From: Halocatena pleomorpha
Lineage (GTDB): Archaea; Halobacteriota; Halobacteria; Halobacteriales; Haloarculaceae
Reading direction: 5' to 3'
Length of the DNA: 64,000 bases
NCBI RefSeq assembly: GCF_003862495.1
Contig: NZ_RRCH01000028.1
Location: 186,001-250,000 of the forward strand
Under the pieces are notes generated by a model. That model had not been told where the DNA came from. It searched no databases and saw only the letters and a list, made by a program, of their open reading frames with translations. Both the position numbers and the translations under genes were made by a program. Below are positions 1 through 64,000 of the stretch, piece by piece (within the stretch, counting starts at the first letter, position 1; each line of letters starts with the position of its first letter).

Positions 1-371
1 CGGTGCTTTGTGGATTTTCATAAGATCTGTATACAGAGAGAGCTACGAAGATAGCCCTGACGCTCGTGGCTTGAGAAACGTTTATGATATTTGCAATAAG
101 ATATTCACTTCCTGTTACAACACCCAGAAACCCAACACGGGACTGAAGCGGAGTCATATGTCTCTGCGTTCTGAGTCGTTATCACTGTCATAGTATTTGA
201 GAACACGGCGGAATTGGAATCGTCGGGAAAGCCGCGCCGGATATGCTAATAGAGCGCCCAAGCACCCAGGATATCCACCACAGGAGTGGCGGATAACTTC
301 ATGGTTTGTCGTCACAGTAATTACTCAACCGTGATTTTTGTTCCCATGACTTATGTCGTGTCGTAGTCCGC
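1..371. other. Left-edge stretch without a convincing gene
   Basis: I see no open reading frame with haloarchaeal composition here. The only ORF of note (8-193, plus strand) is rich in Ser, Arg and Asn and lacks the acidic bias of the neighbouring genes, so I treat it as chance. Confidence 0.5.
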
Positions 372-563
372 TTATTCGAGCTGAGCAAAAAACGCGGCAG
401 CCTTATTTTCGACTGTTTTGTTGAAGTTTCGCTGTGCTTCACACAGCCGCGCAACCTCGACGTGATATTCTTGAATGACATTCTGAACATCATATTTTAG
501 CTGATCGACACGGTCTTTTTGCCGGGCAATGAATGCCTCAAGTACTTCGTTGCTCTCAGTCAT
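372..563 (-). CDS. Small hypothetical protein, predicted coiled coil
   Basis: A 63-residue ORF starting at an ATG, with no family I recognise. The whole protein looks alpha-helical: hydrophobic residues recur every three to four positions (for example LEAFIARQKDRVDQLKYDV), which suggests a short coiled coil. It has no Cys pairs, signal peptide or membrane segment. It stands alone, about 250 bases upstream (in its reading direction) of nothing recognisable. It may be a real small protein or a chance ORF; the helical heptad-like pattern favours a real gene. Confidence 0.4.
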   Translation of the reverse strand: MTESNEVLEAFIARQKDRVDQLKYDVQNVIQEYHVEVARLCEAQRNFNKTVENKAAAFFAQLE

Positions 564-809
564 TCAGTCTGAAAACCTTTCATCGCCCAGTCACCGCGAC
601 GATCGGCACCGCGACGGTGCTGTACTACAGCGATGGTAAGCGATAGCAACGGTGAGTAGAGCGTTATACGATTCCGTGTGGGAGTTCGACGCAGTGTGCG
701 TCTTCTAAACGTTCTCGGACCCAGAGGTGAACTACCACATCCTGAATCACGGGTTTCGAGTGCGAGACAATGAGCAGATGTCTGAGCGTTTGTTTCGATT
801 ATCGGGGAG
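564..809. other. Intergenic region with a small hairpin and a possible gene remnant
   Basis: A perfect 6-bp stem with a 3-nt loop (GCACCG-CGA-CGGTGC) lies at 606-620, and the 10-mer CACCGCGACG occurs twice (592-601 and 608-617). On the minus strand from about 800 to 664 a frame without a start codon reads like real protein (LLIVSHSKPVIQDVVVHLW) before a stop at 664-666. This may be the C-terminal end of a decayed gene, perhaps phosphatase-like, but it is too short to name. Confidence 0.25.
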
Positions 810-1475
810 TTAGGCTATAATGGCGAGATATCCTGCACACCATCCCACGTAATTGCTACCATCCCACACGACAGGTCGCCAGACGTAGTCGCCCACCTCC
901 AATCGAGGGTAGAAGACCCACCCGCTTGATCCATCGGGTACCGTCGTAACCACCTCCCCATCAAGGCCTGGTTGGGCCCGTGTGTTTAGATTAGCAGTGG
1001 CGTTTACAACACCCCCGTAGCCAGGATCAGGCATGCTGCCCACGTTGTCAAGATATTCTGCGGCACACCATCCCACGTAATAATTACCGTCCCAGCCAAC
1101 AATCTGCCAGGTGTAGCCGTCCATCTGCAAAGGGCCGGACAGGATCACCCCGGTTGCGTGGGGTGGCATCGTTGCAACCACCTCCCCGCCGAGTCCCGGT
1201 TGGGCCCGTGTGTTTAGATCGTCGGTGGGGGATACCCGGGTATCGACGCTGTAATCAGCAGTCACGGCGTTCCCGTCCACAAACGGGCCGGAGTGCTCGC
1301 TCTCAGGCGTCTCTGGGACACTGGCTGCCCCGGTACCAATAGTAGTTCCCGCCATTCCGAGAATGCCGGTCACTGCTGCTTTTTTCAGAAACCCTCGACG
1401 TCCTTGTGAGGAGTCGGTCTCTGCTCTGTTCTCGTCGTTCGATTCGCCCACGTGCGCCGATTCGTCGGTTGGCAT
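810..1475 (-). CDS. Tat-exported protein with two SH3-type domains
   Basis: A secreted protein of about 221 residues. The N-terminus carries a twin-arginine motif (RRGFLKKA) followed by a hydrophobic stretch, the usual haloarchaeal export signal. The mature part holds two similar units of about 65 residues, each beginning near LNTRAQPGL and ending near NYVGWCA. This is the pattern of bacterial-type SH3 (SH3b) domains, which bind peptides or cell-envelope material. I chose the ATG at 1475 rather than the one at 1508 because it places the RR motif at a normal distance from the N-terminus. The two units are near-duplicates, suggesting internal duplication. The ligand cannot be told from sequence. 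Confidence 0.8.
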   Translation of the reverse strand: MPTDESAHVGESNDENRAETDSSQGRRGFLKKAAVTGILGMAGTTIGTGAASVPETPESEHSGPFVDGNAVTADYSVDTRVSPTDDLNTRAQPGLGGEVVATMPPHATGVILSGPLQMDGYTWQIVGWDGNYYVGWCAAEYLDNVGSMPDPGYGGVVNATANLNTRAQPGLDGEVVTTVPDGSSGWVFYPRLEVGDYVWRPVVWDGSNYVGWCAGYLAIIA

Positions 1476-1888
1476 GCAGATCACTTCACCACGAGCGATA
1501 GCAGGCACGGATTGATTATCACGTAACCGATTGAAAAATCAGTCACAACCTACCGATGATATATAAATATTCGGGATGGTTACTGCTTGTCCCGTCTTTC
1601 GCTCGCGCCTCCACGATACCGATATGTCGATTGACGTCGAAGTCGAACCCTCGTAGTTTCAGGAACAGGGATGATCGTGGAGTGGGGCGTTTTGTGTGTA
1701 TTTTCTCAGTGCCGACAGCACCTCTTCCAAGCCATCGTATTTATATCAGTAATATATTATGTTGTTGCACGCCCTCTCCCAGTAGCTCGTTTGACACGGA
1801 GATTGTCTATCAGAACCAAAAAATCATCACGATTAATCTGATTTAACTTATTCTCTATTCATTAATATTTCCAGTTCTACATTTCCCT
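1476..1888. other. Intergenic region, AT-rich toward the right
   Basis: There is no convincing gene. DNA becomes AT-rich from about 1735 to 1885, just before the decayed PQQ lipoprotein gene, and TATA-like stretches such as TTTATAT near 1739 probably mark its old promoter. The ORF at 1556-1846 has non-haloarchaeal composition. Confidence 0.4.
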
Positions 1889-2338
1889 GTGAAGCAATCT
1901 CGGCGAACGTTTCTCACCACCGGTGGAACCACGTGGCCGTCGCTGGTTGTGTTGGCCACGATCCAGAGCCGCCGTCTGGACAGCTCACCGCCGGGGAACA
2001 GACCCGTTCGCCGATACGTGATAGAACGCTCTCAGGGGGCACCCGTTCGTGGTCGACTGCTCAGTTCAGTGCCCGAAACATCGGCTTCGATCCGGCCCTC
2101 TCCGAACCCGCCGTTACCCACGCCCGCGTCAAGTGGCACCCTCACTAACGAGGCGGATGCTCTCGTTGGCCCACCGAGTCTTTCCGGTGGATCAGTGTTC
2201 GTAACGGTTGATCAGACGCTCGTCCTGACTCGGCAAGGAATCCCAGACAACCGCTTCTCCTCACAACTGTCATTGAGTTCCGGGGTAGCGACGCGTTGGA
2301 TTACGATAATATCGAAATATCAACGGGTATTAGTATAG
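1889..2338 (+). pseudogene. Decayed PQQ beta-propeller lipoprotein
   Basis: The remains of a Tat-exported lipoprotein. It opens with GTG and an RRTFLTTGG twin-arginine motif. The lipobox (VAVAGCVG) and the start of the mature protein (QFSARNIGFDPALSEPA) sit in another frame (about 1933-2148), and a typical propeller strand (PPSLSGGSVFVTV) appears back in the first frame near 2150-2200. At least two frameshifts are therefore needed, and only a small part of a normal propeller protein of about 350-450 residues remains. Haloarchaeal PQQ-repeat lipoproteins commonly show each of these landmarks in this order. The intact protein would have sat outside the membrane; its role is unknown. Confidence 0.65.
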
Positions 2339-2357
2339 AGATTCCCAACCACTCATT

Positions 2358-3134
2358 ATGACTGACCATAGCCAATCGGGATCACGACGACTCAAGAGTG
2401 TTAAACAGGCATTCGATATCATTCAATATCTTCGGGATGTCGAGGGTGCAACTCTCTCTCAGACCGCAGAGGATCTGGATATACCAGTAAGTACTGCTCA
2501 TATCCACCTGACCACCCTCGTTGACTCGAACTTCGTTATCAAGAAATCTAACGAGTACCGCTGTAGTTTCCGGTTTCTCCAGTTGGGTGGCGAAAAGTGT
2601 AATAGAATGATTCTCTATCGGGCAGCGAAACCTGAATTGGATGATCTGCGGGAAATGACTAGTGAACATACAAATGTCACTGTTGAGGAGGATGGGTATG
2701 CAGTCCAGCTCTATAAGTCACAAAGCCCAGACTCGATCGACGATAACGCTCCGCTAGGTGACTATCTATACCTACACTCGACGGCAACAGGAAAAGCTAT
2801 CCTCTCAGAACTGCCAGAAAAGAAAGTAGATGACATCTTTGAGAAACGGGGACTTCCATCCTTGACTGAAGACACTATCACTGATGAAGAGTCCCTTCGT
2901 CAGGAACTTGAGGAGATTCGTGAGCGTGGGTATTCGATCAACCGGGGGGAACATTTCCCTGGTGTCTGTGCTGTTGGGACTGCAATCGTCTCAGAACCCG
3001 ATAACGTTGTCGGTGCCATAAGTATTAGCGGCCCGCTCAGCCGAATGGGGACAGACCGTATTGAGCAAGAATTAGCCACTGAGCTCCTGAACAAGAAGAA
3101 CATTATCGAGCTAAGAATCAAAAAGTACCAATAG
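2358..3134 (+). CDS. IclR-family transcriptional regulator
   Basis: A 258-residue DNA-binding regulator. Residues about 1-70 form a winged helix-turn-helix (SVKQAFDIIQYLRD, then LSQTAEDLDIPVSTAHIHLT). The rest is the IclR effector domain, recognisable from the stretch HSTATGKAILSELPE, the region around residues 175-205, and SISGPLSRM near the C-terminus. IclR proteins sense small carboxylates or aromatics and control nearby catabolic genes. The dehydroquinate dehydratase gene downstream is on the same strand but has its own TATA box. It is the only clear regulator near the carboxylate island, so it is the best candidate for controlling it; that is inference. Codon third positions are more AT-rich than in most of the window, hinting at transfer. 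Confidence 0.85.
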   Translation: MTDHSQSGSRRLKSVKQAFDIIQYLRDVEGATLSQTAEDLDIPVSTAHIHLTTLVDSNFVIKKSNEYRCSFRFLQLGGEKCNRMILYRAAKPELDDLREMTSEHTNVTVEEDGYAVQLYKSQSPDSIDDNAPLGDYLYLHSTATGKAILSELPEKKVDDIFEKRGLPSLTEDTITDEESLRQELEEIRERGYSINRGEHFPGVCAVGTAIVSEPDNVVGAISISGPLSRMGTDRIEQELATELLNKKNIIELRIKKYQ

Positions 3135-3349
3135 AAATTATATTATTAATTTTAAATAAATGGGGAGTCTACTCAGAACGGTTGGAGATACAGAGAGTAT
3201 TGAATTAGTAAACCAACTCAGAGAAGATTTTAGCTTTGGGAGGGAGACCCATTATTTCATTCGACTATTAAGAATTTGATTTTTTCGCATCCTGCCTTTC
3301 TCAGGGCTTCTTCTGGCTCTATTCCGAGATATATTGCGTTAACAGCCAG

Positions 3350-3359
3350 CATTTTATAT
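3350..3359 (+). promoter_or_regulatory. TATA box of the dehydratase gene
   Basis: ATTTTATATG about 28 nt upstream of the ATG at 3383. This spacing predicts a leaderless transcript starting at or next to the start codon. Confidence 0.5.
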
Positions 3360-3382
3360 GAGGTAGCGCGTTACACCCTAGC

Positions 3383-4120
3383 ATGAAGATTAGAGAGTCA
3401 GCCCTCGCTGCTACTACAAATAATATCACAAAAGAGATGGATGCGTGGGGAGCAGCAGATCTGCTTGAATTCCGAATGGACAAAGCAGCGAATCCAATTA
3501 ATCAACTTTCCAAATATAATGGAAATATTCCAATTATCGCAACGAATAGGACACGGTGGTTTGGAGGGCAAGCTACTGATACTGGCAGATTAGATAGTCT
3601 GTTCTCAGCATCTCGATTTGATGCAGTAAAATTTGTTGATATAGAGCTTGAAACAGTCCGATCTAAAAGCTGGATAACCCATGAATTCCGGGAGAACGAT
3701 GTCGACCTCATCATCTCCCATCACGATTTTGACAACACACCTAGCAGAGAAATTATAGATAAGATATTTGAACAGTGTGCGAGATACGGTGATATTGCTA
3801 AGGTTGCGACCTTTCCACAGGACCAGACGGATACCCTTGCGCTCTTGGAGGCAGTCAATGCGGCAACTGAGAAAGGTATCGATGTTGCTGGAATTTCGAT
3901 GGGGAAAATTGGAAGCCACACACGCGTAATTGGACACCTCTACGGCTCAAAACTCAGCTACGCACCTCTTCTAGCAGATGACACCGACTATGCCCCAGGA
4001 CAAATTCCGTTAGAGAAACTTGCATCACTTATCGAGATAACAAAAAATAACGGCGTTGACGATCAGGTCATCTCTATGATTGAAGACGAGGTATCAGTCC
4101 CTAAGGGGCTAACTCTCTGA
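3383..4120 (+). CDS. aroD: Type I 3-dehydroquinate dehydratase
   Basis: A cytoplasmic enzyme of 245 residues, full length for the class I family, that removes water from 3-dehydroquinate to give 3-dehydroshikimate through a Schiff base. All expected landmarks are visible: the acidic residue in LEFRMD, the general base His in ISHHDF, the Schiff-base Lys in GDIAKVATF, and the substrate-binding C-terminal region MGKIGSHTRVIGHLYGSK. It acts in aromatic amino-acid synthesis or in quinate/shikimate breakdown. The neighbours (IclR regulator, carboxylate transporter and dehydrogenases a few kb away) leave the catabolic role open. Base composition is AT-rich, like the IclR gene. Confidence 0.85.
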   Translation: MKIRESALAATTNNITKEMDAWGAADLLEFRMDKAANPINQLSKYNGNIPIIATNRTRWFGGQATDTGRLDSLFSASRFDAVKFVDIELETVRSKSWITHEFRENDVDLIISHHDFDNTPSREIIDKIFEQCARYGDIAKVATFPQDQTDTLALLEAVNAATEKGIDVAGISMGKIGSHTRVIGHLYGSKLSYAPLLADDTDYAPGQIPLEKLASLIEITKNNGVDDQVISMIEDEVSVPKGLTL

Positions 4121-4183
4121 TCAATTTTGAAGCGAAGATCAGAGATCAACTAAAGTTCGCAGCTGCGTTCTGATCAGCTTCAT

Positions 4184-4480
4184 TCACCGGTCTTTGAGGT
4201 CAGGTGGTTCGTCACGAATCTTTCGGACGCGTTGTTTGATCGCCACCTCGTCTTCAAGGAGATTGAACCAGTAGAAGACGTGGTTGTAGAGCTGTCGACC
4301 AAACTTGCGATGAGAGTCCAACGTCTGACGCTAAACGGCAGACGGTTCGAAACGATATCTGTAGTTCATCAGTTCTCATGTTCTTTGATGAGTTCATCGG
4401 AGATCTCCTAGACGAACGAGAAGAGATTGCGGTGTTGCTCCTTAATCCACCCGATTGGCCATCTCGAATAGCAATCATCT
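4184..4480 (-). pseudogene. Short decayed gene fragment, possibly from a transposase
   Basis: On the minus strand, a frame ending at the stop at 4184-4186 reads TLDSHRKFGRQLYNHVFYWF followed by an acidic/basic helical tail (LLEDEVAIKQRVRKIRD), which looks like genuine protein. A stop lies just upstream of it, and earlier sequence fits only in other frames. It is therefore a broken remnant. The style resembles the end of an insertion-sequence protein, but I cannot assign a family. Confidence 0.3.
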
Positions 4481-4552
4481 TCTGTTCACCGTATGCCCAC
4501 AGCGCACCTTGACAACGGAGATACCAACATTCTTACCGCCGATAACCTTGTT

Positions 4553-5086
4553 CTATGCAAGGGGTCCCGAAGTAAGTGGTTCGATAACCCGAAGATCCTT
4601 TTCGTCCGCAATATCTCTGATTACAGATAAGACATCCTCTGTTGAACCTGCCTCGGCAGCTATCCGAAACCGGGCGCTTGATGTCCGAGTTGATCCCTGA
4701 GGAACCGATAGCGAGATATCGGTGACAGTCGCATTCCGTGTTGCTTGGATCTGTGACAGGGTATCCGATAAGTTCGTGTCGATAAGATGCCCTGAGAGTA
4801 TTATAGTGAATTCTTCACTATAGCGCTCTGTACCGGCCTGTATGACGTTTGTTCCGGCGTCTTTTAGCGCCTCTACGATTTTCTCAAACCGATCTGGCGT
4901 CGCTTCAACGTCAACTTCAACAGGGATGTATCCTCTTGGTGTTACATTACCCCTCTCATGAAATATCGAGAGAAGGTTTCCCCCATTTTCAGCGATAGGA
5001 CGAAGAGTCCGTAAGAGTTCCCCCGGTTCGTCAACTAGTTCAAGACGAAGGGTGTAGGCGTGATCATCGTTCTGTAGCTCACTCAT
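4553..5086 (-). CDS. ACT-domain amino-acid-binding regulator
   Basis: A 177-residue cytoplasmic protein. Residues about 8-80 are an ACT domain: a beta strand (YTLRLELVDEPGELLRTL), the turn ENGGNLLSI, and the strand PVEVDVEATPDRFEKIVEAL. The second half (from about residue 90) looks like a further ACT-like fold. ACT domains bind amino acids and control enzymes or transcription; in haloarchaea such stand-alone proteins are typically encoded beside homoserine dehydrogenase. No such gene is next to it here, so its partner is unknown. The ATG at 5086 is preferred to the TTG at 5089. Confidence 0.75.
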   Translation of the reverse strand: MSELQNDDHAYTLRLELVDEPGELLRTLRPIAENGGNLLSIFHERGNVTPRGYIPVEVDVEATPDRFEKIVEALKDAGTNVIQAGTERYSEEFTIILSGHLIDTNLSDTLSQIQATRNATVTDISLSVPQGSTRTSSARFRIAAEAGSTEDVLSVIRDIADEKDLRVIEPLTSGPLA

Positions 5087-6073
5087 CAATATACCACCAC
5101 GTGTGATTGTTGTTCATCGTTGAGATTTGTGTAGATTATCTCAATAAGGGCCACTCTTTCGCAATGTGCAATCTCCTCGTTGAAGTATCTTCCGGATCTG
5201 CAGTGGAGTGTTATTAATCACGCATCTCAGTTATCGCTGGCACGCCAAGGACATTCTTAGAGTTACGAAAAGAGTTACGGGAATATTTATGATATAATAA
5301 TCACTTAACTTCCAAGTCCTGAAGAACAGTGTATTGAAGACACTTCTGGTATAATCAGTGAGCGACCAGCTGCTTTGGTCATGATCAGTCAGAAGTTAAT
5401 GGAGACCGTTCGATGTATCCTCGAAAAACGCCGTCAAAAGACTTCTGTCGAACTATAACTCCTAGATCCATAGGCCGCTACTCTCAGATACCTATCTAAT
5501 ATCGTCGAGTATCATAACGATTATTTCAGAATTATTCCATTAACCACATCTACATTTTATTAATATCTATTTTATAAATAATATTGTAATTATACCAAGT
5601 ATAACTGGTGAGAATTTCCCCTAGGCCCTCAATAGATTTAGAGATATTGTCCATCTATTCCACTAATTTCGAAAATTGCGACATTAGAGACTGTCCCATT
5701 ACAACAGTACATTTGTAATACTCAGAACACACTTTTAAAAATAGAGGGCTATTTCATCCAATATTATTGAAAAAGACTTTGAGTTACCTGTACACTATAT
5801 TTCTTTTCCATTCTAGTATTAAGAAATTTCCTCCACATATCATCCATAAGTACTGTGTGCTTCCAGACCTTCAAAATACTATGAGAATTGTTTTAATAAT
5901 TCTGTAGTTAGGGAGTGGGTCAACAATATCTATTGTTCATATGAATATATGAGGTCACAGATCAGACCAACCAAATAACAGCTTCATGCGCAACTATTCG
6001 CTAAGGGATGTTTCGGTGCCTACTGTGTAAGAACTGCTGTGGGAAAATCGCTTCAATCAGAAAGCCGAATGGG
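5087..6073. other. Long AT-rich intergenic region
   Basis: Nearly 1 kb without a convincing gene between two leftward genes. The part from about 5480 to 5960 is strikingly AT-rich. It contains the dyad at 5698-5719 and the sequence CAATATTATTGAAAA at 5759-5773. Both elements recur upstream of the epimerase gene near 13.55-13.6 kb, so the region may hold control elements rather than being empty. Confidence 0.5.
5698..5719. repeat. 22-nt dyad element, copy 1 of 3
   Basis: A 22-nt sequence with perfect outer arms ATTACA and TGTAAT, ten bases apart, and a central GTAC. It matches the copy at 13594-13615 in about 19 of 22 positions and the copy at 32019-32040 less closely. The form suits a regulator-binding site or a small hairpin; the binding protein is unknown. 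Confidence 0.55.
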
Positions 6074-7555
6074 CTATTCTCCGAGCGCCCGTACCGCTGG
6101 GATGAGTATCGTCGCCACACTCAGCAGGAGGATGACGAGAGCGATTGGGCTGTTGAGGAAGATATCAGGTGATCCGTTGGAGAGAGCGAGCGAGCGCCGC
6201 AGGTTCACCTCTGCGATAGGTGAGAGGATCAGCCCGAGGACTATCGGCGCAAGGGGGTAGCCACGGAGACGCATGACGTATCCGAGTACTCCTGAGCCGA
6301 GCATCACCCACGCATCGAAGAGGTTCCCTCTGAGCGCGATTGCACCGATAACGGTGAGCAGCAGAATGATTGGCCAGATGAACTGCTTGGGAATGTTGAT
6401 CACCTGTGCCCAGTAGTTCGCCCCGAGAAGCCCGAATAGTAGGATGAACACATAGATGAGCAGAAATCCGACGAAGATAGTATACAACAGCTCCGGCTGG
6501 TCTTGATAGAGTCCCGGGCCGGGATTCACGTCATGAACCAACAGCGCACCGATAAGAATTGCGGAGACGGAATCGCCCGGAATCCCAAGCGTCAACGTCG
6601 GAATGAGTGCCCCGCCGGTACTTGCGTTGTTACCGGATTCGGCCGCAGCGACCCCCCGAATATTCCCGTCACCGAACGACGGCGTGGCGTTTTTGATCCA
6701 GCGCGTGGCCTCGTTGTACGTGATGAACGCCGCGATGTCACCGCCAGCACCGGGTATCGCTCCGATGAGTGCCCCGAGGATGCCCGACCCGGTACTCACA
6801 GGCGCGATTGCTCGGAGATCCGAGAACGAGGGCAACACGCCCGAAACGTCCTGAGTGATTTCATCTTGGTCTTCGTTGATTCCCTCGGCGTATTTTCGGA
6901 GCCCCTCTGCGATTCCGAACAGCCCGATCATCACTGCGATGAACTCAACGCCTGTGAGGAGTTCCGGAATATCGAACGTAAACCGGTGATAGCCAGTGAT
7001 GGGATCAATCCCTATTGTTGCGACCAGCATGCCGAGGAGACCGGAGACCATCCCTTTGGTGAGTGAATCACCGCTCACGCTGGCGATGATCGTGAGTCCG
7101 AACACAGCGAGTGCGAAGAACTCCGGCGACTGAAACCGAAGAGCGGCGTCGGCTATCACGGGCGAGAAGAACATCAGTGCGAGGACGCTTATTACGCCAC
7201 CAACGAAGGAGGCTATCGTGCTAATCCTGACCGCCCGTCCCGCCTCGCCCTTCTGCGAGAGAGGGTACCCATCAAAGATAGTCGCTGCTGCTGAAGGTGT
7301 TCCAGGCGTCCGGATGAGTATCGCCGGAATCGATCCCGCGTAGACAGCGCCGCCGTAGATGCCCAACAGCAGCATCATCCCCTGTGCAGGCTCCATCGTG
7401 AACGTGAAGGAAAGTAACACCGCGATAGTCATCGTCGCCGTCATGCCCGGAATCGATCCCATGAGGATTCCGAGGAAAATTCCGACGACCATCAGCCCGA
7501 TGATGAACGGGTCCATCACATTCACGAATCCTTGGGTGATGTAATCAAGAACCAT
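6074..7555 (-). CDS. tctA: Tripartite tricarboxylate transporter large membrane subunit
   Basis: A 493-residue integral membrane protein with about 11-12 hydrophobic segments, the usual TctA length. Family landmarks include GSIPGMTATMTIAVLLSF near residue 35, RTPGTPSAAATIFDGYPL near 85, and IPGAGGDIAAFITYNEATRW near 265. With TctB and the extracellular binding protein TctC it imports a di- or tricarboxylate (or related acid) using an ion gradient. The start codon overlaps the stop of tctB by one base, so the two are translationally coupled. The substrate cannot be read from the sequence; neighbouring oxidoreductases suggest an organic or sugar-derived acid. Confidence 0.9.
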   Translation of the reverse strand: MVLDYITQGFVNVMDPFIIGLMVVGIFLGILMGSIPGMTATMTIAVLLSFTFTMEPAQGMMLLLGIYGGAVYAGSIPAILIRTPGTPSAAATIFDGYPLSQKGEAGRAVRISTIASFVGGVISVLALMFFSPVIADAALRFQSPEFFALAVFGLTIIASVSGDSLTKGMVSGLLGMLVATIGIDPITGYHRFTFDIPELLTGVEFIAVMIGLFGIAEGLRKYAEGINEDQDEITQDVSGVLPSFSDLRAIAPVSTGSGILGALIGAIPGAGGDIAAFITYNEATRWIKNATPSFGDGNIRGVAAAESGNNASTGGALIPTLTLGIPGDSVSAILIGALLVHDVNPGPGLYQDQPELLYTIFVGFLLIYVFILLFGLLGANYWAQVINIPKQFIWPIILLLTVIGAIALRGNLFDAWVMLGSGVLGYVMRLRGYPLAPIVLGLILSPIAEVNLRRSLALSNGSPDIFLNSPIALVILLLSVATILIPAVRALGE

Positions 7556-8067
7556 CAGACCACCACCCCTAACGGGAGCTGCGGAAGAAGCCGCGAGATG
7601 GGGACGATCCCCTCAGGCAGGCGTATCAAGAAGATGCGGCCGAAGAGATAGAACAGCAGTATCGGAAAACCTACTGAGAGTGCGATGAGAAGCGTGGTGG
7701 ATCGGACGTTCGAATAGTGGAGTAAGACGAGTAGGAGTAGCATCGAGCCGAGTAAAAACCCGGTTACCGGCATCAGCGAGACGTACAGCATGAGAAGGCC
7801 AATCACGACCGCTGGTGGCCGGAAGTTGAGGTCCGTCAATTCCTGTTCCGTCTGCGTCTCGCTCAGAATATCGGCCGCCGCAAAGACGATGATTCCGACA
7901 GAGATGAGAGTCGGGAACAGCTCAGGTCCCACCAGTCCCTTCTCAGGGAACCGGTTTGCTGTGTAGATGACCGCGAGAGCAATGAGTATAAATACGGCTG
8001 AGAGTGGATTCGAAGAAATGCTACTGGGAGTTCGTTTGATCACGTCTTCTATCTGTTGTTTAATCAT
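7555..8067 (-). CDS. tctB: Tripartite tricarboxylate transporter small membrane subunit
   Basis: A 170-residue protein with four hydrophobic segments (about residues 24-40, 50-66, 85-115 and 122-145), matching the TctB family. It is the small partner of TctA in a secondary carboxylate importer. It is the first gene of the leftward tctBA pair. A TATA-like TTATAAAG near 8109-8116 probably drives it, leaving a short leader. The usual order in bacteria is tctC-tctB-tctA; here tctC is 2.4 kb away on the opposite strand. Confidence 0.85.
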   Translation of the reverse strand: MIKQQIEDVIKRTPSSISSNPLSAVFILIALAVIYTANRFPEKGLVGPELFPTLISVGIIVFAAADILSETQTEQELTDLNFRPPAVVIGLLMLYVSLMPVTGFLLGSMLLLLVLLHYSNVRSTTLLIALSVGFPILLFYLFGRIFLIRLPEGIVPISRLLPQLPLGVVV

Positions 8068-8274
8068 GACTCTCTTACACTCGTGTTAGATGTTCACGGA
8101 ATGTGCTTTATAACTTTACCGGTACCGCCGTGCGAGAGTTGGTTCACACCCCCACGAATTAGTTGTATCAACGGAATCGGTACACCGAACATGATTTGCG
8201 TCCCCGCTTCGGCACATCGAAATCATCGAATACCGTGGTTTTAATTGGAGCGGTGCTATAGAGTACAGTTGTAT

Positions 8275-8949
8275 ATGGGCGTCAGTAATGTACTCAAGGG
8301 AATCGACCAGATACAGTTTGAGCACGTGCGAGTCTTCGTGCTCAAAGATGTGCCGAATGAAGGAGATACCACACTCGTCGACACCGCATTCAACGAGAAC
8401 GGTGAGGAACTCGTCGAGATGCTCCGGTCAGAGTATGGGACCGTCGATAGAGTTATTCTCACGCACGGCGACCACGGGCACCACGGCGGACTTGCGCACG
8501 TAGTGGACGCATTCTCACCGACCATTGCGATGCCAGCCAACGAGACAAAACTGTACGATCACCTTGAGGAGGCGGAACTCAACATCGAACCGGATGTCGC
8601 ATACGAGGATGGCGACACGCTAGAAGGAAACATCCGGATTATTCAGGTTCCAGGGCACACAGAAGCCACGTCCGCCTTGTTGTTGGAAGATCGGAATATC
8701 CTCATCTCTGGAGACGTTCTCGATGGTGCGGATCGCGGCGAACTGCCGGCTGGGTACCTGCTCCCGCCGCCGGCCCTGTTCAACGACAGTCACGAGGACG
8801 CAGAACTCAACCTTTACAATCTCCTTGAGTACGATTTCGATACCCTTCTCGTCTTCCACGGATCGCATGTCTTCGAGAATCCCAAGGAGAAACTCGACAA
8901 CTTCCTTGTCGAACGCGAATGGAACGATTGGGACCCTCGGAACGACTGA
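8275..8949 (+). CDS. Metallo-beta-lactamase-fold hydrolase with variant metal motif
   Basis: A 224-residue cytoplasmic protein of the MBL superfamily. Seen: a first strand and a VDTAF loop near residue 40, a His-rich motif ILTHGDHGHHGG near residues 60-71, PGHTEATSALLLEDRNILIS near residue 125, and a C-terminal VFHGSH. The usual HxHxDH motif is altered: the order here is H-G-D-H-G-H-H, lacking the normal Asp before the last His. Metal binding may therefore differ. The ATG at 8275 is preferred over 8245 because homologous folds start near here and TTTTAA at 8238-8243 could serve as its TATA box. It is divergent from tctBA and probably acts on an ester, lactone or thioester linked to the imported acid. 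Confidence 0.75.
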   Translation: MGVSNVLKGIDQIQFEHVRVFVLKDVPNEGDTTLVDTAFNENGEELVEMLRSEYGTVDRVILTHGDHGHHGGLAHVVDAFSPTIAMPANETKLYDHLEEAELNIEPDVAYEDGDTLEGNIRIIQVPGHTEATSALLLEDRNILISGDVLDGADRGELPAGYLLPPPALFNDSHEDAELNLYNLLEYDFDTLLVFHGSHVFENPKEKLDNFLVEREWNDWDPRND

Positions 8950-9177
8950 CCGGACGTCTCGTCAGAACGCACCAATTCCGGTAACTCCGCAGTTTTTACT
9001 CACGTCTCCATTCTATGGACTGCCATTCATGCGTGGCGGACAGTCACATCGTTCGTACGACGTAGCAGATGGGCAGAGAATGGGGTTCCCAGAGACTGAC
9101 GATCCACGACGTCACGATACGAATTGGCTCAAGGACGTTCCTCACTCATACCAAACTCTTGTAGACGGTATGAAAAT

Positions 9178-10221
9178 CTATTCGCGCAAGATCGAAACGT
9201 CGAAGTGTGGTTTGCAGGTTTCGCCGGACAGAAACGCCTCGAAGGCTGCCTCTGAGTCAAGCAGACTGAACCGATCATCAAGGAATGTGTCGTGGTCGAC
9301 ATCACCTGAGGCAATAAGACGAAACGCGCGATTGAAGTCCTCATACATCGCGCTGTAGGAACACTGAAGGTCCACCTCTGATCGAACCAATGACGTGTAG
9401 GACAGCGTTGTGTCTCCGGGTTGACCGACAATGACAATCTGTCCTCCCTTTCTAACCACTTCGGTAGCCATCTGTAGTCCCGAAGGATGTCCAGTCGTAT
9501 CGAAGATGATGTCGTATCCTTGTCCATCGGTGAACTCCTCACGATACATTTCCAAATCAGCGTCCTCGACATTGACCGTGGAGTACCCGAGTTCCTCTGC
9601 AAGAGGGAGTCGGTAGGTCGTGTCCTGACTAACGCCGGCGACGGCCACTTCTGCGCCTTGTGCGTCCGCGACTTGTGCGGTCAGAAGTCCGATCGGACCG
9701 GGACCGGCGACGAGTACTTGATCACCGGCACCGATACGAGAGTTCTCGATCACCGCACGAGTACAAACCGCTGTCGGTTCCGCAAGAGCGGCGTGACGCG
9801 GGTCCACGTTTTTGGGAACAGCCTGAAGCGATTCCGCCGGCGCTGTAACATAACCCGCGTACGCGCCGTCGTGATCGATTCCAGTAAGCTCCGTGGTCTG
9901 GCAGATGTTTTCCATCCCGATTCGACACTGGTAACACTCACCGCATCCGTGGATAGGTCGCTCTACAACCTGCTCCCCAGACGAGAATCGTGTGACATCG
10001 TCGCCGGCTTCCACGATGGTTCCCGTGTACTCGTGACCGATAATCGTTGGTAGATTCATCCGCTCGAAGGCCGGTTTGAACTGGTAGATTCCAGCGTCGC
10101 TCCCACAGAGCCCAGCGTACTCAACAGCGATCAACACCTCATCCGCGGAGGGGCTGGGAGTCTCGACGTTAATGAGTTCCATACTTCCGGCTTCACGGTT
10201 GACTTTCGCTAACCCGCGCAT
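9178..10221 (-). CDS. Zinc-dependent medium-chain alcohol/polyol dehydrogenase
   Basis: A 347-residue cytoplasmic oxidoreductase. The catalytic zinc site is visible (GLCGSDAGIY near residue 38 and GHEYTG near 62). The structural zinc site is a four-Cys cluster (CGECYQCRIGMENIC near residues 94-108). A Rossmann nucleotide-binding loop follows (VAGPGPIGLL near 170). Length and motifs fit the sorbitol/threonine/galactitol dehydrogenase group. It would oxidise a secondary hydroxyl with NAD(P). Its placement beside the carboxylate transporter genes suggests it handles a hydroxy acid or sugar acid; the exact substrate is not evident. Confidence 0.85.
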   Translation of the reverse strand: MRGLAKVNREAGSMELINVETPSPSADEVLIAVEYAGLCGSDAGIYQFKPAFERMNLPTIIGHEYTGTIVEAGDDVTRFSSGEQVVERPIHGCGECYQCRIGMENICQTTELTGIDHDGAYAGYVTAPAESLQAVPKNVDPRHAALAEPTAVCTRAVIENSRIGAGDQVLVAGPGPIGLLTAQVADAQGAEVAVAGVSQDTTYRLPLAEELGYSTVNVEDADLEMYREEFTDGQGYDIIFDTTGHPSGLQMATEVVRKGGQIVIVGQPGDTTLSYTSLVRSEVDLQCSYSAMYEDFNRAFRLIASGDVDHDTFLDDRFSLLDSEAAFEAFLSGETCKPHFDVSILRE

Positions 10222-10447
10222 ACGAAATGGTCGATATTTACATATTATAGTGTTTCGGAATCGGCATTAGTACGGTCTTTGCGAACGTGATTTGACGAAA
10301 GAATTTCATCGTTCGGAATCGATCTTTGTCTTCCTTCGGAGGGGGAACGACTTGGGCGTCCGTGTAGAAGACATTCACGCGGGACGTCGTGCGACTCCAC
10401 CCGATGACCGAAGACTTAACATTCATTGTCGAATATGAGCGAACGGT

Positions 10448-11470
10448 ATGCCAGAAGATACCAGTACGGAGCCCACCAGACAAACGGTACTGAGCAGACG
10501 GAACCTCGTGAAAGCAGTCGGAACGACTGGTCTTGTCGCGACAGCGGGTTGTCTCGATAGCGTCTCCAGCCAACTTTCCGGGCAGCAGTCATGGCCGTCT
10601 CGCCCCGTGGAGATCATCTCGCCGTGGGCCGCGGGGGGTGGGGCTGACCGAACGAGTCGTGCTGTCGCTGACGCAGCTGAGAATCACACCGAGGGGACCT
10701 GGAATGTGAGCAACCAGACCGGCGGCTCAGGCTCAGTCGGGATGAACGCGGCCGCGAACGCTAAGCCTGATGGTCACACCATCGGTTGTATGGCTCCCGA
10801 GATCGCACTATTCGAACATCTCGGAATCGCAGATCTGAGCCCCGACGATGTCACACCGCTCATGCAGTATACCGAGTTTCCGGCCGCCCTCGTCGTTAGG
10901 AAAGACTCGAAATTCAAATCGGTCGACAATTGGATAGCTTACGGTCAAAAGAACACGATCAAGATGGCGAACTCCGGATTCGGTTCATCGTGGCATATGG
11001 CCGCGGCGGCGATTGCTGACGAGGCGGGTGTGAAGGTAGAACACATTTCCTACGACGGTGCAGCGCCTGCCATGACGGCCGTCGCGAATGGGGAAGTTGA
11101 CTCTACTGCGGTGGGAGCTGCTGAAGTAGCATCTCAGGTCAAGGACGGCAACCTTAGAGCCTTAGGCGTCGCATTCGATGAGAAGGTCAAGTCACTTCCA
11201 AACACACCAACACTAGCAAATGAAGGTCTCGATATCCGGATCGGTTCGTGGCTAGCGCACTTCGCGCCGCCGGATATGACTGAAAGCCGCAAACAGGAAA
11301 TAGTTGATGTGTACAATTCCGTCTACGAGGATGACGGATTCGTAGAGTTCATGAACAACAACGGCTTCATACGCGTCAAACGAAGTCCCAAAGAACTCCA
11401 GCAGTTCCTCCAAGAACAGTACGAATACTACGGGAACCTCGTCGACAAACTCGGTATCAGCAAGCAGTGA
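10448..11470 (+). CDS. tctC: Tripartite tricarboxylate transporter substrate-binding lipoprotein
   Basis: A 340-residue extracellular binding protein. The N-terminus has a twin-arginine motif (SRRNLVKAVG) and a lipobox (TAGCLD near residue 35), so it is exported folded and lipid-anchored. The mature domain begins WPSRPVEIISPWAAGGGADR, the signature of the Bug/TctC family, and continues with the usual two-lobed fold (GGSGSVGMNAAANAKPDG). It captures the acid for TctAB. It is divergent from the alcohol dehydrogenase gene, with 226 bases between them holding both promoters, and lies upstream of the RraA-like gene on the same strand. Confidence 0.9.
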   Translation: MPEDTSTEPTRQTVLSRRNLVKAVGTTGLVATAGCLDSVSSQLSGQQSWPSRPVEIISPWAAGGGADRTSRAVADAAENHTEGTWNVSNQTGGSGSVGMNAAANAKPDGHTIGCMAPEIALFEHLGIADLSPDDVTPLMQYTEFPAALVVRKDSKFKSVDNWIAYGQKNTIKMANSGFGSSWHMAAAAIADEAGVKVEHISYDGAAPAMTAVANGEVDSTAVGAAEVASQVKDGNLRALGVAFDEKVKSLPNTPTLANEGLDIRIGSWLAHFAPPDMTESRKQEIVDVYNSVYEDDGFVEFMNNNGFIRVKRSPKELQQFLQEQYEYYGNLVDKLGISKQ

Positions 11471-11655
11471 CGAACCGTGTTGACTTCCCTACTGCCAATT
11501 GATGTCGCTGGGCCGAGTTAACGCGCGGCAGGCCGTCATCGACACCGATTTTCAGACACTCTCATCGAATATCCACAGAGAGAACACTCCCACACGGACG
11601 AGACTGTACGAACTTCATCGATGGATTTACAGCAGCTGTCGCACTCACTTCTGGT

Positions 11656-12345
11656 ATGCACACGATAGAGCACGATGTAGAGCGACCAGACCGTGCCGTC
11701 GTTGAGGCCTTCGAAGCGATTCCGAGTACCATCGTTTCAGACGTAACCGGAAACGTCGGACTGACGATGGATTCAGGAATTAGACCCGCCTTCGAGGGTG
11801 TCGATATGGCAGGAACCGCCGTTACGGTAACCGCGTCACCAGGTGACAATCTAATCATCCACAAAGCGATCACGGTCGCCAACCCTGGCGATGTTCTCGT
11901 AATCGACTGCAATGGGTATACCGATACTGGCCATCTCGGCGAGTTGATGTGTGCCTCGTGTCAGTCAAACGGGCTCTCAGGTATCGTCATTGACGGCGCG
12001 TACCGTGACAAGCGGGAGATCAAGGAGATGGAGTTTCCCGTCTACGGGCGAGGCGTGAATCCGCAGGGACCGCTGAAGCAGGATCCCGGATCCATCAACG
12101 TCACCATTTCTTGTGGTGGAGTCAGCGTCAATCCCGGCGACATCGTCGTTGGCGATGACGACGGACTGGCCGTCATTCCCGGAAAGGACGCACAGACAGT
12201 CCTCGAACGTTCCCGGAAGAAACTGGATTCGGAAGACGCTACTCGTGAAGCACTCGAAGACGGGACGTATCTCTTCGAAATGAACGGTTACGACAAACTA
12301 TTCGAGGATATGGATGTTGTTGGTCCCGAGGACTCGATTCAGTAA
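11656..12345 (+). CDS. RraA-like / 4-hydroxy-4-methyl-2-oxoglutarate aldolase family protein
   Basis: A 229-residue cytoplasmic protein of the RraA/HMG-aldolase fold. The active-site signature is visible: GELMCASCQSNGLSGIVIDG followed by the AYRD motif, with an acidic residue three positions later, which binds the divalent metal and the pyruvyl group. Members are either regulators of RNase E, which archaea lack, or class II pyruvate aldolases and oxaloacetate decarboxylases. Next to tctC and sugar-acid type dehydrogenases, an aldolase or decarboxylase acting on a 2-oxo acid is the better guess. Confidence 0.8.
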   Translation: MHTIEHDVERPDRAVVEAFEAIPSTIVSDVTGNVGLTMDSGIRPAFEGVDMAGTAVTVTASPGDNLIIHKAITVANPGDVLVIDCNGYTDTGHLGELMCASCQSNGLSGIVIDGAYRDKREIKEMEFPVYGRGVNPQGPLKQDPGSINVTISCGGVSVNPGDIVVGDDDGLAVIPGKDAQTVLERSRKKLDSEDATREALEDGTYLFEMNGYDKLFEDMDVVGPEDSIQ

Positions 12346-12567
12346 TCGGTGCGGACAACAGCGAGATCGGCCGTAAGCGATCGGTGTCTGATTTGTCGCC
12401 CGGTGTCGTTCGCGTTGGACGTTTCTAAAGAAGAGAGGTGAGGGAACAAACAAGGTGGGAGTATACCGCATCGAAAGCAGACGCCATCAGAGGCAACTGA
12501 GTCGTATAGATTTATTCTCACCATACACGCAGCTGATTGCTCGACATACGCGTGTACTTCTCGTCGC

Positions 12568-13464
12568 TCACTTTGGGGGGCTATCCCACGTGGAACCGTT
12601 GTCCTGTGGTTCGTATCCGAGCACAGCTTTTGCGTGTTCGATGTCGAACCACCGAGCGTCGTTTCCGCTTACCGCGTAGAACGAGTCGTAGGTCACGTCT
12701 TGGTCCTCTAGACAGCACTCCAGCAGATTCGCAAAGTCACGCTGAGAGGTCCACGACGCCTTGAGCCGTTTCACCATCTCTTCGTACTCCTCGCTACCAC
12801 GCTCCCAAGAGCCGGTTTGTGACTGATCCCAAACCTCGTCTTCGTTGACTTGGTGTTCATCGCTACGGGTGACACCGCGTTCGGCGTCGCCGTAGGGATG
12901 ATCGTACGTCTCGGTCCGGACGCTGGAGATACGGAGAGAATACACCTGTTCTGGCGCGCCCTCACGCCGGGCGTGCACCCGACAGATGTGTTCGCCAAAC
13001 ATCTTCGAGGCGCCGTAGTAGCCATCGGGCTTTGGAAGCGTTTCGTGAGTGAGTCGACGGGGATCGTACTCGCTTGGATAATCCTCCCTGTACAGTTCCG
13101 GCGCGTGTTCCTCCTCGTACAGCCCCATTACGCGCTGGGAGGACGCGTAGATGAGTTTCGGAACGTCGGCGTCTTTCATCGCCTTCAGAACGTTGTACGT
13201 CCCCACGATATTTGGTTCAACGATATCCTCGAAACTGGCACCTGCGTCTGACTGCGCAGCGAGATGGATTACAGCGTCTTGCCCATCGAAAGCTGGCCGA
13301 ATCGCGTCGTAATCGGAAATGTCTGCGACATGTGTGTCGTACTGAGGATGATCGGTTCGGTCAAGATACGTGAAATTGTACCGTTCCTTGTTGGCTAAGT
13401 TGGTGAGAATTGCTTCGCCGGCCTCTCCAAACGGACCCGTCACAAGAACATTTGGTTCTGGCAT
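12568..13464 (-). CDS. NAD-dependent epimerase/dehydratase (short-chain extended family)
   Basis: A 298-residue cytoplasmic enzyme. The N-terminal Rossmann loop reads VTGPFGEAGEAI. The acidic residue that selects NAD follows strand 2 (TYLDRTD), and the catalytic Tyr and Lys lie in YYGASKMFGEHI near residue 150. Residues AVIHLAAQSDAGASF mark the extended SDR family that includes UDP-sugar epimerases and uronate dehydrogenases. With a carboxylate transporter and aldolase beside it, a uronate- or aldonate-processing dehydrogenase is plausible. The dyad element at 13594-13615 lies about 130 nt upstream and may control it. Confidence 0.8.
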   Translation of the reverse strand: MPEPNVLVTGPFGEAGEAILTNLANKERYNFTYLDRTDHPQYDTHVADISDYDAIRPAFDGQDAVIHLAAQSDAGASFEDIVEPNIVGTYNVLKAMKDADVPKLIYASSQRVMGLYEEEHAPELYREDYPSEYDPRRLTHETLPKPDGYYGASKMFGEHICRVHARREGAPEQVYSLRISSVRTETYDHPYGDAERGVTRSDEHQVNEDEVWDQSQTGSWERGSEEYEEMVKRLKASWTSQRDFANLLECCLEDQDVTYDSFYAVSGNDARWFDIEHAKAVLGYEPQDNGSTWDSPPK

Positions 13465-14197
13465 TGACGAGTATGAATCGAATGTTCTGCTATTTAATTG
13501 TTTTCATGGTTAATACAGCCCACCGTGCGATGAATGTCCTATTACACCATTTTCAATAATATTGAAAAGGAAGCCAGTATATCGAGCACATGGATTACAA
13601 TAGTACACCTGTAATCCCTTACTGTCCAAATCCAATACGTCGACGAGAACAAGGGGGACAAAAGAGAGATCCAATAATACTGAAAGATATTATTTTTACT
13701 ATCTGAGATCGTAATTAGTATTGTCACTCCAGCAGGACTACGGTCTTTCTAATCATCCCATTACTACTTACATGATTATTAATTACCTATATTAGGTGAC
13801 AGTCCCTATAAGAGTGTACGCGGTGTTGGCGCATTCGACACGATCGTCTGTGCAATAGTCGTCGAGGGCCACTCACTGTCGGTGAGGTGGTGAAGATACG
13901 TGCCGTTTTGGTAGACAGAGCAATCCACTTCAACTTTTTAACGTTCAGTATGTCTATCCGTTTGGTTGCGACAACATAACAGTCCGCCGTTGGCATCTAT
14001 ATATACATCTTAAGAATAAACCATATATCGGTGTACCAAATCCACCGAAATTTTGGTCCCTACCTCGGAGAATAGATTTCTGTAAATAGCTTTTGCTCAT
14101 ACTTGTCTGAGCGTAATTTACAAAATATTCTTACGAGAAGGCGTCTATCGATATGCTAATCGATCTGGAAAGCTGAGTCGAATGTACCACCGAGTAG
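13465..14197. other. Intergenic region with dyad elements
   Basis: About 730 bases without a clear gene. It contains the near-perfect palindrome TTTTCAATAATATTGAAAA (13550-13568), the 22-nt dyad (13594-13615), and a related CCAATAATACTGAAA at 13670-13684. Around 13800-13960 the minus strand holds protein-like stretches in broken frames (GTYLHHLTDSEWPSTTI), probably a small decayed gene. Confidence 0.4.
13594..13615. repeat. 22-nt dyad element, copy 2 of 3
   Basis: The arms ATTACA and TGTAAT are perfect, and the dyad extends outward by two more bases on each side (GG and CC). It lies about 130 nt upstream of the epimerase gene and 26 nt from the TTTTCAATAATATTGAAAA palindrome. The same pairing of elements occurs at 5698-5773. 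Confidence 0.6.
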
Positions 14198-14458
14198 CTA
14201 CTGATCCTCCAATCTATTCGGGATCTTGTTCAGCAGGCGGGGCAAGCGTCTTCTCACGACCTCAACCGTTGCTCGTTCCAGTCGCCACTGATCGGTACCG
14301 AGTGGGATACCGTCGTTCGTTTCTGCCCGCTTGAGGATGCTCCGCGTCTTTGATTGCGGGATCTCACAGAACTCTGCCACGGCTCGTTGCTCACGGCCTT
14401 TTCGCACCTCCCGAATGAAATTCTGGGTCCGGATGTACTCACTCGACACTTGCTGCAA
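14198..14458 (-). CDS. Small putative DNA-binding protein beside the origin
   Basis: An 86-residue ORF opening with TTG; the frame stays open upstream to about 14540 but without a start codon. The middle (REQRAVAEFCEIPQSKTRSI) looks like a helix-turn-helix. It is mildly basic, unusual for this organism, which suits DNA binding. It reads away from the Orc1/Cdc6 gene across the repeat-rich region, and the upstream part of its frame runs through origin repeats. A replication or maintenance regulator is a reasonable guess. I do not recognise a family. Confidence 0.4.
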   Translation of the reverse strand: MQQVSSEYIRTQNFIREVRKGREQRAVAEFCEIPQSKTRSILKRAETNDGIPLGTDQWRLERATVEVVRRRLPRLLNKIPNRLEDQ

Positions 14459-14543
14459 AGAGTCGTCCTCGACAGTGTAGTTGAGTGGCGGCCAACCGAC
14501 GTTGCCAGTGTTGCCAATAATGCCATCATTTAAGAACCACTCT

Positions 14544-14563
14544 CACTCCACTATTGCCAGTAA
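14544..14563 (-). repeat. Origin A repeat, inverted copy
   Basis: Reverse complement of the long repeat with core ACTGGCAATAGTGGAG, identical over 20 nt to the copies at 14829 and 16403. It is probably a binding site for the adjacent Orc1/Cdc6 protein. Confidence 0.7.
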
Positions 14564-14670
14564 CGAGGAAAAAATGAATAGGAGGACAGAAACGGTCACG
14601 CTTTTGGTCTGGTTATTGTATCGTGTTCTACTATTTACTATGTCTTATTGAAATATACATACATATTATA

Positions 14671-14702
14671 GATAGTTGGTATAGCTGATAGTTGATATAG
14701 CT
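14671..14702 (+). repeat. 16-bp tandem repeat in the AT-rich core of origin A
   Basis: GATAGTTGGTATAGCT at 14671-14686 is followed directly by GATAGTTGATATAGCT at 14687-14702, and a partial third unit (AGTTGAATA) follows. It lies inside the most AT-rich part of the origin. Confidence 0.6.
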
Positions 14703-14828
14703 AGTTGAATAACTATTTTGATTCTGGTATCTAGTTTTTCCCAGTACGGGTCTGGTTTCGCACGCATTGTATTAAAAGTACCGGCGTTCAGAAAAGGGGT
14801 CGACGACTTCCTCCAGTCGTTGCGGAAG

Positions 14829-14849
14829 TTTACTGGCAATAGTGGAGTG
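14829..14849 (+). repeat. Origin A repeat, direct copy 1
   Basis: A 21-nt repeat with core ACTGGCAATAGTGGAG, identical to the copy at 16403-16423 beyond the far end of the Orc1/Cdc6 gene. Confidence 0.75.
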
Positions 14850-14926
14850 TGTGTGTTTTATAAGTGGATGCAATACTGGCATAACTGGTTCGAGTGGTGA
14901 GTTAGTGGTAATACTGGAACCTATGG

Positions 14927-14934
14927 TTTTATGA
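14927..14934 (+). promoter_or_regulatory. TATA box of Orc1/Cdc6 gene A
   Basis: TTTTATGA about 28 nt upstream of the ATG at 14959, predicting a leaderless transcript. This supports the ATG over the in-frame TTG at 14947. Confidence 0.5.
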
Positions 14935-14958
14935 TGGTTCCTCGTCTTGAGTCCGCTT

Positions 14959-16215
14959 ATGGGTCGATTCAATCGAGAATCGTTCATCATTCAGGACAAA
15001 GACGTCCTCCGAGATGACTACCAGCCAGAGACACTTGAAGAGCGGGACGAGGAACTCGACGAATACGCGGCCGCGCTCCGTCCCGTCATTCAGGGCTGGC
15101 AACCGAACAACGTCTTTCTCTATGGCGTTACCGGCGTCGGGAAAACAGCTGCGACGCACGATCTTCTTGAGGAGTTGCAGGAATCCGCCGAAGAGTACGA
15201 CGACGTCGATCTCAACGTTATTGAACTCAACTGTACTGGCTGCACTACGTCCTATCAGGTGGCGGTTAATCTCGTAAACGAGATTCGCTCACCGTCTCAC
15301 CCTCTCACCACTGTATCGTCTACACGCGAACCCATGAGCGAAACCGGATATCAACAAAAACGGATCTTCAACGAACTCTACAACGACCTTGAGTCGATCG
15401 GTGGGACTATTCTCGTGGTTCTGGATGAGATCGATAACATCGGCTCGGATGATGATATTCTGTATGAGCTCCCACGAGCTCGCTCTCAACTGGATCTCGA
15501 CGTGAAAATCGGTGTGGTCGGCATCTCGAACGACTTCAAGTTCCGGGAAAACCTCTCTCCGAAAGTCAAGGACACTCTCTGCGAAGAGGAAATCTTATTT
15601 CCTCCATACGACGCGAATGAACTACAAAATATTCTCAAGCAGCGAGCCGATATCGCGCTCTACAGCGATGTCCTCGAGTTGGATGTAATCCCGTTGTGCG
15701 CAGCGTTCTCTGCACAAGACTCGGGATCTGCTCGGCAGGCGTTACGATTGCTCCGGAAAGCAGCTGATATCGCCGAGAACGATGCGATGGCCGGTGAAGA
15801 GGCGAAAATCACCGAAGAACACGTTCGGGAGGCCGAGCATCAGATCCAACGACAACAGGTCGTCGAAGGGATGCATTCGTTGACCCGGCAGGGACAGTAT
15901 GTGTTACTAACTGTCTGTCAGCTAGCGGCAGAAGGAGAAACACCCGAGCGAACGAAACTGATCTATAGGCGATATCGAGAGGTTCTTCGCACCCATAGCA
16001 GTGATCCGCTAAAACGCAGGCGGGTACACGACCACCTGTCGGATTTGAGCCTCCACGGGATCTTACGATTGGTCGACTCGTCGAGTGGACGCGGGAACTA
16101 CAACGAATACGAGCTCGATGTCTCCCTGTCGTCGGCCCTTGATGCACTTGAGAGTGAACTCGGAGAGCTTGACGAGATTCGTGAGACCGCGAAACGGCAT
16201 CGGGCTTTGGAATGA
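14959..16215 (+). CDS. orc1: Orc1/Cdc6 replication initiator A
   Basis: A 418-residue AAA+ ATPase that marks a replication origin and loads the MCM helicase. The Walker A motif is GVTGVGKT (near residue 66), Walker B is ILVVLDEIDNIG (near 160), and sensor 1 follows in GISND. The residues RQALRLLRKAADIAE near 265 carry the sensor 2 arginine region. The C-terminal 100 residues form the winged helix that binds origin DNA (QGQYVLLTVCQLAAEGETPE onward). The gene is flanked by a matching set of repeats, so it probably initiates its own replicon. It is quite unlike initiator B at 42.4 kb outside the core motifs, implying different DNA specificity. Confidence 0.92.
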   Translation: MGRFNRESFIIQDKDVLRDDYQPETLEERDEELDEYAAALRPVIQGWQPNNVFLYGVTGVGKTAATHDLLEELQESAEEYDDVDLNVIELNCTGCTTSYQVAVNLVNEIRSPSHPLTTVSSTREPMSETGYQQKRIFNELYNDLESIGGTILVVLDEIDNIGSDDDILYELPRARSQLDLDVKIGVVGISNDFKFRENLSPKVKDTLCEEEILFPPYDANELQNILKQRADIALYSDVLELDVIPLCAAFSAQDSGSARQALRLLRKAADIAENDAMAGEEAKITEEHVREAEHQIQRQQVVEGMHSLTRQGQYVLLTVCQLAAEGETPERTKLIYRRYREVLRTHSSDPLKRRRVHDHLSDLSLHGILRLVDSSSGRGNYNEYELDVSLSSALDALESELGELDEIRETAKRHRALE

Positions 16216-16232
16216 CTTAAAAACCAACAACA

Positions 16233-16322
16233 CCAGTACTGCCAATACCCTCTCCACTATTGCCAGTAAAACGCCAACCGGAAGTGCCAGTTTGTCCAGT
16301 ACCCTCTCCAGTGTTGCCAGTA
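16233..16322 (+). repeat. Paired 36-nt composite repeats downstream of Orc1/Cdc6 gene A
   Basis: Two 36-nt units start at 16233 and 16287, 54 nt apart. Both contain TACCCTCTCCA followed by TTGCCAGTA, and I count about 28 of 36 identical positions. Each unit contains two half-sites of the origin A repeat; the first includes a full inverted copy (16252-16270). The arrangement suggests cooperative initiator binding. Confidence 0.7.
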
Positions 16323-16402
16323 TTATCTAAATGAACGTTATATGATTTGAACTCCAAATACCCTTGTTGCCAATAATCCATAACACGATACCGTCCTCTG
16401 TT

Positions 16403-16423
16403 TTTACTGGCAATAGTGGAGTG
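16403..16423 (+). repeat. Origin A repeat, direct copy 2
   Basis: Identical 21-nt match to the copy at 14829-14849. Together they bracket the initiator gene and the candidate origin. Confidence 0.75.
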
Positions 16424-16950
16424 TCTGACTTAATTTCAGAAAGATTTAGTAAACGCCTTCCAGTGGCGTCTGGAGAGGTTCTCGTATGTCAACGATAACC
16501 GGTGCCAGCGTTCAGCACACTTTGGTGTGGAGTCACGCAAATCACGAAGCGATTTACTGGCTCCGAAAAATCAGAGATCTCTCCTGATTTCCAACCTCAA
16601 GTCGTGACCTCCAACCTCAAGGATCGAATTTGGGTATTTCGACGCCTCTTTAAGCATGTCAAGTACAAAGCCCCGAAACGCGGCGTCACGGCAAAGCAGG
16701 CTAGTTTCAATCCTATGTTTAGTTTCTAGGGTACTGTGACAGGGAGGTGAATACTCTGGTGACAGTCGCAGTAACGTTTCTCAATGCGCTCACAGAGGAG
16801 ATCCGACCAGAACTCTACGATGAATGTCCTAAGCGCGCACAATTAACCCTTGGTTGAAGATAGTGAAGACGCCTCGATGGAATCAATCATAGCCGATCAG
16901 CGGATAAAAGAGCTAAAAACGCACACCAAAACAACCGACGGTCAGGCCCA
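16424..16950. other. Intergenic region with degraded coding remnants
   Basis: No intact gene. A minor stretch on the plus strand near 16758-16856 reads like protein (TVAVTFLNALTEEIRPELYD) without a credible start, and the ORF at 16502-16729 has poor composition. This looks like decayed coding DNA between the origin and the sulfur module. Confidence 0.35.
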
Positions 16951-17523
16951 TTAGACGAGGAGTTGGATATCGGCCTCGGCCATATCCTGAATCGCTGTGG
17001 CGGCACCAACGCCTGTTGTCACACCGTCATAGAAGTCGTTTTCGTCATAGTCCATGAGATCGATGGTCATCTGGCAGGCCTGAAACTCTACACCCATCTC
17101 TAGGGATGTTTCGATGAGTTCCGCGATCGTGGCGGTGTCGTTGTCCTCTATCTTCCGCTCCATCATCTTCGTCGTCACACGATCCATGCCCGGAATTGCG
17201 GCAACGGCGTTCGGGACGGGCATATTGGGATTGCCGATCGAACTCAGCTTCAACTCCTTCGAGCGTTCCTCATGGAGGATGTCCAACCCCCAGAAGGTGT
17301 GGAAGACGGTAACGTCGTAGCCGAAGGCAGCAGCCGTGCTCGCGAGGATGAGCGGAGGGTAAGCCATGTCGAGCGTCCCCTTCGTCGCGATGATCGACAT
17401 CTTCGACGGGGCGTCGTCGTCAGTGGCTTCCGCGAGCGCGTCCTCAAGTTCCTCGATTCGCGCGGCGAGCTCGGCACGCGAGGGGGCCGCCTCGTCCGGT
17501 GTCGACTGAGTATCCGTACTCAT
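16951..17523 (-). CDS. DsrE2-like sulfur carrier protein
   Basis: A 190-residue cytoplasmic protein of the DsrE/DsrF/DsrH-like family, longer DsrE2 type. After an acidic helical N-terminus (residues 1-40) comes the core: KMSIIATKGTLDMAYPPLIL, then TVFHTFWGLDIL, and the likely sulfur-carrying Cys in VEFQACQMTIDLM near residue 148. Such proteins accept persulfide sulfur from rhodaneses and pass it to TusA. It is the last gene of a leftward operon tusA-dsrE-dsrE2 with gaps of only 2-3 nt, divergent from the rhodanese/MBL gene. Some members associate with the membrane; no membrane segment is clear here. Confidence 0.85.
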   Translation of the reverse strand: MSTDTQSTPDEAAPSRAELAARIEELEDALAEATDDDAPSKMSIIATKGTLDMAYPPLILASTAAAFGYDVTVFHTFWGLDILHEERSKELKLSSIGNPNMPVPNAVAAIPGMDRVTTKMMERKIEDNDTATIAELIETSLEMGVEFQACQMTIDLMDYDENDFYDGVTTGVGAATAIQDMAEADIQLLV

Positions 17524-17525
17524 CG

Positions 17526-17909
17526 TTAAAAGGTGAATACCTGATCTGCCGTTTCGACTTCCTCAAGGAACGTCGCCGCACCCGCGAACTTGGTCGTGAC
17601 ATCGTCGTTGATGGCTTCTTGGTTCCACTCAAGCATGTCGAGAGTCGTCGTGCAGGCAACCGTGGTGACGAGGTCGCCGCCGTCAGCGACGAATGCGTCG
17701 AGCATGTCGTAGGGGTTTGGCATCCCTGCCTCGAGGAGCGGTTCGATTTCAGAGACATCCATCTCACCTTCGAGAAGGTGGGAGAGTCCATCGAAGGTAA
17801 AGTAGACGAGCACCTCGGTGTCCGACGCGAGCGCCGTGTGACCGAGGTTCATCGCCATTGCGAGACTCTTCGGGCTGTCGTTGTCGACGATAATTCCAAT
17901 CTTATTCAT
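17526..17909 (-). CDS. DsrE-family sulfur relay protein
   Basis: A 127-residue cytoplasmic protein with the DsrE-like fold: an N-terminal strand (NKIGIIVDNDSPKSLAMAMN), a second strand (EVLVYFTFDGLSHL), and a central Cys in VTTVACTTTLDML near residue 88 that could carry sulfur. It sits between tusA and dsrE2 in the same operon, so it probably works as an intermediate in persulfide transfer. Length is normal for the family. Confidence 0.85.
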   Translation of the reverse strand: MNKIGIIVDNDSPKSLAMAMNLGHTALASDTEVLVYFTFDGLSHLLEGEMDVSEIEPLLEAGMPNPYDMLDAFVADGGDLVTTVACTTTLDMLEWNQEAINDDVTTKFAGAATFLEEVETADQVFTF

Positions 17910-17912
17910 TGT

Positions 17913-18155
17913 TTATTCAGTTTTACGCACGTAGTGAGTGTATATATCGTCGCCTTCCTCTTGGTCGAGGAGTTCAACACCGTCGGTCGTATCTGCCCAG
18001 CCGCCGAGGTCGCTCATGCTACCAGGATCGGTCGCAAGAATTTCGAGAACTTCACCTGCTTCGAGCCGGTCGATGTTCTGCTTGGTCTTGACAACCGGCA
18101 TCGGACAGTTCTCACCCTGTACATCAAGGGTCTCAGTGATTTCGTATTCAGTCAT
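17913..18155 (-). CDS. tusA: TusA/SirA-like sulfur carrier
   Basis: An 80-residue cytoplasmic sulfur carrier. The defining CPxP motif is present (GENCPMPVVKTKQNID, Cys near residue 16), followed by GEVLEILATDPGSMSDLGGW, the second conserved strand and turn. The Cys holds a persulfide handed on by rhodanese and DsrE partners. I start it at the ATG at 18155, where the TusA fold begins. It is the first gene of the leftward operon. A perfect inverted repeat (ACTACCC, 9 nt, GGGTAGT) lies just upstream and may be its operator. Confidence 0.88.
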   Translation of the reverse strand: MTEYEITETLDVQGENCPMPVVKTKQNIDRLEAGEVLEILATDPGSMSDLGGWADTTDGVELLDQEEGDDIYTHYVRKTE

Positions 18156-18167
18156 GGTATTGACCTC

Positions 18168-18190
18168 ACTACCCAATACTGGAGGGTAGT
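18168..18190. promoter_or_regulatory. Inverted repeat upstream of tusA, likely operator
   Basis: ACTACCC and GGGTAGT form a perfect 7-bp inverted repeat with a 9-nt spacer, 13-35 nt upstream of the tusA start. The included string ACCCAATACT also occurs 4 nt upstream of the second rhodanese/MBL gene (45128-45137), in the same orientation relative to the gene. A sulfur-responsive regulator could bind both; this is inference. Confidence 0.45.
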
Positions 18191-18359
18191 AAAAAAACCC
18201 ATCGATAGTAGTTCCCCCAAATCACAATACCAAAATGCACTCTTTCTCAGTGGCGCCTCAATGGGCCATGAATACCGAATGTTGTGGCAATAGTGTTGTA
18301 GAGTAGGTGAACTACTATACAAAGCCTTATTTACAAGCAGTCAATAGAGAAGAGTGACG

Positions 18360-19541
18360 ATGACCGGAGAGAAAGACTCCGAATCCACTGAAACGGTCGC
18401 ATCGACCACACCAACCGAGCTGAAGGCGCGTATCGATAGCGGCGAAGACGTATTCATCCTTGATGTACGTTCGGAAGCCGACTTCGAAGAGTGGCACATC
18501 GACGGTGAAAACACCGATATCGTGAATTACCCGTACTTCGAGTTGCTCGATGACATTCCCGAAGACCTGCACGCAGAGCTTCCCGATGATCAGCGCATCA
18601 CGGTCCTCTGTGCAAAGGGCGGGTCAAGCGAACTCGTTGCCGAACATCTCGACGACGACGGGTACGATGTCAATCACCTCGAACGGGGGATGAAAGGTTG
18701 GGCGCGAATTTATGATTACCAAGAGCTTGACGCAGATGTTGACGCGACAGTCGCCCAGTATAGACGCCCGTCCAGCGGGTGTCTTGCGTACCTCATCGTC
18801 TCCGATGGCGAAGCAGCTATCATCGATCCGCTTCGCGCGTTCGTTGACGAGTACGTTCAGGATACGCGAACGCTGGGTGCCGATCTCATGTACGCGCTCG
18901 ATACACACATCCATGCCGACCACATCTCCGGTATTCGTGACCTCGCCACCGCCACCGACGCGACAGCGGTTCTTCCGGAGACAGCCGCCGAGCGTGGCAT
19001 CGAGTACAAGACGCCCTACAAGACAGTCACCGACGGTGACACACTCTCCGTTGGGAGCGTTGACATCGAGGTCATCCATACGCCGGGACACACGACCGGC
19101 ATGACCGCGTATAAGGTCGGGAATGTCCTGTTCACGGGCGACGGTCTCTTCACCGAGAGCGTGGCTCGACCTGATCTTGAAGACCCTGCGGCCGCAAAAG
19201 CCGCTGCCAGAACACTCTATGAGAGCCTCCATGAGCAGGTTCTCACGCTCTCTGGGGACACAGTCATTGCACCGGCGCACTTCAGCGACTCAGCGACACC
19301 GAACGAGGACGGCACCCACACCGCGGAGCTTAACGATCTGATCGAGCGGATGGACGCGCTCACGATGGACGAGGAGACGTTCGTCGAGTTCATCATTGCA
19401 GACATGCCGCCCCAACCAGCGAACTACGAGGAGATAATCGGGACGAATCTCGGCCAGCAGGCCCCCGATGAGGAGGAAGCGCTTGAGCTCGAACTTGGAC
19501 CAAACAACTGCGCCGCGAGTGAGGAGGCACTGACAAACTGA
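18360..19541 (+). CDS. Rhodanese / MBL persulfide dioxygenase-like fusion (copy 1)
   Basis: A cytoplasmic fusion of about 393 residues. Residues about 15-110 are a rhodanese domain with active-site Cys in VLCAKGGSS and the closing GMKGWARIYD. Residues about 130-310 are an MBL domain with intact HxHxDH (THIHADHISGI), PGHTTGMTAYKVGNVLFTGD and a C-terminal PAHF. The MBL domain belongs to the ETHE1/persulfide dioxygenase-like group, which oxidises glutathione or other low-molecular persulfides to sulfite with iron and oxygen; the rhodanese moves the sulfane sulfur. It opens a rightward run with yeeE genes and tauE. An in-frame GTG at 18354 is an alternative start; a TATA-like CTTATTTA lies near 18326. 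Confidence 0.88.
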   Translation: MTGEKDSESTETVASTTPTELKARIDSGEDVFILDVRSEADFEEWHIDGENTDIVNYPYFELLDDIPEDLHAELPDDQRITVLCAKGGSSELVAEHLDDDGYDVNHLERGMKGWARIYDYQELDADVDATVAQYRRPSSGCLAYLIVSDGEAAIIDPLRAFVDEYVQDTRTLGADLMYALDTHIHADHISGIRDLATATDATAVLPETAAERGIEYKTPYKTVTDGDTLSVGSVDIEVIHTPGHTTGMTAYKVGNVLFTGDGLFTESVARPDLEDPAAAKAAARTLYESLHEQVLTLSGDTVIAPAHFSDSATPNEDGTHTAELNDLIERMDALTMDEETFVEFIIADMPPQPANYEEIIGTNLGQQAPDEEEALELELGPNNCAASEEALTN

Positions 19542-19543
19542 CG

Positions 19544-20044
19544 ATGGAGCCAGTAGTTCCGCTGCTCACGACCGGTGATCCGTTTCCGCGAGGGATACTA
19601 CCGTACCTCATCGGTGGTCTGTTCGTCGGACTCGGCGCGGCAGTCATCTATCTCGCAACTGGGATCATCGCGGGCGCGAGTACGTTCCTTGAGTCGACAC
19701 TGTCGTACGTCTCGGGCATCGAACGGTTCAATCGCTTCAAGTACGTTCAGTCCCGAAACTGGCGGGTCGTGTTCACGTTCGGCATCGTGAGCGGTGCGGC
19801 GATCTGGGGGCTCGCTCTCGCACCTGATCCCTCCATTTGGACGACTAATGTTCAGTGGTGGCGGCTGCTCGGTGGTGGCATCCTCGTCGGTGTCGGCACT
19901 CGCCTCGGAAAGGGATGTACCTCTGGGCACGGCGTCTGTGGCGTCGGGTCGCTCTCGAACACCTCGCTGGTGAACGTTGCGACCTTCCTAGTGACGGCAA
20001 TCGGAACCGCCCAACTTGTCGCCGCTCTGGGGGTGTCTCCATGA
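19544..20044 (+). CDS. YeeE/YedE-family sulfur transport membrane protein, N-terminal half
   Basis: A 166-residue membrane protein with about four hydrophobic segments. It carries the family signature GTRLGKGCTSGHGVCG near residue 120, whose Cys residues handle thiosulfate or a related sulfur compound. In many bacteria YeeE is one protein; here, as usual in haloarchaea, two halves are encoded by overlapping genes. The stop overlaps the start of the second half by 4 nt (ATGA), so the two are co-translated. It likely imports sulfur for the rhodanese, DsrE and TusA relay. Confidence 0.85.
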   Translation: MEPVVPLLTTGDPFPRGILPYLIGGLFVGLGAAVIYLATGIIAGASTFLESTLSYVSGIERFNRFKYVQSRNWRVVFTFGIVSGAAIWGLALAPDPSIWTTNVQWWRLLGGGILVGVGTRLGKGCTSGHGVCGVGSLSNTSLVNVATFLVTAIGTAQLVAALGVSP

Positions 20045-20493
20045 GTGAACGCGACCGCAGCCCGTTGTTCCTGCCCGTCATCTACGTCGGTGGGCTGATT
20101 TTCGGGCTTGGGCTCGCCATTAGTGGGATGGCTCGTCCGGAGGTTGTTCTGGATTTCCTCCAGTTCGACGACTTCGGCCTGCTGTTCGTGATGGGCGGTG
20201 CGGCCGTCGTCACCGGAATTACGTTCACCGTTGCGACGCGCTACCTAGATCGCGCCCCGCTCACTGCGAGCGAATACACGCGCCGAGTGAAGGAATTTGA
20301 TCGCAACGTCGTCATCGGCGGCGTGATCTTTGGCGTCGGCTGGGGGATCTCTGGGATTTGCCCCGGTGCAGCCTACGCCAGTTTCGGCGTCGGCAACTAT
20401 CCCATTCTCTGGGCGATCATCGGCATGTTCCTCGGTGCCTACGCACAGGGCTATATCCGATCACTCGGTACTGACGACACGACGGCCAGCTAA
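20041..20493 (+). CDS. YeeE/YedE-family sulfur transport membrane protein, C-terminal half
   Basis: A 150-residue membrane protein with four hydrophobic segments. It contains the partner signature GGVIFGVGWGISGICPG near residue 97, including a conserved Cys, and FGLGLAISGMARPEVVLDFL near the N-terminus. I start it at the ATG at 20041, which overlaps the stop of the first half. The two halves together make one channel-like transporter for thiosulfate-type sulfur. Confidence 0.85.
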   Translation: MSERDRSPLFLPVIYVGGLIFGLGLAISGMARPEVVLDFLQFDDFGLLFVMGGAAVVTGITFTVATRYLDRAPLTASEYTRRVKEFDRNVVIGGVIFGVGWGISGICPGAAYASFGVGNYPILWAIIGMFLGAYAQGYIRSLGTDDTTAS

Positions 20494-20586
20494 CACTCAT
20501 GCCACTACATACCGAGTATCTGATTCGGCACCAACGGTATTGTGCGTCAATGGAAATACGATCCAAAGAATGGATGGTCGCGTAAA

Positions 20587-20736
20587 ATGTTCGGACTCGA
20601 ACTGATAAGTGGTTCAGTACAGGCGATCGCTACTGTGGGGCTTGTCTTCGCGGAAGCGATCACACTCTATGTGGGGTACGGTGCGCTCAGCAGTACACTC
20701 GGACAGGTCATCATCGACGCGGTCGGAGGTGACTAA
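20587..20736 (+). CDS. Small membrane protein between yeeE and tauE
   Basis: A 49-residue protein, essentially one long hydrophobic hairpin (residues about 8-28 and 31-46) with few charges. Small proteins like this are regularly found in this position in haloarchaeal sulfur clusters (I believe the family is DUF7512). It starts at the ATG at 20587 and ends 2 nt before tauE, so it is in the same transcript. It may be an accessory of the exporter; its function is not known to me. Confidence 0.7.
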   Translation: MFGLELISGSVQAIATVGLVFAEAITLYVGYGALSSTLGQVIIDAVGGD

Positions 20737-20738
20737 CG

Positions 20739-21788
20739 ATGGCGATCTTTGGGATGGGTCTCACCATGGCCGCCGTCTTCATCGGGTTTGGTCTGCTCAT
20801 CGGGACCCTATTCGGGTTCTTCGGGATGGGTGGCTCATTCCTTGTGACGCCTGCTCTGCTCGTGATGGGGTACCCCTCGACGGTCGCTGTCGGGAGCGGA
20901 CTGGCGTTCGTCTTCGGGACGAGCGTGATCGGCGCACTCCGCCACCGTGACCACGGACAAGTCGATTACAAGCTCGCTGGGATCATGACCGTCGCAATGA
21001 CGCTCGGTATCGAGGGCGGAAAGAGCGTCGTGTTCTTTCTCGAAGCGACTGGCATGGCCGACCTCATTATCAACGTCGCGTACGTCGGCCTACTCGCCGG
21101 CGTCGGATTGCTCACGCTCCGTGACGCATGGTCAGACAGCGGAGACGACACTTCGAGTGACCTCGCGGACCGCGTTCAGGCTATCCGTATCCCGCCGATG
21201 GTGACGCTCCGCGGTGGCGTCCGCGTCTCGGCAGCAATCATCTTCGCAGTAGGGCTTGCAATCGGTGTCCTCTCCGGATTCCTCGGTGTCGGTGGCGGGT
21301 TCCTTCTGATGCCCGCAATGATGTACGGGCTTGGCGTTCCGGCCGCCATCGCCGTCGGAACCGACATCCTCCAGATCACTATCTCGGGGGCGTTCGGTGC
21401 GTTCACGTACGCACAGTCCGGAGCTGTCGCGTTGCCGGTCGTCGGTTTCCTGCTTCTCGGGAGTGCGCTTGGTGCACGGATCGGGGCGGGCGTGACGAAA
21501 CTCGTCGACGAGGACGAGATCAAGGGCTACTTTGCCGCGATGCTTCTCGCAGGGAGCATAGCAGTCGCGTCAAACAAACTTGGAAACGTCTACGGGATCG
21601 AACTTCTCAACACTGTGAGTACCGTGTTGATCTTTGGAGCAGCGCTGCTCGTCAGCAGTGCCGTCGTCATTGCCGCCGTGTGCCGACTCCGCGGTGACCG
21701 GCCGGGTCATGGTGTCAACTCACTACATCGTAGATGTGCACAGTATTGTGTGAGACACACAACTACTTTTGAGTCTGTATCTCGGTGA
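20739..21788 (+). CDS. TauE/SafE-family sulfite or anion exporter
   Basis: A 349-residue integral membrane protein with about eight hydrophobic segments in two repeats. Each repeat begins with a glycine-rich signature: GFFGMGGSFLVTPALLVMGY near residue 27 and GFLGVGGGFLLMPAMMYGLG near 180. Family members move sulfite, sulfoacetate or other anions across the membrane. Here it would export sulfite made by the persulfide dioxygenase. The last 30 or so residues, after the final membrane segment, are poorly conserved in type and might reflect a read-through beyond the ancestral stop. Confidence 0.85.
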   Translation: MAIFGMGLTMAAVFIGFGLLIGTLFGFFGMGGSFLVTPALLVMGYPSTVAVGSGLAFVFGTSVIGALRHRDHGQVDYKLAGIMTVAMTLGIEGGKSVVFFLEATGMADLIINVAYVGLLAGVGLLTLRDAWSDSGDDTSSDLADRVQAIRIPPMVTLRGGVRVSAAIIFAVGLAIGVLSGFLGVGGGFLLMPAMMYGLGVPAAIAVGTDILQITISGAFGAFTYAQSGAVALPVVGFLLLGSALGARIGAGVTKLVDEDEIKGYFAAMLLAGSIAVASNKLGNVYGIELLNTVSTVLIFGAALLVSSAVVIAAVCRLRGDRPGHGVNSLHRRCAQYCVRHTTTFESVSR

Positions 21789-21915
21789 CGACTACGGCAG
21801 CGGTCGACGTGCGTGACAGAAAAGAGGCGTCGGAGTACGCCAGTAGCTGCTGAACGAGGAATGGACAAATACAACCTAAAAGCGCATAGAAAACACATTT
21901 TGTAAAGAGATATCG

Positions 21916-21925
21916 TTTTATAATA
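21916..21925 (+). promoter_or_regulatory. TATA box of the nasA leader ORF
   Basis: TTTTATAATA lies about 24 nt (centre to start) upstream of the ATG at 21945. It predicts that transcription begins at the leader ORF rather than at nasA. Confidence 0.5.
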
Positions 21926-21944
21926 CTCATTCATACATATAAAT

Positions 21945-22025
21945 ATGAAAATAGTGTTTGAGTGTGCTGAGAAGAGTCTTGCGAGCAAGCAAGTGGGCGC
22001 TCAAATTGCGCGTGGTATCGTGTGA
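21945..22025 (+). CDS. Small leader ORF overlapping the nasA start
   Basis: A 26-codon ORF beginning MKIVFECAEK and ending ARGIV. Its stop codon overlaps the nasA start in the string GTGTGA, with nasA starting at the GTG at 22022. A TATA box at the right distance predicts a leaderless message that begins with this ORF. nasA itself has no TATA box at leaderless distance, so its translation probably depends on that of the small ORF. It could be a coupling or attenuating leader peptide, or a real micro-protein. No family is recognised. Confidence 0.5.
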   Translation: MKIVFECAEKSLASKQVGAQIARGIV

Positions 22026-24091
22026 GCGACTGGGTTCCGACGACGTGTATGCGGTGTGCTGTTGGCTGTGGCCACATGCACCAAGGCACTGATATCGGGT
22101 ACGGAATCAATATCGTTCGGGGGGATTCTGCCCACCCAGTCAATCAGGGGGCAGCGTGTGCACGCGGGATCCGCGAAAGCAAGAATCCCAACGGTAAGTG
22201 GCTCACTCGCCCGCTCGTTCGTAGGGACGGCGAGCTGCAACAAACCACCTGGGACGTGGCGCTTGCGCGTACAGTCGCAGGGTTGCGCGAGGTCCAGAAT
22301 CAGGATCCAGACAGCGTTACCGTCCTTGGCAGCGGTCAGCAGACTAACGAAGCCGCCTACATGCTCGGGAAGGTCGCCCGTGGTGGCTTCGGGACTCGCA
22401 ACTACGACGCGAACACGACGCTTTGTATGGCCAGCGCGGTAACAGCGTACTACCAAGCCTTCGGCAGTGACGCCCCGCCCTGTACCTACGCCGATATCGA
22501 CACAGCCGAAGGACACGTCGTCTGGGGAGCGAATCCCGCGGTCGCTCATCCAGTGCTATTCCGCTGGATTCGGCGGGCCGCCAGCGAAAACGGTGAGATC
22601 GTCGTCGTGGATCCGGTACAGTCTGAGACCGCAGAGAACGCTGAACATCATATCGCGCCTGCGCCCGGTAAAGATCTCGCGCTGGCACGAGCAGTACTTG
22701 CTCACATCGTGGAGACCGGCCGCGTCGATACGGCGTTCATCGAGACAGCGACCACGGGGTTCGATGCACTCTGTGGTGTGCTTCCTGACGTGGAGACGGC
22801 CGCCAACGACGCCGATGTCACGATGGCCGACGTGGAGCTACTCGCCACCACCCTTGACAACCGAACACTCATCTACTGGGGGATGGGTATCAACCAGCAC
22901 GTTCAGGGGACTGAGACGGCACGAGCACTCATCGATCTGACGTTGGCAACAGGGAATCTCCAGCCCGGGGGCGGGCCATTCTCGCTAACCGGACAAGCCA
23001 ACTCGATGGGGACGCGAATATGTTCCTCAAAGGGAACCTGGCCCGGACAGCGAGCGTTTGAGACCCTCACCCACCGGCGGACCATCGCTGACCACTGGGA
23101 CATTCCGGTCGATCGATTGCCTACCGATCCCGGACCGGGACCCGTCGGTATTCTCGAAACGAACCCCGACGCCGTCTGGACTGTTGCGACTAACCCTGTC
23201 GCCGGAATGCCTGACGCTGACACCGCTCGTAAAGCGCTTGAAGACGCGTTCGTCGTCGCACAGGACGCGTTTCACACGGAAACAACCGCCGTCGCTGACG
23301 TGGTTCTCCCAGCGGCGACCTGGGGAGAGTCTGAGGGCACGACAACGAATATGGAGCGGACCATTTCACGGGTGCGAGCAGCTACTGATCTCCCAAGCGG
23401 TGTGCGCCCAGACCTTGATCTTATTGCGACAGTTGGCGCTCGGCTGTTCCCGGAGTTGATTACGGATCCTTCACCGGATCCATCAGCGGTCTTCGACGAG
23501 TTCACCGCGCTGACAGAGGGAACTGTCGCTGACTGCTCAGGAATCACCTACGAGCGTCTGGAGAAGGAACATGCCGTCCGCTGGCCGGCTCCTGATGAAC
23601 AGAGCGCCGGTGGCTACCGCTACTACGATGACGGGTCGTGGTCGTTCCCGACTACCTCTGGCAACGCCCACTTCTCGACCAATCGACAAAGACCGCTTCC
23701 GGAGCCAACAGACGACGAGTACTCTCTGATGCTGACGACAGCCCGTGAGGCCGATGGGTATAACACGGGTGTCCGCTCTCGCGGCGGTACGAGTGGCAAA
23801 CTGGTTGCCCGTATCCACCCGGACACTGCCGCACTCGACAACGACCGGGCTATCGTTGCCTCCCGGCGCGGATCGGTGCCAGTCCGTGTCGATCGTGACG
23901 AGAGCGTTCCACGAGGAATGGTTTGGCTCCCGATCCACCATCCGGCCACCAATCGACTGACGCTCTCCGATCGGGATCCCCAATCCAATGAGCCACACTT
24001 CAAGCAGTGCGCTGTCCAGCTAATCGCACTAGAGGCAGAGGTACCGCCGACTAACGACGGCAACCGCTCATCTATAGGGCGTGAGCACTGA
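22022..24091 (+). CDS. nasA: Assimilatory nitrate reductase, catalytic subunit
   Basis: A 689-residue cytoplasmic molybdenum enzyme reducing nitrate to nitrite. The N-terminal [4Fe-4S] ligands are CMRCAVGC (residues about 9-16) plus the Cys in GAACARGIR. The Mo-coordinating Cys is probably that in NTTLCMASAVTAYY near residue 140. Further molybdopterin-binding regions include GVRSRGGTSGKL near residue 585 in the C-terminal domain. Its size matches ferredoxin-dependent NasA of haloarchaea, without an extra reductase domain. The GTG start at 22022 gives the N-terminus expected for the family. It is followed by narK and nirA. Confidence 0.9.
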   Translation: MSDWVPTTCMRCAVGCGHMHQGTDIGYGINIVRGDSAHPVNQGAACARGIRESKNPNGKWLTRPLVRRDGELQQTTWDVALARTVAGLREVQNQDPDSVTVLGSGQQTNEAAYMLGKVARGGFGTRNYDANTTLCMASAVTAYYQAFGSDAPPCTYADIDTAEGHVVWGANPAVAHPVLFRWIRRAASENGEIVVVDPVQSETAENAEHHIAPAPGKDLALARAVLAHIVETGRVDTAFIETATTGFDALCGVLPDVETAANDADVTMADVELLATTLDNRTLIYWGMGINQHVQGTETARALIDLTLATGNLQPGGGPFSLTGQANSMGTRICSSKGTWPGQRAFETLTHRRTIADHWDIPVDRLPTDPGPGPVGILETNPDAVWTVATNPVAGMPDADTARKALEDAFVVAQDAFHTETTAVADVVLPAATWGESEGTTTNMERTISRVRAATDLPSGVRPDLDLIATVGARLFPELITDPSPDPSAVFDEFTALTEGTVADCSGITYERLEKEHAVRWPAPDEQSAGGYRYYDDGSWSFPTTSGNAHFSTNRQRPLPEPTDDEYSLMLTTAREADGYNTGVRSRGGTSGKLVARIHPDTAALDNDRAIVASRRGSVPVRVDRDESVPRGMVWLPIHHPATNRLTLSDRDPQSNEPHFKQCAVQLIALEAEVPPTNDGNRSSIGREH

Positions 24092-24315
24092 GGGACTGGT
24101 GTGCACCACGCACCCTCCTGTAAGTCACCGTCACATGCCTACGTCGTGTTATCCACGAAGTGTTCAAACCTATTTAGACACTTTCAGTAGCGGGATATCG
24201 ACGATCGAACAGAGACGACCTTTGGTTCGAAATCTCCCATCTCCAACCTCTAACACGTATTTTCCCTATTATGTAAACAATTACTGTTATTATATGCAAC
24301 TACAACGCATTATGT

Positions 24316-24420
24316 ATGGTAAAGTGGTGGAACATCCATATCAACGGAGGTTCAGTAGATGAACTGCCGACACACATCAACCGTGTCGTGTCTGTGGATG
24401 AAACGAGGGCGATCTCATGA
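24316..24420 (+). CDS. Small leader ORF overlapping the narK start
   Basis: A 34-codon ORF beginning [10 protein letters not shown] and ending ETRAIS. Its stop overlaps the narK ATG (ATGA). A TATA-like TTATTATATG at 24287-24296 sits about 24 nt upstream of its ATG, so it too should be translated from a leaderless message. The arrangement copies that before nasA, but the two peptides are not similar. Function unknown. Confidence 0.45.
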
Positions 24421-25745
24421 GTTTGATTCCAATGACCAAATACCGGACGCTAGCGCTGGCGACTGTCGGATTTAACTTCTCGTTTCTTATCTGGTTCTCG
24501 TTTGCTCCGTTCACTGGTCCGATTGCTACTGCGTTCGGACTGTCGCTGGCGGATATCGGCATTCTTGCGAGTGCAGCAATCTGGCTGGCTCCATTTGGAC
24601 GTATCCTTACCGGTTGGTTTTCAGATAAGTTCGGGGCACCGACAGTGTTCGCCGTCGTGCTATCCTACGTCGGAGTATTCTCGATGGCGAGCGCATTCGC
24701 CCAGTCGTACACTGTCTTTTTCATCGAGCGGCTGATCGTGGCGACGGCCGGTATCACTTTCGTCATCGGGATCCAACACGTCTCAGAATGGTTCGAAGAA
24801 GAACAGTTGGGAACCGCCGAAGGGATCTACGCCGGTATCGGAAACGCCGGAGCAGCTGCAGGGGCGCTTATCTTACCGCGTGTCTTTCCCGCGAACTGGA
24901 GCGGGCCGTTGTTCGAAACCAACTGGCGGGCCGCTTTCTTTTACACTGGCGTCATCGCTATCCTCCTCGCTGCCACGTACTACATCCTCGGCGAGGCCGC
25001 AAAAAGTGAGGAGAAACGCCAGGCGACAAAAGAGAGTGCGAGCTTCAAGAGCTGGGTTTACACCGCGACGCGATACGGAACCGTCATCCTTGCACTGGCC
25101 TACGTGATGAGCTTCGGACTGGAACTGTCGATGAACGGGTGGCTGGCAACCTACTACCGCGAGGGATTCAACACTGATAACCTCGTGCTGGCGAGCACCT
25201 TCGCGGCGATGTTCTCTATTGCGGCGGGCCTACTTCGTCCCTTCGGGGGCTACGTCAGCGACTATCTTGCCCGCGAGCAGCGGAATATCCTCCCGGTATT
25301 CACCGGCCGCTACCGCGAACAATGGACGTTCGTCTCGCTGTGCTTTATCGTCCTGATGATGTTCGGTATGACGCTAGCAGGTCTCTCCGGCAAGGTGTTA
25401 CTCGCGGTTGGTGCTGGCTTTCTCGTCGGCATGGGGTGCGCTATGGCCGAAGGGTCCATCTTCGCGCAGGTACCGGCACTGTTCCCGAACAGCTCTGGTG
25501 CCGTCGCTGGCGTCGTTGGTGGTGTTGGAACTGTTGGTGGCATCGTCTATCCGCTGGCGTATTCGGCATCGGTTCTTCCGAACCTACACGTCGGATACTC
25601 CGTTGTTGCTGTTTCAATGATACCCATCGTGTTGCTGACAGCGTGGGTGTTCCAACCAACGGTCGCGCGCGTTGCTACCGAGGCTGGCTTCGTCAATGAA
25701 AGCGGACAGTCAGAGACCCAATCAGTATCTAGCAGAAACGATTGA
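24417..25745 (+). CDS. narK: Nitrate/nitrite transporter, MFS family
   Basis: A 442-residue membrane protein with 12 predicted hydrophobic segments. Nitrate-porter features include the loop [15 protein letters not shown] near residue 62, and the glycine/Asn-rich stretch [19 protein letters not shown] near 141 that resembles the nitrate signature. It imports nitrate (or exports nitrite) to feed NasA and NirA. It lies between nasA and nirA on the same strand with its own TATA box and a tiny leader ORF. Confidence 0.88.
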
Positions 25746-25964
25746 GATACGTCTGGCAGTTGTTCTCGTGAGCGGGTGTTATCCAGTGAGCACGACACCA
25801 GCAACGCAGAATTAATACATAAAAATAAATACATAATACGTCTACTAGCTGGTGGTATTGTGGACAGACGCACGGAGTGACCCCCTGCATTGTTAATTTA
25901 TTCAACGGATAGTGTTTTACCCATACAGATAAGAAGTATAATCGCAGATTAAGCGGTGTTCGAC

Positions 25965-25975
25965 CATATATAATC
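25965..25975 (+). promoter_or_regulatory. TATA box of nirA
   Basis: CATATATAATC about 47 nt upstream of the nirA ATG, giving a predicted leader of roughly 20 nt with a GTGGTGG sequence before the start. Confidence 0.5.
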
Positions 25976-26016
25976 GAAATAAGAATACGAACGTCCGCAT
26001 CTGTGGTGGTCTAACC

Positions 26017-27783
26017 ATGGTACACAAAAAAGAGGACATCAAAGACGAACTGTACGGTGACGCGGTCCGAACGAAGATCGAGGCGTTTGCTGAGCGAGGC
26101 TGGGAGACCATTCCCGAAGACGAACGGGAGGAGTGGTTTTCACGGTTCAAGTTTTGGGGCATATTCCACCAGCGCGGTGGACAGGAATCATACTTCATGC
26201 TGCGATTGACCAACTGTGGAGGTGTGTTAGGATCAGGACAGCTACAAGCGATCGGTGAGGTGTCTCGTGACTACGCGCAGGGACCGGCTCGAAATCCTGA
26301 GTTCGGTAACGGATGGATCGACCTCACGACCCGGCAGTCGATCCAGTTGCACTGGATCAAACTGGAGGATATTCCTGAGATATGGGACAGATTGGAGGCA
26401 GTCGGTGTCTCCTCCCGGTCAGCAGGGGGAGACACGATGCGAAATATCTCTGGCTGTCCAGTTGCGGAGAAGGCTGATGAGTACATCGAATCTCGTCCCA
26501 TTCTTGAAAAGATTCAAGCGACCATCCGCAATGACGATGACCTCTGTAATATGCCTCGGAAATTCAATATCTCTGTCACCGGCTGTCGGCAGGGCTGTGC
26601 TCAAGACAGCATCAACGATATCGGTCTCGAACCCGCCCACAAATTCATCAGCGGCGAGGACGTGAAAGGATTTAACGTCCGCGTTGGCGGCGGACTCGGC
26701 GGTCGCAAACCGCGTAAAGCACGCTCACTCGACCTGTTCGTCCGGCCAGAACACGCTGTTGAGACGGTCCGAGCCTTTGTAGAACTGTATCACGAGGAAG
26801 GTAACCGGCAGAACCGCTCGAAAAACCGGACCAGATTTTTCGTTGATGAGCGAGGTCCTGAGAAGATTCGAGACGCGCTCAATGAGCGGCTGGATTTCGA
26901 GTGTGAGTCTGCGGGTACGGACTTCCGTGGCAAATACACGTACAACGCAGGTAGATCCAGCGAGCAGGGTGCTCATGATCACGTTGGCGTCTACGAGCAG
27001 ACAGATGGGAACAACTACGTTGGTCTCTCGGTCCCGGTCGGACGACTTCCGGCCGAGGCTGCCATCGAACTTGCCGGTCTCGCTGACGAATACGGCTCCG
27101 GTGAGATACGGCTGACTCGGCGGCAGAACCCGCTTATCATGGATGTTCCTGACGGGAAACTGGATGCCCTGCTCGATGAGACTTTCCTAGAAACGTATTC
27201 CCCGACGCCGAATCCATTCACTCAGGGCGCGGTGGCTTGTACCGGAACGGAGTTTTGCTCACTGGCGCTCACTGAAACCAAAGCACGGATGGCCCGACTG
27301 CTGCGGTGGCTCGGTGACAACGTCGAGGTACCAGAGGATGTCGACCGCATCAAGCTCCACTTCTCGGGCTGTACGGCCGACTGCGGGCAGGCGATGACCG
27401 CCGACATCGGACTTCAGGGGATGCGTGCCCGAAAGGACGGCCAGATGGTTGAGGCGATGGATGTCGGCGTCGGGGGTGGTGTCGGTGAGGACCCCAGCTT
27501 TATCGACTGGGTTCGACAGCGCGTGCCAGCCGACGAAGTGCCGGGGCTGCTCCGAAATCTCATTGAGGCGTATGCAGCACTCCGTTCTGCAGGCCAGCCA
27601 TTCCGCGAGTGGATCAACGCGACTGGACACAAGACGATCGTCGAATTGGCCGAACCGGAAGAAGTAGAGGGATACGAGGATCCGTGCCTGACTGACGGGA
27701 AACAGTCGTGGTATCCGTTTGACGACGGCGAGAGTCCTGCACCGACCGACGCCGATGGTCGGCCGATCTCGGCGGATGACTGA
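26017..27783 (+). CDS. nirA: Ferredoxin-dependent nitrite reductase
   Basis: A 588-residue cytoplasmic enzyme carrying siroheme and [4Fe-4S], reducing nitrite to ammonium. The two Cys motifs binding the cluster and heme are visible: CTGTEFC (C-x5-C, near residue 408) and FSGCTADCGQ (C-x3-C, near 452). The first repeat has the matching VTGCRQGCAQ near residue 190. Substrate-binding basic residues lie in LTTRQSIQLHWIKLEDI and LTRRQNPLIM. Length is normal. It completes nitrate assimilation with nasA and narK. A MobA-like or other nasC-type gene, found in some haloarchaeal clusters, is not here. Confidence 0.92.
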   Translation: MVHKKEDIKDELYGDAVRTKIEAFAERGWETIPEDEREEWFSRFKFWGIFHQRGGQESYFMLRLTNCGGVLGSGQLQAIGEVSRDYAQGPARNPEFGNGWIDLTTRQSIQLHWIKLEDIPEIWDRLEAVGVSSRSAGGDTMRNISGCPVAEKADEYIESRPILEKIQATIRNDDDLCNMPRKFNISVTGCRQGCAQDSINDIGLEPAHKFISGEDVKGFNVRVGGGLGGRKPRKARSLDLFVRPEHAVETVRAFVELYHEEGNRQNRSKNRTRFFVDERGPEKIRDALNERLDFECESAGTDFRGKYTYNAGRSSEQGAHDHVGVYEQTDGNNYVGLSVPVGRLPAEAAIELAGLADEYGSGEIRLTRRQNPLIMDVPDGKLDALLDETFLETYSPTPNPFTQGAVACTGTEFCSLALTETKARMARLLRWLGDNVEVPEDVDRIKLHFSGCTADCGQAMTADIGLQGMRARKDGQMVEAMDVGVGGGVGEDPSFIDWVRQRVPADEVPGLLRNLIEAYAALRSAGQPFREWINATGHKTIVELAEPEEVEGYEDPCLTDGKQSWYPFDDGESPAPTDADGRPISADD

Positions 27784-27889
27784 TCGTGATTCCGGCCAGT
27801 GGATAGCATGCTGCAGGTGCTCCTGATGATTGAGGAGTGTTGCTGTTACACTGGACGGCCGATACACTTAGTAAATATATAACTGGTAA

Positions 27890-28798
27890 TTATCCCGTAA
27901 ACGGATTCGCCAACTGCTCTTTCGGAATCGCGTTCCGGATGGTGATGTGAGGATCGACAACCTGACTCACTTCGAGGTCAGCAACGAGGCTAGAGAACAT
28001 GTAGGCGTCGGTAAAATCGAACCCATGGACGTGTTCGAGGAGTCGACAGAGGTCACGGTTCGCCAATTCACACGCCTCTTCCATCGTCTCCGCAGACGCG
28101 ACCGTCTTCCATGCGTCTTCTGTCTCGATTAACGGTCGATCGAGGGCAACGACTGGATCGGAGATGAGATCAACGGTCACGTCAATTTCCGTTGCGATTT
28201 CGGCACCGGTACCACACACCTCGCCATCAGCCATCGCAGCCTTTGAATCCCCCATTGCCAGGAGTCCGCCGGGCTGGAACACCGGGAAGTACACTGTCGA
28301 TCCGGCTGAAATATCGGTCGTGTCGAGATTGCCACCGTGGTCGTGGGGCACGAGTGTACTGTAGGCTGTATTCTGAGGTGCTACTCCGATGGTGCCGATC
28401 ATCGGATCGAGCTCAATCTCCAGCTCATTGAAGTGAAGACACTCGTTATCGATCTCTGTGATCCGCGTTCGGGGAGCGTCTGTGTCTTCGTATCCGTGCT
28501 GAAGACCGAACTCGGGCATGACGAGTACCCGACCGTACTCCTCTCGAAGACGGATATCTTCGATTGTCACTTGGAGTATGTCCCCTGGAGTGGCACCCTT
28601 TACAGCGACCGGACCTGTTGCCGCGTTCACCTCGTCGGGGACTGCACGCATGAGATCCTCCTCCGTTTGCACATCGCCTTCGACGCTGTCTCTTGTGTGA
28701 ATCTCAAGGGTTGTACCAGGCGGTACCGTCCGCTCGGCGTCCATATCTGGAGTGAATTCGTAGACGACGTGATCATCGGAGACGCTCTTCTGAGACAT
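27890..28798 (-). CDS. Acetamidase/formamidase family protein
   Basis: A cytoplasmic amidase of about 302 residues that releases ammonium from small amides. Recognisable family regions are PPGTTLEIHTRDSVEGDV near the N-terminus, GPVAVKGATPGDILQVTIED, and the central STLVPHDHGGNLDTTDI followed by PVFQPGGLLAMGDSKAAMAD. The longer frame starts at 28939, but family proteins begin close to the ATG at 28798, and a TTTATC TATA-like sequence lies about 28 nt upstream, so I chose that. Convergent with nirA; both supply ammonium, so shared nitrogen control is likely. Confidence 0.85.
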   Translation of the reverse strand: MSQKSVSDDHVVYEFTPDMDAERTVPPGTTLEIHTRDSVEGDVQTEEDLMRAVPDEVNAATGPVAVKGATPGDILQVTIEDIRLREEYGRVLVMPEFGLQHGYEDTDAPRTRITEIDNECLHFNELEIELDPMIGTIGVAPQNTAYSTLVPHDHGGNLDTTDISAGSTVYFPVFQPGGLLAMGDSKAAMADGEVCGTGAEIATEIDVTVDLISDPVVALDRPLIETEDAWKTVASAETMEEACELANRDLCRLLEHVHGFDFTDAYMFSSLVADLEVSQVVDPHITIRNAIPKEQLANPFTG

Positions 28799-29052
28799 TG
28801 TAACAACGTTCACATCGGCCGGATAAATGCTTTCGTTCGATTTCGTCATTGTTCCTCGAAGGATCAACCACTTGCCTATCGGCCACCGGGGACGACGAAC
28901 CAGAAGATACGTCCAATCGTGGAGAACGGAGTGCGACACAGCATCAGTCAGAAATCACTTGTTGGTGATTTCGGATGCTAATTAGTACCTTGGTATGTTA
29001 CAACTCACTTCTCAGATAAGTATATACGGTTTGAATGTGTATCTATTAATGA

Positions 29053-30060
29053 ATGGTTAAAGAACGTATTAGAATGATAAAAAGAGTACTGAATAACTCC
29101 TTCTACCGACGGCAGTTGCTGCTATCGTCTGTCATCGGTCCACTCCAGAAGCGTATTCGGGGAGCAGATGGCGTCTATATCACAGATACGGATTGGGACA
29201 ACCTCATCATATTGGATGGTTGTCGGTTCGACCTATTCAATCAGGTTCGAGCGAAACTATCGCTCGACGGCGAGTTGACCAAACGGCAGTCACGCGGGAG
29301 CGCCTCACCGGAGTTTCTCAAAGCAAATTTCGATGATCGATCGCTCACCGACACAGTGTACGTTACCGCTAATCCATTCGAGAAATGGGTTCTTGACGAG
29401 CCGTTTCTTTACACTGATCGCGTGTGGACCGACGGATGGGACGAAACCGAAGAGACGGTCTTACCAGAAACACTCGCAGATCGTACACGAACTGTACACG
29501 ATGAGTATCCAAACAAGCGATTGATCGCTCACTTTATGCAGCCCCACGTTCCGTTTGTCGGAGAAACACGGGTTAACGTCCACAGCGACAATATGGAGGA
29601 GTTCCGAAACATGATGCTCGGAAGTGATGGGGATGGTGAATTCTCACTCCCAGTCTGGGAAGCACTGAGTACCGGACAGTTAGAGACTGAACTCGTCTGG
29701 GAGGCGTATCGAGACAATCTGCTCTGTGTGCTTGAGACCGCTCTTCCCCTCGCAGAGGACCTTCCCGGAAAGACGGTGATCACTGCCGACCATGGCAATT
29801 CGTTCGGTGAATGGGCAACTCCGTTTCCAATTCCTGTGTACTTCCACCCGCGCAACGTGCGTATTCCGTCATTGATCGAAGTTCCGTGGTTTATTCCGCC
29901 GTACGAAGAACGCAAATCGATCATTAGATCGGATGAGAATATCACAACCGCTCCACAATCGCCTGCGGACACCACTTCAAAACCGACAGAAGATACGGCG
30001 CAAACAGCAGACGAGTCGGTTGTCGAAGACCGTTTATCCGCGCTCGGATACACCGAGTAG
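29053..30060 (+). CDS. Alkaline-phosphatase-superfamily (sulfatase-like) protein
   Basis: A 335-residue protein with the metal-binding core of the alkaline phosphatase/sulfatase superfamily: the N-terminal NLIILDGCRFDLF near residue 50 with a metal-binding Asp, the central MQPHVPFVG, and the distal TADHGNSFGEW near residue 240. Related haloarchaeal proteins often sit in surface-polysaccharide clusters and may transfer or remove phosphate or sulfate groups. It has no clear signal peptide, though a hydrophobic stretch precedes the core. The last 55 residues are a low-complexity Thr/Asp/Glu tail. It stands alone between the amidase and gas-vesicle regions. Confidence 0.7.
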   Translation: MVKERIRMIKRVLNNSFYRRQLLLSSVIGPLQKRIRGADGVYITDTDWDNLIILDGCRFDLFNQVRAKLSLDGELTKRQSRGSASPEFLKANFDDRSLTDTVYVTANPFEKWVLDEPFLYTDRVWTDGWDETEETVLPETLADRTRTVHDEYPNKRLIAHFMQPHVPFVGETRVNVHSDNMEEFRNMMLGSDGDGEFSLPVWEALSTGQLETELVWEAYRDNLLCVLETALPLAEDLPGKTVITADHGNSFGEWATPFPIPVYFHPRNVRIPSLIEVPWFIPPYEERKSIIRSDENITTAPQSPADTTSKPTEDTAQTADESVVEDRLSALGYTE

Positions 30061-30176
30061 CCGCCATCTCCGTCGAATAACCGATGTCAAACAATTATTT
30101 CTTTCACCTTCTTAGTGAAAAAAAAAATAAAATTTGTAGTTCTGGGAATGCATTCGGGGAAATCTACTTATTTACT

Positions 30177-30606
30177 TCAGCGTATGTTGCTCGGTATCCC
30201 ACGTGAACGCCGACTGCCACCCACGACGTAGAGTTTTCGCTGGATGGGATCGGCAGGCCACCACGCATATTCAAGTTCGTCCTGTTGGACGATAAACTTA
30301 GACTCGGAAAATTCGCTAATATCGCCCGTATGATCGAGGAGGAGGTGCGTCATGACCACGTAGTCGATGTCAGCAGGACTGCAGCCGAGGGGGGCCACCT
30401 CATTGGCTGCTTTTTGGTCCGTTCATCTCGGTCTCGTTGGCCGCAAACTCAGCGAAATAACCCGCTCCATACGACGCGTACTCTTCGGGGCTTGTGAGTA
30501 GTTCGTAGCTGGTACCAGTATCAATTAACACCGTTCCGTCAGGATGATCAATGAGATAAAACGGAGTGAGCGAGGGATACGTCTCATCTGACTGTTGATT
30601 GCGCAT
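30177..30606 (-). pseudogene. Broken metallo-beta-lactamase (lactonase-like) gene
   Basis: The first part (30606-30400) reads FYLIDHPDGTVLIDTGTSYE, the usual start of an N-acylhomoserine-lactonase-like MBL protein, then stops. The second part (30398-30177) continues in another frame with GCSPADIDYVVMTHLLLDHT. The metal motif is damaged (HLLLDH instead of HxHxDH), and the C-terminal half with the remaining metal ligands is missing. It is therefore a frameshifted, truncated remnant. Confidence 0.7.
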
Positions 30607-30615
30607 CATCGCACT

Positions 30616-30936
30616 CTACTCGTAATCCCGATCTGCGCCGTTGAACGCATACAGTTTCAGTCGAGCCACGCCACAGTATTGTGCGATTAAATATGTGAGT
30701 AACTCCCTTGAATTCACAACGTAGGACAGGGTTAGTATATCAACACGAGACTGTTTCCCTGAATACGAAAGACAGCAGTGGAGGCGTGTGAGGATGCGCT
30801 GGGTGGGTTGGTCGAAGATGGTCTCGGCTGGACCGCTGACTGCGACGACTGCCGAGACAACCATCGTGAATGCCGTGAACAGGAGTTGTAGGATGGCGTC
30901 ACTCCACGACAGGACGAATAGAACCGTGAACGTCAC
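30616..30936 (-). CDS. Possible small membrane protein
   Basis: A GTG-started ORF of 106 residues just downstream of the gas-vesicle-associated gene. The first 45 residues have haloarchaeal codon use and two hydrophobic segments (TVLFVLSWSDAILQLLFTAF, then TMVVSAVVAVSG). The C-terminal part from about residue 65 is AT-rich and looks like random sequence. It may be a genuine small membrane protein that has lost its original end. Low confidence. Confidence 0.3.
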   Translation of the reverse strand: MTFTVLFVLSWSDAILQLLFTAFTMVVSAVVAVSGPAETIFDQPTQRILTRLHCCLSYSGKQSRVDILTLSYVVNSRELLTYLIAQYCGVARLKLYAFNGADRDYE

Positions 30937-30962
30937 GACACCGAGGATCGCTGCGGCCGCGT

Positions 30963-31673
30963 CTACTCATCGTCGTTCTCTAGTCTGTCGAATCGCGAGC
31001 CATACAGTCGGTCGTGCCCTGAAGCGCTCGAATAGCGCACGGTGCGGGGAACGGTCGAAACCTTCGCTGACGACCAATCGCCTTGCTTCCAACCTGAGGC
31101 CATCGTCGAGTAGGCGGTCGGATTCTGAGAGGACGGCTGGCCTGTTCCTCCACCAGTTGTCTCCTCGATGGTCTCTTGGGCCTCATCGCGTGCTTGCTCT
31201 AACTGCTCGCGCGCATCGAGAACAGAACTGCGGAGTTCCTCAGCAGCGTCCTGGAGCTTTGATTGAACGGCAACCTGCATCGCTTGGGTCATCCCGTCGT
31301 CCAAATCACCATCCGAAAGATCCGACGACCCGAGTATATCACCCGCGACATCAGTGCCCTGCAGAAGTTCTTGCACTTCGACTGCATCCAAGAGGTCGTC
31401 GAACTCCACAAGTGACACAAGGCGTTTGAGTTCGATCGCTCGCTTGGGATCAGCGTTCGCAATGGCAGCTGGGACTTCTTCAAAATTTACAATATTAGGC
31501 AATTTTTCAATATCTATTGACTCTAATAACTTTGTAGTGTCAATTGCTTCGAACAGTTCTTTGGATTCCTCGCCCTCCACCGAATTGCCATCACCATCTG
31601 ACACTGTATCAAGGGCAGACTCAAGCCTTGCGACGGTCTCGGCTATCTCCTCGTTCGATCTAGAGTTACTCAT
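30963..31673 (-). CDS. Gas-vesicle-associated helical protein of unknown function
   Basis: A cytoplasmic protein of about 236 residues, acidic and mostly helical. The middle repeats short units of the style LFEAIDTTKLLESIDIEKLP and DDLLDAVEVQELL. Residues about 125-170 form a long charged helix (KLQDAAEELRSSVLDAREQL) followed by a Gly-rich hinge and a basic C-terminal tail. I believe similar proteins are widespread in haloarchaea, but I know of no assigned function. Its first 20 residues (SNEEIAETVARLESALD) match the N-terminus of the adjacent GvpO (SEESVAETITKLESTLN), 9 of 17 identical, which ties it to the gas-vesicle genes. It could be a scaffold or shape protein, perhaps taking the place of the missing GvpC. 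Confidence 0.6.
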   Translation of the reverse strand: MSNSRSNEEIAETVARLESALDTVSDGDGNSVEGEESKELFEAIDTTKLLESIDIEKLPNIVNFEEVPAAIANADPKRAIELKRLVSLVEFDDLLDAVEVQELLQGTDVAGDILGSSDLSDGDLDDGMTQAMQVAVQSKLQDAAEELRSSVLDAREQLEQARDEAQETIEETTGGGTGQPSSQNPTAYSTMASGWKQGDWSSAKVSTVPRTVRYSSASGHDRLYGSRFDRLENDDE

Positions 31674-32161
31674 TTGGCACCTCTCCGTAGAGACGACCAT
31701 CTATGCTGCCGTGGACGACGTATCCCAGCGTTGGGGTTGCCGGGAGGGAGAGTAGCGCGCTGGGTGATTTGTGCCATCGTGTTCGCGGTCGCTGGTTTCG
31801 GTCGTCGAGTGTCATTAGCATTTTTCTTTACTCTGATCGGTGAACGTCCTAATGCGCTTTTTTCGAGTCACTAACGTGTATTTACGCCGCTGTTCAGTCT
31901 GTACTCTTTGCTTGCGCTTGACTGCTACTGAACAGTTGTGCGAATCTGTGCGTCTTAGTTTGCTAAGCGGCTTGTGCTGAGGACATATCGAACTGTGTTC
32001 GCATACGTACTTTCTCCCATTACGAACATACACCTGTAATGAACGTACTTCGATCATTATTACGAGCTGCATCGGAGTCACGATGAACGTTAGAAGTATA
32101 GTTACTGACTGGTGTCCAACCCTTCTCCAAGAACAAGTGAGTTGGATGTTTCTGACGCCGA
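31674..32161. other. Intergenic region in the left gas-vesicle arm
   Basis: Holds the third copy of the 22-nt dyad (32019-32040). A basic leftward ORF (32081-31815) covers most of it, but its Arg/Lys-rich composition and lack of any recognisable family make it doubtful. Confidence 0.4.
32019..32040. repeat. 22-nt dyad element, copy 3 of 3
   Basis: ATTAC and GTAAT arms around a related core ending TACACCTGTAAT, with the dyad extended by one base each side (C and G). The right half is identical to copy 2. It lies between the unknown protein and the first gvpO gene. Confidence 0.5.
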
Positions 32162-32722
32162 TCAGTCCACGTTCACCAGTCCGGTATCGCCCCGGCGATA
32201 CCGACTTGTGCGATCGTACTCTCGAATCTCACCGTTGGGATCAAGATGGATCTCGTAGCGCCCGATGATGTCCTGGGTATCCGGCACCGAGTGACGCTCA
32301 ACAACATCGACTGCGACCGTCCACGTTTCGTCGTTGCGATGAATGGACGCGATGCCGTCGAGATCGCGGCCGATGAGGTCCGGCGCCACCTCTCGAACGT
32401 GGTCACGAATTTCAATCAATCCCATTTCGTCCATGCTGCTTTCCTCAGTGTCCGTTTCTGCCGATCGTTCCGTATCCTCTGTCCCTTCGTCCTCAGGACT
32501 GCTGTCATGTGGTTCTCCATTCTCATCTCTTTCGCCATTTTCTGCTTCGGTATCAGTGTCATTGTCTTCCGGTTCGTGGGTTCCGTTGTTGTTTTCGCGT
32601 TCGTCTCTAGCTTCGACGCGGTTCTGGGAATTAAGCGTGGATTCGAGTTTCGTTATGGTTTCGGCCACACTCTCCTCGCTGTTCGTTTCATCACTCGTGA
32701 ATGATTGGTTTGAAGAAGTCAT
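32162..32722 (-). CDS. gvpO: Gas vesicle protein GvpO, long form
   Basis: A 186-residue acidic protein. The C-terminal 85 residues are a GvpO domain: LIEIRDHVREVAPDLIGRDL, then VERHSVPDTQDIIGRYEIHL, and the closing EYDRTSRYRRGD. GvpO is one of the eight proteins needed for gas-vesicle formation in Halobacterium. Residues about 1-100 are a very acidic low-complexity extension (runs of E, D, N, S and T), much longer than in typical GvpO of about 120-140 residues. Its first 20 residues resemble the N-terminus of the protein encoded at 30963-31673. Orientation and position suggest co-regulation with gvpA. Confidence 0.85.
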   Translation of the reverse strand: MTSSNQSFTSDETNSEESVAETITKLESTLNSQNRVEARDERENNNGTHEPEDNDTDTEAENGERDENGEPHDSSPEDEGTEDTERSAETDTEESSMDEMGLIEIRDHVREVAPDLIGRDLDGIASIHRNDETWTVAVDVVERHSVPDTQDIIGRYEIHLDPNGEIREYDRTSRYRRGDTGLVNVD

Positions 32723-32977
32723 TGTTAATTGTGAGTCTGTGATCGTCTGATCGGCACGACGGAGATAAATGTTGATTCGACGGTGGGTGTGGATGACACC
32801 CGTGTACGTCCGGTGTCGAACGGAAACGTTCGTCGCTGAGCGTTTCGATATCCGAGAGTCGTCTGACGTTCTATATGAAATTTCATTTATAACTTACGTG
32901 ACAAGTTAACCAGTACACTGATTCTGATGGGCACACAGCGGACCGGCTGCGAAGTCGAAACGGGCGTTTCGAACCAT

Positions 32978-33475
32978 TCAACACCATCCTTCGTAATCGG
33001 TGTAGCTACGACGATATCGGTTCAGCTGGTGATAGCCAGTGATGTCGCCGTCAGAGTCGAGGTGGACCTCATAGCGCCCCATGATATCCTGCGTGTCGGG
33101 TACCGAGTGACGTTCGATGAGATTGACGACGATAACCCAGTTGTCTTCCTCACGCCGAATTGCACTGACTCCGTCGAAATCGCGGCCGATGAGATCTGCT
33201 GTAATCTCCCGAACACGATTTCTGATGTCGATGAGGTCTGCCTCTCCGTCCGCGAGTGCTGACTCATTGATCCCGGAGTCAGTCTCCGGTGCCCTCTCTC
33301 CTTCGCCGTCTTTGACTTCGCTCAGTCGGGACTCGATGAGTGCCTTTGCACCCTTTCGATCTTTGTCATTTTCCTCGGCGTTGAGTATCGACTGGAGTTC
33401 ATCTGGATCATCGATCGTTCCGATCTCGTTCTCCAACTCGTCTATCGTGTGTTCGCTCGGGTCGATGGCTGTCAT
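32978..33475 (-). CDS. gvpO: Gas vesicle protein GvpO paralogue
   Basis: A 165-residue protein with a second GvpO domain in its C-terminal half: DLIDIRNRVREITADLIGRD, IERHSVPDTQDIMGRYEVHL, and NRYRRSYTDYEGWC. The domain is about 60 percent identical by eye to that of the other gvpO. The final motif has lost the usual EYDRTxRYRRGD form. The N-terminal 85 residues are different, with a helical SEHTIDELENEIG start and an Asp/Glu-rich linker. The two genes look like an old tandem duplication with exchange of the N-terminal region. Confidence 0.85.
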   Translation of the reverse strand: MTAIDPSEHTIDELENEIGTIDDPDELQSILNAEENDKDRKGAKALIESRLSEVKDGEGERAPETDSGINESALADGEADLIDIRNRVREITADLIGRDFDGVSAIRREEDNWVIVVNLIERHSVPDTQDIMGRYEVHLDSDGDITGYHQLNRYRRSYTDYEGWC

Positions 33476-33570
33476 GGTCGCTTGCTCTAATCACTCTGCT
33501 TTGGTCATCCTACCACAGAGCACAACGCTGTGCGTTCGATCTGGTCTGCCACTTTATCGTCGTCATACTG

Positions 33571-33906
33571 TTATTGTGCCTCGGATTGCTCGACTTGCGG
33601 CTCAGACTTCTCCGGTTCCGACTCTACCATCGGTGAAGTTCCGATTTCGAGGTTTTTGAGATCCTCTAGGTCACCGGATTCGCATACTTCTTCAAGTATT
33701 GATATATGCTTTGCATAGTGAAGGAACGTATCAACCGACGCAACGACGATGCGTGCTTCAACTGTGAGGATTTCAATGCCGACGATTGACACCCGCGCCC
33801 AGAGATCGATGACGACGCCCTTGTCAAGGATACGATCGATGACCTCAACGAGGCTCGACGTATCTGGACGCTGGCCTCGGCACTGACACGTTGTATTCGA
33901 ACTCAT
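33571..33906 (-). CDS. gvpA: Gas vesicle structural protein GvpA, extended form
   Basis: The shell-forming protein. The core of about 60 residues is typical: [52 protein letters not shown]. At 111 residues it is longer than usual GvpA (about 75-80). An N-terminal extension contains two cysteines ([10 protein letters not shown]), and an acidic C-terminal tail of about 35 residues replaces the normal short one. Cysteine is very rare in GvpA. It is the first gene of the left arm, followed by the two gvpO genes. It could form the wall itself or be a specialised GvpA-like component; no second gvpA is present in the window. Confidence 0.85.
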
Positions 33907-34065
33907 CGCGGTATGATTTTATACCATAACTATTTTTATCCTTTGAGGTGGCATATACAAGTGCTACCAGAACGCGTGATCTAGGCTTTCATTTGCTGGC
34001 ACTATATTATTACTCCAGATTTATAGTGTATATAACCATCGACTGGCAGTCGAGAAAGTCCGATC
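33907..34065. promoter_or_regulatory. Divergent promoter region between gvpA and gvpF
   Basis: A 159-bp AT-rich spacer. Toward gvpF, TATA-like TTTATAGTG and GTATATAAC lie at 34019-34037. Toward gvpA, TATAAAATC on the minus strand lies about 20 nt before the start. Similar back-to-back promoters drive the two arms of the gas-vesicle cluster in Halobacterium and Haloferax, where GvpE activates and GvpD represses; neither gene is seen here. Confidence 0.6.
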
Positions 34066-34695
34066 ATGAGCGATTCACCACACTACTACGCGTACGGGAT
34101 TATCGCGGACGAAGAGTATGATCTCGAGATTAGCGGCGTCGGTAGTGCGAGCCGTGTGTATACGGTTCATCATCGACCGCTGGCAGCCGTCGTGAGTGAC
34201 ATTGATACGCTCGAACCGGAGCAGACGGACGAGAATCTCCGTGCGCACGACAATGTCCTGCGCACGGCCATGGAGGACGGGAAGCGAACGGTCGTTCCGA
34301 TGCGCTTCGGGATGGTGTTCAAAAACGAACGGACGCTTAAGAACGTGCTTCGCGGCGGCCGGGGAATGTTCAATCGCGCGCTACACGAGATAGACGGGAC
34401 GGTCGAACTTGGGGTGAAACTCATCGCTGATGAGAACGCCACCTTCGATCGGGAGACAGTTCGTGAAGATGTCGCTGCTCGGCTTCAAGGTGTGAGTGTA
34501 CAGGAGGCAGAGAACGGCCTGTTCAGCGACCGTCTCGTAATGAACCGCTCATATCTCGTCGATTATGATCAACAAACCGCGTTCGACACCGCGATCGACG
34601 AGATCGCTACAGAACACGACGACCACCTATCCGTTCAGTATAGCGGTCCGTGGGCACCGTACAACTTCATCGATATCGAGATCGGGGCACAATAA
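34066..34695 (+). CDS. gvpF: Gas vesicle protein GvpF
   Basis: A 209-residue protein of the GvpF/GvpL family, needed early in vesicle assembly and thought to bind GvpA. Visible landmarks: the N-terminal strand YYAYGIIADEE, the helix region RTVVPMRFGMVFKNERTL near residue 75, and the C-terminal SVQYSGPWAPYNFIDIEI typical of the family. Length is normal. It opens the right arm, and its stop overlaps the gvpG start by one base. Confidence 0.92.
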   Translation: MSDSPHYYAYGIIADEEYDLEISGVGSASRVYTVHHRPLAAVVSDIDTLEPEQTDENLRAHDNVLRTAMEDGKRTVVPMRFGMVFKNERTLKNVLRGGRGMFNRALHEIDGTVELGVKLIADENATFDRETVREDVAARLQGVSVQEAENGLFSDRLVMNRSYLVDYDQQTAFDTAIDEIATEHDDHLSVQYSGPWAPYNFIDIEIGAQ

Positions 34696-34949
34696 TGACA
34701 TTTATTATTGACGATCTCCTCTTTCGACCGTTCCTCACGCTGGCCGATGTTATCCGGTCAACGGCGATCGATGAACTGTACGACATCGACGAGATCCAGG
34801 ACGACATCAAAGAAAATCGTCTCCTGTATGAAATCGGTGAACGTTCTCACGAGGAGTACGACCAGCGACGGCTCGAATTGGAGCGCAAGCTCGATGTCGC
34901 AGAACAGGCCCGAAAGGCGATCAGCGGTAAAGTCACAGTGAAACGGTAA
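34695..34949 (+). CDS. gvpG: Gas vesicle protein GvpG
   Basis: An 84-residue protein, normal GvpG length. It begins with a hydrophobic region (MTFIIDDLLFRPFLTLADVI) and continues as a charged helix (HEEYDQRRLELERKLDVAEQ). GvpG is one of the minor essential assembly proteins. The ATG at 34695 overlaps the gvpF stop (TAATG), and its own stop overlaps the gvpH start in the same way, so it is translationally coupled on both sides. Confidence 0.9.
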   Translation: MTFIIDDLLFRPFLTLADVIRSTAIDELYDIDEIQDDIKENRLLYEIGERSHEEYDQRRLELERKLDVAEQARKAISGKVTVKR

Positions 34950-35419
34950 TGACGAACGACGATAATCAATCGGATCACGGCATCGGATCGCTGTTCAATG
35001 GCCTGCTCGGAGTACTCACAGAAACGGACGGACGATACCAGGGAGTGAACAGTGGAGACACGGACATCGGACGGACGTGCGTCGGTCACGAGTTCTCGAT
35101 CGGGATCGGCACACTAGCCGACAGCGAAATCGAACGGCGGTCGATTAGTGTGCCGACGCAAAGCAACCCGACCACTGTCCGTTACGACGACATCGGAGCA
35201 GTAGTCGTGGTTGACCTCTGTGACGAAAACATCACTCCGGAAGAACTGGCGGGGGGCATCACCGATATGCATGGTGAACCTATTTTCGTGGTTGCCACTG
35301 GCCGCGAACTAATAGCGCGAGTCCCGCTCCGTCACGGCGACTTCGAGGTCGTGGACGCACGATTCAACAACGGTGTACTCGAAATTCGACTTCAGCGGAG
35401 AAATGATACTAATAAGTGA
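34949..35419 (+). CDS. gvpH: Gas vesicle protein GvpH
   Basis: A 156-residue protein. Residues about 8-25 (HGIGSLFNGLLGVLTE) match the GvpH N-terminus, and the C-terminal half (VRYDDIGAVVVVDLCDENIT, then FEVVDARFNNGVLEIRLQ) has the small-heat-shock-like fold of the family. GvpH is dispensable in Halobacterium but helps keep structural proteins in order. The usual partner gene gvpI, expected directly downstream, is missing; gvpJ follows after 14 nt. Confidence 0.88.
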   Translation: MTNDDNQSDHGIGSLFNGLLGVLTETDGRYQGVNSGDTDIGRTCVGHEFSIGIGTLADSEIERRSISVPTQSNPTTVRYDDIGAVVVVDLCDENITPEELAGGITDMHGEPIFVVATGRELIARVPLRHGDFEVVDARFNNGVLEIRLQRRNDTNK

Positions 35420-35433
35420 CATAGGTGATGCTA

Positions 35434-36054
35434 ATGAGTAATCAACATAGAAATCGGAACAACAGTCCGACTCGAACACAGAATGATTTGGCAGAAATCG
35501 TCGAGATGCTACTTGAGAAAGGCGTCGTCATTAACGCCGACATTGCGGTGACGATCGGTGACGCCGAACTCTTGGGAATCCAGCTCCGGGCGGCGCTCGC
35601 GTCGTTTGAGACGGCTTCGAAGTATGGTCTCGAATTCCCCACCGGAACGGATATGCAACGCGTTGCAGAAGCTGCTGGACAGAAAACGATCGACACACAC
35701 ACAAAAAGCGACGAAGAGGAGCAGGAGAGCCAAGTCTCTGAACTCGAAGACCAAGAACGGGAACAAGAACCGGACGGTGGCACACCCGTTGCACCGCTTT
35801 TCCAGCCGCCGATCACGGACAACGCCCCATGGCTGAATTCCCCACCGATCACTGGGGATCAAGACGACCTAGAGACGGACGAGAAGATGTACTCTACGGA
35901 CTGTCCGTGGATCGATCCAGCCGTATCGACGAGACCACGCCCGCGACGCTTGGGCATTGACATTCCATCGAACCAAACTAACGAATCCGACGCGACCGAG
36001 TCAGACGATGACGGGAACGCCGACGAGTGGGACGAATCTGAAGAAGAGCCATGA
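35434..36054 (+). CDS. gvpJ: Gas vesicle protein GvpJ with long acidic tail
   Basis: A 206-residue GvpA-related protein essential for assembly. The first 80 residues are the GvpJ core (LAEIVEMLLEKGVVINADIA, then ELLGIQLRAALASFETASKY). The rest, from about residue 85, is a long acidic and Pro-rich tail, roughly twice the length of ordinary GvpJ (about 100-115 residues). The ATG at 35434 is chosen; ATG at 35428 and GTG at 35425 are alternatives. Its stop overlaps the gvpK start by 4 nt. Confidence 0.9.
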   Translation: MSNQHRNRNNSPTRTQNDLAEIVEMLLEKGVVINADIAVTIGDAELLGIQLRAALASFETASKYGLEFPTGTDMQRVAEAAGQKTIDTHTKSDEEEQESQVSELEDQEREQEPDGGTPVAPLFQPPITDNAPWLNSPPITGDQDDLETDEKMYSTDCPWIDPAVSTRPRPRRLGIDIPSNQTNESDATESDDDGNADEWDESEEEP

Positions 36055-36380
36055 CGAGGATCGATGTCGACGGCGAGAACGCACGCGACGGGCTCATGAC
36101 GCTCGTCGTGACGCTCGTTGAGCTACTAGTGGATGCGATGGAACGCGAAGCACTCCGTCGAATGGAGTCCGGGATGCTCACTGACGAGGAGGTAGAGCGA
36201 CTCGGTACACAGCTTGCGTCGCTCGAAGCGGAGATTGATCGGTTGAAAACTGACGAAGGAATCGACAGATCGGTCGACGATCTTCGTGGCGAGCTAAACG
36301 GACTCGTTGACGATCTCGTCCACCGAGTCGACGACTCACACCAATCACACCCTGGTTATAGCCTGTTCAAGGATGAATGA
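36051..36380 (+). CDS. gvpK: Gas vesicle protein GvpK
   Basis: A 109-residue protein of normal length. The family signature is clear: GLMTLVVTLVELLVDAMERE ALRRMESG near residues 14-41, followed by a charged coiled region (LASLEAEIDRLKTDEGIDRS). It is one of the essential assembly proteins and is coupled to gvpJ upstream and gvpL downstream by short overlaps. Confidence 0.92.
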   Translation: MTRIDVDGENARDGLMTLVVTLVELLVDAMEREALRRMESGMLTDEEVERLGTQLASLEAEIDRLKTDEGIDRSVDDLRGELNGLVDDLVHRVDDSHQSHPGYSLFKDE

Positions 36381-37221
36381 CACTACCATCAAAGAGGGTC
36401 GCTACCTCTACTGTGCCGTATCAATTCCCGATCAAAAGCCCGATTTTTCGGTTACAGGTGTTGATGACGAGCCAACAACACTCATTCCTATTGATGATGT
36501 AGGAGTGGTCGTCCACGAGTGCAATAACTTATACGATACTGACGAGGTTGATCTCCTTCGTAAATGGCTGCTTCAACACCAGCAAGTGGTCGATGCTGTC
36601 GGTGAACGTTTTGGGACACCACTGCCATTTCGATTCGATACGATCATTCAAGGGAATGATGATCGCGTTCGTGAGTGGGCGTACGAGGAGGCAGATGCGC
36701 TCTCTCGTTATCTCGACACGCTCTCCGGCCTCTGGGAGTACCACATAGATGTCATGATAGAAGATAACGAACTCGAAGCTGGTCTCGAAGAAAGAGACGA
36801 GCGGCTCCAAGAACTCACAACGCGTATCAATGATTCCGGAAGCGGCGACGGCACGAACTTCCTGCTCGAAAAACAATACAACCAGCGCCTTGCCACGTTG
36901 AAGCGCCGTCGGCGTGATGAACGGGCGAGAACCCTTCGCAATCGTCTCTCAGATATCACCTACGAGATACATGATCGAGACACCGGTGAACGGTCGATCA
37001 ATCTCACAGATAGCAAGGGTGATGAAAGCGACCGAATGACTTCCCAATTGACTCGGCTGACGCTGCTCGCGCATGAAAACCGCGAGAAGGAGATTGGTGA
37101 CATACTCGACGACGTCGCCGCAGAACCCGGGGTCACGGTCCGCTTTACTGGTCCGTGGCCGCCTTATACGTTCACGCCGGCGATCGGAGACGAACTGGAG
37201 AGTGAACATGCGACCGACTAA
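36373..37221 (+). CDS. gvpL: Gas vesicle protein GvpL
   Basis: A 282-residue GvpF/GvpL-family protein, the expected GvpL length. It begins EGRYLYCAVSIPD, has the conserved GTPLPFRFDTIIQG near residue 85, and closes VRFTGPWPPYTFTPAIG. The central part is an Arg/Glu-rich helix. GvpL is thought to act as the hub that binds the other assembly proteins. The ATG at 36373 lies 8 nt inside gvpK and matches the family N-terminus. Confidence 0.92.
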   Translation: MNDTTIKEGRYLYCAVSIPDQKPDFSVTGVDDEPTTLIPIDDVGVVVHECNNLYDTDEVDLLRKWLLQHQQVVDAVGERFGTPLPFRFDTIIQGNDDRVREWAYEEADALSRYLDTLSGLWEYHIDVMIEDNELEAGLEERDERLQELTTRINDSGSGDGTNFLLEKQYNQRLATLKRRRRDERARTLRNRLSDITYEIHDRDTGERSINLTDSKGDESDRMTSQLTRLTLLAHENREKEIGDILDDVAAEPGVTVRFTGPWPPYTFTPAIGDELESEHATD

Positions 37222-37450
37222 ACGGGACGACGACGCGGTCGTTGACCTACTTGACGTGATCCTCCGCGACGGGGCCGTTCTCGAAGCCGACGCTATCATC
37301 ACCGTCGCTGACATCCCGCTCGTCGGACTCAAACTTCGAGCAGCGCTTGCAGGTATGACCACGATGACCGAATACGGGATTTTTGAGGGTTGGGACTGGC
37401 AATACCGGCGTCGAGCCCGTGACGAATTCACCGGAGAAGATCAACCGTAG
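37208..37450 (+). CDS. gvpM: Gas vesicle protein GvpM
   Basis: An 80-residue GvpA-like protein, normal GvpM length. The core reads VVDLLDVILRDGAVLEADAI followed by IPLVGLKLRAALAGMTTMTE. It is one of the essential minor proteins, possibly at vesicle nucleation. The start overlaps the end of gvpL by 14 nt, and it closes the right arm. Confidence 0.92.
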   Translation: MRPTKRDDDAVVDLLDVILRDGAVLEADAIITVADIPLVGLKLRAALAGMTTMTEYGIFEGWDWQYRRRARDEFTGEDQP

Positions 37451-37540
37451 TCGAAACAGAGCGAATAAATAGTAGATGTGTAGTTTGGTCACCCAATTGC
37501 GGTGAGATATATTGGCGCTGAGGTGGATTGACACCGGTGC

Positions 37541-37924
37541 TCACTTTGACTGCCGTCTATCGAGTTCGTCTAAGAGTTGATTCGTAAGCGACCAGAGTTC
37601 CGCATCCGATATATCATCAAGATATTCAGATGGGTCGCCCTGTGATTTCTCATCATCCGACTCGCTTTTGGTGTCTATCGCCTCTTCGTCTTCACTGACT
37701 CCAGATTCATCTTTACGTTCCACCTCATTCACGCTGGTCGATGTGAGCGCGTTTCGAAGATACCCGATGGCGGTCGTACGATGTGACGGCTCTTCGTCTT
37801 TCATATCCGATTCATCCATACTCTGGGACGAAATAACTGCTTCAAGCTTTTGTCCAAATACATCACCTATTTTCTGACCAATAATTGATCCAACTGCGCT
37901 CGCAATTTTTCTTGTTACAGACAT
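37541..37924 (-). CDS. Hypothetical protein convergent with gvpM
   Basis: A 127-residue protein I do not recognise. The first 30 residues can form an amphipathic helix (RKIASAVGSIIGQKIGDVFG), perhaps for binding a membrane or the vesicle surface. The middle is a Ser/Asp/Glu-rich linker, and the last 30 residues (DISDAELWSLTNQLLDELDR) form a second helix. It faces gvpM with about 90 nt between. The linker composition resembles that of the extended Gvp proteins nearby, so it may belong to the same system. Confidence 0.5.
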   Translation of the reverse strand: MSVTRKIASAVGSIIGQKIGDVFGQKLEAVISSQSMDESDMKDEEPSHRTTAIGYLRNALTSTSVNEVERKDESGVSEDEEAIDTKSESDDEKSQGDPSEYLDDISDAELWSLTNQLLDELDRRQSK

Positions 37925-38321
37925 CTTCTCACCTTTATCGAAGTAATAACTGCCCTCATATCAGCATAAGCAGTATCTCATAAAGCGTTTTCGGCTGCGT
38001 GAACGAGAGACAGTACCAGCCCTGCGAAGAGCAGCCAGCACGATCTCCTCCCAGCCACTCGATGACTCAGCCGCGACAGGCCCGTTTTATTCGATCATGG
38101 TATGATAGTGTTGATTAATAATATATGCTAGAGAAAGCAGCGCTATCTGTGGTGGGTGCATCCCCACAGACAGACGAATAACAATCAAGAAAAACGATAT
38201 CAACCGTGACGGTGCCCAGGGACTGCCCAACTCGCCGCCGGCAGCAACTTAGTTACGTGAGACCAACTTCTATTCCGTTCACCCGGTTAGTCTACGTGTT
38301 GAGGGGCAATAACGAGTCACG
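37925..38321. other. Intergenic region
   Basis: No gene seen. The right end runs into the decayed CDF transporter, whose N-terminal coding part is missing here. Confidence 0.4.
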
Positions 38322-38690
38322 GACGTAGCAATTGATTCTATTGGATTTATCATTGAATTACTTGGTGGAATCGTGTTTGGCTCGGTTGCGCTCGTTGGCG
38401 ATGCCCTACACATGCTTTTTGATGCTTTGGCGTACATCATCGCCCTCGGTGCAATGATTATTGCACGCCGATCAAACCCATCTGGCAGGTGGACGTTCGG
38501 TCTCTTCCGAGTCGAACCGTTTGCGGCGTTTCTCAACGGTATCCTCCTTGTGCCGATGGTCCTCTTCCTCGTATACGAATCATACCAGCGCTATCTTTCG
38601 CCGGTTGAGATCGACCCTATGATGACACCAGTACTAGCGACTGGGGGACGTCTCATCAACGTCGGATCTGTCTACGTTCTGCAGGGATAA
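38322..38690 (+). pseudogene. Fragment of a CDF cation efflux transporter
   Basis: The frame reads SIGFIIELLGGIVFGSVALV, then GDALHMLFDALAYIIALGAM, the first membrane segments of a cation diffusion facilitator with the metal-binding Asp of HMLFD. Further on it reads VGSVYVLQG and stops. There is no start before the first segment (an in-frame stop lies just upstream at about 38313), and the second half of the protein is absent. It is a fragment of about 120 codons from a normal 300. Confidence 0.75.
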
Positions 38691-38763
38691 TCTATACATT
38701 ATAATTAATATTAACTCCGATATTGGGAGAACACATTAGCCGATGAACGTGGTATATCCTGCC

Positions 38764-39822
38764 ATGGACCTCAACAGGTATTTTGGCGAATTCACGAGTC
38801 GAGATTGGCAGACATCCGATGTAGCAACCGTTCGGATTGCGGTGATCGGTCTTGGTGAATTCGCCCGTGAACGAGCACTGCCTGCGATCCGCGACGCACA
38901 GTTCTGTGAAGCGACCGTGCTCGTCAGTGGCTCGCCACAGAAGGCTGCTGATCTCTCAAGCACTCTCGCCATCGATCGGGTTATCGATTACGAGGCGTAC
39001 CACGCTGGTGAGGCAGCAGAAGCGTACGACGCCGTCTACATTGCCACACCACCAGCGTTCCACCTAGAGTACGCAGAAACTGCTGCTCAATTAGGAAAAG
39101 ATATTCTTTGTGAAAAACCGTTGGCGGCGACGTTTAAGGGAGCTGAACGAATGGTTGATGTCTCGACAGATGTCGTCCTCATGACTGCTTATCGGTTACG
39201 GACGGAACCTGCAATCAGACGCATGCGCGAAGCGATCAGGGACGGTGTCATCGGCAAACCGGTCCAGATCCACAGCGGCTTCTCTACACAGATTCTTGAA
39301 TACACTGATCCGGAGTCGTGGCGACTTGATCCCGACATCGCGGGCGGTGGAGCGCTCATGGATCTCGGCGTGTATCCGTTGAACACGAGCCGATTCTTAC
39401 TCGATGCTGATCCTGTGGCAGTCAGCGCCGAAACTACTTCGTCAGGTCCGCCGTTTGATCTGGTTGATGAGCACGCCGCCGTCCAACTTACCTTTCCAGA
39501 GGGGGAGACCGCTTCCTGTACCGCGAGCTTCAACGCCCATCCAGACAGTCGACTTCACGTTCTCGGGACGGACGGGCAGTTGTTGCTCCGCTTTCCGTTC
39601 GGAGGTGATGTCTCACAGGAGATTATCATCGAACGTGGTGAGACTCACGCTCATTACACAGGTCCACCGGTCGATGAAGTCTGTGAAGAATTCGACTATT
39701 TCGCCCATTGTATCCACACTGAGATAGAATGTGAGTGTGATGGTGAAGAAGGACGAACCGATCTCCGGATCATCGAAGCCGCCTACACCGCCGCTGAGAC
39801 AAGTACGCAGGTTAGCCTGTAG
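38764..39822 (+). CDS. Gfo/Idh/MocA-family sugar dehydrogenase, D-xylose dehydrogenase-like
   Basis: A cytoplasmic NAD(P)-dependent oxidoreductase of about 352 residues. The Rossmann loop is VIGLGEFARERALPAI near residue 27, the catalytic Lys lies in ILCEKPLAATFKGAERMV near 115, and the C-terminal domain has GGGALMDLGVYPLNTSRFLL near 200. Overall it closely resembles the haloarchaeal Gfo6 D-xylose 1-dehydrogenase as I remember it. I chose the ATG at 38764, where the family N-terminus (MDLNRYFGEF) begins; 38743 is an alternative. No other xylose-pathway genes are adjacent, so the substrate is uncertain. Confidence 0.82.
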   Translation: MDLNRYFGEFTSRDWQTSDVATVRIAVIGLGEFARERALPAIRDAQFCEATVLVSGSPQKAADLSSTLAIDRVIDYEAYHAGEAAEAYDAVYIATPPAFHLEYAETAAQLGKDILCEKPLAATFKGAERMVDVSTDVVLMTAYRLRTEPAIRRMREAIRDGVIGKPVQIHSGFSTQILEYTDPESWRLDPDIAGGGALMDLGVYPLNTSRFLLDADPVAVSAETTSSGPPFDLVDEHAAVQLTFPEGETASCTASFNAHPDSRLHVLGTDGQLLLRFPFGGDVSQEIIIERGETHAHYTGPPVDEVCEEFDYFAHCIHTEIECECDGEEGRTDLRIIEAAYTAAETSTQVSL

Positions 39823-39823
39823 C

Positions 39824-40387
39824 TTAAGGAACACTGTACACCGACGTGAGTGCGACTAGCATTGCCAGCAAGCCGAGCACGAAGAACCCACTATTCGCGT
39901 ACTGATTCGCTGCCGGGATCGACGCAACATTGTACTGGCGCTCCGAAAACGGGCGAAACGGCTGCAATCCCATTGGTGTGATGATATCCCCGAGTAGGTG
40001 GGTCACAATCCCACCTGCTCCAACAGCAAACCCGATTACAGCCATTGTCGGGGCGTCGTACATCGTCAGTTGAGTTCCCCACCACGCGGCAGGCGTTCCA
40101 GTGGATGTCGCTACAGTCGATAGCCAGGTCGCAGTCGGGGAGAGAAAGTACTCACCAACAGCCCACCCTACCCCTGCGCAAACAGCACCGCTGAGCACCG
40201 CTGAGAACAACGAATGACTCGTCCCACGGTGTTCGAGCCAGCTGATTCCCTGGTCTTTGTCGGGGAGCCCCTGAATTACTAGGATCCCTGAGACTAACAG
40301 TGCCAGCATCGGCCGCTCAGGAAGCAACACGTAGTGTATCGGAGCGAGGACCAGTAACCCGATCCCGAAGTGTCCTCGTTTATACAT
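39824..40387 (-). CDS. Membrane-bound metal-dependent hydrolase (YdjM/DUF457 type)
   Basis: A 187-residue membrane protein with about five hydrophobic segments. The family signature HRGTSHSLFSA (residues about 53-63) provides metal-binding His residues, and a second set lies in THLLGDIITPMG near 130. Such proteins are linked to membrane lipid or stress functions, but the reaction is not established. Convergent with the sugar dehydrogenase, with their stops almost touching. Confidence 0.8.
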   Translation of the reverse strand: MYKRGHFGIGLLVLAPIHYVLLPERPMLALLVSGILVIQGLPDKDQGISWLEHRGTSHSLFSAVLSGAVCAGVGWAVGEYFLSPTATWLSTVATSTGTPAAWWGTQLTMYDAPTMAVIGFAVGAGGIVTHLLGDIITPMGLQPFRPFSERQYNVASIPAANQYANSGFFVLGLLAMLVALTSVYSVP

Positions 40388-40453
40388 GCTATTTACTCAC
40401 CTCGGATATCATCATCCCCAGTCCCTCCAACGGTCGGGTGACAATCCTACGTC

Positions 40454-40648
40454 TCATAACCGGTCACTCCGATCGTGATCGGGGTCGCTTAGACGGCTAA
40501 GCCGTTGGACGATGTACTGCCATGGAACCTCCGCGGTCAAGTACTCTGCTATCGGTATTTGTGTCTGGGCAGGGGTTACCCACCCTTCATACAATAGTTT
40601 GGGCAGTGCCGCGTCGAAATCGTTCGACTTCCGTGATGCAAGCGTCAT
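40454..40648 (-). CDS. Small hypothetical protein
   Basis: A 64-residue ORF starting at the ATG at 40648 (an in-frame ATG at 40669 also exists). It reads RKSNDFDAALPKLLYEGWVT, then AEYLTAEVPWQYIVQRLSRL, with normal haloarchaeal composition and acidic plus aromatic residues. It has no recognised family. It follows the sequence style of small regulatory proteins but lacks a clear helix-turn-helix. Confidence 0.5.
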   Translation of the reverse strand: MTLASRKSNDFDAALPKLLYEGWVTPAQTQIPIAEYLTAEVPWQYIVQRLSRLSDPDHDRSDRL

Positions 40649-40954
40649 TGTCTGGCTACTAATAACCATAGATATTTTAAATATATTTTGATATTATGGG
40701 GTGTCTATTACTACAAATATTATCCTATGATAATCTTAATAAAATTAATTATTTCACAGTATAGTAAGGTGGAATCTTAGTACCGGCGTGGTTCTGGCTC
40801 AGAGGATCACAGTTTATGACCCGAGCAACAAGAATCGAGCATAGATCCGGCCTATTTCTGGGAATTCCTACACGAGGTGAGAATACCACTCTCTTGCCAC
40901 GGCCACGATTCCGAAACCACTAGAGTCTTCTGTGCTCACTGAACTTTCATACAT
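40649..40954. other. Intergenic region, AT-rich left half
   Basis: No gene seen. Promoters for the flanking divergent genes are expected here; the stretch near 40670-40760 is very AT-rich. Confidence 0.4.
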
Positions 40955-41776
40955 ATGCCGGCAAACGACTTCCCACAATTCGGTCTTGGGACATATTCAG
41001 ACGACAACAAGGATTATTGGGCGGGGATCGTCGAATCAGCACTTGAGGTTGGATACCGCCATATTGATACAGCCCAGATTTATGATAATGAGGAATACGT
41101 CGGTGAAGGACTCAAAAACGCGTCCGTCTCCCGTGAAGACATCTTCGTCTCAACCAAAACGGTCCACGTTGATGTTCCGGGGCCTAGCCCTGATACAGAG
41201 GATATCCTCGCGGCCGCCAACGGGTGTCTGGAACGTCTTGGTCTCGACTACGTAGACATGTTATATGTCCACTGGCCTGTTGGTGTCTACGATCATGAAA
41301 CCGTTCTTCCAGCGTATGACCGTCTCTACGAGGAAGGAACGATCCGCCACGTGGGATTGAGCAATTTCACCCCGGAGTTACTCGATGAAGCACAGGAAAT
41401 CCTCAGTGCACCCGTCTTCGCTCACCAAGTCGAAATGCATCCCCTGCTCCAACAGGAAGAACTACACCGGTACGCTTACGAACACGACCACTGGCTCGTC
41501 GCCTACTCGCCGCTTGCGCAAGGAGAGATCTTCAACGTCCCGGAAATACAAGAAATTGCGGACAAACACGGCGTGAGTCCAGCGCAAGTAAGTCTCGCGT
41601 GGTTACTCTCGAAGGAGAACGTCGCCGTCATCCCACGGACGATGAATGAAGACCACCTTCAAAGCAACGTCGAGGCTCAGGATCTCGAACTCGATGCAGA
41701 CGACATCACGACGATCGACGCGATTGAACGTGAAAAACGGTGTATCGATCCTGATCACGGCCCATGGAATAAATAG
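40955..41776 (+). CDS. Aldo/keto reductase
   Basis: A 273-residue cytoplasmic TIM-barrel oxidoreductase using NADPH. All four catalytic residues are visible: Asp in HIDTAQIYDNEEYVG and its Tyr, Lys in IFVSTKTVH, and His in LYVHWPVG. The cofactor region is VAVIPRTMNEDHL near residue 225. Length is normal. It probably reduces aldehydes or sugars. It stands between the sugar dehydrogenase group and the second origin. Confidence 0.88.
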   Translation: MPANDFPQFGLGTYSDDNKDYWAGIVESALEVGYRHIDTAQIYDNEEYVGEGLKNASVSREDIFVSTKTVHVDVPGPSPDTEDILAAANGCLERLGLDYVDMLYVHWPVGVYDHETVLPAYDRLYEEGTIRHVGLSNFTPELLDEAQEILSAPVFAHQVEMHPLLQQEELHRYAYEHDHWLVAYSPLAQGEIFNVPEIQEIADKHGVSPAQVSLAWLLSKENVAVIPRTMNEDHLQSNVEAQDLELDADDITTIDAIEREKRCIDPDHGPWNK

Positions 41777-41976
41777 AGACGTTGGCTGTTGGTTCTGCCT
41801 TCTGGTGTGACTGAACGGAGCACGGCGCTTGTCCCCGACGATGTGGGTTATTCCTATTCTAGCGACATAGGCGACGGGGAGTTAGTGAACGAACTACAGC
41901 CACTCCGGACTCTCGGCCTCGAAGACGGTGCCGGTGTGACTTCAGTTTCTATAACAAGAGATGTGAGTGGGGGGGA

Positions 41977-42026
41977 GGGGGAGGGGGGATCAGAGTGTAA
42001 CGTTCTACAGCAGTCCCCCCTCCCCC
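41977..42026. repeat. G-rich/C-rich inverted repeat with an origin B repeat
   Basis: GGGGGAGGGGGG (41977-41988) and CCCCCCTCCCCC (42015-42026) are exact complements 26 nt apart. The left arm is part of an inverted copy of the origin B repeat (reverse complement of TTACACTCTGAT plus C-rich tail, 41983-42000). The G run extends left to 41969 and could also fold as a G-quadruplex. Confidence 0.7.
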
Positions 42027-42329
42027 GTCCAACCTCCACGTCAGCGATGGGTGACTTCCATAATATCGGCTAGAGATACACCCACACTAGAGATTTCCTA
42101 GAAAGGCAATTGCAGTGGTTCCCCTAGACATCACGTAGAGATATTCGCGTTATTATAACGTTTTCTATTAACGTTAGGTAAGTAAGTAGGGGTAATAGTA
42201 GAATAGATAGGCTAAGAATGCGTTTAACGTGGAAATTGCTTACTTACCTTTGTCTCCTAGAATCCCTGTTTAGACCCCTCTTTATGTTACTATCCATGTT
42301 CGATTTTCTCCACCCCCTCTCTCTTCTAT

Positions 42330-42351
42330 TTACACTCCGATCCCCCCTCCC
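42330..42351 (+). repeat. Origin B repeat, direct copy near the initiator gene
   Basis: TTACACTCCGAT followed by CCCCCCTCCC, matching the copies at 43681 and 43723 with one change in the first 12 bases. Confidence 0.7.
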
Positions 42352-42383
42352 ATCACTCTCTTCACTCTCTTCACTCCCATGGA

Positions 42384-42391
42384 TTTATATA
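42384..42391 (+). promoter_or_regulatory. TATA box of Orc1/Cdc6 gene B
   Basis: TTTATATA about 30 nt upstream of the ATG at 42418. It lies inside the longer frame that starts at 42379, so the shorter protein with a leaderless message is more likely. Confidence 0.55.
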
Positions 42392-42417
42392 GACACGGTG
42401 TATGGAGTCGCTTATTC

Positions 42418-43671
42418 ATGGAATCCTTCGGTGGCGAACAGGGAATTTATGAAAATGTCGACATCCTCGATCCGGAGCCGGATACGTACAAACCGACCGA
42501 ACTTCCGGAGCGAGAGGACGAACTCTCAAGGATTCACTCGGCATTGCGACCTATTACTCTTGGTGGATCACCGAGGAATATCCTCGTGTACGGTCCAACT
42601 GGACAAGGGAAGACCGTCGGGGTGAACCTCAAAACAGAGCAACTCCAGCAGTGGGCGGCGAGCGAGGATGACATCACTCTCACAGTGTTGCGCGTCAGTT
42701 GTAAGGGGGCCGGCAAATCATGGAATGTGCTTGCTGAACTCGTCAAGAAGGCGCGTGAAGTACGGTACAACAAAACCGTTGAAAAGCCACGTGGCCCAAC
42801 TAAAGTCGAACTATTCGAGATGCTCTCAGAGGATCTTCAGGTAATTGGGGGCATGGTAATTATAGTTCTTGACGAGATTGATGGAATTCAACAAGACGAC
42901 TACGTTCTCTACGAACTTCCCCGAGCCTCAATCGAGAAGGTTTCAGTAGGGGTAATCGGCATAACGAACGATTACCAGTTCCACGAAAATCTCGACGCTG
43001 ATATCCGATCCTCACTCGGAAGTCGGGAAGTCGTGTTCAGCCCCTACGACGCGAATCAGCTTCGGGACATTCTTGCTCGACGAGCCGCTCATGCTCTCCG
43101 AAACACGTATTTCGAAGACAGCATCAAGGATTCACAGCATCTTCGGAGTGAAGTCCTCACGGAGGATGTTATTCCCCTCTGTGCAGCCCTCGCTGGGCAA
43201 GATACGGGGGATGCTCGACAAGCCATTCATCTCCTGTCGACGGCGTGTGATTTGGCACTGGACGATGGACGCGAGACTGTTGAGGAGACCCACGTACGGA
43301 ACGCTCGTGAAGAGATTCAGGAGGAAACGATCGGGAAAGGAATCCGTGGTGAAACCACACAGCGGAAAATAGCGTTACTGACCGTTCTCGAAGCAGATCT
43401 GGCTGGAGAAACTCCTGAGGGGACAACACAACTCTACTGTCGGTACAAGCGGTTGACGAAGCTGATTGGAACAGATACCTACCAGCAGGGAACATTCCGA
43501 GAAAAGCTGAATGATTTAGTACATGGAAACATTCTTGAGGGTGATCGTCATGGACGTGGTCGAGGACGTGGGATGACGAATCTGTATAGTCTTGCAGTCG
43601 ATCCAACACTCGTGATCGATAAGGTTGGTGAGGATGCCCGACTGAGTGAGATCACCGAACAACTCGAATAG
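42418..43671 (+). CDS. orc1: Orc1/Cdc6 replication initiator B
   Basis: A 417-residue AAA+ initiator. Walker A is GPTGQGKT (near residue 58), Walker B is MVIIVLDEIDGIQ (near 145), sensor 1 is GITND, and the sensor 2 region is DARQAIHLLSTACDLA near 260. The C-terminal winged helix begins TQRKIALLTVLEADLAGETP. It binds origin DNA and recruits the replicative helicase. The start at 42418 is supported by the TATA box. Its flanking repeats are unrelated to those of initiator A, implying a separate specificity. Confidence 0.92.
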   Translation: MESFGGEQGIYENVDILDPEPDTYKPTELPEREDELSRIHSALRPITLGGSPRNILVYGPTGQGKTVGVNLKTEQLQQWAASEDDITLTVLRVSCKGAGKSWNVLAELVKKAREVRYNKTVEKPRGPTKVELFEMLSEDLQVIGGMVIIVLDEIDGIQQDDYVLYELPRASIEKVSVGVIGITNDYQFHENLDADIRSSLGSREVVFSPYDANQLRDILARRAAHALRNTYFEDSIKDSQHLRSEVLTEDVIPLCAALAGQDTGDARQAIHLLSTACDLALDDGRETVEETHVRNAREEIQEETIGKGIRGETTQRKIALLTVLEADLAGETPEGTTQLYCRYKRLTKLIGTDTYQQGTFREKLNDLVHGNILEGDRHGRGRGRGMTNLYSLAVDPTLVIDKVGEDARLSEITEQLE

Positions 43672-43680
43672 GATAGCTCC

Positions 43681-43750
43681 TTACACTCTGATACCCCTCC
43701 CCCGTTGCCATGCTCGTGCATGTTACACTCTGATTCCCCTCCCCCCGTTG
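43681..43750 (+). repeat. Two direct origin B repeats downstream of initiator B
   Basis: TTACACTCTGATACCCCTCC with a further CCC at 43681-43703, and TTACACTCTGATTCCCCTCC with a further CCCC at 43723-43746. Both are followed by CGTTGC. They start 42 nt apart, about four helical turns, which suits cooperative binding on one face of DNA. Confidence 0.75.
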
Positions 43751-43954
43751 CTATCGTGGCAGCACCGAGTCAGTGTATGTATCTGTCAGCTTGCGCCGTA
43801 GCGAAACACGTCTGGTCGCCGTACGTCGCGTGCTTCGGTCTTCACTAAAAGGTAAGTTACCCTCGTGACCACTTCTCCTCGTGACTACTTCTGTATCAGC
43901 ATGCAGCTTGGTCTTTCGCTCCGATGGTTGGTCTGACCGCAAATACTATTGACT

Positions 43955-45124
43955 TTAGTTAGCGGCGCAGTTATTCGGGCCGAGTTCGAGCGCCTCAGTG
44001 TCACCGCTTGGCTGTTGCTTCCCCCAGTTGATCTGCTTAATCTCGTTGTAGTTTGCTGGCTCGTCAGCAAGATTCTCAACGATCGTTTCGACAAACGCCG
44101 TTTCGTCACCGGCTTCGACGTAGCTCAGAAGTTCATTCGTCGCTTCCTCTCGGAGTTTTCCGAGTGGGGTGGCGAGCGGGCGAATCTCTTCATCGCTGAA
44201 GTGGCCCGGCAGAACAATAGTCTCGTCGCCCAAGTTCGTCAACCGAGTTAAACTATCGAACAGTTGATCGGCCGCCTCTCGGATAGCGTCTTCAGCGCTG
44301 TCTTCGAGATCGGGTCGGCCAACGCTTCGGAGGAACAACGTGTCTCCAGAAAGGAGTGCGTCGTCGAATTGGAATGAGACGCTACCGGGAGTATGGCCAG
44401 GCGTGTAGATCACGTTAAGCTGTCGGTCCCCAACAGTGATCGCTTCACCGTCTTTGAGTTCTGTGACGCCTTTGAGATCACCAGTGTCGTCTTCGTGCAG
44501 GTAATACGGAACATCGAGTTCACCGGCGAGTTGCCGAGCCCCCGACACGTGGTCAGCGTGTGCGTGGGTGTCAGCAACGCCGACGATTTCGAGATCACGC
44601 TCGTCTGCTGCGTTCAGATACTGGTCGATATACTGACTTGGATCGACGACGATGGCCTCACCGTTGTCATAGACAAGATATGAAACACATCCCGTTCCGG
44701 GGCGAACGATCTGAATGAGCCCATCAACAGCATTGAGTGACGTTCGGTTAGCAATCGGACGCAACCCGGCGACATCCTTGATCTCGTATTGACGATGGAC
44801 ACGCCCCCAGCCGTTCATCCCACCAGTGATCGATTTCGCGTCGAACCCATGCTCTCGGAGGAACTCAGCGGCGCGCGCCGAGGTGACACCCCCAACGCAG
44901 ACGACTGCGATCTCTTCATTCTCCGGTAGATCATTGAGTTGGGTCTCCAGTGTAGAATAATCGTATTCCAGCAACTCGTCATAGATGGGGACGTTCATAC
45001 TCTCGGGAATCTGCCACTCGTCGTAGTCGTCCTTGTTGCGGACATCAAGGACGAGCAAGTTCTCGGCGTCGTCTTCGTGGACGCGGCGAGCGACTTCCGA
45101 AGGCATAATCGTAGTATTGCCCAT
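43955..45124 (-). CDS. Rhodanese / MBL persulfide dioxygenase-like fusion (copy 2)
   Basis: A 389-residue paralogue of the protein encoded at 18360-19541. The rhodanese domain (residues about 5-105) has its active Cys in VVCVGGVTSARAAEFLREHG and ends GMNGWGRVHRQYE. The MBL domain has HxHxDH in THAHADHVSGA, PGHTPGSVSFQFDDALLSGD, and PGHFSDEEI. Like copy 1 it ends with ALELGPNNCAA, a conserved tail with a Cys. It probably oxidises persulfides and so detoxifies sulfane sulfur. It shares the ACCCAATACT string upstream of tusA, 4 nt before its start. The adjacent DsbA-type genes suggest a link with extracytoplasmic thiols. Confidence 0.88.
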   Translation of the reverse strand: MGNTTIMPSEVARRVHEDDAENLLVLDVRNKDDYDEWQIPESMNVPIYDELLEYDYSTLETQLNDLPENEEIAVVCVGGVTSARAAEFLREHGFDAKSITGGMNGWGRVHRQYEIKDVAGLRPIANRTSLNAVDGLIQIVRPGTGCVSYLVYDNGEAIVVDPSQYIDQYLNAADERDLEIVGVADTHAHADHVSGARQLAGELDVPYYLHEDDTGDLKGVTELKDGEAITVGDRQLNVIYTPGHTPGSVSFQFDDALLSGDTLFLRSVGRPDLEDSAEDAIREAADQLFDSLTRLTNLGDETIVLPGHFSDEEIRPLATPLGKLREEATNELLSYVEAGDETAFVETIVENLADEPANYNEIKQINWGKQQPSGDTEALELGPNNCAAN

Positions 45125-45330
45125 TGCACCCAATACTATGAAATAGCGATTATTAAGTCTATTGGTCGAAACACCACAAGGAAATCCTATTCGTTACCGT
45201 CACGGTGCTGCTTTTTCAATGAGTTGTGTAGTAATAATGTTGAGGCATTTATAATAACATGATGACTGGTCTGTCTCACGGCTACAGTAGTTCTCGTTTG
45301 TCGTGTCACTCCTATTGCAGTAAAGGAGTC

Positions 45331-45915
45331 TCACGCAATCCGGCAGTTACGAGGATCGCCAGACAGGCCGAGAAAAAACAGAAATAGAATGATTCCGGCA
45401 ATCCGTAACACTGTATCCTGAAATGGAACGAAGGTCACAGCTCCAGTAAAGCCGAGAAGAGCGAATAGACCAGGACCACAGCTTGCACAGCCAGCGGCGA
45501 ACAGCCCTGGGAGAATCCCGCCGATGTTGGCCAGACTTCCAACCTGTAACATCCGTAACTGGGCGATCATATTCACGAGGGCAATTCCCGTCAAAACGGC
45601 ATACACGGCGTTCATCGCAATCGCATCCCAACCATACTCGATGAGCGTCACCTGAAAGTTCATCAGCAATACTTGCTCAATAGCATGGAAGTATGCTGTA
45701 ATGGTAGGATAGTTAAATATATCGACAATAAACATTTGATACGACGCAAGTGGCTGTGAGGCCAAGATGAGAACTCCGAATGTAAGGATAGCTAATGCAA
45801 CTGCGAGGAGTGCGCGCTGCAGTGACCGATACGGATAGGAGAGTGCTGCAAACAAGTCCTCTCTGAATCGTTTGAGACGGTTTACACTGATCCCAGTGAA
45901 CATACCACTACTCAT
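45331..45915 (-). CDS. Membrane protein with intramembrane CxxC (partner of DsbA-like protein 1)
   Basis: A 194-residue membrane protein with about four hydrophobic segments: near residues 36-54, 95-120, 128-150 and 165-185. The third contains GLFAAGCASCGPGLFALLGF, a CxxC motif inside the membrane. A further Cys is near the C-terminus (GDPRNCRIA). It follows the DsbA-like gene by only 3 nt in the same operon. This resembles a membrane thiol oxidoreductase or thiol/metal permease recharging its secreted partner, in the role DsbB or VKOR plays elsewhere, though it has no clear similarity to those. A second gene of the same style lies at 48298-48714. The family's function is unknown to me. Confidence 0.7.
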   Translation of the reverse strand: MSSGMFTGISVNRLKRFREDLFAALSYPYRSLQRALLAVALAILTFGVLILASQPLASYQMFIVDIFNYPTITAYFHAIEQVLLMNFQVTLIEYGWDAIAMNAVYAVLTGIALVNMIAQLRMLQVGSLANIGGILPGLFAAGCASCGPGLFALLGFTGAVTFVPFQDTVLRIAGIILFLFFLGLSGDPRNCRIA

Positions 45916-45918
45916 AGA

Positions 45919-46803
45919 TTATTGATTCTGGAGTGACTGAATATGGCTCTGAAACCAACTGTACGGCTGTGCTCCGGTGAGTTTGACCTGTTTGCCTGTT
46001 TTGCGAACATACAGCGTGAACCCCGGCGTCGCAGAGAATCCCTCTTCTTGGGAACGCTTTCGTTCATTTCTAATATCTGACTCGAATTTCTTCCGGTTTT
46101 GTTTTATACACTCATTAATACTATCTTCATTAATGCCTGTAATACTCTGGGCGTAGCCGAGAAGACTATCTTTTGATGACCACTTCTCTTCGGGTAAGCG
46201 TTGGTGTTCAAACACCGAATGATGCCACTTCCAGAACACATCTGGTGCTCGATCTTTGACTGACTCCCAGAGACATTTGGCCATCACCGCTGCTGTCCAA
46301 GAATGCTCACCGTAGTTCGGATACTGGAGCAAGATCATTCGGGCGGTGCCATTGTTAATCTCGTTTTGGACGAGATCAGGCAGATATTTCTTTTCAAACT
46401 GTTTACAATATGCACATTGATAATCATACCAGTAGTAGATATCGATCGGAGCGTCCTCCTTTCCCAGTACTGGTGTTCCGGCCAACTTGATACCGTACTC
46501 CGTTGTCCCTGCGAGTGCCACGAGCGACGACGAGATCTCTTTGGTGGGTGTCGGCGTCGATGCCGGTGTCGATGCCGGCGTCGGTGAATCTTGTGAAACT
46601 GTAACCTCATACGAGGTAGACTGTGTAGGGCCATTGTTTTTCGAAACGTTGCTAGTTGTTCGCGTCTGTGTCAGTGTGGACGACTGATTGTCGTCGGTCC
46701 CAGTTCCAAGTTGATTGAGACAGCCAGCAATACTGGTACCGAGAATGAGCGTTGCGCCTTGCATCACGTTTCGCCGTGAACAAGACGATTCATCAGTAGG
46801 CAT
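45919..46803 (-). CDS. DsbA-like thioredoxin-fold lipoprotein (copy 1)
   Basis: A 294-residue exported protein. The N-terminus carries SRRNVMQGATLILG, an RR signal, and the lipobox SIAGCLNQ near residue 28. A Thr/Ser/Pro-rich linker of about 70 residues follows. The thioredoxin fold has its active site CAYCKQFEKKYLPDLV near residue 137, a long helical insertion, and the cis-Pro loop SATPGFTLYV. It probably oxidises, reduces or isomerises thiols outside the membrane. Its start codon lies next to a perfect 12-bp palindrome TACAATATTGTA (46804-46815). It is cotranscribed with the CxxC membrane protein. Confidence 0.88.
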   Translation of the reverse strand: MPTDESSCSRRNVMQGATLILGTSIAGCLNQLGTGTDDNQSSTLTQTRTTSNVSKNNGPTQSTSYEVTVSQDSPTPASTPASTPTPTKEISSSLVALAGTTEYGIKLAGTPVLGKEDAPIDIYYWYDYQCAYCKQFEKKYLPDLVQNEINNGTARMILLQYPNYGEHSWTAAVMAKCLWESVKDRAPDVFWKWHHSVFEHQRLPEEKWSSKDSLLGYAQSITGINEDSINECIKQNRKKFESDIRNERKRSQEEGFSATPGFTLYVRKTGKQVKLTGAQPYSWFQSHIQSLQNQ

Positions 46804-47216
46804 TACAATATTGTAGAGATGTGGGAATTTCTTGAATCTACTTCTCGTTTTCTCTACGCGAGAAATACCACGTCCATTTATATAGGTGTCCTACTCCATG
46901 AGAGGACGAACACTGACATCAGCGTTCGCAACGAACCGGACACGAACGGTACTAAACCGTTAAGTAGACATACTGTTCCATAAGAACGATCGGTGCTGAA
47001 ACACGGTCAACCGGTTCAGAATACGCAAGGAACTAACAAAGATCATCACGAGAAACGTCACTACTGACAAAGCAGTTTCTGAGTCCCTCGGAGGAGGCAC
47101 TGTCGTGAGGTAAAACGAATCCCTCGATATCATGATCTCGAACGATTCAGCGGTTAGCTGGGTAGTTAATAGAGCTCTCGAAAAATATTTCACTGTGAGC
47201 ACAATACACTACACGA
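46804..47216. other. Intergenic region between divergent genes
   Basis: About 410 bp. It holds the perfect palindrome TACAATATTGTA (46804-46815) directly against the start of the DsbA-like gene, and an AT-rich AAAATATTTC at 47184-47193, the likely TATA box of the DUF302 gene. I see no further gene. Confidence 0.45.
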
Positions 47217-47657
47217 ATGGCACTACCTATCGACCCAACTCAGTTAGAGCCGGACGATATCGGCGCAAAGCAAACTACTCTAGAGATGAGCCACGAGGAC
47301 GCTATCGAACATGTTCGGGAGGTGTTTACCGATGTTGGGTTTGGCGTCCCGACCGAATTCTCACCCTCTGAACTGCTCAATAAGAAGGTCAACGCCGACC
47401 GCGATCCCTACTATGTGTTGGGTGCGTGCAATCCGTCCGTAGCCGACCGGGCGCTCGATGCCTCGGAGAATCAATTGGGTGGGCTGTTCCCGTGTAACGT
47501 CGTTGTCTGGGAGGAAGCCCCTGGTGTGCAAACAGTCTATCACGTGAGTATCATGCGCATCGCACGACTCGTCGGACTAGCCCCAGACGACGACGCGATG
47601 GCTGATATCATTGGCGACACCGGCGAACTCGTTGACAAAGCGTTTGAGGAACTCTAA
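47217..47657 (+). CDS. DUF302-family protein
   Basis: A 146-residue cytoplasmic protein. The DUF302 fold is visible from SHEDAIEHVREVFTDVGFGV near residue 25, then YVLGACNPSVADRALDASEN near 68, and LFPCNVVVWEEA near 92, the usual order. Many DUF302 proteins bind small ligands or heme; function is not established. It is followed after 2 nt by a methyltransferase, so both are one operon beside thiol-redox genes. Confidence 0.82.
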   Translation: MALPIDPTQLEPDDIGAKQTTLEMSHEDAIEHVREVFTDVGFGVPTEFSPSELLNKKVNADRDPYYVLGACNPSVADRALDASENQLGGLFPCNVVVWEEAPGVQTVYHVSIMRIARLVGLAPDDDAMADIIGDTGELVDKAFEEL

Positions 47658-47659
47658 CG

Positions 47660-48220
47660 ATGGGTCATCACACCTTCGACGCCGACAGCGCCGACAAGTT
47701 AGAACAAGCCGAGCGACGCTACCGATACCTCTCGGCTGAGGAACTGCTGTGGGCACTTTCGCTCTCGTCCAACCAGACCGTTGTTGACCTCGGCAGCGGT
47801 ACAGGATTTTATACAGACGATGTCGCCCCCCACGCCGCCAAGGTGTACGCCGTTGACGTGCAGGCGGCGATGCATGACTACTACGAAGAAAAGGGCGTTC
47901 CAGAGAACGTCGAACTCGTGACGACTGGTATTGATGATCTCCCGTTCGAGGATGCTACCGCTGACAGCGCATTCTCGACGATGACTTACCATGAATTCGT
48001 GAGTGACAACGCACTCACGGAAATCCACCGGGTGCTCGGGCCCGGGGGACGGCTTGTCATCATTGACTGGGCTGCCACTGGCTCTGGCGAGAACGGTCCA
48101 CCTCTTGACGAACGGTACACCGCCGACGCAGCTGCGGACTCTCTCCGCGACCATGGATTTGTCATTGAACACACGGCTACTCGACAGGAGACGTTCCTGT
48201 TGGTCGCTGCAGTTGAGTAA
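47660..48220 (+). CDS. Class I SAM-dependent methyltransferase
   Basis: A 186-residue cytoplasmic methyltransferase. The SAM-binding motif I is VVDLGSGTGFYTDDVAPHAA near residue 40, the acidic end of strand 2 lies in VYAVDVQ, and motif III is GGRLVIIDWAATGSG near 130. The substrate is unknown; small molecules such as thiols or tellurite/metalloids are possible given the neighbours. It shares an operon with the DUF302 gene. Confidence 0.85.
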   Translation: MGHHTFDADSADKLEQAERRYRYLSAEELLWALSLSSNQTVVDLGSGTGFYTDDVAPHAAKVYAVDVQAAMHDYYEEKGVPENVELVTTGIDDLPFEDATADSAFSTMTYHEFVSDNALTEIHRVLGPGGRLVIIDWAATGSGENGPPLDERYTADAAADSLRDHGFVIEHTATRQETFLLVAAVE

Positions 48221-48297
48221 GCGTAAGTCGCCTCAGGATCCTTCACCTTGGTGACGGTTGCTACCGACAACACGACGTGACACACGCTGGGGCTGAT

Positions 48298-48714
48298 CTA
48301 CGCACATGATTGACAGTCGTAGCGCTGTCTATAGTAGAGCAGTCCCGCAAAGAGTACGACCGAAACCGCTCCCAAGACGGGCCGGTACGGATCAAAATAC
48401 GTCATCAGCACGGAATTGCTGAACAGTGCCAGCAGGAAAACATTACAAATAGGGCAACCGAAGGCGAGAAAGCCAGCGATGACACTACTGAACGCGAGAC
48501 GGTCGTCGTTAGAACGGTTAGTCGTGGGCTGTTGAGCGACGTAAGCACCGGCAAACAGTGATGTAACGACGAGGAAGATGTAATCGAACAGGGTCCGTGG
48601 AACCATTCGTACGTACAATGGATTCGGGAGAAGCCCTGTAACAATCCCGAATAGGAGGAACGACCCAATGCTGACCGTCGCTCCCTTCACAACAGTCTTT
48701 CGTGATAGCGACAT
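48298..48714 (-). CDS. Membrane protein with intramembrane CxxC (copy 2)
   Basis: A 138-residue membrane protein with four hydrophobic segments. The third has FLAFGCPICNVFLLALFSNS, a CxxC within the membrane, and the C-terminus ends YDCQSCA, a second CxxC. The layout parallels the protein encoded at 45331-45915 (CxxC in segment three plus C-terminal Cys). It is divergent from the second DsbA-like gene, separated by 200 bp. A role as a membrane thiol partner is inferred from that repeated pairing. Confidence 0.65.
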   Translation of the reverse strand: MSLSRKTVVKGATVSIGSFLLFGIVTGLLPNPLYVRMVPRTLFDYIFLVVTSLFAGAYVAQQPTTNRSNDDRLAFSSVIAGFLAFGCPICNVFLLALFSNSVLMTYFDPYRPVLGAVSVVLFAGLLYYRQRYDCQSCA

Positions 48715-48914
48715 TGATTCGAATGAGATGTGTGGGGTACTTAACTACAGGGAGGGATTTGCTGGCTCTGAGAATGAGCCTAGGTGTTTAGTAGCCAGTC
48801 TCGGGAATCTAAGCGTGAGTAAGAATACTGATGACGCTGCGATTTCCCCTTCCTGCGACGATCTGTACACACAATTTCTCCGTACGGAAACGAAAGTCGA
48901 ACTAATATAGAAAA

Positions 48915-49676
48915 ATGAGTGACTCAAAGATAATCACGAGACGACGCGCAGTCCTTAGCGGACTGGCTACGCTTACCGTTGGCGGTGGTGTCTACGGTGT
49001 TTCTACCCTCTCGTCGGATAACGGTGCTTCTACTCCCTCATCGGATGACTCATCATCCGTCTCGGGTGAACTGTACGCAGCGAGCGGCGCGGGAGCGTTC
49101 GGCATCCAACTGGGCGGCCATCCGATTATGGGAACGGGTGACGCTCCACTTGATATGTACTACTGGAGCGAGTATCAGTGCCCATACTGTGCGCAATTCG
49201 AATCAGAGACACTCCCACAGATTATCCAGAATTACGTCACATCTGGTGTGGTACGGCTGATCTTCATCGAATACCCGTATCTCGGTTCTGATTCGATGAC
49301 GGCTGCAGTGATGGACCAGTGTGTCTGGCGGCAGGTGAAAGAATCGGACCCGAGTGCCTACTGGCGGTGGCACTCGGCGGTGTTCGAAGCTCAAGGGGAG
49401 ACAAATTCCGGGTGGGCTTCAAAAGCAAATCTCCTTGACATCAGTCGAGCGGTCGGTGGCGTATCGGCCGACACAGTGGACCAGTGCATGAGCGCCAACC
49501 GCCAAGCCATCGAGACAGAAATCGAGAGTGATAGCCAGCAGGTACGATCACTTGGTATCAATGGCACACCCGCGTTTGTCCTCTACAATCGCCAATCCGA
49601 GAAGACGGGGAAACTCATCGGCGCGCAACCCTACGATCGATTCGAAGCCGCTATCCAACAGGTGAAAAAGACATGA
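48915..49676 (+). CDS. DsbA-like thioredoxin-fold secreted protein (copy 2)
   Basis: A 253-residue exported protein similar to the one encoded at 45919-46803. The N-terminus has TRRRAVLSGLATLTVGGGVY, a twin-arginine signal, but no obvious lipobox Cys. The active site is CPYCAQFESETLPQII near residue 95, and the cis-Pro loop is GINGTPAFVLYN. The shared segment QLGGHPIMGTGDAPLDMYYW before the active site is also found in copy 1 in changed form. It probably handles thiols outside the membrane with its divergent CxxC membrane partner. Confidence 0.88.
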   Translation: MSDSKIITRRRAVLSGLATLTVGGGVYGVSTLSSDNGASTPSSDDSSSVSGELYAASGAGAFGIQLGGHPIMGTGDAPLDMYYWSEYQCPYCAQFESETLPQIIQNYVTSGVVRLIFIEYPYLGSDSMTAAVMDQCVWRQVKESDPSAYWRWHSAVFEAQGETNSGWASKANLLDISRAVGGVSADTVDQCMSANRQAIETEIESDSQQVRSLGINGTPAFVLYNRQSEKTGKLIGAQPYDRFEAAIQQVKKT

Positions 49677-49818
49677 GTGCTAAATATAGTTAAATAGTTA
49701 CAACGCTTTTTGAATGTAATAATGTATGTTTATTTATTTGGTTAGTGTGTCCAATAGAGGCTCTTATTTTTGTCGGAGAAATCGCCGCTTCTTTGCCGAT
49801 GTCTGGTTTACAGCCCCC

Positions 49819-49956
49819 ATGGAACGTGGAGAGAACGCAACTACTGCGACTATTTTCCAACTCCTCGCGGATGACTACTCACGGCGTATTCTTCTTGCGG
49901 CCGATCAGGAGCCACGGACAGCAACGGACCTCAGTGAATCACCGACTTTGGTATAG
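49819..49956 (+). pseudogene. Truncated ArsR-like winged-helix regulator
   Basis: A 45-codon frame reads TIFQLLADDYSRRILLAADQ EPRTATDLSES, the first two helices of a haloarchaeal winged-helix regulator, and then ends abruptly with PTLV and a stop. The recognition helix and wing are lost. Its start is at 49819. A deletion between this gene and the next one seems likely. Confidence 0.6.
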
Positions 49957-49979
49957 CAACCCGACTACAATCCTCGTGT

Positions 49980-50219
49980 ATGGACCGCCGTCACTATCTA
50001 CAATCGGTTGCCACATCCAGTGTCGTCGCCACTGCTGGGTGTCTCGACGCGCTGCCGAGTTCTGGAGGCGGTCGTACGGTACTTGCCCCTCCAGAGCAGG
50101 ATCTGAGTAGCGCAGCCCACCCAAGCCACGGCGATGACCTTCCAGCACTCAGTCTCCCAGATCCGCTACTCGACAAGCAAATTTCGACAGAGCGGTTTGA
50201 GGGAAACCGACAGTTATGA
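49980..50219 (+). CDS. SCO-type lipoprotein, N-terminal part (split gene)
   Basis: A 79-residue ORF. It has a twin-arginine start (MDRRHYLQSVATSSVV), a lipobox (TAGCLD) and the first part of a SCO/SenC thioredoxin-like domain (LPALSLPDPLLDKQISTERF). It ends at TGA within ATGA, and the rest of the domain continues in the frame shifted back by one base. It is either half of a frameshifted gene, a coupled pair, or a product that needs a programmed frameshift. Confidence 0.65.
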   Translation: MDRRHYLQSVATSSVVATAGCLDALPSSGGGRTVLAPPEQDLSSAAHPSHGDDLPALSLPDPLLDKQISTERFEGNRQL

Positions 50220-50662
50220 TGACGTTCTTCTATACGAACTGCCCCGACGGGATGTGTCCAGCACTAATACTACGATTACGGCGTGCTCAGGAGATTGCCA
50301 AGACGAACGGGTATAGTGAGGCGGTCGCCTTTCTTCCCGTGACGTTTGATCCCGAACGAGACACAGCCGGCGCGCTCCGTACGTATGCCGGAGAACAAGG
50401 TGTTGATCTCGATACCGGGAATTGGCACTTTTTACGGCCAACCGAGTACAAAGCCGGAAAGGAGCTACTCAACGACAAATTCGGGTTCGATATCGAAAAG
50501 ACCGATGTCGACAAGTACGAGGACCTTGACTACGCGTTCCCTCACTATACACTGATCCTGCTCGTTAACGACCAGGGTGTGATCGAACGGGCGTATCCAG
50601 ACGGAGCGACTGTTGATGTTACACGTGTCGTTGAGGACTTCGAGCAGGTGGTGACCGCATAG
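50216..50662 (+). CDS. SCO-type protein, C-terminal domain (split gene)
   Basis: A 148-residue ORF carrying the catalytic part of a SCO1/SenC protein: TFFYTNCPDGMCPALILRLR with the copper/redox Cys pair, AFLPVTFDPERDTAGALRTY, and the copper-binding His in YAFPHYTLILLV near residue 110. Without the upstream part it has no export signal, though SCO proteins act outside the membrane in copper delivery to cytochrome oxidase. A minus-one frameshift at TTATGATG would fuse it in frame to the upstream ORF. Confidence 0.7.
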   Translation: MMTFFYTNCPDGMCPALILRLRRAQEIAKTNGYSEAVAFLPVTFDPERDTAGALRTYAGEQGVDLDTGNWHFLRPTEYKAGKELLNDKFGFDIEKTDVDKYEDLDYAFPHYTLILLVNDQGVIERAYPDGATVDVTRVVEDFEQVVTA

Positions 50663-51226
50663 ATGCGCAGACGGGAGCTTCTTGCTGGACTGGGGAGTAT
50701 CGGTGTTCTTGGTGGTGCCGGTCTCGTCGCGATCGAGGGGGTTCCTTCAGTAGAGAATCGATCCGAACATCAGGCTAACGGGGAGGCAGCTGATAGAACA
50801 GAAACTGATCCCATCACGATTGAGACTATCACTGCACCCGGTAGCCGAGACGGACAGGTGACAATCCCTGCGTCAGATCGGTCGACCTTTATCGATTTCT
50901 TCGGAACATGGTGTCCACCGTGTGTCGAGCAGATGCCTGCACTAGCGGAAGCGAACAAGCGTGTCGGTAACTCAGTGCTATTTATCTCTGTGACGACAGA
51001 GGCCGTTGGACGTTCTGTAGCGAAACGAGAACTCGTCAACTGGTGGAAAACACACGACGGAAACTGGTTACTTGGGGTTGATCAGCGAGCTGCATTGGCA
51101 GCCCGGTACCTTGAGGGGGGCTATCCATCTGCTGTGGCGATCGATGCGTCTGGGAAGGTACAGTGGTCAAAAGCTGGGGTCAAGACAGCTGATCAACTCG
51201 TCGCTGGCATTCGACAAGCTCTATAA
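50663..51226 (+). CDS. TlpA/ResA-like extracytoplasmic thioredoxin
   Basis: A 187-residue exported thioredoxin-fold protein. It starts with MRRRELLAGLGSIGVLGGAG, a twin-arginine-like signal or anchor. The active site WCPPCVEQMP is near residue 83, and the cis-Pro loop is GGYPSAVAID. TlpA/ResA proteins reduce disulfides in apocytochrome c or SCO partners, receiving electrons from CcdA. It directly follows the SCO ORF and precedes ccdA by 4 nt, so the three form an operon. Confidence 0.88.
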   Translation: MRRRELLAGLGSIGVLGGAGLVAIEGVPSVENRSEHQANGEAADRTETDPITIETITAPGSRDGQVTIPASDRSTFIDFFGTWCPPCVEQMPALAEANKRVGNSVLFISVTTEAVGRSVAKRELVNWWKTHDGNWLLGVDQRAALAARYLEGGYPSAVAIDASGKVQWSKAGVKTADQLVAGIRQAL

Positions 51227-51230
51227 ATAT

Positions 51231-51896
51231 ATGAGTGAGGCTGCATTACTCACAAATCTCTCGTTCGCGCTCACTGCTGGCGTAGCAACGTTCTTTTCTC
51301 CATGCGCATATCCCCTGCTCTCCGGATATGTTGGGTTTTATATAAAACGAGCGGACTCGGATGAGATTTCACTTGCCAGCACGAGTGTTCGAGGTATCGC
51401 AGCAGGTACCGGCGTTCTTGTTACGTTCGGTATTCTCACAGGTACGACGGTTTGGATCGGACGGTCTGTTCTTTCGAATATCATGTTTTTCGAATCACTT
51501 GTTGGTGTGTTGCTAATAATATTTGGGGGTTTCGCCGTGACGGGGTACGCACCATCGATCTCAGCGTCACTCCCAAAGCGACGATCAAGCGTACTCGGCT
51601 TCGGAGTCTTCGGGGCGGGCTATGCGTTGGCCGGTGCAGGCTGTGTAGCTCCGATATTTTTGGCAGTGATTGCGCGTTCGATGGCGTTACCGACTGGAAC
51701 GGCTTCCTTCGTCGTACTCACATACGCAACTGTTGTGTCCGTGCTTATGGTTTCGGTTACAGTTGCGACGGGAATGGGGCTGCTGAGGGGTGCCTCTCGT
51801 CTTACAACGTATTCGGGTCGGCTGAAACAACTTACTGGTATTGTAATGATAATATCTGTAATTGGACAGATTTATCTGACTCTTGTGGTCTATTGA
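51231..51896 (+). CDS. ccdA: CcdA-family thiol-disulfide membrane protein
   Basis: A 221-residue membrane protein with six hydrophobic segments. The two key redox Cys are in FFSPCAYPLLSGYVGFY near residue 25 and ALAGAGCVAPIFLAVI near 135, the standard CcdA pair. It carries reducing power from cytoplasmic thioredoxin across the membrane to TlpA-type proteins. I start it at the ATG at 51231; the longer frame from 51072 lies over the TlpA gene. Confidence 0.9.
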   Translation: MSEAALLTNLSFALTAGVATFFSPCAYPLLSGYVGFYIKRADSDEISLASTSVRGIAAGTGVLVTFGILTGTTVWIGRSVLSNIMFFESLVGVLLIIFGGFAVTGYAPSISASLPKRRSSVLGFGVFGAGYALAGAGCVAPIFLAVIARSMALPTGTASFVVLTYATVVSVLMVSVTVATGMGLLRGASRLTTYSGRLKQLTGIVMIISVIGQIYLTLVVY

Positions 51897-52032
51897 TGCC
51901 GCTCGATCTCCTGTAGGGTCCTCGAATCGCAAATATTTGATCCCCGGCAGGATACCGGTTGGTACACCTGATCGGAAGGTAGCTGAGTATCTGTCTCCAG
52001 TTGCTGTACTTCGCTGAAAAATATCATTTGTT

Positions 52033-52485
52033 TTAAATTTCTGTTTTTAACTCTTTTCGTCCGGTGAGAGAGTCAGGATCAAGGCGATAAAATCCGAACT
52101 GAATCTCTCCAGGCGGAACGCCGAACATGTCGATGAGTGGTATATGGACCCGTTCGAGACCTGCAAGCGTTTCGGTGGCAATTGATTCTTCCTCGACATC
52201 CTCAAGCTGACCACTAGCAATAACACTCCGCCAGCCGTCGTCCGTCTGCTCGTAGGTTACGAACGTGACTGCCTGACCCGTGACGTCTGCTCTGACGTTA
52301 TCTGTTCCGGGAGCGAGTCGGAAGTAAAAATCATGCTCGACTTGGTCGTAACCGTAGGAGATTGGGATTGATTGAGGAGGACTGTCGATCCCCCGAGAAA
52401 AGGAGATAACACCTGTTTCCCGAGTCTCAAGAAACTTGTCGCGCTCTTCGCTGTTCATTTGTGTTGGACTTTCATCGTCCATCAC
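52033..52485 (-). CDS. FMN-binding split-barrel protein (pyridoxamine oxidase-like), copy 1
   Basis: A 150-residue cytoplasmic protein of the pyridoxamine 5'-phosphate oxidase-like fold. Features: RETGVISFSRGIDSPPQSIP near residue 22, YGYDQVEHDFYFRLAPGTDN, and WRSVIASGQLEDVEEES near 85, the standard strand order. Many haloarchaea have such proteins, probably using FMN or F420 in redox reactions; the substrate is unknown. A paralogue lies at 52644-53102 in the same orientation. Confidence 0.8.
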   Translation of the reverse strand: MMDDESPTQMNSEERDKFLETRETGVISFSRGIDSPPQSIPISYGYDQVEHDFYFRLAPGTDNVRADVTGQAVTFVTYEQTDDGWRSVIASGQLEDVEEESIATETLAGLERVHIPLIDMFGVPPGEIQFGFYRLDPDSLTGRKELKTEI

Positions 52486-52643
52486 TTCTCATTCGCTCGC
52501 ATCAGAAAAAAACGTTCGCCAGTAGTTGTTATCTGGATAGCGTTTATCAGTTGGACATATGGTTTATTGTACTATTTGTCTATCAGCGTATAGCGGAGCA
52601 GGTCAGTCTGAGACAACGTGATGGCACTTTACTACCACTGCAG

Positions 52644-53102
52644 TCAAGCAGTAGGGCTCCCATGTTGGATGCCTGTCCATTCATCGATCTGGAAGTGGTA
52701 TCCTTCTACACCACGCATCGGACTGGCAGAGCTGAATATATCAGGGTGCCAAGCGTTCTGCATAGCGTTCCGAAGAGCGTCCCACTCGTCATCATCCACG
52801 CTGTCGACACGACCGCTGATGCTCACACTCTGCCAGTCGTGGAGTGACTCAGCGCGATAGACAAGAAAACGCCCTTTCTCCGCGTGTGTAGCTAACGTTT
52901 CTTTTCTGCTTTCTGAACCGAACAGCAGAAATATAAAATACAGTGTGGAGCTTCCATCAAATCCAAACGACATCGGCACAAGATATGGAAGTTCTTCATC
53001 TGGAAAAGCAAGTATCCCAACGCCTTCCTCTGTCAGAAATTCCTTGATCTGGTCGTCAGTCATTGAAACAGCACTTGATTCTGCTATTGCCTCTATCGAC
53101 AT
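52644..53102 (-). CDS. FMN-binding split-barrel protein (pyridoxamine oxidase-like), copy 2
   Basis: A 152-residue paralogue of the protein encoded at 52033-52485. It has EEGVGILAFPDEELPYLVPM near residue 25, SFGFDGSSTLYFIFLFG-like strands, and SLHDWQSVSISGRVDSVDDD near 87. The C-terminal region EGYHFQIDEWTGIQ differs from copy 1. Not close enough to be a recent duplicate. Confidence 0.8.
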   Translation of the reverse strand: MSIEAIAESSAVSMTDDQIKEFLTEEGVGILAFPDEELPYLVPMSFGFDGSSTLYFIFLLFGSESRKETLATHAEKGRFLVYRAESLHDWQSVSISGRVDSVDDDEWDALRNAMQNAWHPDIFSSASPMRGVEGYHFQIDEWTGIQHGSPTA

Positions 53103-53367
53103 GATTCACAATACGTCCACTCCTACTTAAATCATAGATAGTTATTCAATTATGTATAAATTTATATGAATATAATAGTTCTGTGGCGAGCTATCGGTGT
53201 GGTCTGTCTCGTTCCTAGGTTGTTTCTGCTCCTCCGACGGTGTTTGTACCAATTTAAGCACGGAGACTCTCGTGTTTCGTACGCAAGTCGATATCTCACT
53301 CGCGTTCCCGGTAAATCATCTTTTCAACGCTGAAGAGGTGCGAACCGCACGGTTGAAGCGAATTGTC

Positions 53368-53835
53368 TCAAGAAACGACGGTAACAACAGCTGGAACCCG
53401 GCGCACTACAGACTCGGAGACGTTGCCAAGAAGCATGCGCGAAAGCGGGTCTTTACTGTGTCGACCGAGAATGACGTGATCTATCTCTTGTTCTTGGGTG
53501 TATTTCACGATCTGTTGGGCGGAAGATCCGTATCGGATCTCACTACGGATGGTGATATCGGAATCGGCAGCACGCTCTCGCTTTCGTTCGTGTAAGGATT
53601 TGATCTTCTCTTCTACTTCTTCATACCACTCTTGCGAGTACCCCGGTATCCCGGCTCTCCCACTCGGAGATTGCAGTCCAGACGCAACAGGATCGATGTC
53701 GAATGGATTGATCACCGTTAGAATTGTGATACTGACGGCGGGAAAATTGAGCGCATAGTCGAATGCATGTTTGCTAGCGTTCGACCCATCGATAGGCACG
53801 AGAATGTTTTCTTCCTCCAGGGAGCTATCGCTCAT
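53368..53835 (-). CDS. Universal stress protein (UspA family)
   Basis: A 155-residue cytoplasmic protein with the Usp fold. It begins EENILVPIDGSNASKHAFDY and ends with the nucleotide-binding loop GRHSKDPLSRMLLGNVSESV, the G-x2-G-x9-G-S/T type with some changes. Such proteins dimerise and bind ATP under stress. The ATG at 53835 gives a normal-length protein; the frame stays open further upstream but the extra sequence looks unlike a Usp. Confidence 0.88.
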   Translation of the reverse strand: MSDSSLEEENILVPIDGSNASKHAFDYALNFPAVSITILTVINPFDIDPVASGLQSPSGRAGIPGYSQEWYEEVEEKIKSLHERKRERAADSDITIRSEIRYGSSAQQIVKYTQEQEIDHVILGRHSKDPLSRMLLGNVSESVVRRVPAVVTVVS

Positions 53836-54212
53836 ACTGTAGGGGTCGGTATCACCGTCTAAAGTTGTTTGCTCAATTTCTCTGTTATATATTATTAAAT
53901 AGAAACAAAATATGAATAATTGTATCATAATAATATGGTTGCGTAACCAAGAGAAAATTATAGGCTTCGTGGCCCCACGATCCACTAGACTAGTGATGAG
54001 TGAAATGAATATCACCACCGCGATCGGGAGATTAGTTACCCCGGTGCAGTGGAGATCGAACGTACGACTGGCAATCGTTGGGCCACCGAGCTGATTATCG
54101 CGGTCGTCTGTCGTGTCCCACAATTGGCCGCAACTGATCCATCGCCAAGGCTGTGGGTCTGTTTTTGCGCTTTACTGACGACGAGCTGCGCTCAGAGAGA
54201 CAGTGATCCCGT
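53836..54212. other. Intergenic region
   Basis: No supported gene. The frame upstream of uspA is open to 54123 and contains a hydrophobic stretch, but the AT-rich middle and lack of family features argue against coding. Confidence 0.35.
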
Positions 54213-54602
54213 TTACGATTGTTCCCGGTCGGTCAACTCGAATAGTGGATCATACCCTGCGGGCAACTGATCTTTGACTTGTTGCATTTCGTTGGCTGGG
54301 ACGATTTCATTGAGTAGCGCGATAATCGCTTTTGCGTGGTAAACACCATCCGATCGTTCGACGTTCGCACGTTCGCTCACTCGGTCGAAAAATTCGTTAA
54401 GGGGGAACCGTTGACCAGACTCCGCCTCTAAGAGATACCGATCTACTTCCATCGGCAACGGTCCGGCAAGATCCTTCGCCTCACCGGCTTGGAGTCGTTC
54501 ACCGAGGGTCGTCAAGACAGCGCGTGTCGACCGCACTGCCTTTCCCCCCTCACTCAGTTGCAGTCTGTTCTGGACCTGACCCATGAATTGATCGTAATGC
54601 AT
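54213..54602 (-). CDS. DUF2267-family protein
   Basis: A 129-residue cytoplasmic helical protein of the DUF2267 family. It begins MHYDQFMGQVQNRLQL, contains AVRSTRAVLTTLGERLQAGE AKDLAGPLP near residues 22-50, and has FFDRVSERANV near 72. The function of the family is not known; it is often near stress genes. It lies in a group of stress-type genes. Confidence 0.85.
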   Translation of the reverse strand: MHYDQFMGQVQNRLQLSEGGKAVRSTRAVLTTLGERLQAGEAKDLAGPLPMEVDRYLLEAESGQRFPLNEFFDRVSERANVERSDGVYHAKAIIALLNEIVPANEMQQVKDQLPAGYDPLFELTDREQS

Positions 54603-55015
54603 CGGTAACTCCTGTCCTATCTTAATCGAAGGCCACTAATATACATCTAATGTATGGGAGAATATAATTGGGATGAAGAACAACGACGGCTACTGCGGTC
54701 CGTGTTGCTCCCTGTGCACGGACCAGAAAATACTCCACGCGAAGTGAACAACCCGAGTAACGGCTCCTAATCATATCGGAGTTAAGAATCTGGTCTGTCT
54801 CCAGGTAGTACGAAGCCATAAGAACAGCGGATCGTACGGCTGCGTCCGCCTTCCGGACCGTATCAACATATTGTTATCTCTGACGACCACTATCATATTT
54901 ATAATATATGTTCATTAATGTTTGTTAGTATGTGATTAATTTTTATTATCTATTCAGTCCCCGATACCTCCAAGCGACACTATGCTTTATAACTATAGAT
55001 AATGTACAACAAGTT
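54603..55015. other. Intergenic region
   Basis: About 410 bp without a supported gene. TTTATAAC at 54987-54994 is the probable TATA box of the downstream membrane protein, about 27 nt before its start. Confidence 0.4.
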
Positions 55016-55495
55016 ATGGAACCCGTCAGAAGCAGCATCGGTGGTGGAATAGCTGCTACAGTCGTACTGACAGCGTTTTTATTCATCACTGATTTCCTGC
55101 TCACAACCAACCCGTTCGTGTTCGCTACATTCACGAGTTTGTGTGCCATCGGAGGTCCTCCCTTCTGTGAGGTAGGAAGTCAACTGGCGGCAGCGATAAC
55201 GTTCTTCTGGTACATCGTCCTATTCGCTATCGCCTGGCCACTTTTCTTCGGTGGATTTACCTGGGGACTCCCTGGCGAAACCGGACTCACTCACGGCGCT
55301 GTCTTTAGTTTCATCCTGTGGGTTGGATACGTTAGTGCTCTTTACGGGTTCGGACTCGGTGGCCAAAACGGTAGTGGCGGGTCTCTCCTGTTACTCATCA
55401 CGTTGGTCGCGTATTTGCTATACGGTCTCGTTTTGGGTGGTGTCTACGACCTTCTCAGTAGACATAGAACGTTCCTCGGTTCTAAATCCTCCTAA
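55016..55495 (+). CDS. Small membrane protein, four segments
   Basis: A 159-residue membrane protein with four hydrophobic segments: near residues 9-30, 57-80, 92-115 and 123-145. A Cys pair lies in the loop TSLCAIGGPPFCEVG. The style fits the haloarchaeal DUF6789-like group of small membrane proteins. I use the ATG at 55016, well placed after a TATA box, rather than the frame start at 54932. Function unknown. Confidence 0.6.
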   Translation: MEPVRSSIGGGIAATVVLTAFLFITDFLLTTNPFVFATFTSLCAIGGPPFCEVGSQLAAAITFFWYIVLFAIAWPLFFGGFTWGLPGETGLTHGAVFSFILWVGYVSALYGFGLGGQNGSGGSLLLLITLVAYLLYGLVLGGVYDLLSRHRTFLGSKSS

Positions 55496-55533
55496 CAGAA
55501 CACAATTTGATGAACGCCGGGCGGTGCCGTCCG

Positions 55534-57489
55534 TCAGGAGTGTCGAGTATTCTTAGCGAGTGCAACGGTGACGGTGGGCGTCCCCGTCGCTGACCGTACA
55601 AGCGGATCAGCCACATCTGCGTGGAGATACGCTGTCCCTTCGCGGACAGCATCACCGACGGCAGCAGTTGTCATGACCGTACTGTCGCCAGTGGCGACGA
55701 CAACACGGTCGCCGTCTTCGATGCCCCGCACTGTCGCGTCATCCACGTTCAGCCGTATCCGGTTGTCAACTGTGTGCTCGACCTCGAAGCCCCCTGCTCG
55801 GCTGCCAACGACGAGAACGAGTTCGTCGTCAGTCGGTAGCGCGACCACCTGAGTGAGAGGCATAAATGGGGCCTTGCCATCATGGGTCGCAAACCCATCC
55901 GCGTAAAGGGGACTATCGTTATCTACCGGCCAGCGTTCGTCGGCCGTGTCAGGAAGTTTCTCGTACAACGGATTCACCGCCCGAAGCTCGTCAAAGGCAG
56001 CCTCCGGATCGGGGGGTGCGAATCCGCTGCCGACGAGTCGTTTTCCGAGTGCTGCCAGAATCGCATAATCCGTTCTCGCCATGCCGGGTGGCGACGTAGC
56101 GACCGACAGCCACTGCACACGCCGATCGAGATTCGTCACTGTTCCTGTTTTCTCCAACCCGATCGCTGCTGGGAGGACAATGTCGGCGTGCTCCATCGTT
56201 TCGCTCGGGAACACATCGAGAACAACGAGTGTCTCCAGTGCGTCCAACTGGCTTGTCACCAAATCAGCGTCGCGTTTTTCGATCGCTGGATTCTCACCGA
56301 CGACGAGCGCCCCGTGAACTGCCGTACCGAACGCGTCAAGCGCCTCATGCTCGTTATGCCCCGGGGTAGACGGTGGCTCGACCCCCCAAACGTCCGCAAC
56401 TCTGCGCCTTGCAGCGTCGTTCGTAAGCGACTGGTGGCCAGGAAGTGTATCGGGTCGACAGCCCATATCAACGGCACCCTGTTCGTTGTTCAGGCCACGC
56501 AGGAGCGTGAACCCCGTGCCCGGCCGTCCGACATTGCCGGTGAGTAACAGCATGTTAAGAAGCGCGTCCGCCGTCGAGGACGCATCACCGCTGTCTTCAA
56601 TGCCGGTTCCCCCGGCAACGGCAACCCGATCAGCTGTTCCGATGCGATCGGCAAGTTCGAAAAGCGTCTCAGTATCAACGCCAGTTGTCCGTTTCCCGGC
56701 GTCGATATCGATATCGCTGAGAGACGCCTTCCATGCTTCGTAGTCCTTCGTGCGGTCGTTGATGAACGACGCGTCGATGTATCCGTGCTCGACAAGCAGT
56801 GCACAGATGAGGTGGAAACACAGCGCGTCTGTACCTGGCCTGGGTGTGATATGCTGATCAGCGATGCGTGTCGTCTCATTCCGCCGAGGATCGACATGGA
56901 TGAGTGTCGTCCCATCGGCAACGGCCGGCCGGATAAACGCGTCGAACGCCACGGGCTGTTGAATGGCCGGGTTCGCACCGACGACAAGGAGGAGATCGGC
57001 GCTCGTCAGATCAGCGAGGCGATTCGTCGAGGCTGGCCAGCCAAAGCGATTTTCGAGCGCGGTCGCCGCTGAGGTGTGACAGAGCCGGGCGCGGTTATCA
57101 ACGTTGTTCGTTCCTAGGGTGCGGGCGAGTTTCTGGAGAAGATAGTTCTCTTCGTTCGTGCAACGAGGCGCGCCGAAGAATGCGAGTGCGTCCGGCCCGT
57201 TGGCGTCACACACGGTCTCGAAATCACTACCCACTCGATCGAGCGCCGTCGACCAGTCAGTCGGGACGAGATCACCGTTGTGTCGCACGAGTGGTGTCGT
57301 GAGGCGATCGTCAGCGTGGACGGCTTCGAACGCCGTTGCCCCCTTCTGACAGAGGCGGCCGTTCGGGTTCGCTGGGCCTTCACGACCTTTTGCACGACCC
57401 CCTTCACTGTGGGCAAGACGACATCCCACCGCACAGAGCGGACACACCGACTCGGTTGCGGTAACGGATCGATCGGGGTGGTCAGTCAT
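55534..57489 (-). CDS. Second molybdopterin oxidoreductase of the formate operon
   Basis: A 651-residue enzyme of the formate dehydrogenase/nitrate reductase family. The [4Fe-4S] ligands are CPLCAVGC near residue 16 and the Cys in GRLCQKGATAF. The catalytic Cys is probably in NVDNRARLCHTSAATALENR near 138, in the place of Sec or Cys in FdhF. The C-terminal domain has LVVGSRAGGFEVEHTVDNRI. It is shorter than the FdhA gene two positions upstream (756 residues) and lacks that protein's N-terminal 50 residues. It could be an alternative catalytic subunit or act on another substrate. Last gene of the operon, 7 nt after the DUF1641 gene. Confidence 0.85.
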   Translation of the reverse strand: MTDHPDRSVTATESVCPLCAVGCRLAHSEGGRAKGREGPANPNGRLCQKGATAFEAVHADDRLTTPLVRHNGDLVPTDWSTALDRVGSDFETVCDANGPDALAFFGAPRCTNEENYLLQKLARTLGTNNVDNRARLCHTSAATALENRFGWPASTNRLADLTSADLLLVVGANPAIQQPVAFDAFIRPAVADGTTLIHVDPRRNETTRIADQHITPRPGTDALCFHLICALLVEHGYIDASFINDRTKDYEAWKASLSDIDIDAGKRTTGVDTETLFELADRIGTADRVAVAGGTGIEDSGDASSTADALLNMLLLTGNVGRPGTGFTLLRGLNNEQGAVDMGCRPDTLPGHQSLTNDAARRRVADVWGVEPPSTPGHNEHEALDAFGTAVHGALVVGENPAIEKRDADLVTSQLDALETLVVLDVFPSETMEHADIVLPAAIGLEKTGTVTNLDRRVQWLSVATSPPGMARTDYAILAALGKRLVGSGFAPPDPEAAFDELRAVNPLYEKLPDTADERWPVDNDSPLYADGFATHDGKAPFMPLTQVVALPTDDELVLVVGSRAGGFEVEHTVDNRIRLNVDDATVRGIEDGDRVVVATGDSTVMTTAAVGDAVREGTAYLHADVADPLVRSATGTPTVTVALAKNTRHS

Positions 57490-57496
57490 CTGTTTC

Positions 57497-58240
57497 TTAC
57501 GGGCCTTTTCTGAGTCGACGACCTTGAGCTTTTAGCACATTCATGAGATAGCCGAGACTGGTGCGTACATCGCGTCGAGTGAGCGAGCGAACAGATCCAT
57601 ACAGGCCGATCGGTTCTGGATCATGCTCGGCCTCTCCGACAGCGTTTAGCACACGGTTCAGGCCGGTCACTGTCGATTCGTCGATCTCAAGAGCGGACAG
57701 CGTCTTCGACAGCTCCACGAGATCGTCGAGGTGGCCCTCCCGCTGGAGTTCCATCATGGAGTCGATGGCCGCCGTGACTTCGGACCCGTTCTCACCGAGA
57801 ACGACAGCAAGTTCCTCTGCTTCTTCCTCCGTAAGTGACGTCGACAGCGTCTCCGTGATAGCAACGAACGTATCGACGTGTCCTTGTCGCTGGAGGCGAC
57901 CGACAGTTTCGAGAAGCTCCGTGAGCTCGCTAGCATTCTCGCTGACACCGTCAGCGAGTGCCACGGTTCCGTCAGTTGAGACGGCGTCCGCTGCCTCGAT
58001 GAGTGTGACCACTGAATCCGTCACATACTCGACTTCCTCGTCGTCCGCACTTGCGAGCACGAGTACCGCCGTTTCGAGGATATCCTCTAGTTCGTCCGTG
58101 TACTCGGCGGCGGCCGCGTAGTCACTGCCGTATTCCTCTAAGACTGCGCGGAGCGCTTCGGTCCCTTCCTGAGGGCGGTCCGAGCGCCGGTTCATCGCGG
58201 TCTCTGGGACGGTTGTTGTGGGATCAGCCATCTTAGTCAT
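57497..58240 (-). CDS. DUF1641 protein linked to formate dehydrogenase
   Basis: A 247-residue helical, acidic protein. The C-terminal stretch SLTRRDVRTSLGYLMNVLKA QGRRL is the usual end of DUF1641. The middle contains two copies of a helical motif (LLETVGRLQRQGHVDTFVAI and MMELQREGHLDDLVELSKTL). DUF1641 genes accompany formate dehydrogenase genes in many prokaryotes; the role is unknown, perhaps as an assembly or anchoring factor. Its start overlaps the end of fdhA by 8 nt. Confidence 0.85.
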   Translation of the reverse strand: MTKMADPTTTVPETAMNRRSDRPQEGTEALRAVLEEYGSDYAAAAEYTDELEDILETAVLVLASADDEEVEYVTDSVVTLIEAADAVSTDGTVALADGVSENASELTELLETVGRLQRQGHVDTFVAITETLSTSLTEEEAEELAVVLGENGSEVTAAIDSMMELQREGHLDDLVELSKTLSALEIDESTVTGLNRVLNAVGEAEHDPEPIGLYGSVRSLTRRDVRTSLGYLMNVLKAQGRRLRKGP

Positions 58241-60503
58241 CCCCCACAGTCGGATCGGCGTCCGCGGAGCGAACGGACCCTGTTTCGTCTTCGACAGAGC
58301 TGATGCGGACCGCAGACACCTTGAACTCGGGTGTCTTGGCCTCCGGATCGAGGCGTTCAGAATCTGTTAGCTCGTTCACCGCGTTTTCCGCAAAATGCAT
58401 CGGCACGAACACGGTATCCGTCCCAACGCGGTCGGTTATCTGTGCCGGTACGGTGATCTCACCGCGTTGTGATTCGATACGAACTGGCTCACCATCCATA
58501 ATGCCGTCGTCCGCCGCAGTCTCCGGATTGATCTCAACGAAGTTCTGATCGTTATACTCCATGATACCCTCTTCTCTGTGGGTCATCGTTCCTGTATGAT
58601 ACTGATACAGGACGCGACCGGTTGTGAGCGTCAGCGGATAGTCATCACCGGGCGTCTCCATCGGTTCACTGTAGCCGACCGGCGTGAGATGGGCGTTCCC
58701 ATCCTCGGTGTTGAACGACTCCGTATAGAGGCGCTGCGTGCCAGGATGGTCGAGATCGAAACACGGCCACTGGATACCTCCTTCGCGCTCGACGCGCTCT
58801 TGAGAGATGCCGCCGTAGATCGGGGTCAGTTGGCGCATCTCCTCCATGATTGCAGCCGTGTTTTCGTAATCCCATTCGCGTCCCAGTCGATTTGCGAGCT
58901 CCTGTAAGATCACCCAGTCCGGCTTCGAGTCGCCACGCTGTTCGATGACTGGGTTTACCTTCTGGACAGTCCGATCCGTGTTCGTGAACGTTCCTTCTTT
59001 TTCGAGGAACGAACACGCTGGCAATACGACATCCGCGTATTTTGCGGTCTCATTCAGGAAGAGATCCTGTACGACGAGGAACTCCATATTCTTTAAGACC
59101 GTCTCGCCATGGCCCTTCCCAGGCTCGGAAAGTGAGGGATTTTCACCGATGCAGTACATTCCGTGAAGCTCCCCAGCGTCCGCTGCATGGAACATCTCCG
59201 TCGTGTAGTAGCCGCGCTCGGCTGAAATATCGCAGTTCCAAGCGTTCTCAAACGTTTCACGGGCGTCGTCATTCGAGATTTTCTGGTAGCCGGGGAGATT
59301 GTCTGGGAGGGGTCCCATGTCACCGCCACCACCTTGCACGTTGTTCTGACCTCGGAACGGCGAAACGCCTGCCCCCGGTTTGCCGACGTTCCCCGTAACT
59401 GCAGCAAGGTTCGCCAGTGCGGCGACGTTCTCCGTCCCATGAGAGTGCTCTGTGATGCCGAGCGTCCAGCCAAATACACAGCTATCGGCGGTCGCAACAG
59501 TTTCAGCAGCAGATTCGATTTCTGCCGCCGGGGCGCCCGTAATCTCCTCGACGAGCTCGGGTGTGAACTCCTGCACTGCCTCTTTTAGCTCCTCGAACCC
59601 CGTTGTCCGTTCCTCAATGAACGCCGCGTCGTGGAGGTTATTCTCGATGATATACCGGATAAGGCCATTGATCCAAACAGCGTCATACCCGGGGGTGATC
59701 TGAGTGTACTGCGTGGCGTACTCAGCGATTTGGACCTCACGCGGATCGAACACGATGAGGTCGCTACCGTCACGAACGTTCTGTTTGATGCGGGTGCCGA
59801 TGACGGGGTGTGCCTCGGTCGTATTCGACCCTGTGATGAGATAGCAATCGGTCGTTTCGAGATCCTCAATACTCACCGACGCGGCCCCGTATCCGAACGT
59901 CTTTGCGAGCCCTGTAACTGTTGAGGAGTGACAGAGCCGATTACAGTTATCGACTGTGTTCGTCCCGAGCACTTGCCGGGCGAACTTCCCCATGAGATAG
60001 TTCTCCTCGTTCGTCGCTTTCGAGGAAGCGATGACGGACAGCGCCTCGCCACCGTGTTTGTCCATAATGTCCTCGAATCCCGCTACGACGCGATTGTAAG
60101 CCTCATCCCAGGACGCCGTGCGGAATTCACCGCTCTCATTGCGGACGAGCGGTTTCGTCAGTCGGTCATCGGCGTTCACAAACCCGTAGCTGAACTTTCC
60201 CTTCACGCACGTGGAGATACCGTTCACGGGAGTCTCCTCGGGATCAGCGGGCCGTGTGGCGAGAACTTCATCGCCATCGGAATACACGTCGAATCGACAG
60301 CCAACAGCGCAGTAACCACATGTTGTCGTGTCGACTGTTAGCTCGTCGAGTCGCTTGTCGCTGATGGACTGCGCAATATCGAACAGTTTGCCCTCCGGCA
60401 TTGTTCCGGCAGCGACATCCTCAGCAACGTGTTCGATGTTTTTGCAAGCCTGCTCTTTTGCCTGCTGCATGTAGCTGGCAACGCCGTTTGTATCGTTACT
60501 CAT
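58233..60503 (-). CDS. fdhA: Formate dehydrogenase catalytic subunit
   Basis: A 756-residue molybdenum or tungsten enzyme that oxidises formate to CO2. The N-terminal [4Fe-4S] site is CGYCAVGC near residue 62 plus the Cys in STCVKGKFSYGF near 97. The catalytic Cys is in NTVDNCNRLCHSSTVTGLAK near 190. The arginine and histidine of the active site lie nearby (CHSS). The C-terminal domain holds TTGRVLYQYHTGTMTHREEG, typical of FdhA. It overlaps both neighbours by 4-8 nt. An N-terminal region of about 50 residues precedes the cluster site and may bind the NuoG-like partner. Confidence 0.9.
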   Translation of the reverse strand: MSNDTNGVASYMQQAKEQACKNIEHVAEDVAAGTMPEGKLFDIAQSISDKRLDELTVDTTTCGYCAVGCRFDVYSDGDEVLATRPADPEETPVNGISTCVKGKFSYGFVNADDRLTKPLVRNESGEFRTASWDEAYNRVVAGFEDIMDKHGGEALSVIASSKATNEENYLMGKFARQVLGTNTVDNCNRLCHSSTVTGLAKTFGYGAASVSIEDLETTDCYLITGSNTTEAHPVIGTRIKQNVRDGSDLIVFDPREVQIAEYATQYTQITPGYDAVWINGLIRYIIENNLHDAAFIEERTTGFEELKEAVQEFTPELVEEITGAPAAEIESAAETVATADSCVFGWTLGITEHSHGTENVAALANLAAVTGNVGKPGAGVSPFRGQNNVQGGGGDMGPLPDNLPGYQKISNDDARETFENAWNCDISAERGYYTTEMFHAADAGELHGMYCIGENPSLSEPGKGHGETVLKNMEFLVVQDLFLNETAKYADVVLPACSFLEKEGTFTNTDRTVQKVNPVIEQRGDSKPDWVILQELANRLGREWDYENTAAIMEEMRQLTPIYGGISQERVEREGGIQWPCFDLDHPGTQRLYTESFNTEDGNAHLTPVGYSEPMETPGDDYPLTLTTGRVLYQYHTGTMTHREEGIMEYNDQNFVEINPETAADDGIMDGEPVRIESQRGEITVPAQITDRVGTDTVFVPMHFAENAVNELTDSERLDPEAKTPEFKVSAVRISSVEDETGSVRSADADPTVGDD

Positions 60504-61426
60504 GGCCAGTCCTCCGATTCGGACTCAGTCGCTGCCTCTGTGCTCGTCTGTCCGTCCTTTTCTGACCAATCGTCTTGTTTCATTGGCGTCATCAGCTCCG
60601 TATTTTCGTCTGATGGTTCGATCGATCGTCCGATACTGTTCTTCTGGGTGAATCCGGGAACGGGGAGGGTCGCTGCGTCTACAATTCCCGTTTCAACCAG
60701 CGAGCCAGTCGGGCAGACAGTCACGCAATGACCACAGGAGACACAGGTTGAGTCCGCCATTGTCTCGGCGTCGTTCTGGAATCCGATACGCGTGTCTTGG
60801 CCGTTACCTTCTAGCCGTAGAACCCCTTCAACCTGAACATCGTTGCAGGCTTCGACGCACCGATTACAGAGAATACACTTGTTGCGGTCGATCTGGATGA
60901 ACGACGAAGAATCGTCGATCGGCTCGTAGGCTCCGCGGTTATCAAGCACGCCGTAGCGGGGCTCCGCAACATCGTTAGCAATGGCAGCGTCTTGCAGTTC
61001 ACAGCGGCCATTCTTCCCGCACGTCGTACATCGCAGGTTGTGGTTCGACAGCACGAGATCAAGGTTGACATCGCGGGCTTCAGTCGCCGCCACAGCGTCG
61101 GTCCTGACGTTGAGTCCGTCCTCAGCGGGAAAGCTACACGATGGGACGAGACCGTGTTCATCCGTCTTGACCATACAGGTGCGACACTCGCTTCGCGGGC
61201 CGATGTTGTCCTCTCGGTCGTATGAGCACAAGGCCGGAACATCTTCGTTAGTATCGACGGCCGTAACGGCATCAAGCAGGGTCGCTCCTGCTTCTAGCGT
61301 CACTTCGTGGCCATCAACAGTCAGGGTCGCCGCGTCCGTACTTCCGACCGTAGGATCAGTCGCTGTCCCTGGTTGTATCGCTTCAGTCAGTGGCGGTACG
61401 TCGTCGCGCGCGAATTCGGAACTCAT
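60500..61426 (-). CDS. NuoG/HoxU-like iron-sulfur subunit
   Basis: A protein of about 308 residues that carries electrons from FdhA. Domains in order: a plant-type [2Fe-2S] ferredoxin (LCSYDREDNIGPRSECRTCM and the Cys in VPSCSFP, residues about 65-100); the His/Cys [4Fe-4S] site HNLRCTTCGKNGRCELQ near 130; then two [4Fe-4S] sites NKCILCNRCVEAC near 180 and STCVSCGHCVTVCPTG near 222. This is the arrangement of the diaphorase-side subunit in formate dehydrogenases and hydrogenases. I start it at the ATG at 61426, which overlaps the stop of the NuoF-like gene by 4 nt (ATGA). Confidence 0.88.
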   Translation of the reverse strand: MSSEFARDDVPPLTEAIQPGTATDPTVGSTDAATLTVDGHEVTLEAGATLLDAVTAVDTNEDVPALCSYDREDNIGPRSECRTCMVKTDEHGLVPSCSFPAEDGLNVRTDAVAATEARDVNLDLVLSNHNLRCTTCGKNGRCELQDAAIANDVAEPRYGVLDNRGAYEPIDDSSSFIQIDRNKCILCNRCVEACNDVQVEGVLRLEGNGQDTRIGFQNDAETMADSTCVSCGHCVTVCPTGSLVETGIVDAATLPVPGFTQKNSIGRSIEPSDENTELMTPMKQDDWSEKDGQTSTEAATESESEDWP

Positions 61427-62922
61427 TGTGGTACCTCGTGTTGTGGTTCTGTAGTGCACGTTCCTGTCGGACACCGACCGTCAGCGTGGGCGACAAACTC
61501 ATCTTCGAAGTGATCAAGCCCCGTCGCTACGGGTCGCGTGGCGTCACGGCCGAACGCGCACATGCTCGACGACTGCATAACACGGAGTAATTCCTCAATA
61601 TCGTCCGGTCGGAATGAGCCGTCGTACACTTCACGCAGTAGCTTCGTCAGTTGCACTGTCCCCTCACGACAGGGAACGCAGCGCCCACAGTTTTCGTCCC
61701 GTGCGAACCGTGATTGTTCACCAACGTGGGCGACGAGACACCGATCTTCGTTGAGTATGGAGATGATGCCCTCTGTCCCTAAGTCGGCAGCATCAAGCGC
61801 GTTGGGTGTCGGGGCGATATCCAGATCCGGTGTCAAACCACCGAACTGACCACCGACGCACGCACCCTTGAACACACCATCAACGGTGACGGCCGTACGT
61901 GCAGTCGCAAGTGACCCGTCCTCGGGAATCTCGATGGTCGCTTCGTGCTGGACATCACCACGAACCGTTACGATGCGCGTGGGGGAAGCACCGGATGCTG
62001 CGTGAACGATCTGTGCGAGCGTCCGTGGCGTGTGAATGAGCGTCGGTCGACTGTACACTCCTTCGATATCCGGAGTCGGAGGTCGTAGGCGTGCTTCCAA
62101 CCGCTGACTCCCCTCAATGGCTTCGAGTGCCATTGTCGGTTCGGCAGCGCGATACTCATCAGGCCCTGTCACGACATGTACCATCGTGTCTGTCGTCGGC
62201 AGGTTCTCGACTGTTGCAGTAACGCATTCGAGAGCCTGTTCATCAGCCTCCGAGAGATAAACGATGATGTCGCTTGCGTCGACGGCTTGCGCCGCTGCGA
62301 GTGCTCCTTCGAGTGGAAGGAACGGCACTGATTCTAATAAGAGTCTGTCTCCGGGAGAGCCATGAGCGTTGACGACGACCGCCGGATCGCCGTCTGCGTC
62401 GATACTACGGTTCCATGAGGTACCGACAGGAGTATTGGTCATAGCGTCACCCCAGCCGCGCCCAGTGACACTGTGTGCTGCACTCATTACAGTGTCAGTA
62501 TCTGAATCAACCGTCTCGAACCCTCCGGATATTCGGTAATCTTCGGGATGTGTCGGTCGAAGCCAGCCACACCGGCGCAATACGGTTCGCGCACCGGTCT
62601 GAAGCGGCCAGAGATCAGGGACCGGAAGGTACGGACGCTCAGGAGGATGTTCAACAATAGCGTCAGCGTCCTCAATACGGAGATTGCCATTGTCAAGGGT
62701 GGTAGCTATCTCGGCTGCCTCCTCCGGAGAACACGACGTGTAGAACGCTGTCTGTCCGTTCTTTGTTAGGAGCACGAGCGGTTCGAGAACGGGATAGCCA
62801 GTCGTCCCCACTTTCACGACTGGAATCGACGTTGCTGATGCAACTGCTTTCAATACTTCTTGTTCTGGAGTACTCTCCGCTATCCGTAGAACAACCGATT
62901 CCGAAAGAATGTGTTCAGCCAT
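61423..62922 (-). CDS. NuoF-like subunit with altered flavin/NADH site
   Basis: A 499-residue protein, first gene of the formate operon. The C-terminal part is clearly NuoF-like: an SLBB region (VFKGACVGGQFGGLTPDLDI), then LGTEGIISILNEDRCLVAHV and the [4Fe-4S] ligands CGRCVPCREGT with the last Cys in MQSSSMCAFG. In the middle, where NuoF has GRGGAGFPTG and NADExEPG for FMN and NADH, this protein has VTGRGWGDAMTNTPVG and VVNAHGSPGDRLLLESV. The key glycine and acidic residues are lost. It may therefore not react with NAD. A TATA-like GTATATTTTA about 28 nt upstream suggests a leaderless start. Confidence 0.82.
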   Translation of the reverse strand: MAEHILSESVVLRIAESTPEQEVLKAVASATSIPVVKVGTTGYPVLEPLVLLTKNGQTAFYTSCSPEEAAEIATTLDNGNLRIEDADAIVEHPPERPYLPVPDLWPLQTGARTVLRRCGWLRPTHPEDYRISGGFETVDSDTDTVMSAAHSVTGRGWGDAMTNTPVGTSWNRSIDADGDPAVVVNAHGSPGDRLLLESVPFLPLEGALAAAQAVDASDIIVYLSEADEQALECVTATVENLPTTDTMVHVVTGPDEYRAAEPTMALEAIEGSQRLEARLRPPTPDIEGVYSRPTLIHTPRTLAQIVHAASGASPTRIVTVRGDVQHEATIEIPEDGSLATARTAVTVDGVFKGACVGGQFGGLTPDLDIAPTPNALDAADLGTEGIISILNEDRCLVAHVGEQSRFARDENCGRCVPCREGTVQLTKLLREVYDGSFRPDDIEELLRVMQSSSMCAFGRDATRPVATGLDHFEDEFVAHADGRCPTGTCTTEPQHEVPQ

Positions 62923-63561
62923 TCTCGATACCTCGCATAGTAAAATATACCGTTGTAGGACAGATAATACTTTCCAAATGGAAATAATGAAGTGTAAAAG
63001 ATTATAGTATAATATTCACATGTTAGATAATACTAATATGAATAATTTAGTGTTCCTATTTGTCGTTAGATTCCGTTCAGGGGCGAGCTACTGCCACCCT
63101 GAAGGGGGATGTACTCTGAAATTCATTACGCGCGTACAATTGTAACACTCTCGAAGCGACTGGCGTATCGACTCGACAGTTGACCTCAATATTCAAGCGT
63201 TCGTGCTTGAATGTTGCTTGAATCTCGACTCCAATGGTGCAATGAGAGATAGCGAAGTGAGGGAAGAATCAGTGGCCGCGCTGGACAGCAACCGGATTAG
63301 AGATACTGTTTCAGGGACATCTAGTGAGTGACACCACCAGACCCTTACCAGTTGTTCAAGCACCATCCGCTTCAATATTCAACCAAAACAACGATGGGCT
63401 GTGCCTTCTCAGTACAAGTAACTAGAGGTGAACTTTGTGATACGGATGAATACTTTGATAATGAATGATCTAGCTATTACCGTTGACGGACAACTTTCTC
63501 AAAGGACGATCGAACCTTACAGACAGACAGCGTGCCACAGCGGCACTAGGAGAGACAGACA
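62923..63561. other. Divergent regulatory region between formate operon and OFA transporter
   Basis: A 640-bp spacer without a supported gene. It contains the repeats at 63192-63224 and a related CGCTTCAATATTCAACC at 63370-63386. The minus-strand ORF near 63193-63375 has poor composition. Control sites for formate uptake and oxidation probably lie here. Confidence 0.5.
63192..63224. repeat. TTGAAT hairpin and repeats
   Basis: ATTCAAGC (63192-63199) and GCTTGAAT (63206-63213) form a perfect 8-bp stem with a 6-nt loop; a third GCTTGAAT follows at 63217-63224. The position between two divergent transcripts suggests a regulator-binding site more than a terminator. Confidence 0.5.
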
Positions 63562-64000
63562 ATGACGGCAACCGAGCTGTCGACCGCACGTGAGGAGGCC
63601 CTCGATTCCGCGCAAGGGTGGCTGATCGTCGGACTCGGCATCTGTATCCTCACAACGATCTGGGGGGCTGTCTTCACCTTCACCGTCTACGCCGACCGCC
63701 TCGCCGCGACCTTCGGTCTCTCTGCATTGCAGGCCTCGTCGATCTTTTCAATCACGACTGCATTCTTCCTCATGGTTGGTGGGCTTTTTGGCGTGTTCGC
63801 CGCCCGGTTCCCCCTTCGTCCTGTTCTCGCAACGGCTGGCGTCGGTCTCGCTGTTGCCACCGCCCTCCTTCAGATCGTCAACTCGTACGTCGGCGTCATT
63901 GTCGCGTTCGCACTCCTTGGTACGGCGGGGGGTACGGCGTTCACGATCGTTATTTCGCTCGTGCCACAGTGGTTCGACGCCTATCAAGGGCTTGCGACGA
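63562..64000 (+). CDS. OFA-family (oxalate/formate) MFS transporter, partial
   Basis: The N-terminal 146 residues of a major facilitator protein; the gene runs off the window. It has five hydrophobic segments so far. The opening AQGWLIVGLGICILTTIWGA followed by VYADRLAATFGLSALQASSI is typical of the oxalate/formate antiporter family. Next to a divergent formate dehydrogenase operon, it probably imports formate or oxalate. Confidence 0.82.
   Translation, partial: MTATELSTAREEALDSAQGWLIVGLGICILTTIWGAVFTFTVYADRLAATFGLSALQASSIFSITTAFFLMVGGLFGVFAARFPLRPVLATAGVGLAVATALLQIVNSYVGVIVAFALLGTAGGTAFTIVISLVPQWFDAYQGLAT

Follow-up and report, generated by a model that had tools for sequence, protein, structure and literature searches.

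The stretch of DNA analyzed here (64,000 nucleotides from Halocatena pleomorpha, hereafter the window) carries an Orc1/Cdc6 gene flanked by C-rich repeats, which raises the question of whether gene and repeats together form a replication origin and, if so, of what kind. Judged by sequence comparison, the locus is most likely a replication origin with cognate origin-recognition boxes (ORBs). The element is real and well conserved; it would belong to a known kind, the haloarchaeal Orc-adjacent origin, and its unusual traits would be strand-reversed G-strings and a recurrently inverted core. The features are as follows.

41969-42000, minus strand: putative left ORB, with core TTACACTCTGAT at 41989-42000 on the minus strand and a C-rich tail that is a G-string on the plus strand (41969-41988); orthologous copies known
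42014-42026, plus strand: inner C-tract TCCCCCCTCCCCC, which forms an exact inverted repeat of 13 bp with the tail of the left ORB, also backed by its fold score
42027-42329, no strand: putative origin core with 42% GC (window, 53%); orientation opposite to that in loci L040-L043 and L032
42146-42189, plus strand: conserved AT-rich element CGCGTTATTATAACGTTTTCTAT...TAAGTAAG, the presumed unwinding element, from an alignment of 15 cores with orientation normalized
42280-42287, plus strand: second conserved core element CTTTATGT (consensus CTTTATAT), from the same 15-core alignment; gives the core its polarity
42330-42352, plus strand: putative right ORB TTACACTCCGATCCCCCCTCCCA, from the repeat search; core TTACACTCCGAT has one mismatch
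42353-42376, plus strand: three copies of the ORB half-site TCACTC, spaced by 9 bp, immediately 5′ of the initiator promoter
42384-42391, plus strand: TATA box TTTATATA of the initiator gene, from the sequence; conserved in orthologues
42418-43671, plus strand: Orc1/Cdc6-family initiator of 417 aa, with AAA+ domain, Cdc6 lid and C-terminal winged helix
43681-43703, plus strand: putative downstream ORB 1 TTACACTCTGATACCCCTCCCCC, from the repeat search
43723-43745, plus strand: putative downstream ORB 2 TTACACTCTGATTCCCCTCCCCC, from the repeat search

Repeats and initiator gene

Four copies of TTACACTCYGAT followed by a C-rich tail adjoin the Orc1/Cdc6 gene, and all of them lie where the original prediction had placed them (41977-42000, inverted; 42330; 43681; 43723). 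The upstream pair is inverted (41979-42000 and 42330-42351, 95% complementary) and bounds an AT-rich core of ~330 bp, and the other two copies lie 3′ of the stop codon. The 12-mer alone is weak evidence (≤2 mismatches, 8 matches versus 4.1 expected); together with its tail (≤3 mismatches), it has exactly four matches in the 3.65-Mb Halocatena genome, every one at this locus, which bears out the predicted repeat family flanking the second Orc1/Cdc6 gene of the window. The reversed control of 12-mer plus tail had no match in the whole genome, and 12-mer plus tail had none in 20 Markov surrogates of the 275-kb contig. At 43861-43892, the window also carries CCTCGTGACCACTTCT as two tandem 16-bp copies.

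The gene product matched TIGR02928 above the cutoff (E value = 4e-92) and the Pfam families Cdc6_lid and Cdc6_C. Among solved structures, A. pernix Orc1-DNA (2v1u) and S. solfataricus Orc1-1/1-3 (2qby) come closest, and the structure model (pLDDT 89) matched the fold of 2v1u. We placed the start at 42418 and rejected an in-frame ATG at 42379, which is upstream of the TATA box. The subfamily differs from paralogues encoded by this genome: the segment after Walker A, presumably the ISM region, is slightly longer, 15 residues are inserted after the ALRDT-type helix, and the wing is GRGRGRGMTN-like. A search for viral relatives found none. Public records (L069-L072 and L166) label this Orc subfamily merely "AAA family ATPase."

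In each of the 16 loci scanned, half-sites (TCACTC or a close variant) with 9-bp spacing adjoin the initiator promoter on its upstream side: L045-L052 have two apiece, the window and L040 three, and L041-L044, L070, and L032 four. The exact triple TCACTC...TCACTC...TCACTC occurs once in the window, at 42353. The position of this array (42353-42376), which the original prediction did not include, suggests autoregulation of the initiator. ORBs downstream of the gene were detected in 7 of the 16 loci (the window, L040, L041, L042, L043, L046, and L070), a count in which the L052 sequence ends at that point and the threshold may miss others.

A comparative search beside orthologues, as had been proposed with the original prediction, found the repeats retained in Halocatena, Natrinema, Halarchaeum, Halorhabdus, and Halorussus; orthologues keep both the gene and the repeats, and this conservation supports the predicted candidate Orc1/Cdc6-adjacent origin. 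Orthologues at 54 to 96% protein identity have the same layout, with two inverted ORBs ~285 to 360 bp apart, in order and class genome draws that overlap, so that orthologue counts are not independent. The ORB core is TTACACTCYGAT in Halocatena, Halarchaeum, and Natrinema, TTACACTCTCAT in Halorhabdus and neighbors, CTACACTCTAAT in Halorussus, and TTACACTGGAAT in L066. Named plasmids carry orthologues in Halocatena, Natrinema, Halorhabdus, and Halorussus. The flanks beyond the module are not shared between the window and the same-genus genome compared, Halocatena salina (NZ_CP096021.1), despite 96% identical initiators. In the plasmid modules of H. salina, Natrinema gelatinilyticum, and Halorhabdus tiamatea (L069, L070, and L072), a second orc1/cdc6 gene lies upstream on the opposite strand; the window has an aldo/keto-reductase-like gene there.

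The genome has ~16 Orc1/Cdc6 genes (L001-L017; two of the 17 matches are fragments of a single gene on C60). Of the 14 other upstream regions that were examined, 10 have their own strong inverted repeat, and these repeats mostly differ in sequence. One of these genes (L002, 42% identical) lies within the window at 14520-16430, with copies of CACTCCACTATTGCCAGTAA in both orientations around it and an upstream stretch without a G-string. Another, the L010-type protein, is 89 to 93% identical across several haloarchaeal families (L093-L101 versus L010), a similarity that suggests a recent spread of the replicon or module.

Strand of the G-string

Binding by archaeal Orc1 is polar. A G/C tract of ~10 to 20 nt lies at the outer end of each ORB, on the strand opposite to that of other Orc families. 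In this subfamily, all 14 loci in which an inverted pair could be detected had core and then C-string (one further locus, L063, yielded no pair), and none of these 14 classifiable loci had the canonical order of core and then G-string, read 5′ to 3′ outward from the unwinding region. The other Orc families, several in the same genome included, mostly used the usual strand, with core and then G-string outward from the AT-rich core, and in the L005 and L010 families, loci with a tract were mostly canonical; the survey behind these statements was crude, with one best-inverted-repeat call per locus, many other-family loci unclassified, and two "outerG" calls in other families judged spurious. The L066 core TTACACTGGAATC agrees by eye with a single published ORB sequence, TAACAGCGGAAAC, at 9 of 13 positions and in the same direction, and it thus appears to be the tail, not the core, that is strand-swapped.

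Haloarchaeal ORBs carry a G-string (PMC3528665, PMC3936714), which according to work cited in PMC3936714 is contacted by the Orc1 AAA+ domain, and the C-rich tail found here is this known halophile G-string on the other strand. The original prediction had treated C-rich iterons as unfamiliar for the group; since halophile ORBs carry a G-string, that view has to be narrowed to the strand, which is reversed in this subfamily relative to other Orc families. Such a G-string, opposite relative to both the ORB core and the unwinding region, goes beyond the textbook origin, as do the repeatedly inverted core and the half-site array at the initiator promoter. In the main text of the papers searched on haloarchaeal origins, we found no statement of a reversed G-string or of a varying core orientation.

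Orientation of the core

The core is symmetric in its ORBs and asymmetric in sequence. After orientation was normalized, a TTATTATA..TTTCTAT-like element was common to 15 cores and CTTTATAT was present in most; the lowest-GC 100 bp of the region begins at 42150. The core of the window matched that of H. salina on the minus strand only (76% over 392 bp), with promoter and gene on the plus strand, and the H. salina spacer between the second and third ORBs (~82 bp) is absent from the window. The simplest history would be an inversion between the left and the inner right ORB plus a deletion between two direct ORBs, and the right ORB at 42330-42352 would be the junction of both events, the former left ORB fused to the promoter-proximal one.

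This inversion, which was not part of the original prediction, has counterparts: core inversions were found in three pairs, namely, the window and H. salina, two Natrinema loci, and two Halorhabdus loci. For the three closest pairs of opposite orientation, core identity was 0.75 inverted versus 0.51 direct for the window and L040, 0.72 versus 0.56 for the Natrinema pair L070 and L032 (both flanks collinear at 0.81), and 0.79 versus 0.55 for L045 and L046, with shuffled cores at ~0.50 to 0.52. Pairwise scoring of 16 cores against shuffles gave one orientation class with L040-L043, L046, L049, L050, and L032 and a second with the window, L045, L047, L048, L051, L052, and L070; L044, whose core aligns poorly, stands outside both, and there was one near-tie (L045 and L032). 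To fit the gene tree, whose deep branches are weakly supported, orientation must have changed at least five times among the 15 loci. Since complete plasmid records contain both orientations (H. salina and H. tiamatea versus N. gelatinilyticum), draft assembly is no explanation.

In the control L010-type orc family, no core inversion was found in 113 collinear pairs, a comparison that is indicative only, since control families differ in upstream conservation and some members have no detectable inverted repeats. General flipping of haloarchaeal origins was considered and rejected: it was not seen in L010-, L007-, or L005-type orc families, where the few minus-strand matches were explained by short length, by a position beyond the core or, in one pair, by repeated ORBs. 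Within the same Orc subfamily, the Halorubrum-type branch likewise showed no core flipping, and its two upstream ORBs read as direct repeats.

We propose that the core was inverted several times in evolution, most simply via recombination between the inverted ORBs, which would leave the ORB layout unchanged. It is possible, if doubtful, that this origin subfamily goes further and has made its unwinding core an invertible cassette between the initiator's own sites, one that switches relative to the initiator gene, together with strand-reversed G-strings and a modified Orc1 to read them (longer ISM region, 15-aa insertion, and GRGRGRGMTN wing). That the core is actively switched in living populations, as a flip-flop origin with functional consequence instead of a rare neutral by-product of inverted repeats, would fit the number of orientation changes and their absence from the 113 L010-type pairs, some members of which have inverted ORBs; we consider this addition to the main reading unlikely.

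A candidate initiator-plus-origin module

The locus is very probably the initiator-plus-origin module of a haloarchaeal (Halocatena) replicon. As in the orc/cdc6-adjacent haloarchaeal origins of Wu et al. (2012, PMC3528665), the intergenic region adjoins an orc/cdc6 gene (AAA+ plus winged helix, >300 aa) and has inverted ORB-like repeats with a G-string and an AT-rich region between them; family-specific ORB sequences, ORBs that in some cases flank the gene on either side, and mobile initiator-origin modules are shared as well. The difference from those origins is twofold: the strand of the G-string is reversed with respect to ORB core and unwinding region, and core orientation differs between close relatives. 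In the module we propose, the Orc1/Cdc6 product of 42418-43671 would bind both inverted ORBs (41969-42000 and 42330-42352), with the winged helix reading TTACACTCYGAT and the AAA+ domain reading the neighboring G/C tract, and the bound initiator would melt the AT-rich core between them and then load MCM. At the half-sites by the TATA box, the initiator would repress its own expression. The pair of ORBs past the stop codon may titrate it, a role also proposed for an ORB-rich region 3′ of Haloarcula hispanica oriC2. In that system (oriC2-cdc6E, PMC3936714), the ORBs likewise lie directly 3′ of the initiator gene and were shown to restrain firing, probably by titration; here, in contrast, there are just two putative ORBs.

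It is improbable that the repeats are operator or titration sites only, at a dormant or defunct origin where this Orc1/Cdc6 protein no longer initiates and the replicon depends on another orc gene instead. Among related origins, dormant ones beside orc genes are on record for Haloferax mediterranei (PMC4595724), and the genome (a 61-contig draft) has other orc genes to offer, three besides this one among the four on the 275-kb contig and ~16 in all. Nor is there a GC-skew extremum at the locus (228-230 kb; minimum at 275.5 kb and maximum at 115.5 kb on the 275-kb contig), a result that is in itself uninformative. Against dormancy, however, several genera retain two inverted ORBs around a conserved AT-rich core, with the core element conserved in either orientation, whereas plain operators would not need a core.

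The exact G/C inverted repeat predicted around the leftmost copy is present, at 13 bp instead of 12 (arms 41977-41989 and 42014-42026), and its hairpin folds better than shuffles (z = −3.3). Related G/C tracts lie directly inside one ORB in L040, L041, and L051. The run beside the left copy that had been called prone to form a G-quadruplex does fit the strict pattern (41969-41988), yet its supposed importance found no support: the strict motif is present in 2 of 16 loci, so the potential is not conserved, and a G-quadruplex as main element, or a G-quadruplex-dependent origin, was rejected. Haloarcula hispanica oriC1 (PMC3936714) is similar in its inverted ORBs, long G/C strings, and G-rich repeat inside the ORB (GGGGAGGGGG type), which is reported to be an enhancer; it differs in ORB core, initiator family, and strand polarity, and the window has, instead of a G-rich arm inside both inverted ORBs, a single inner arm (42014-42026, none at the right ORB) that pairs with the ORB's own tail. 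Despite the hairpin, the strict pattern, and the oriC1 enhancer, it is thus very unlikely that the left G/C-rich structure is the functional element (a fork barrier or structure-based origin signal) with the iterons secondary, since the exact hairpin was not seen in L040 or L042, the ORBs are always retained, and the G tract is simply the ORB tail.

If the reading of the locus as an origin with reversed G-strings and an inverting core is true, this subfamily would be a natural test of which features of an archaeal origin need a given orientation for helicase loading: the polarity of the ORBs, that of the core, or neither.
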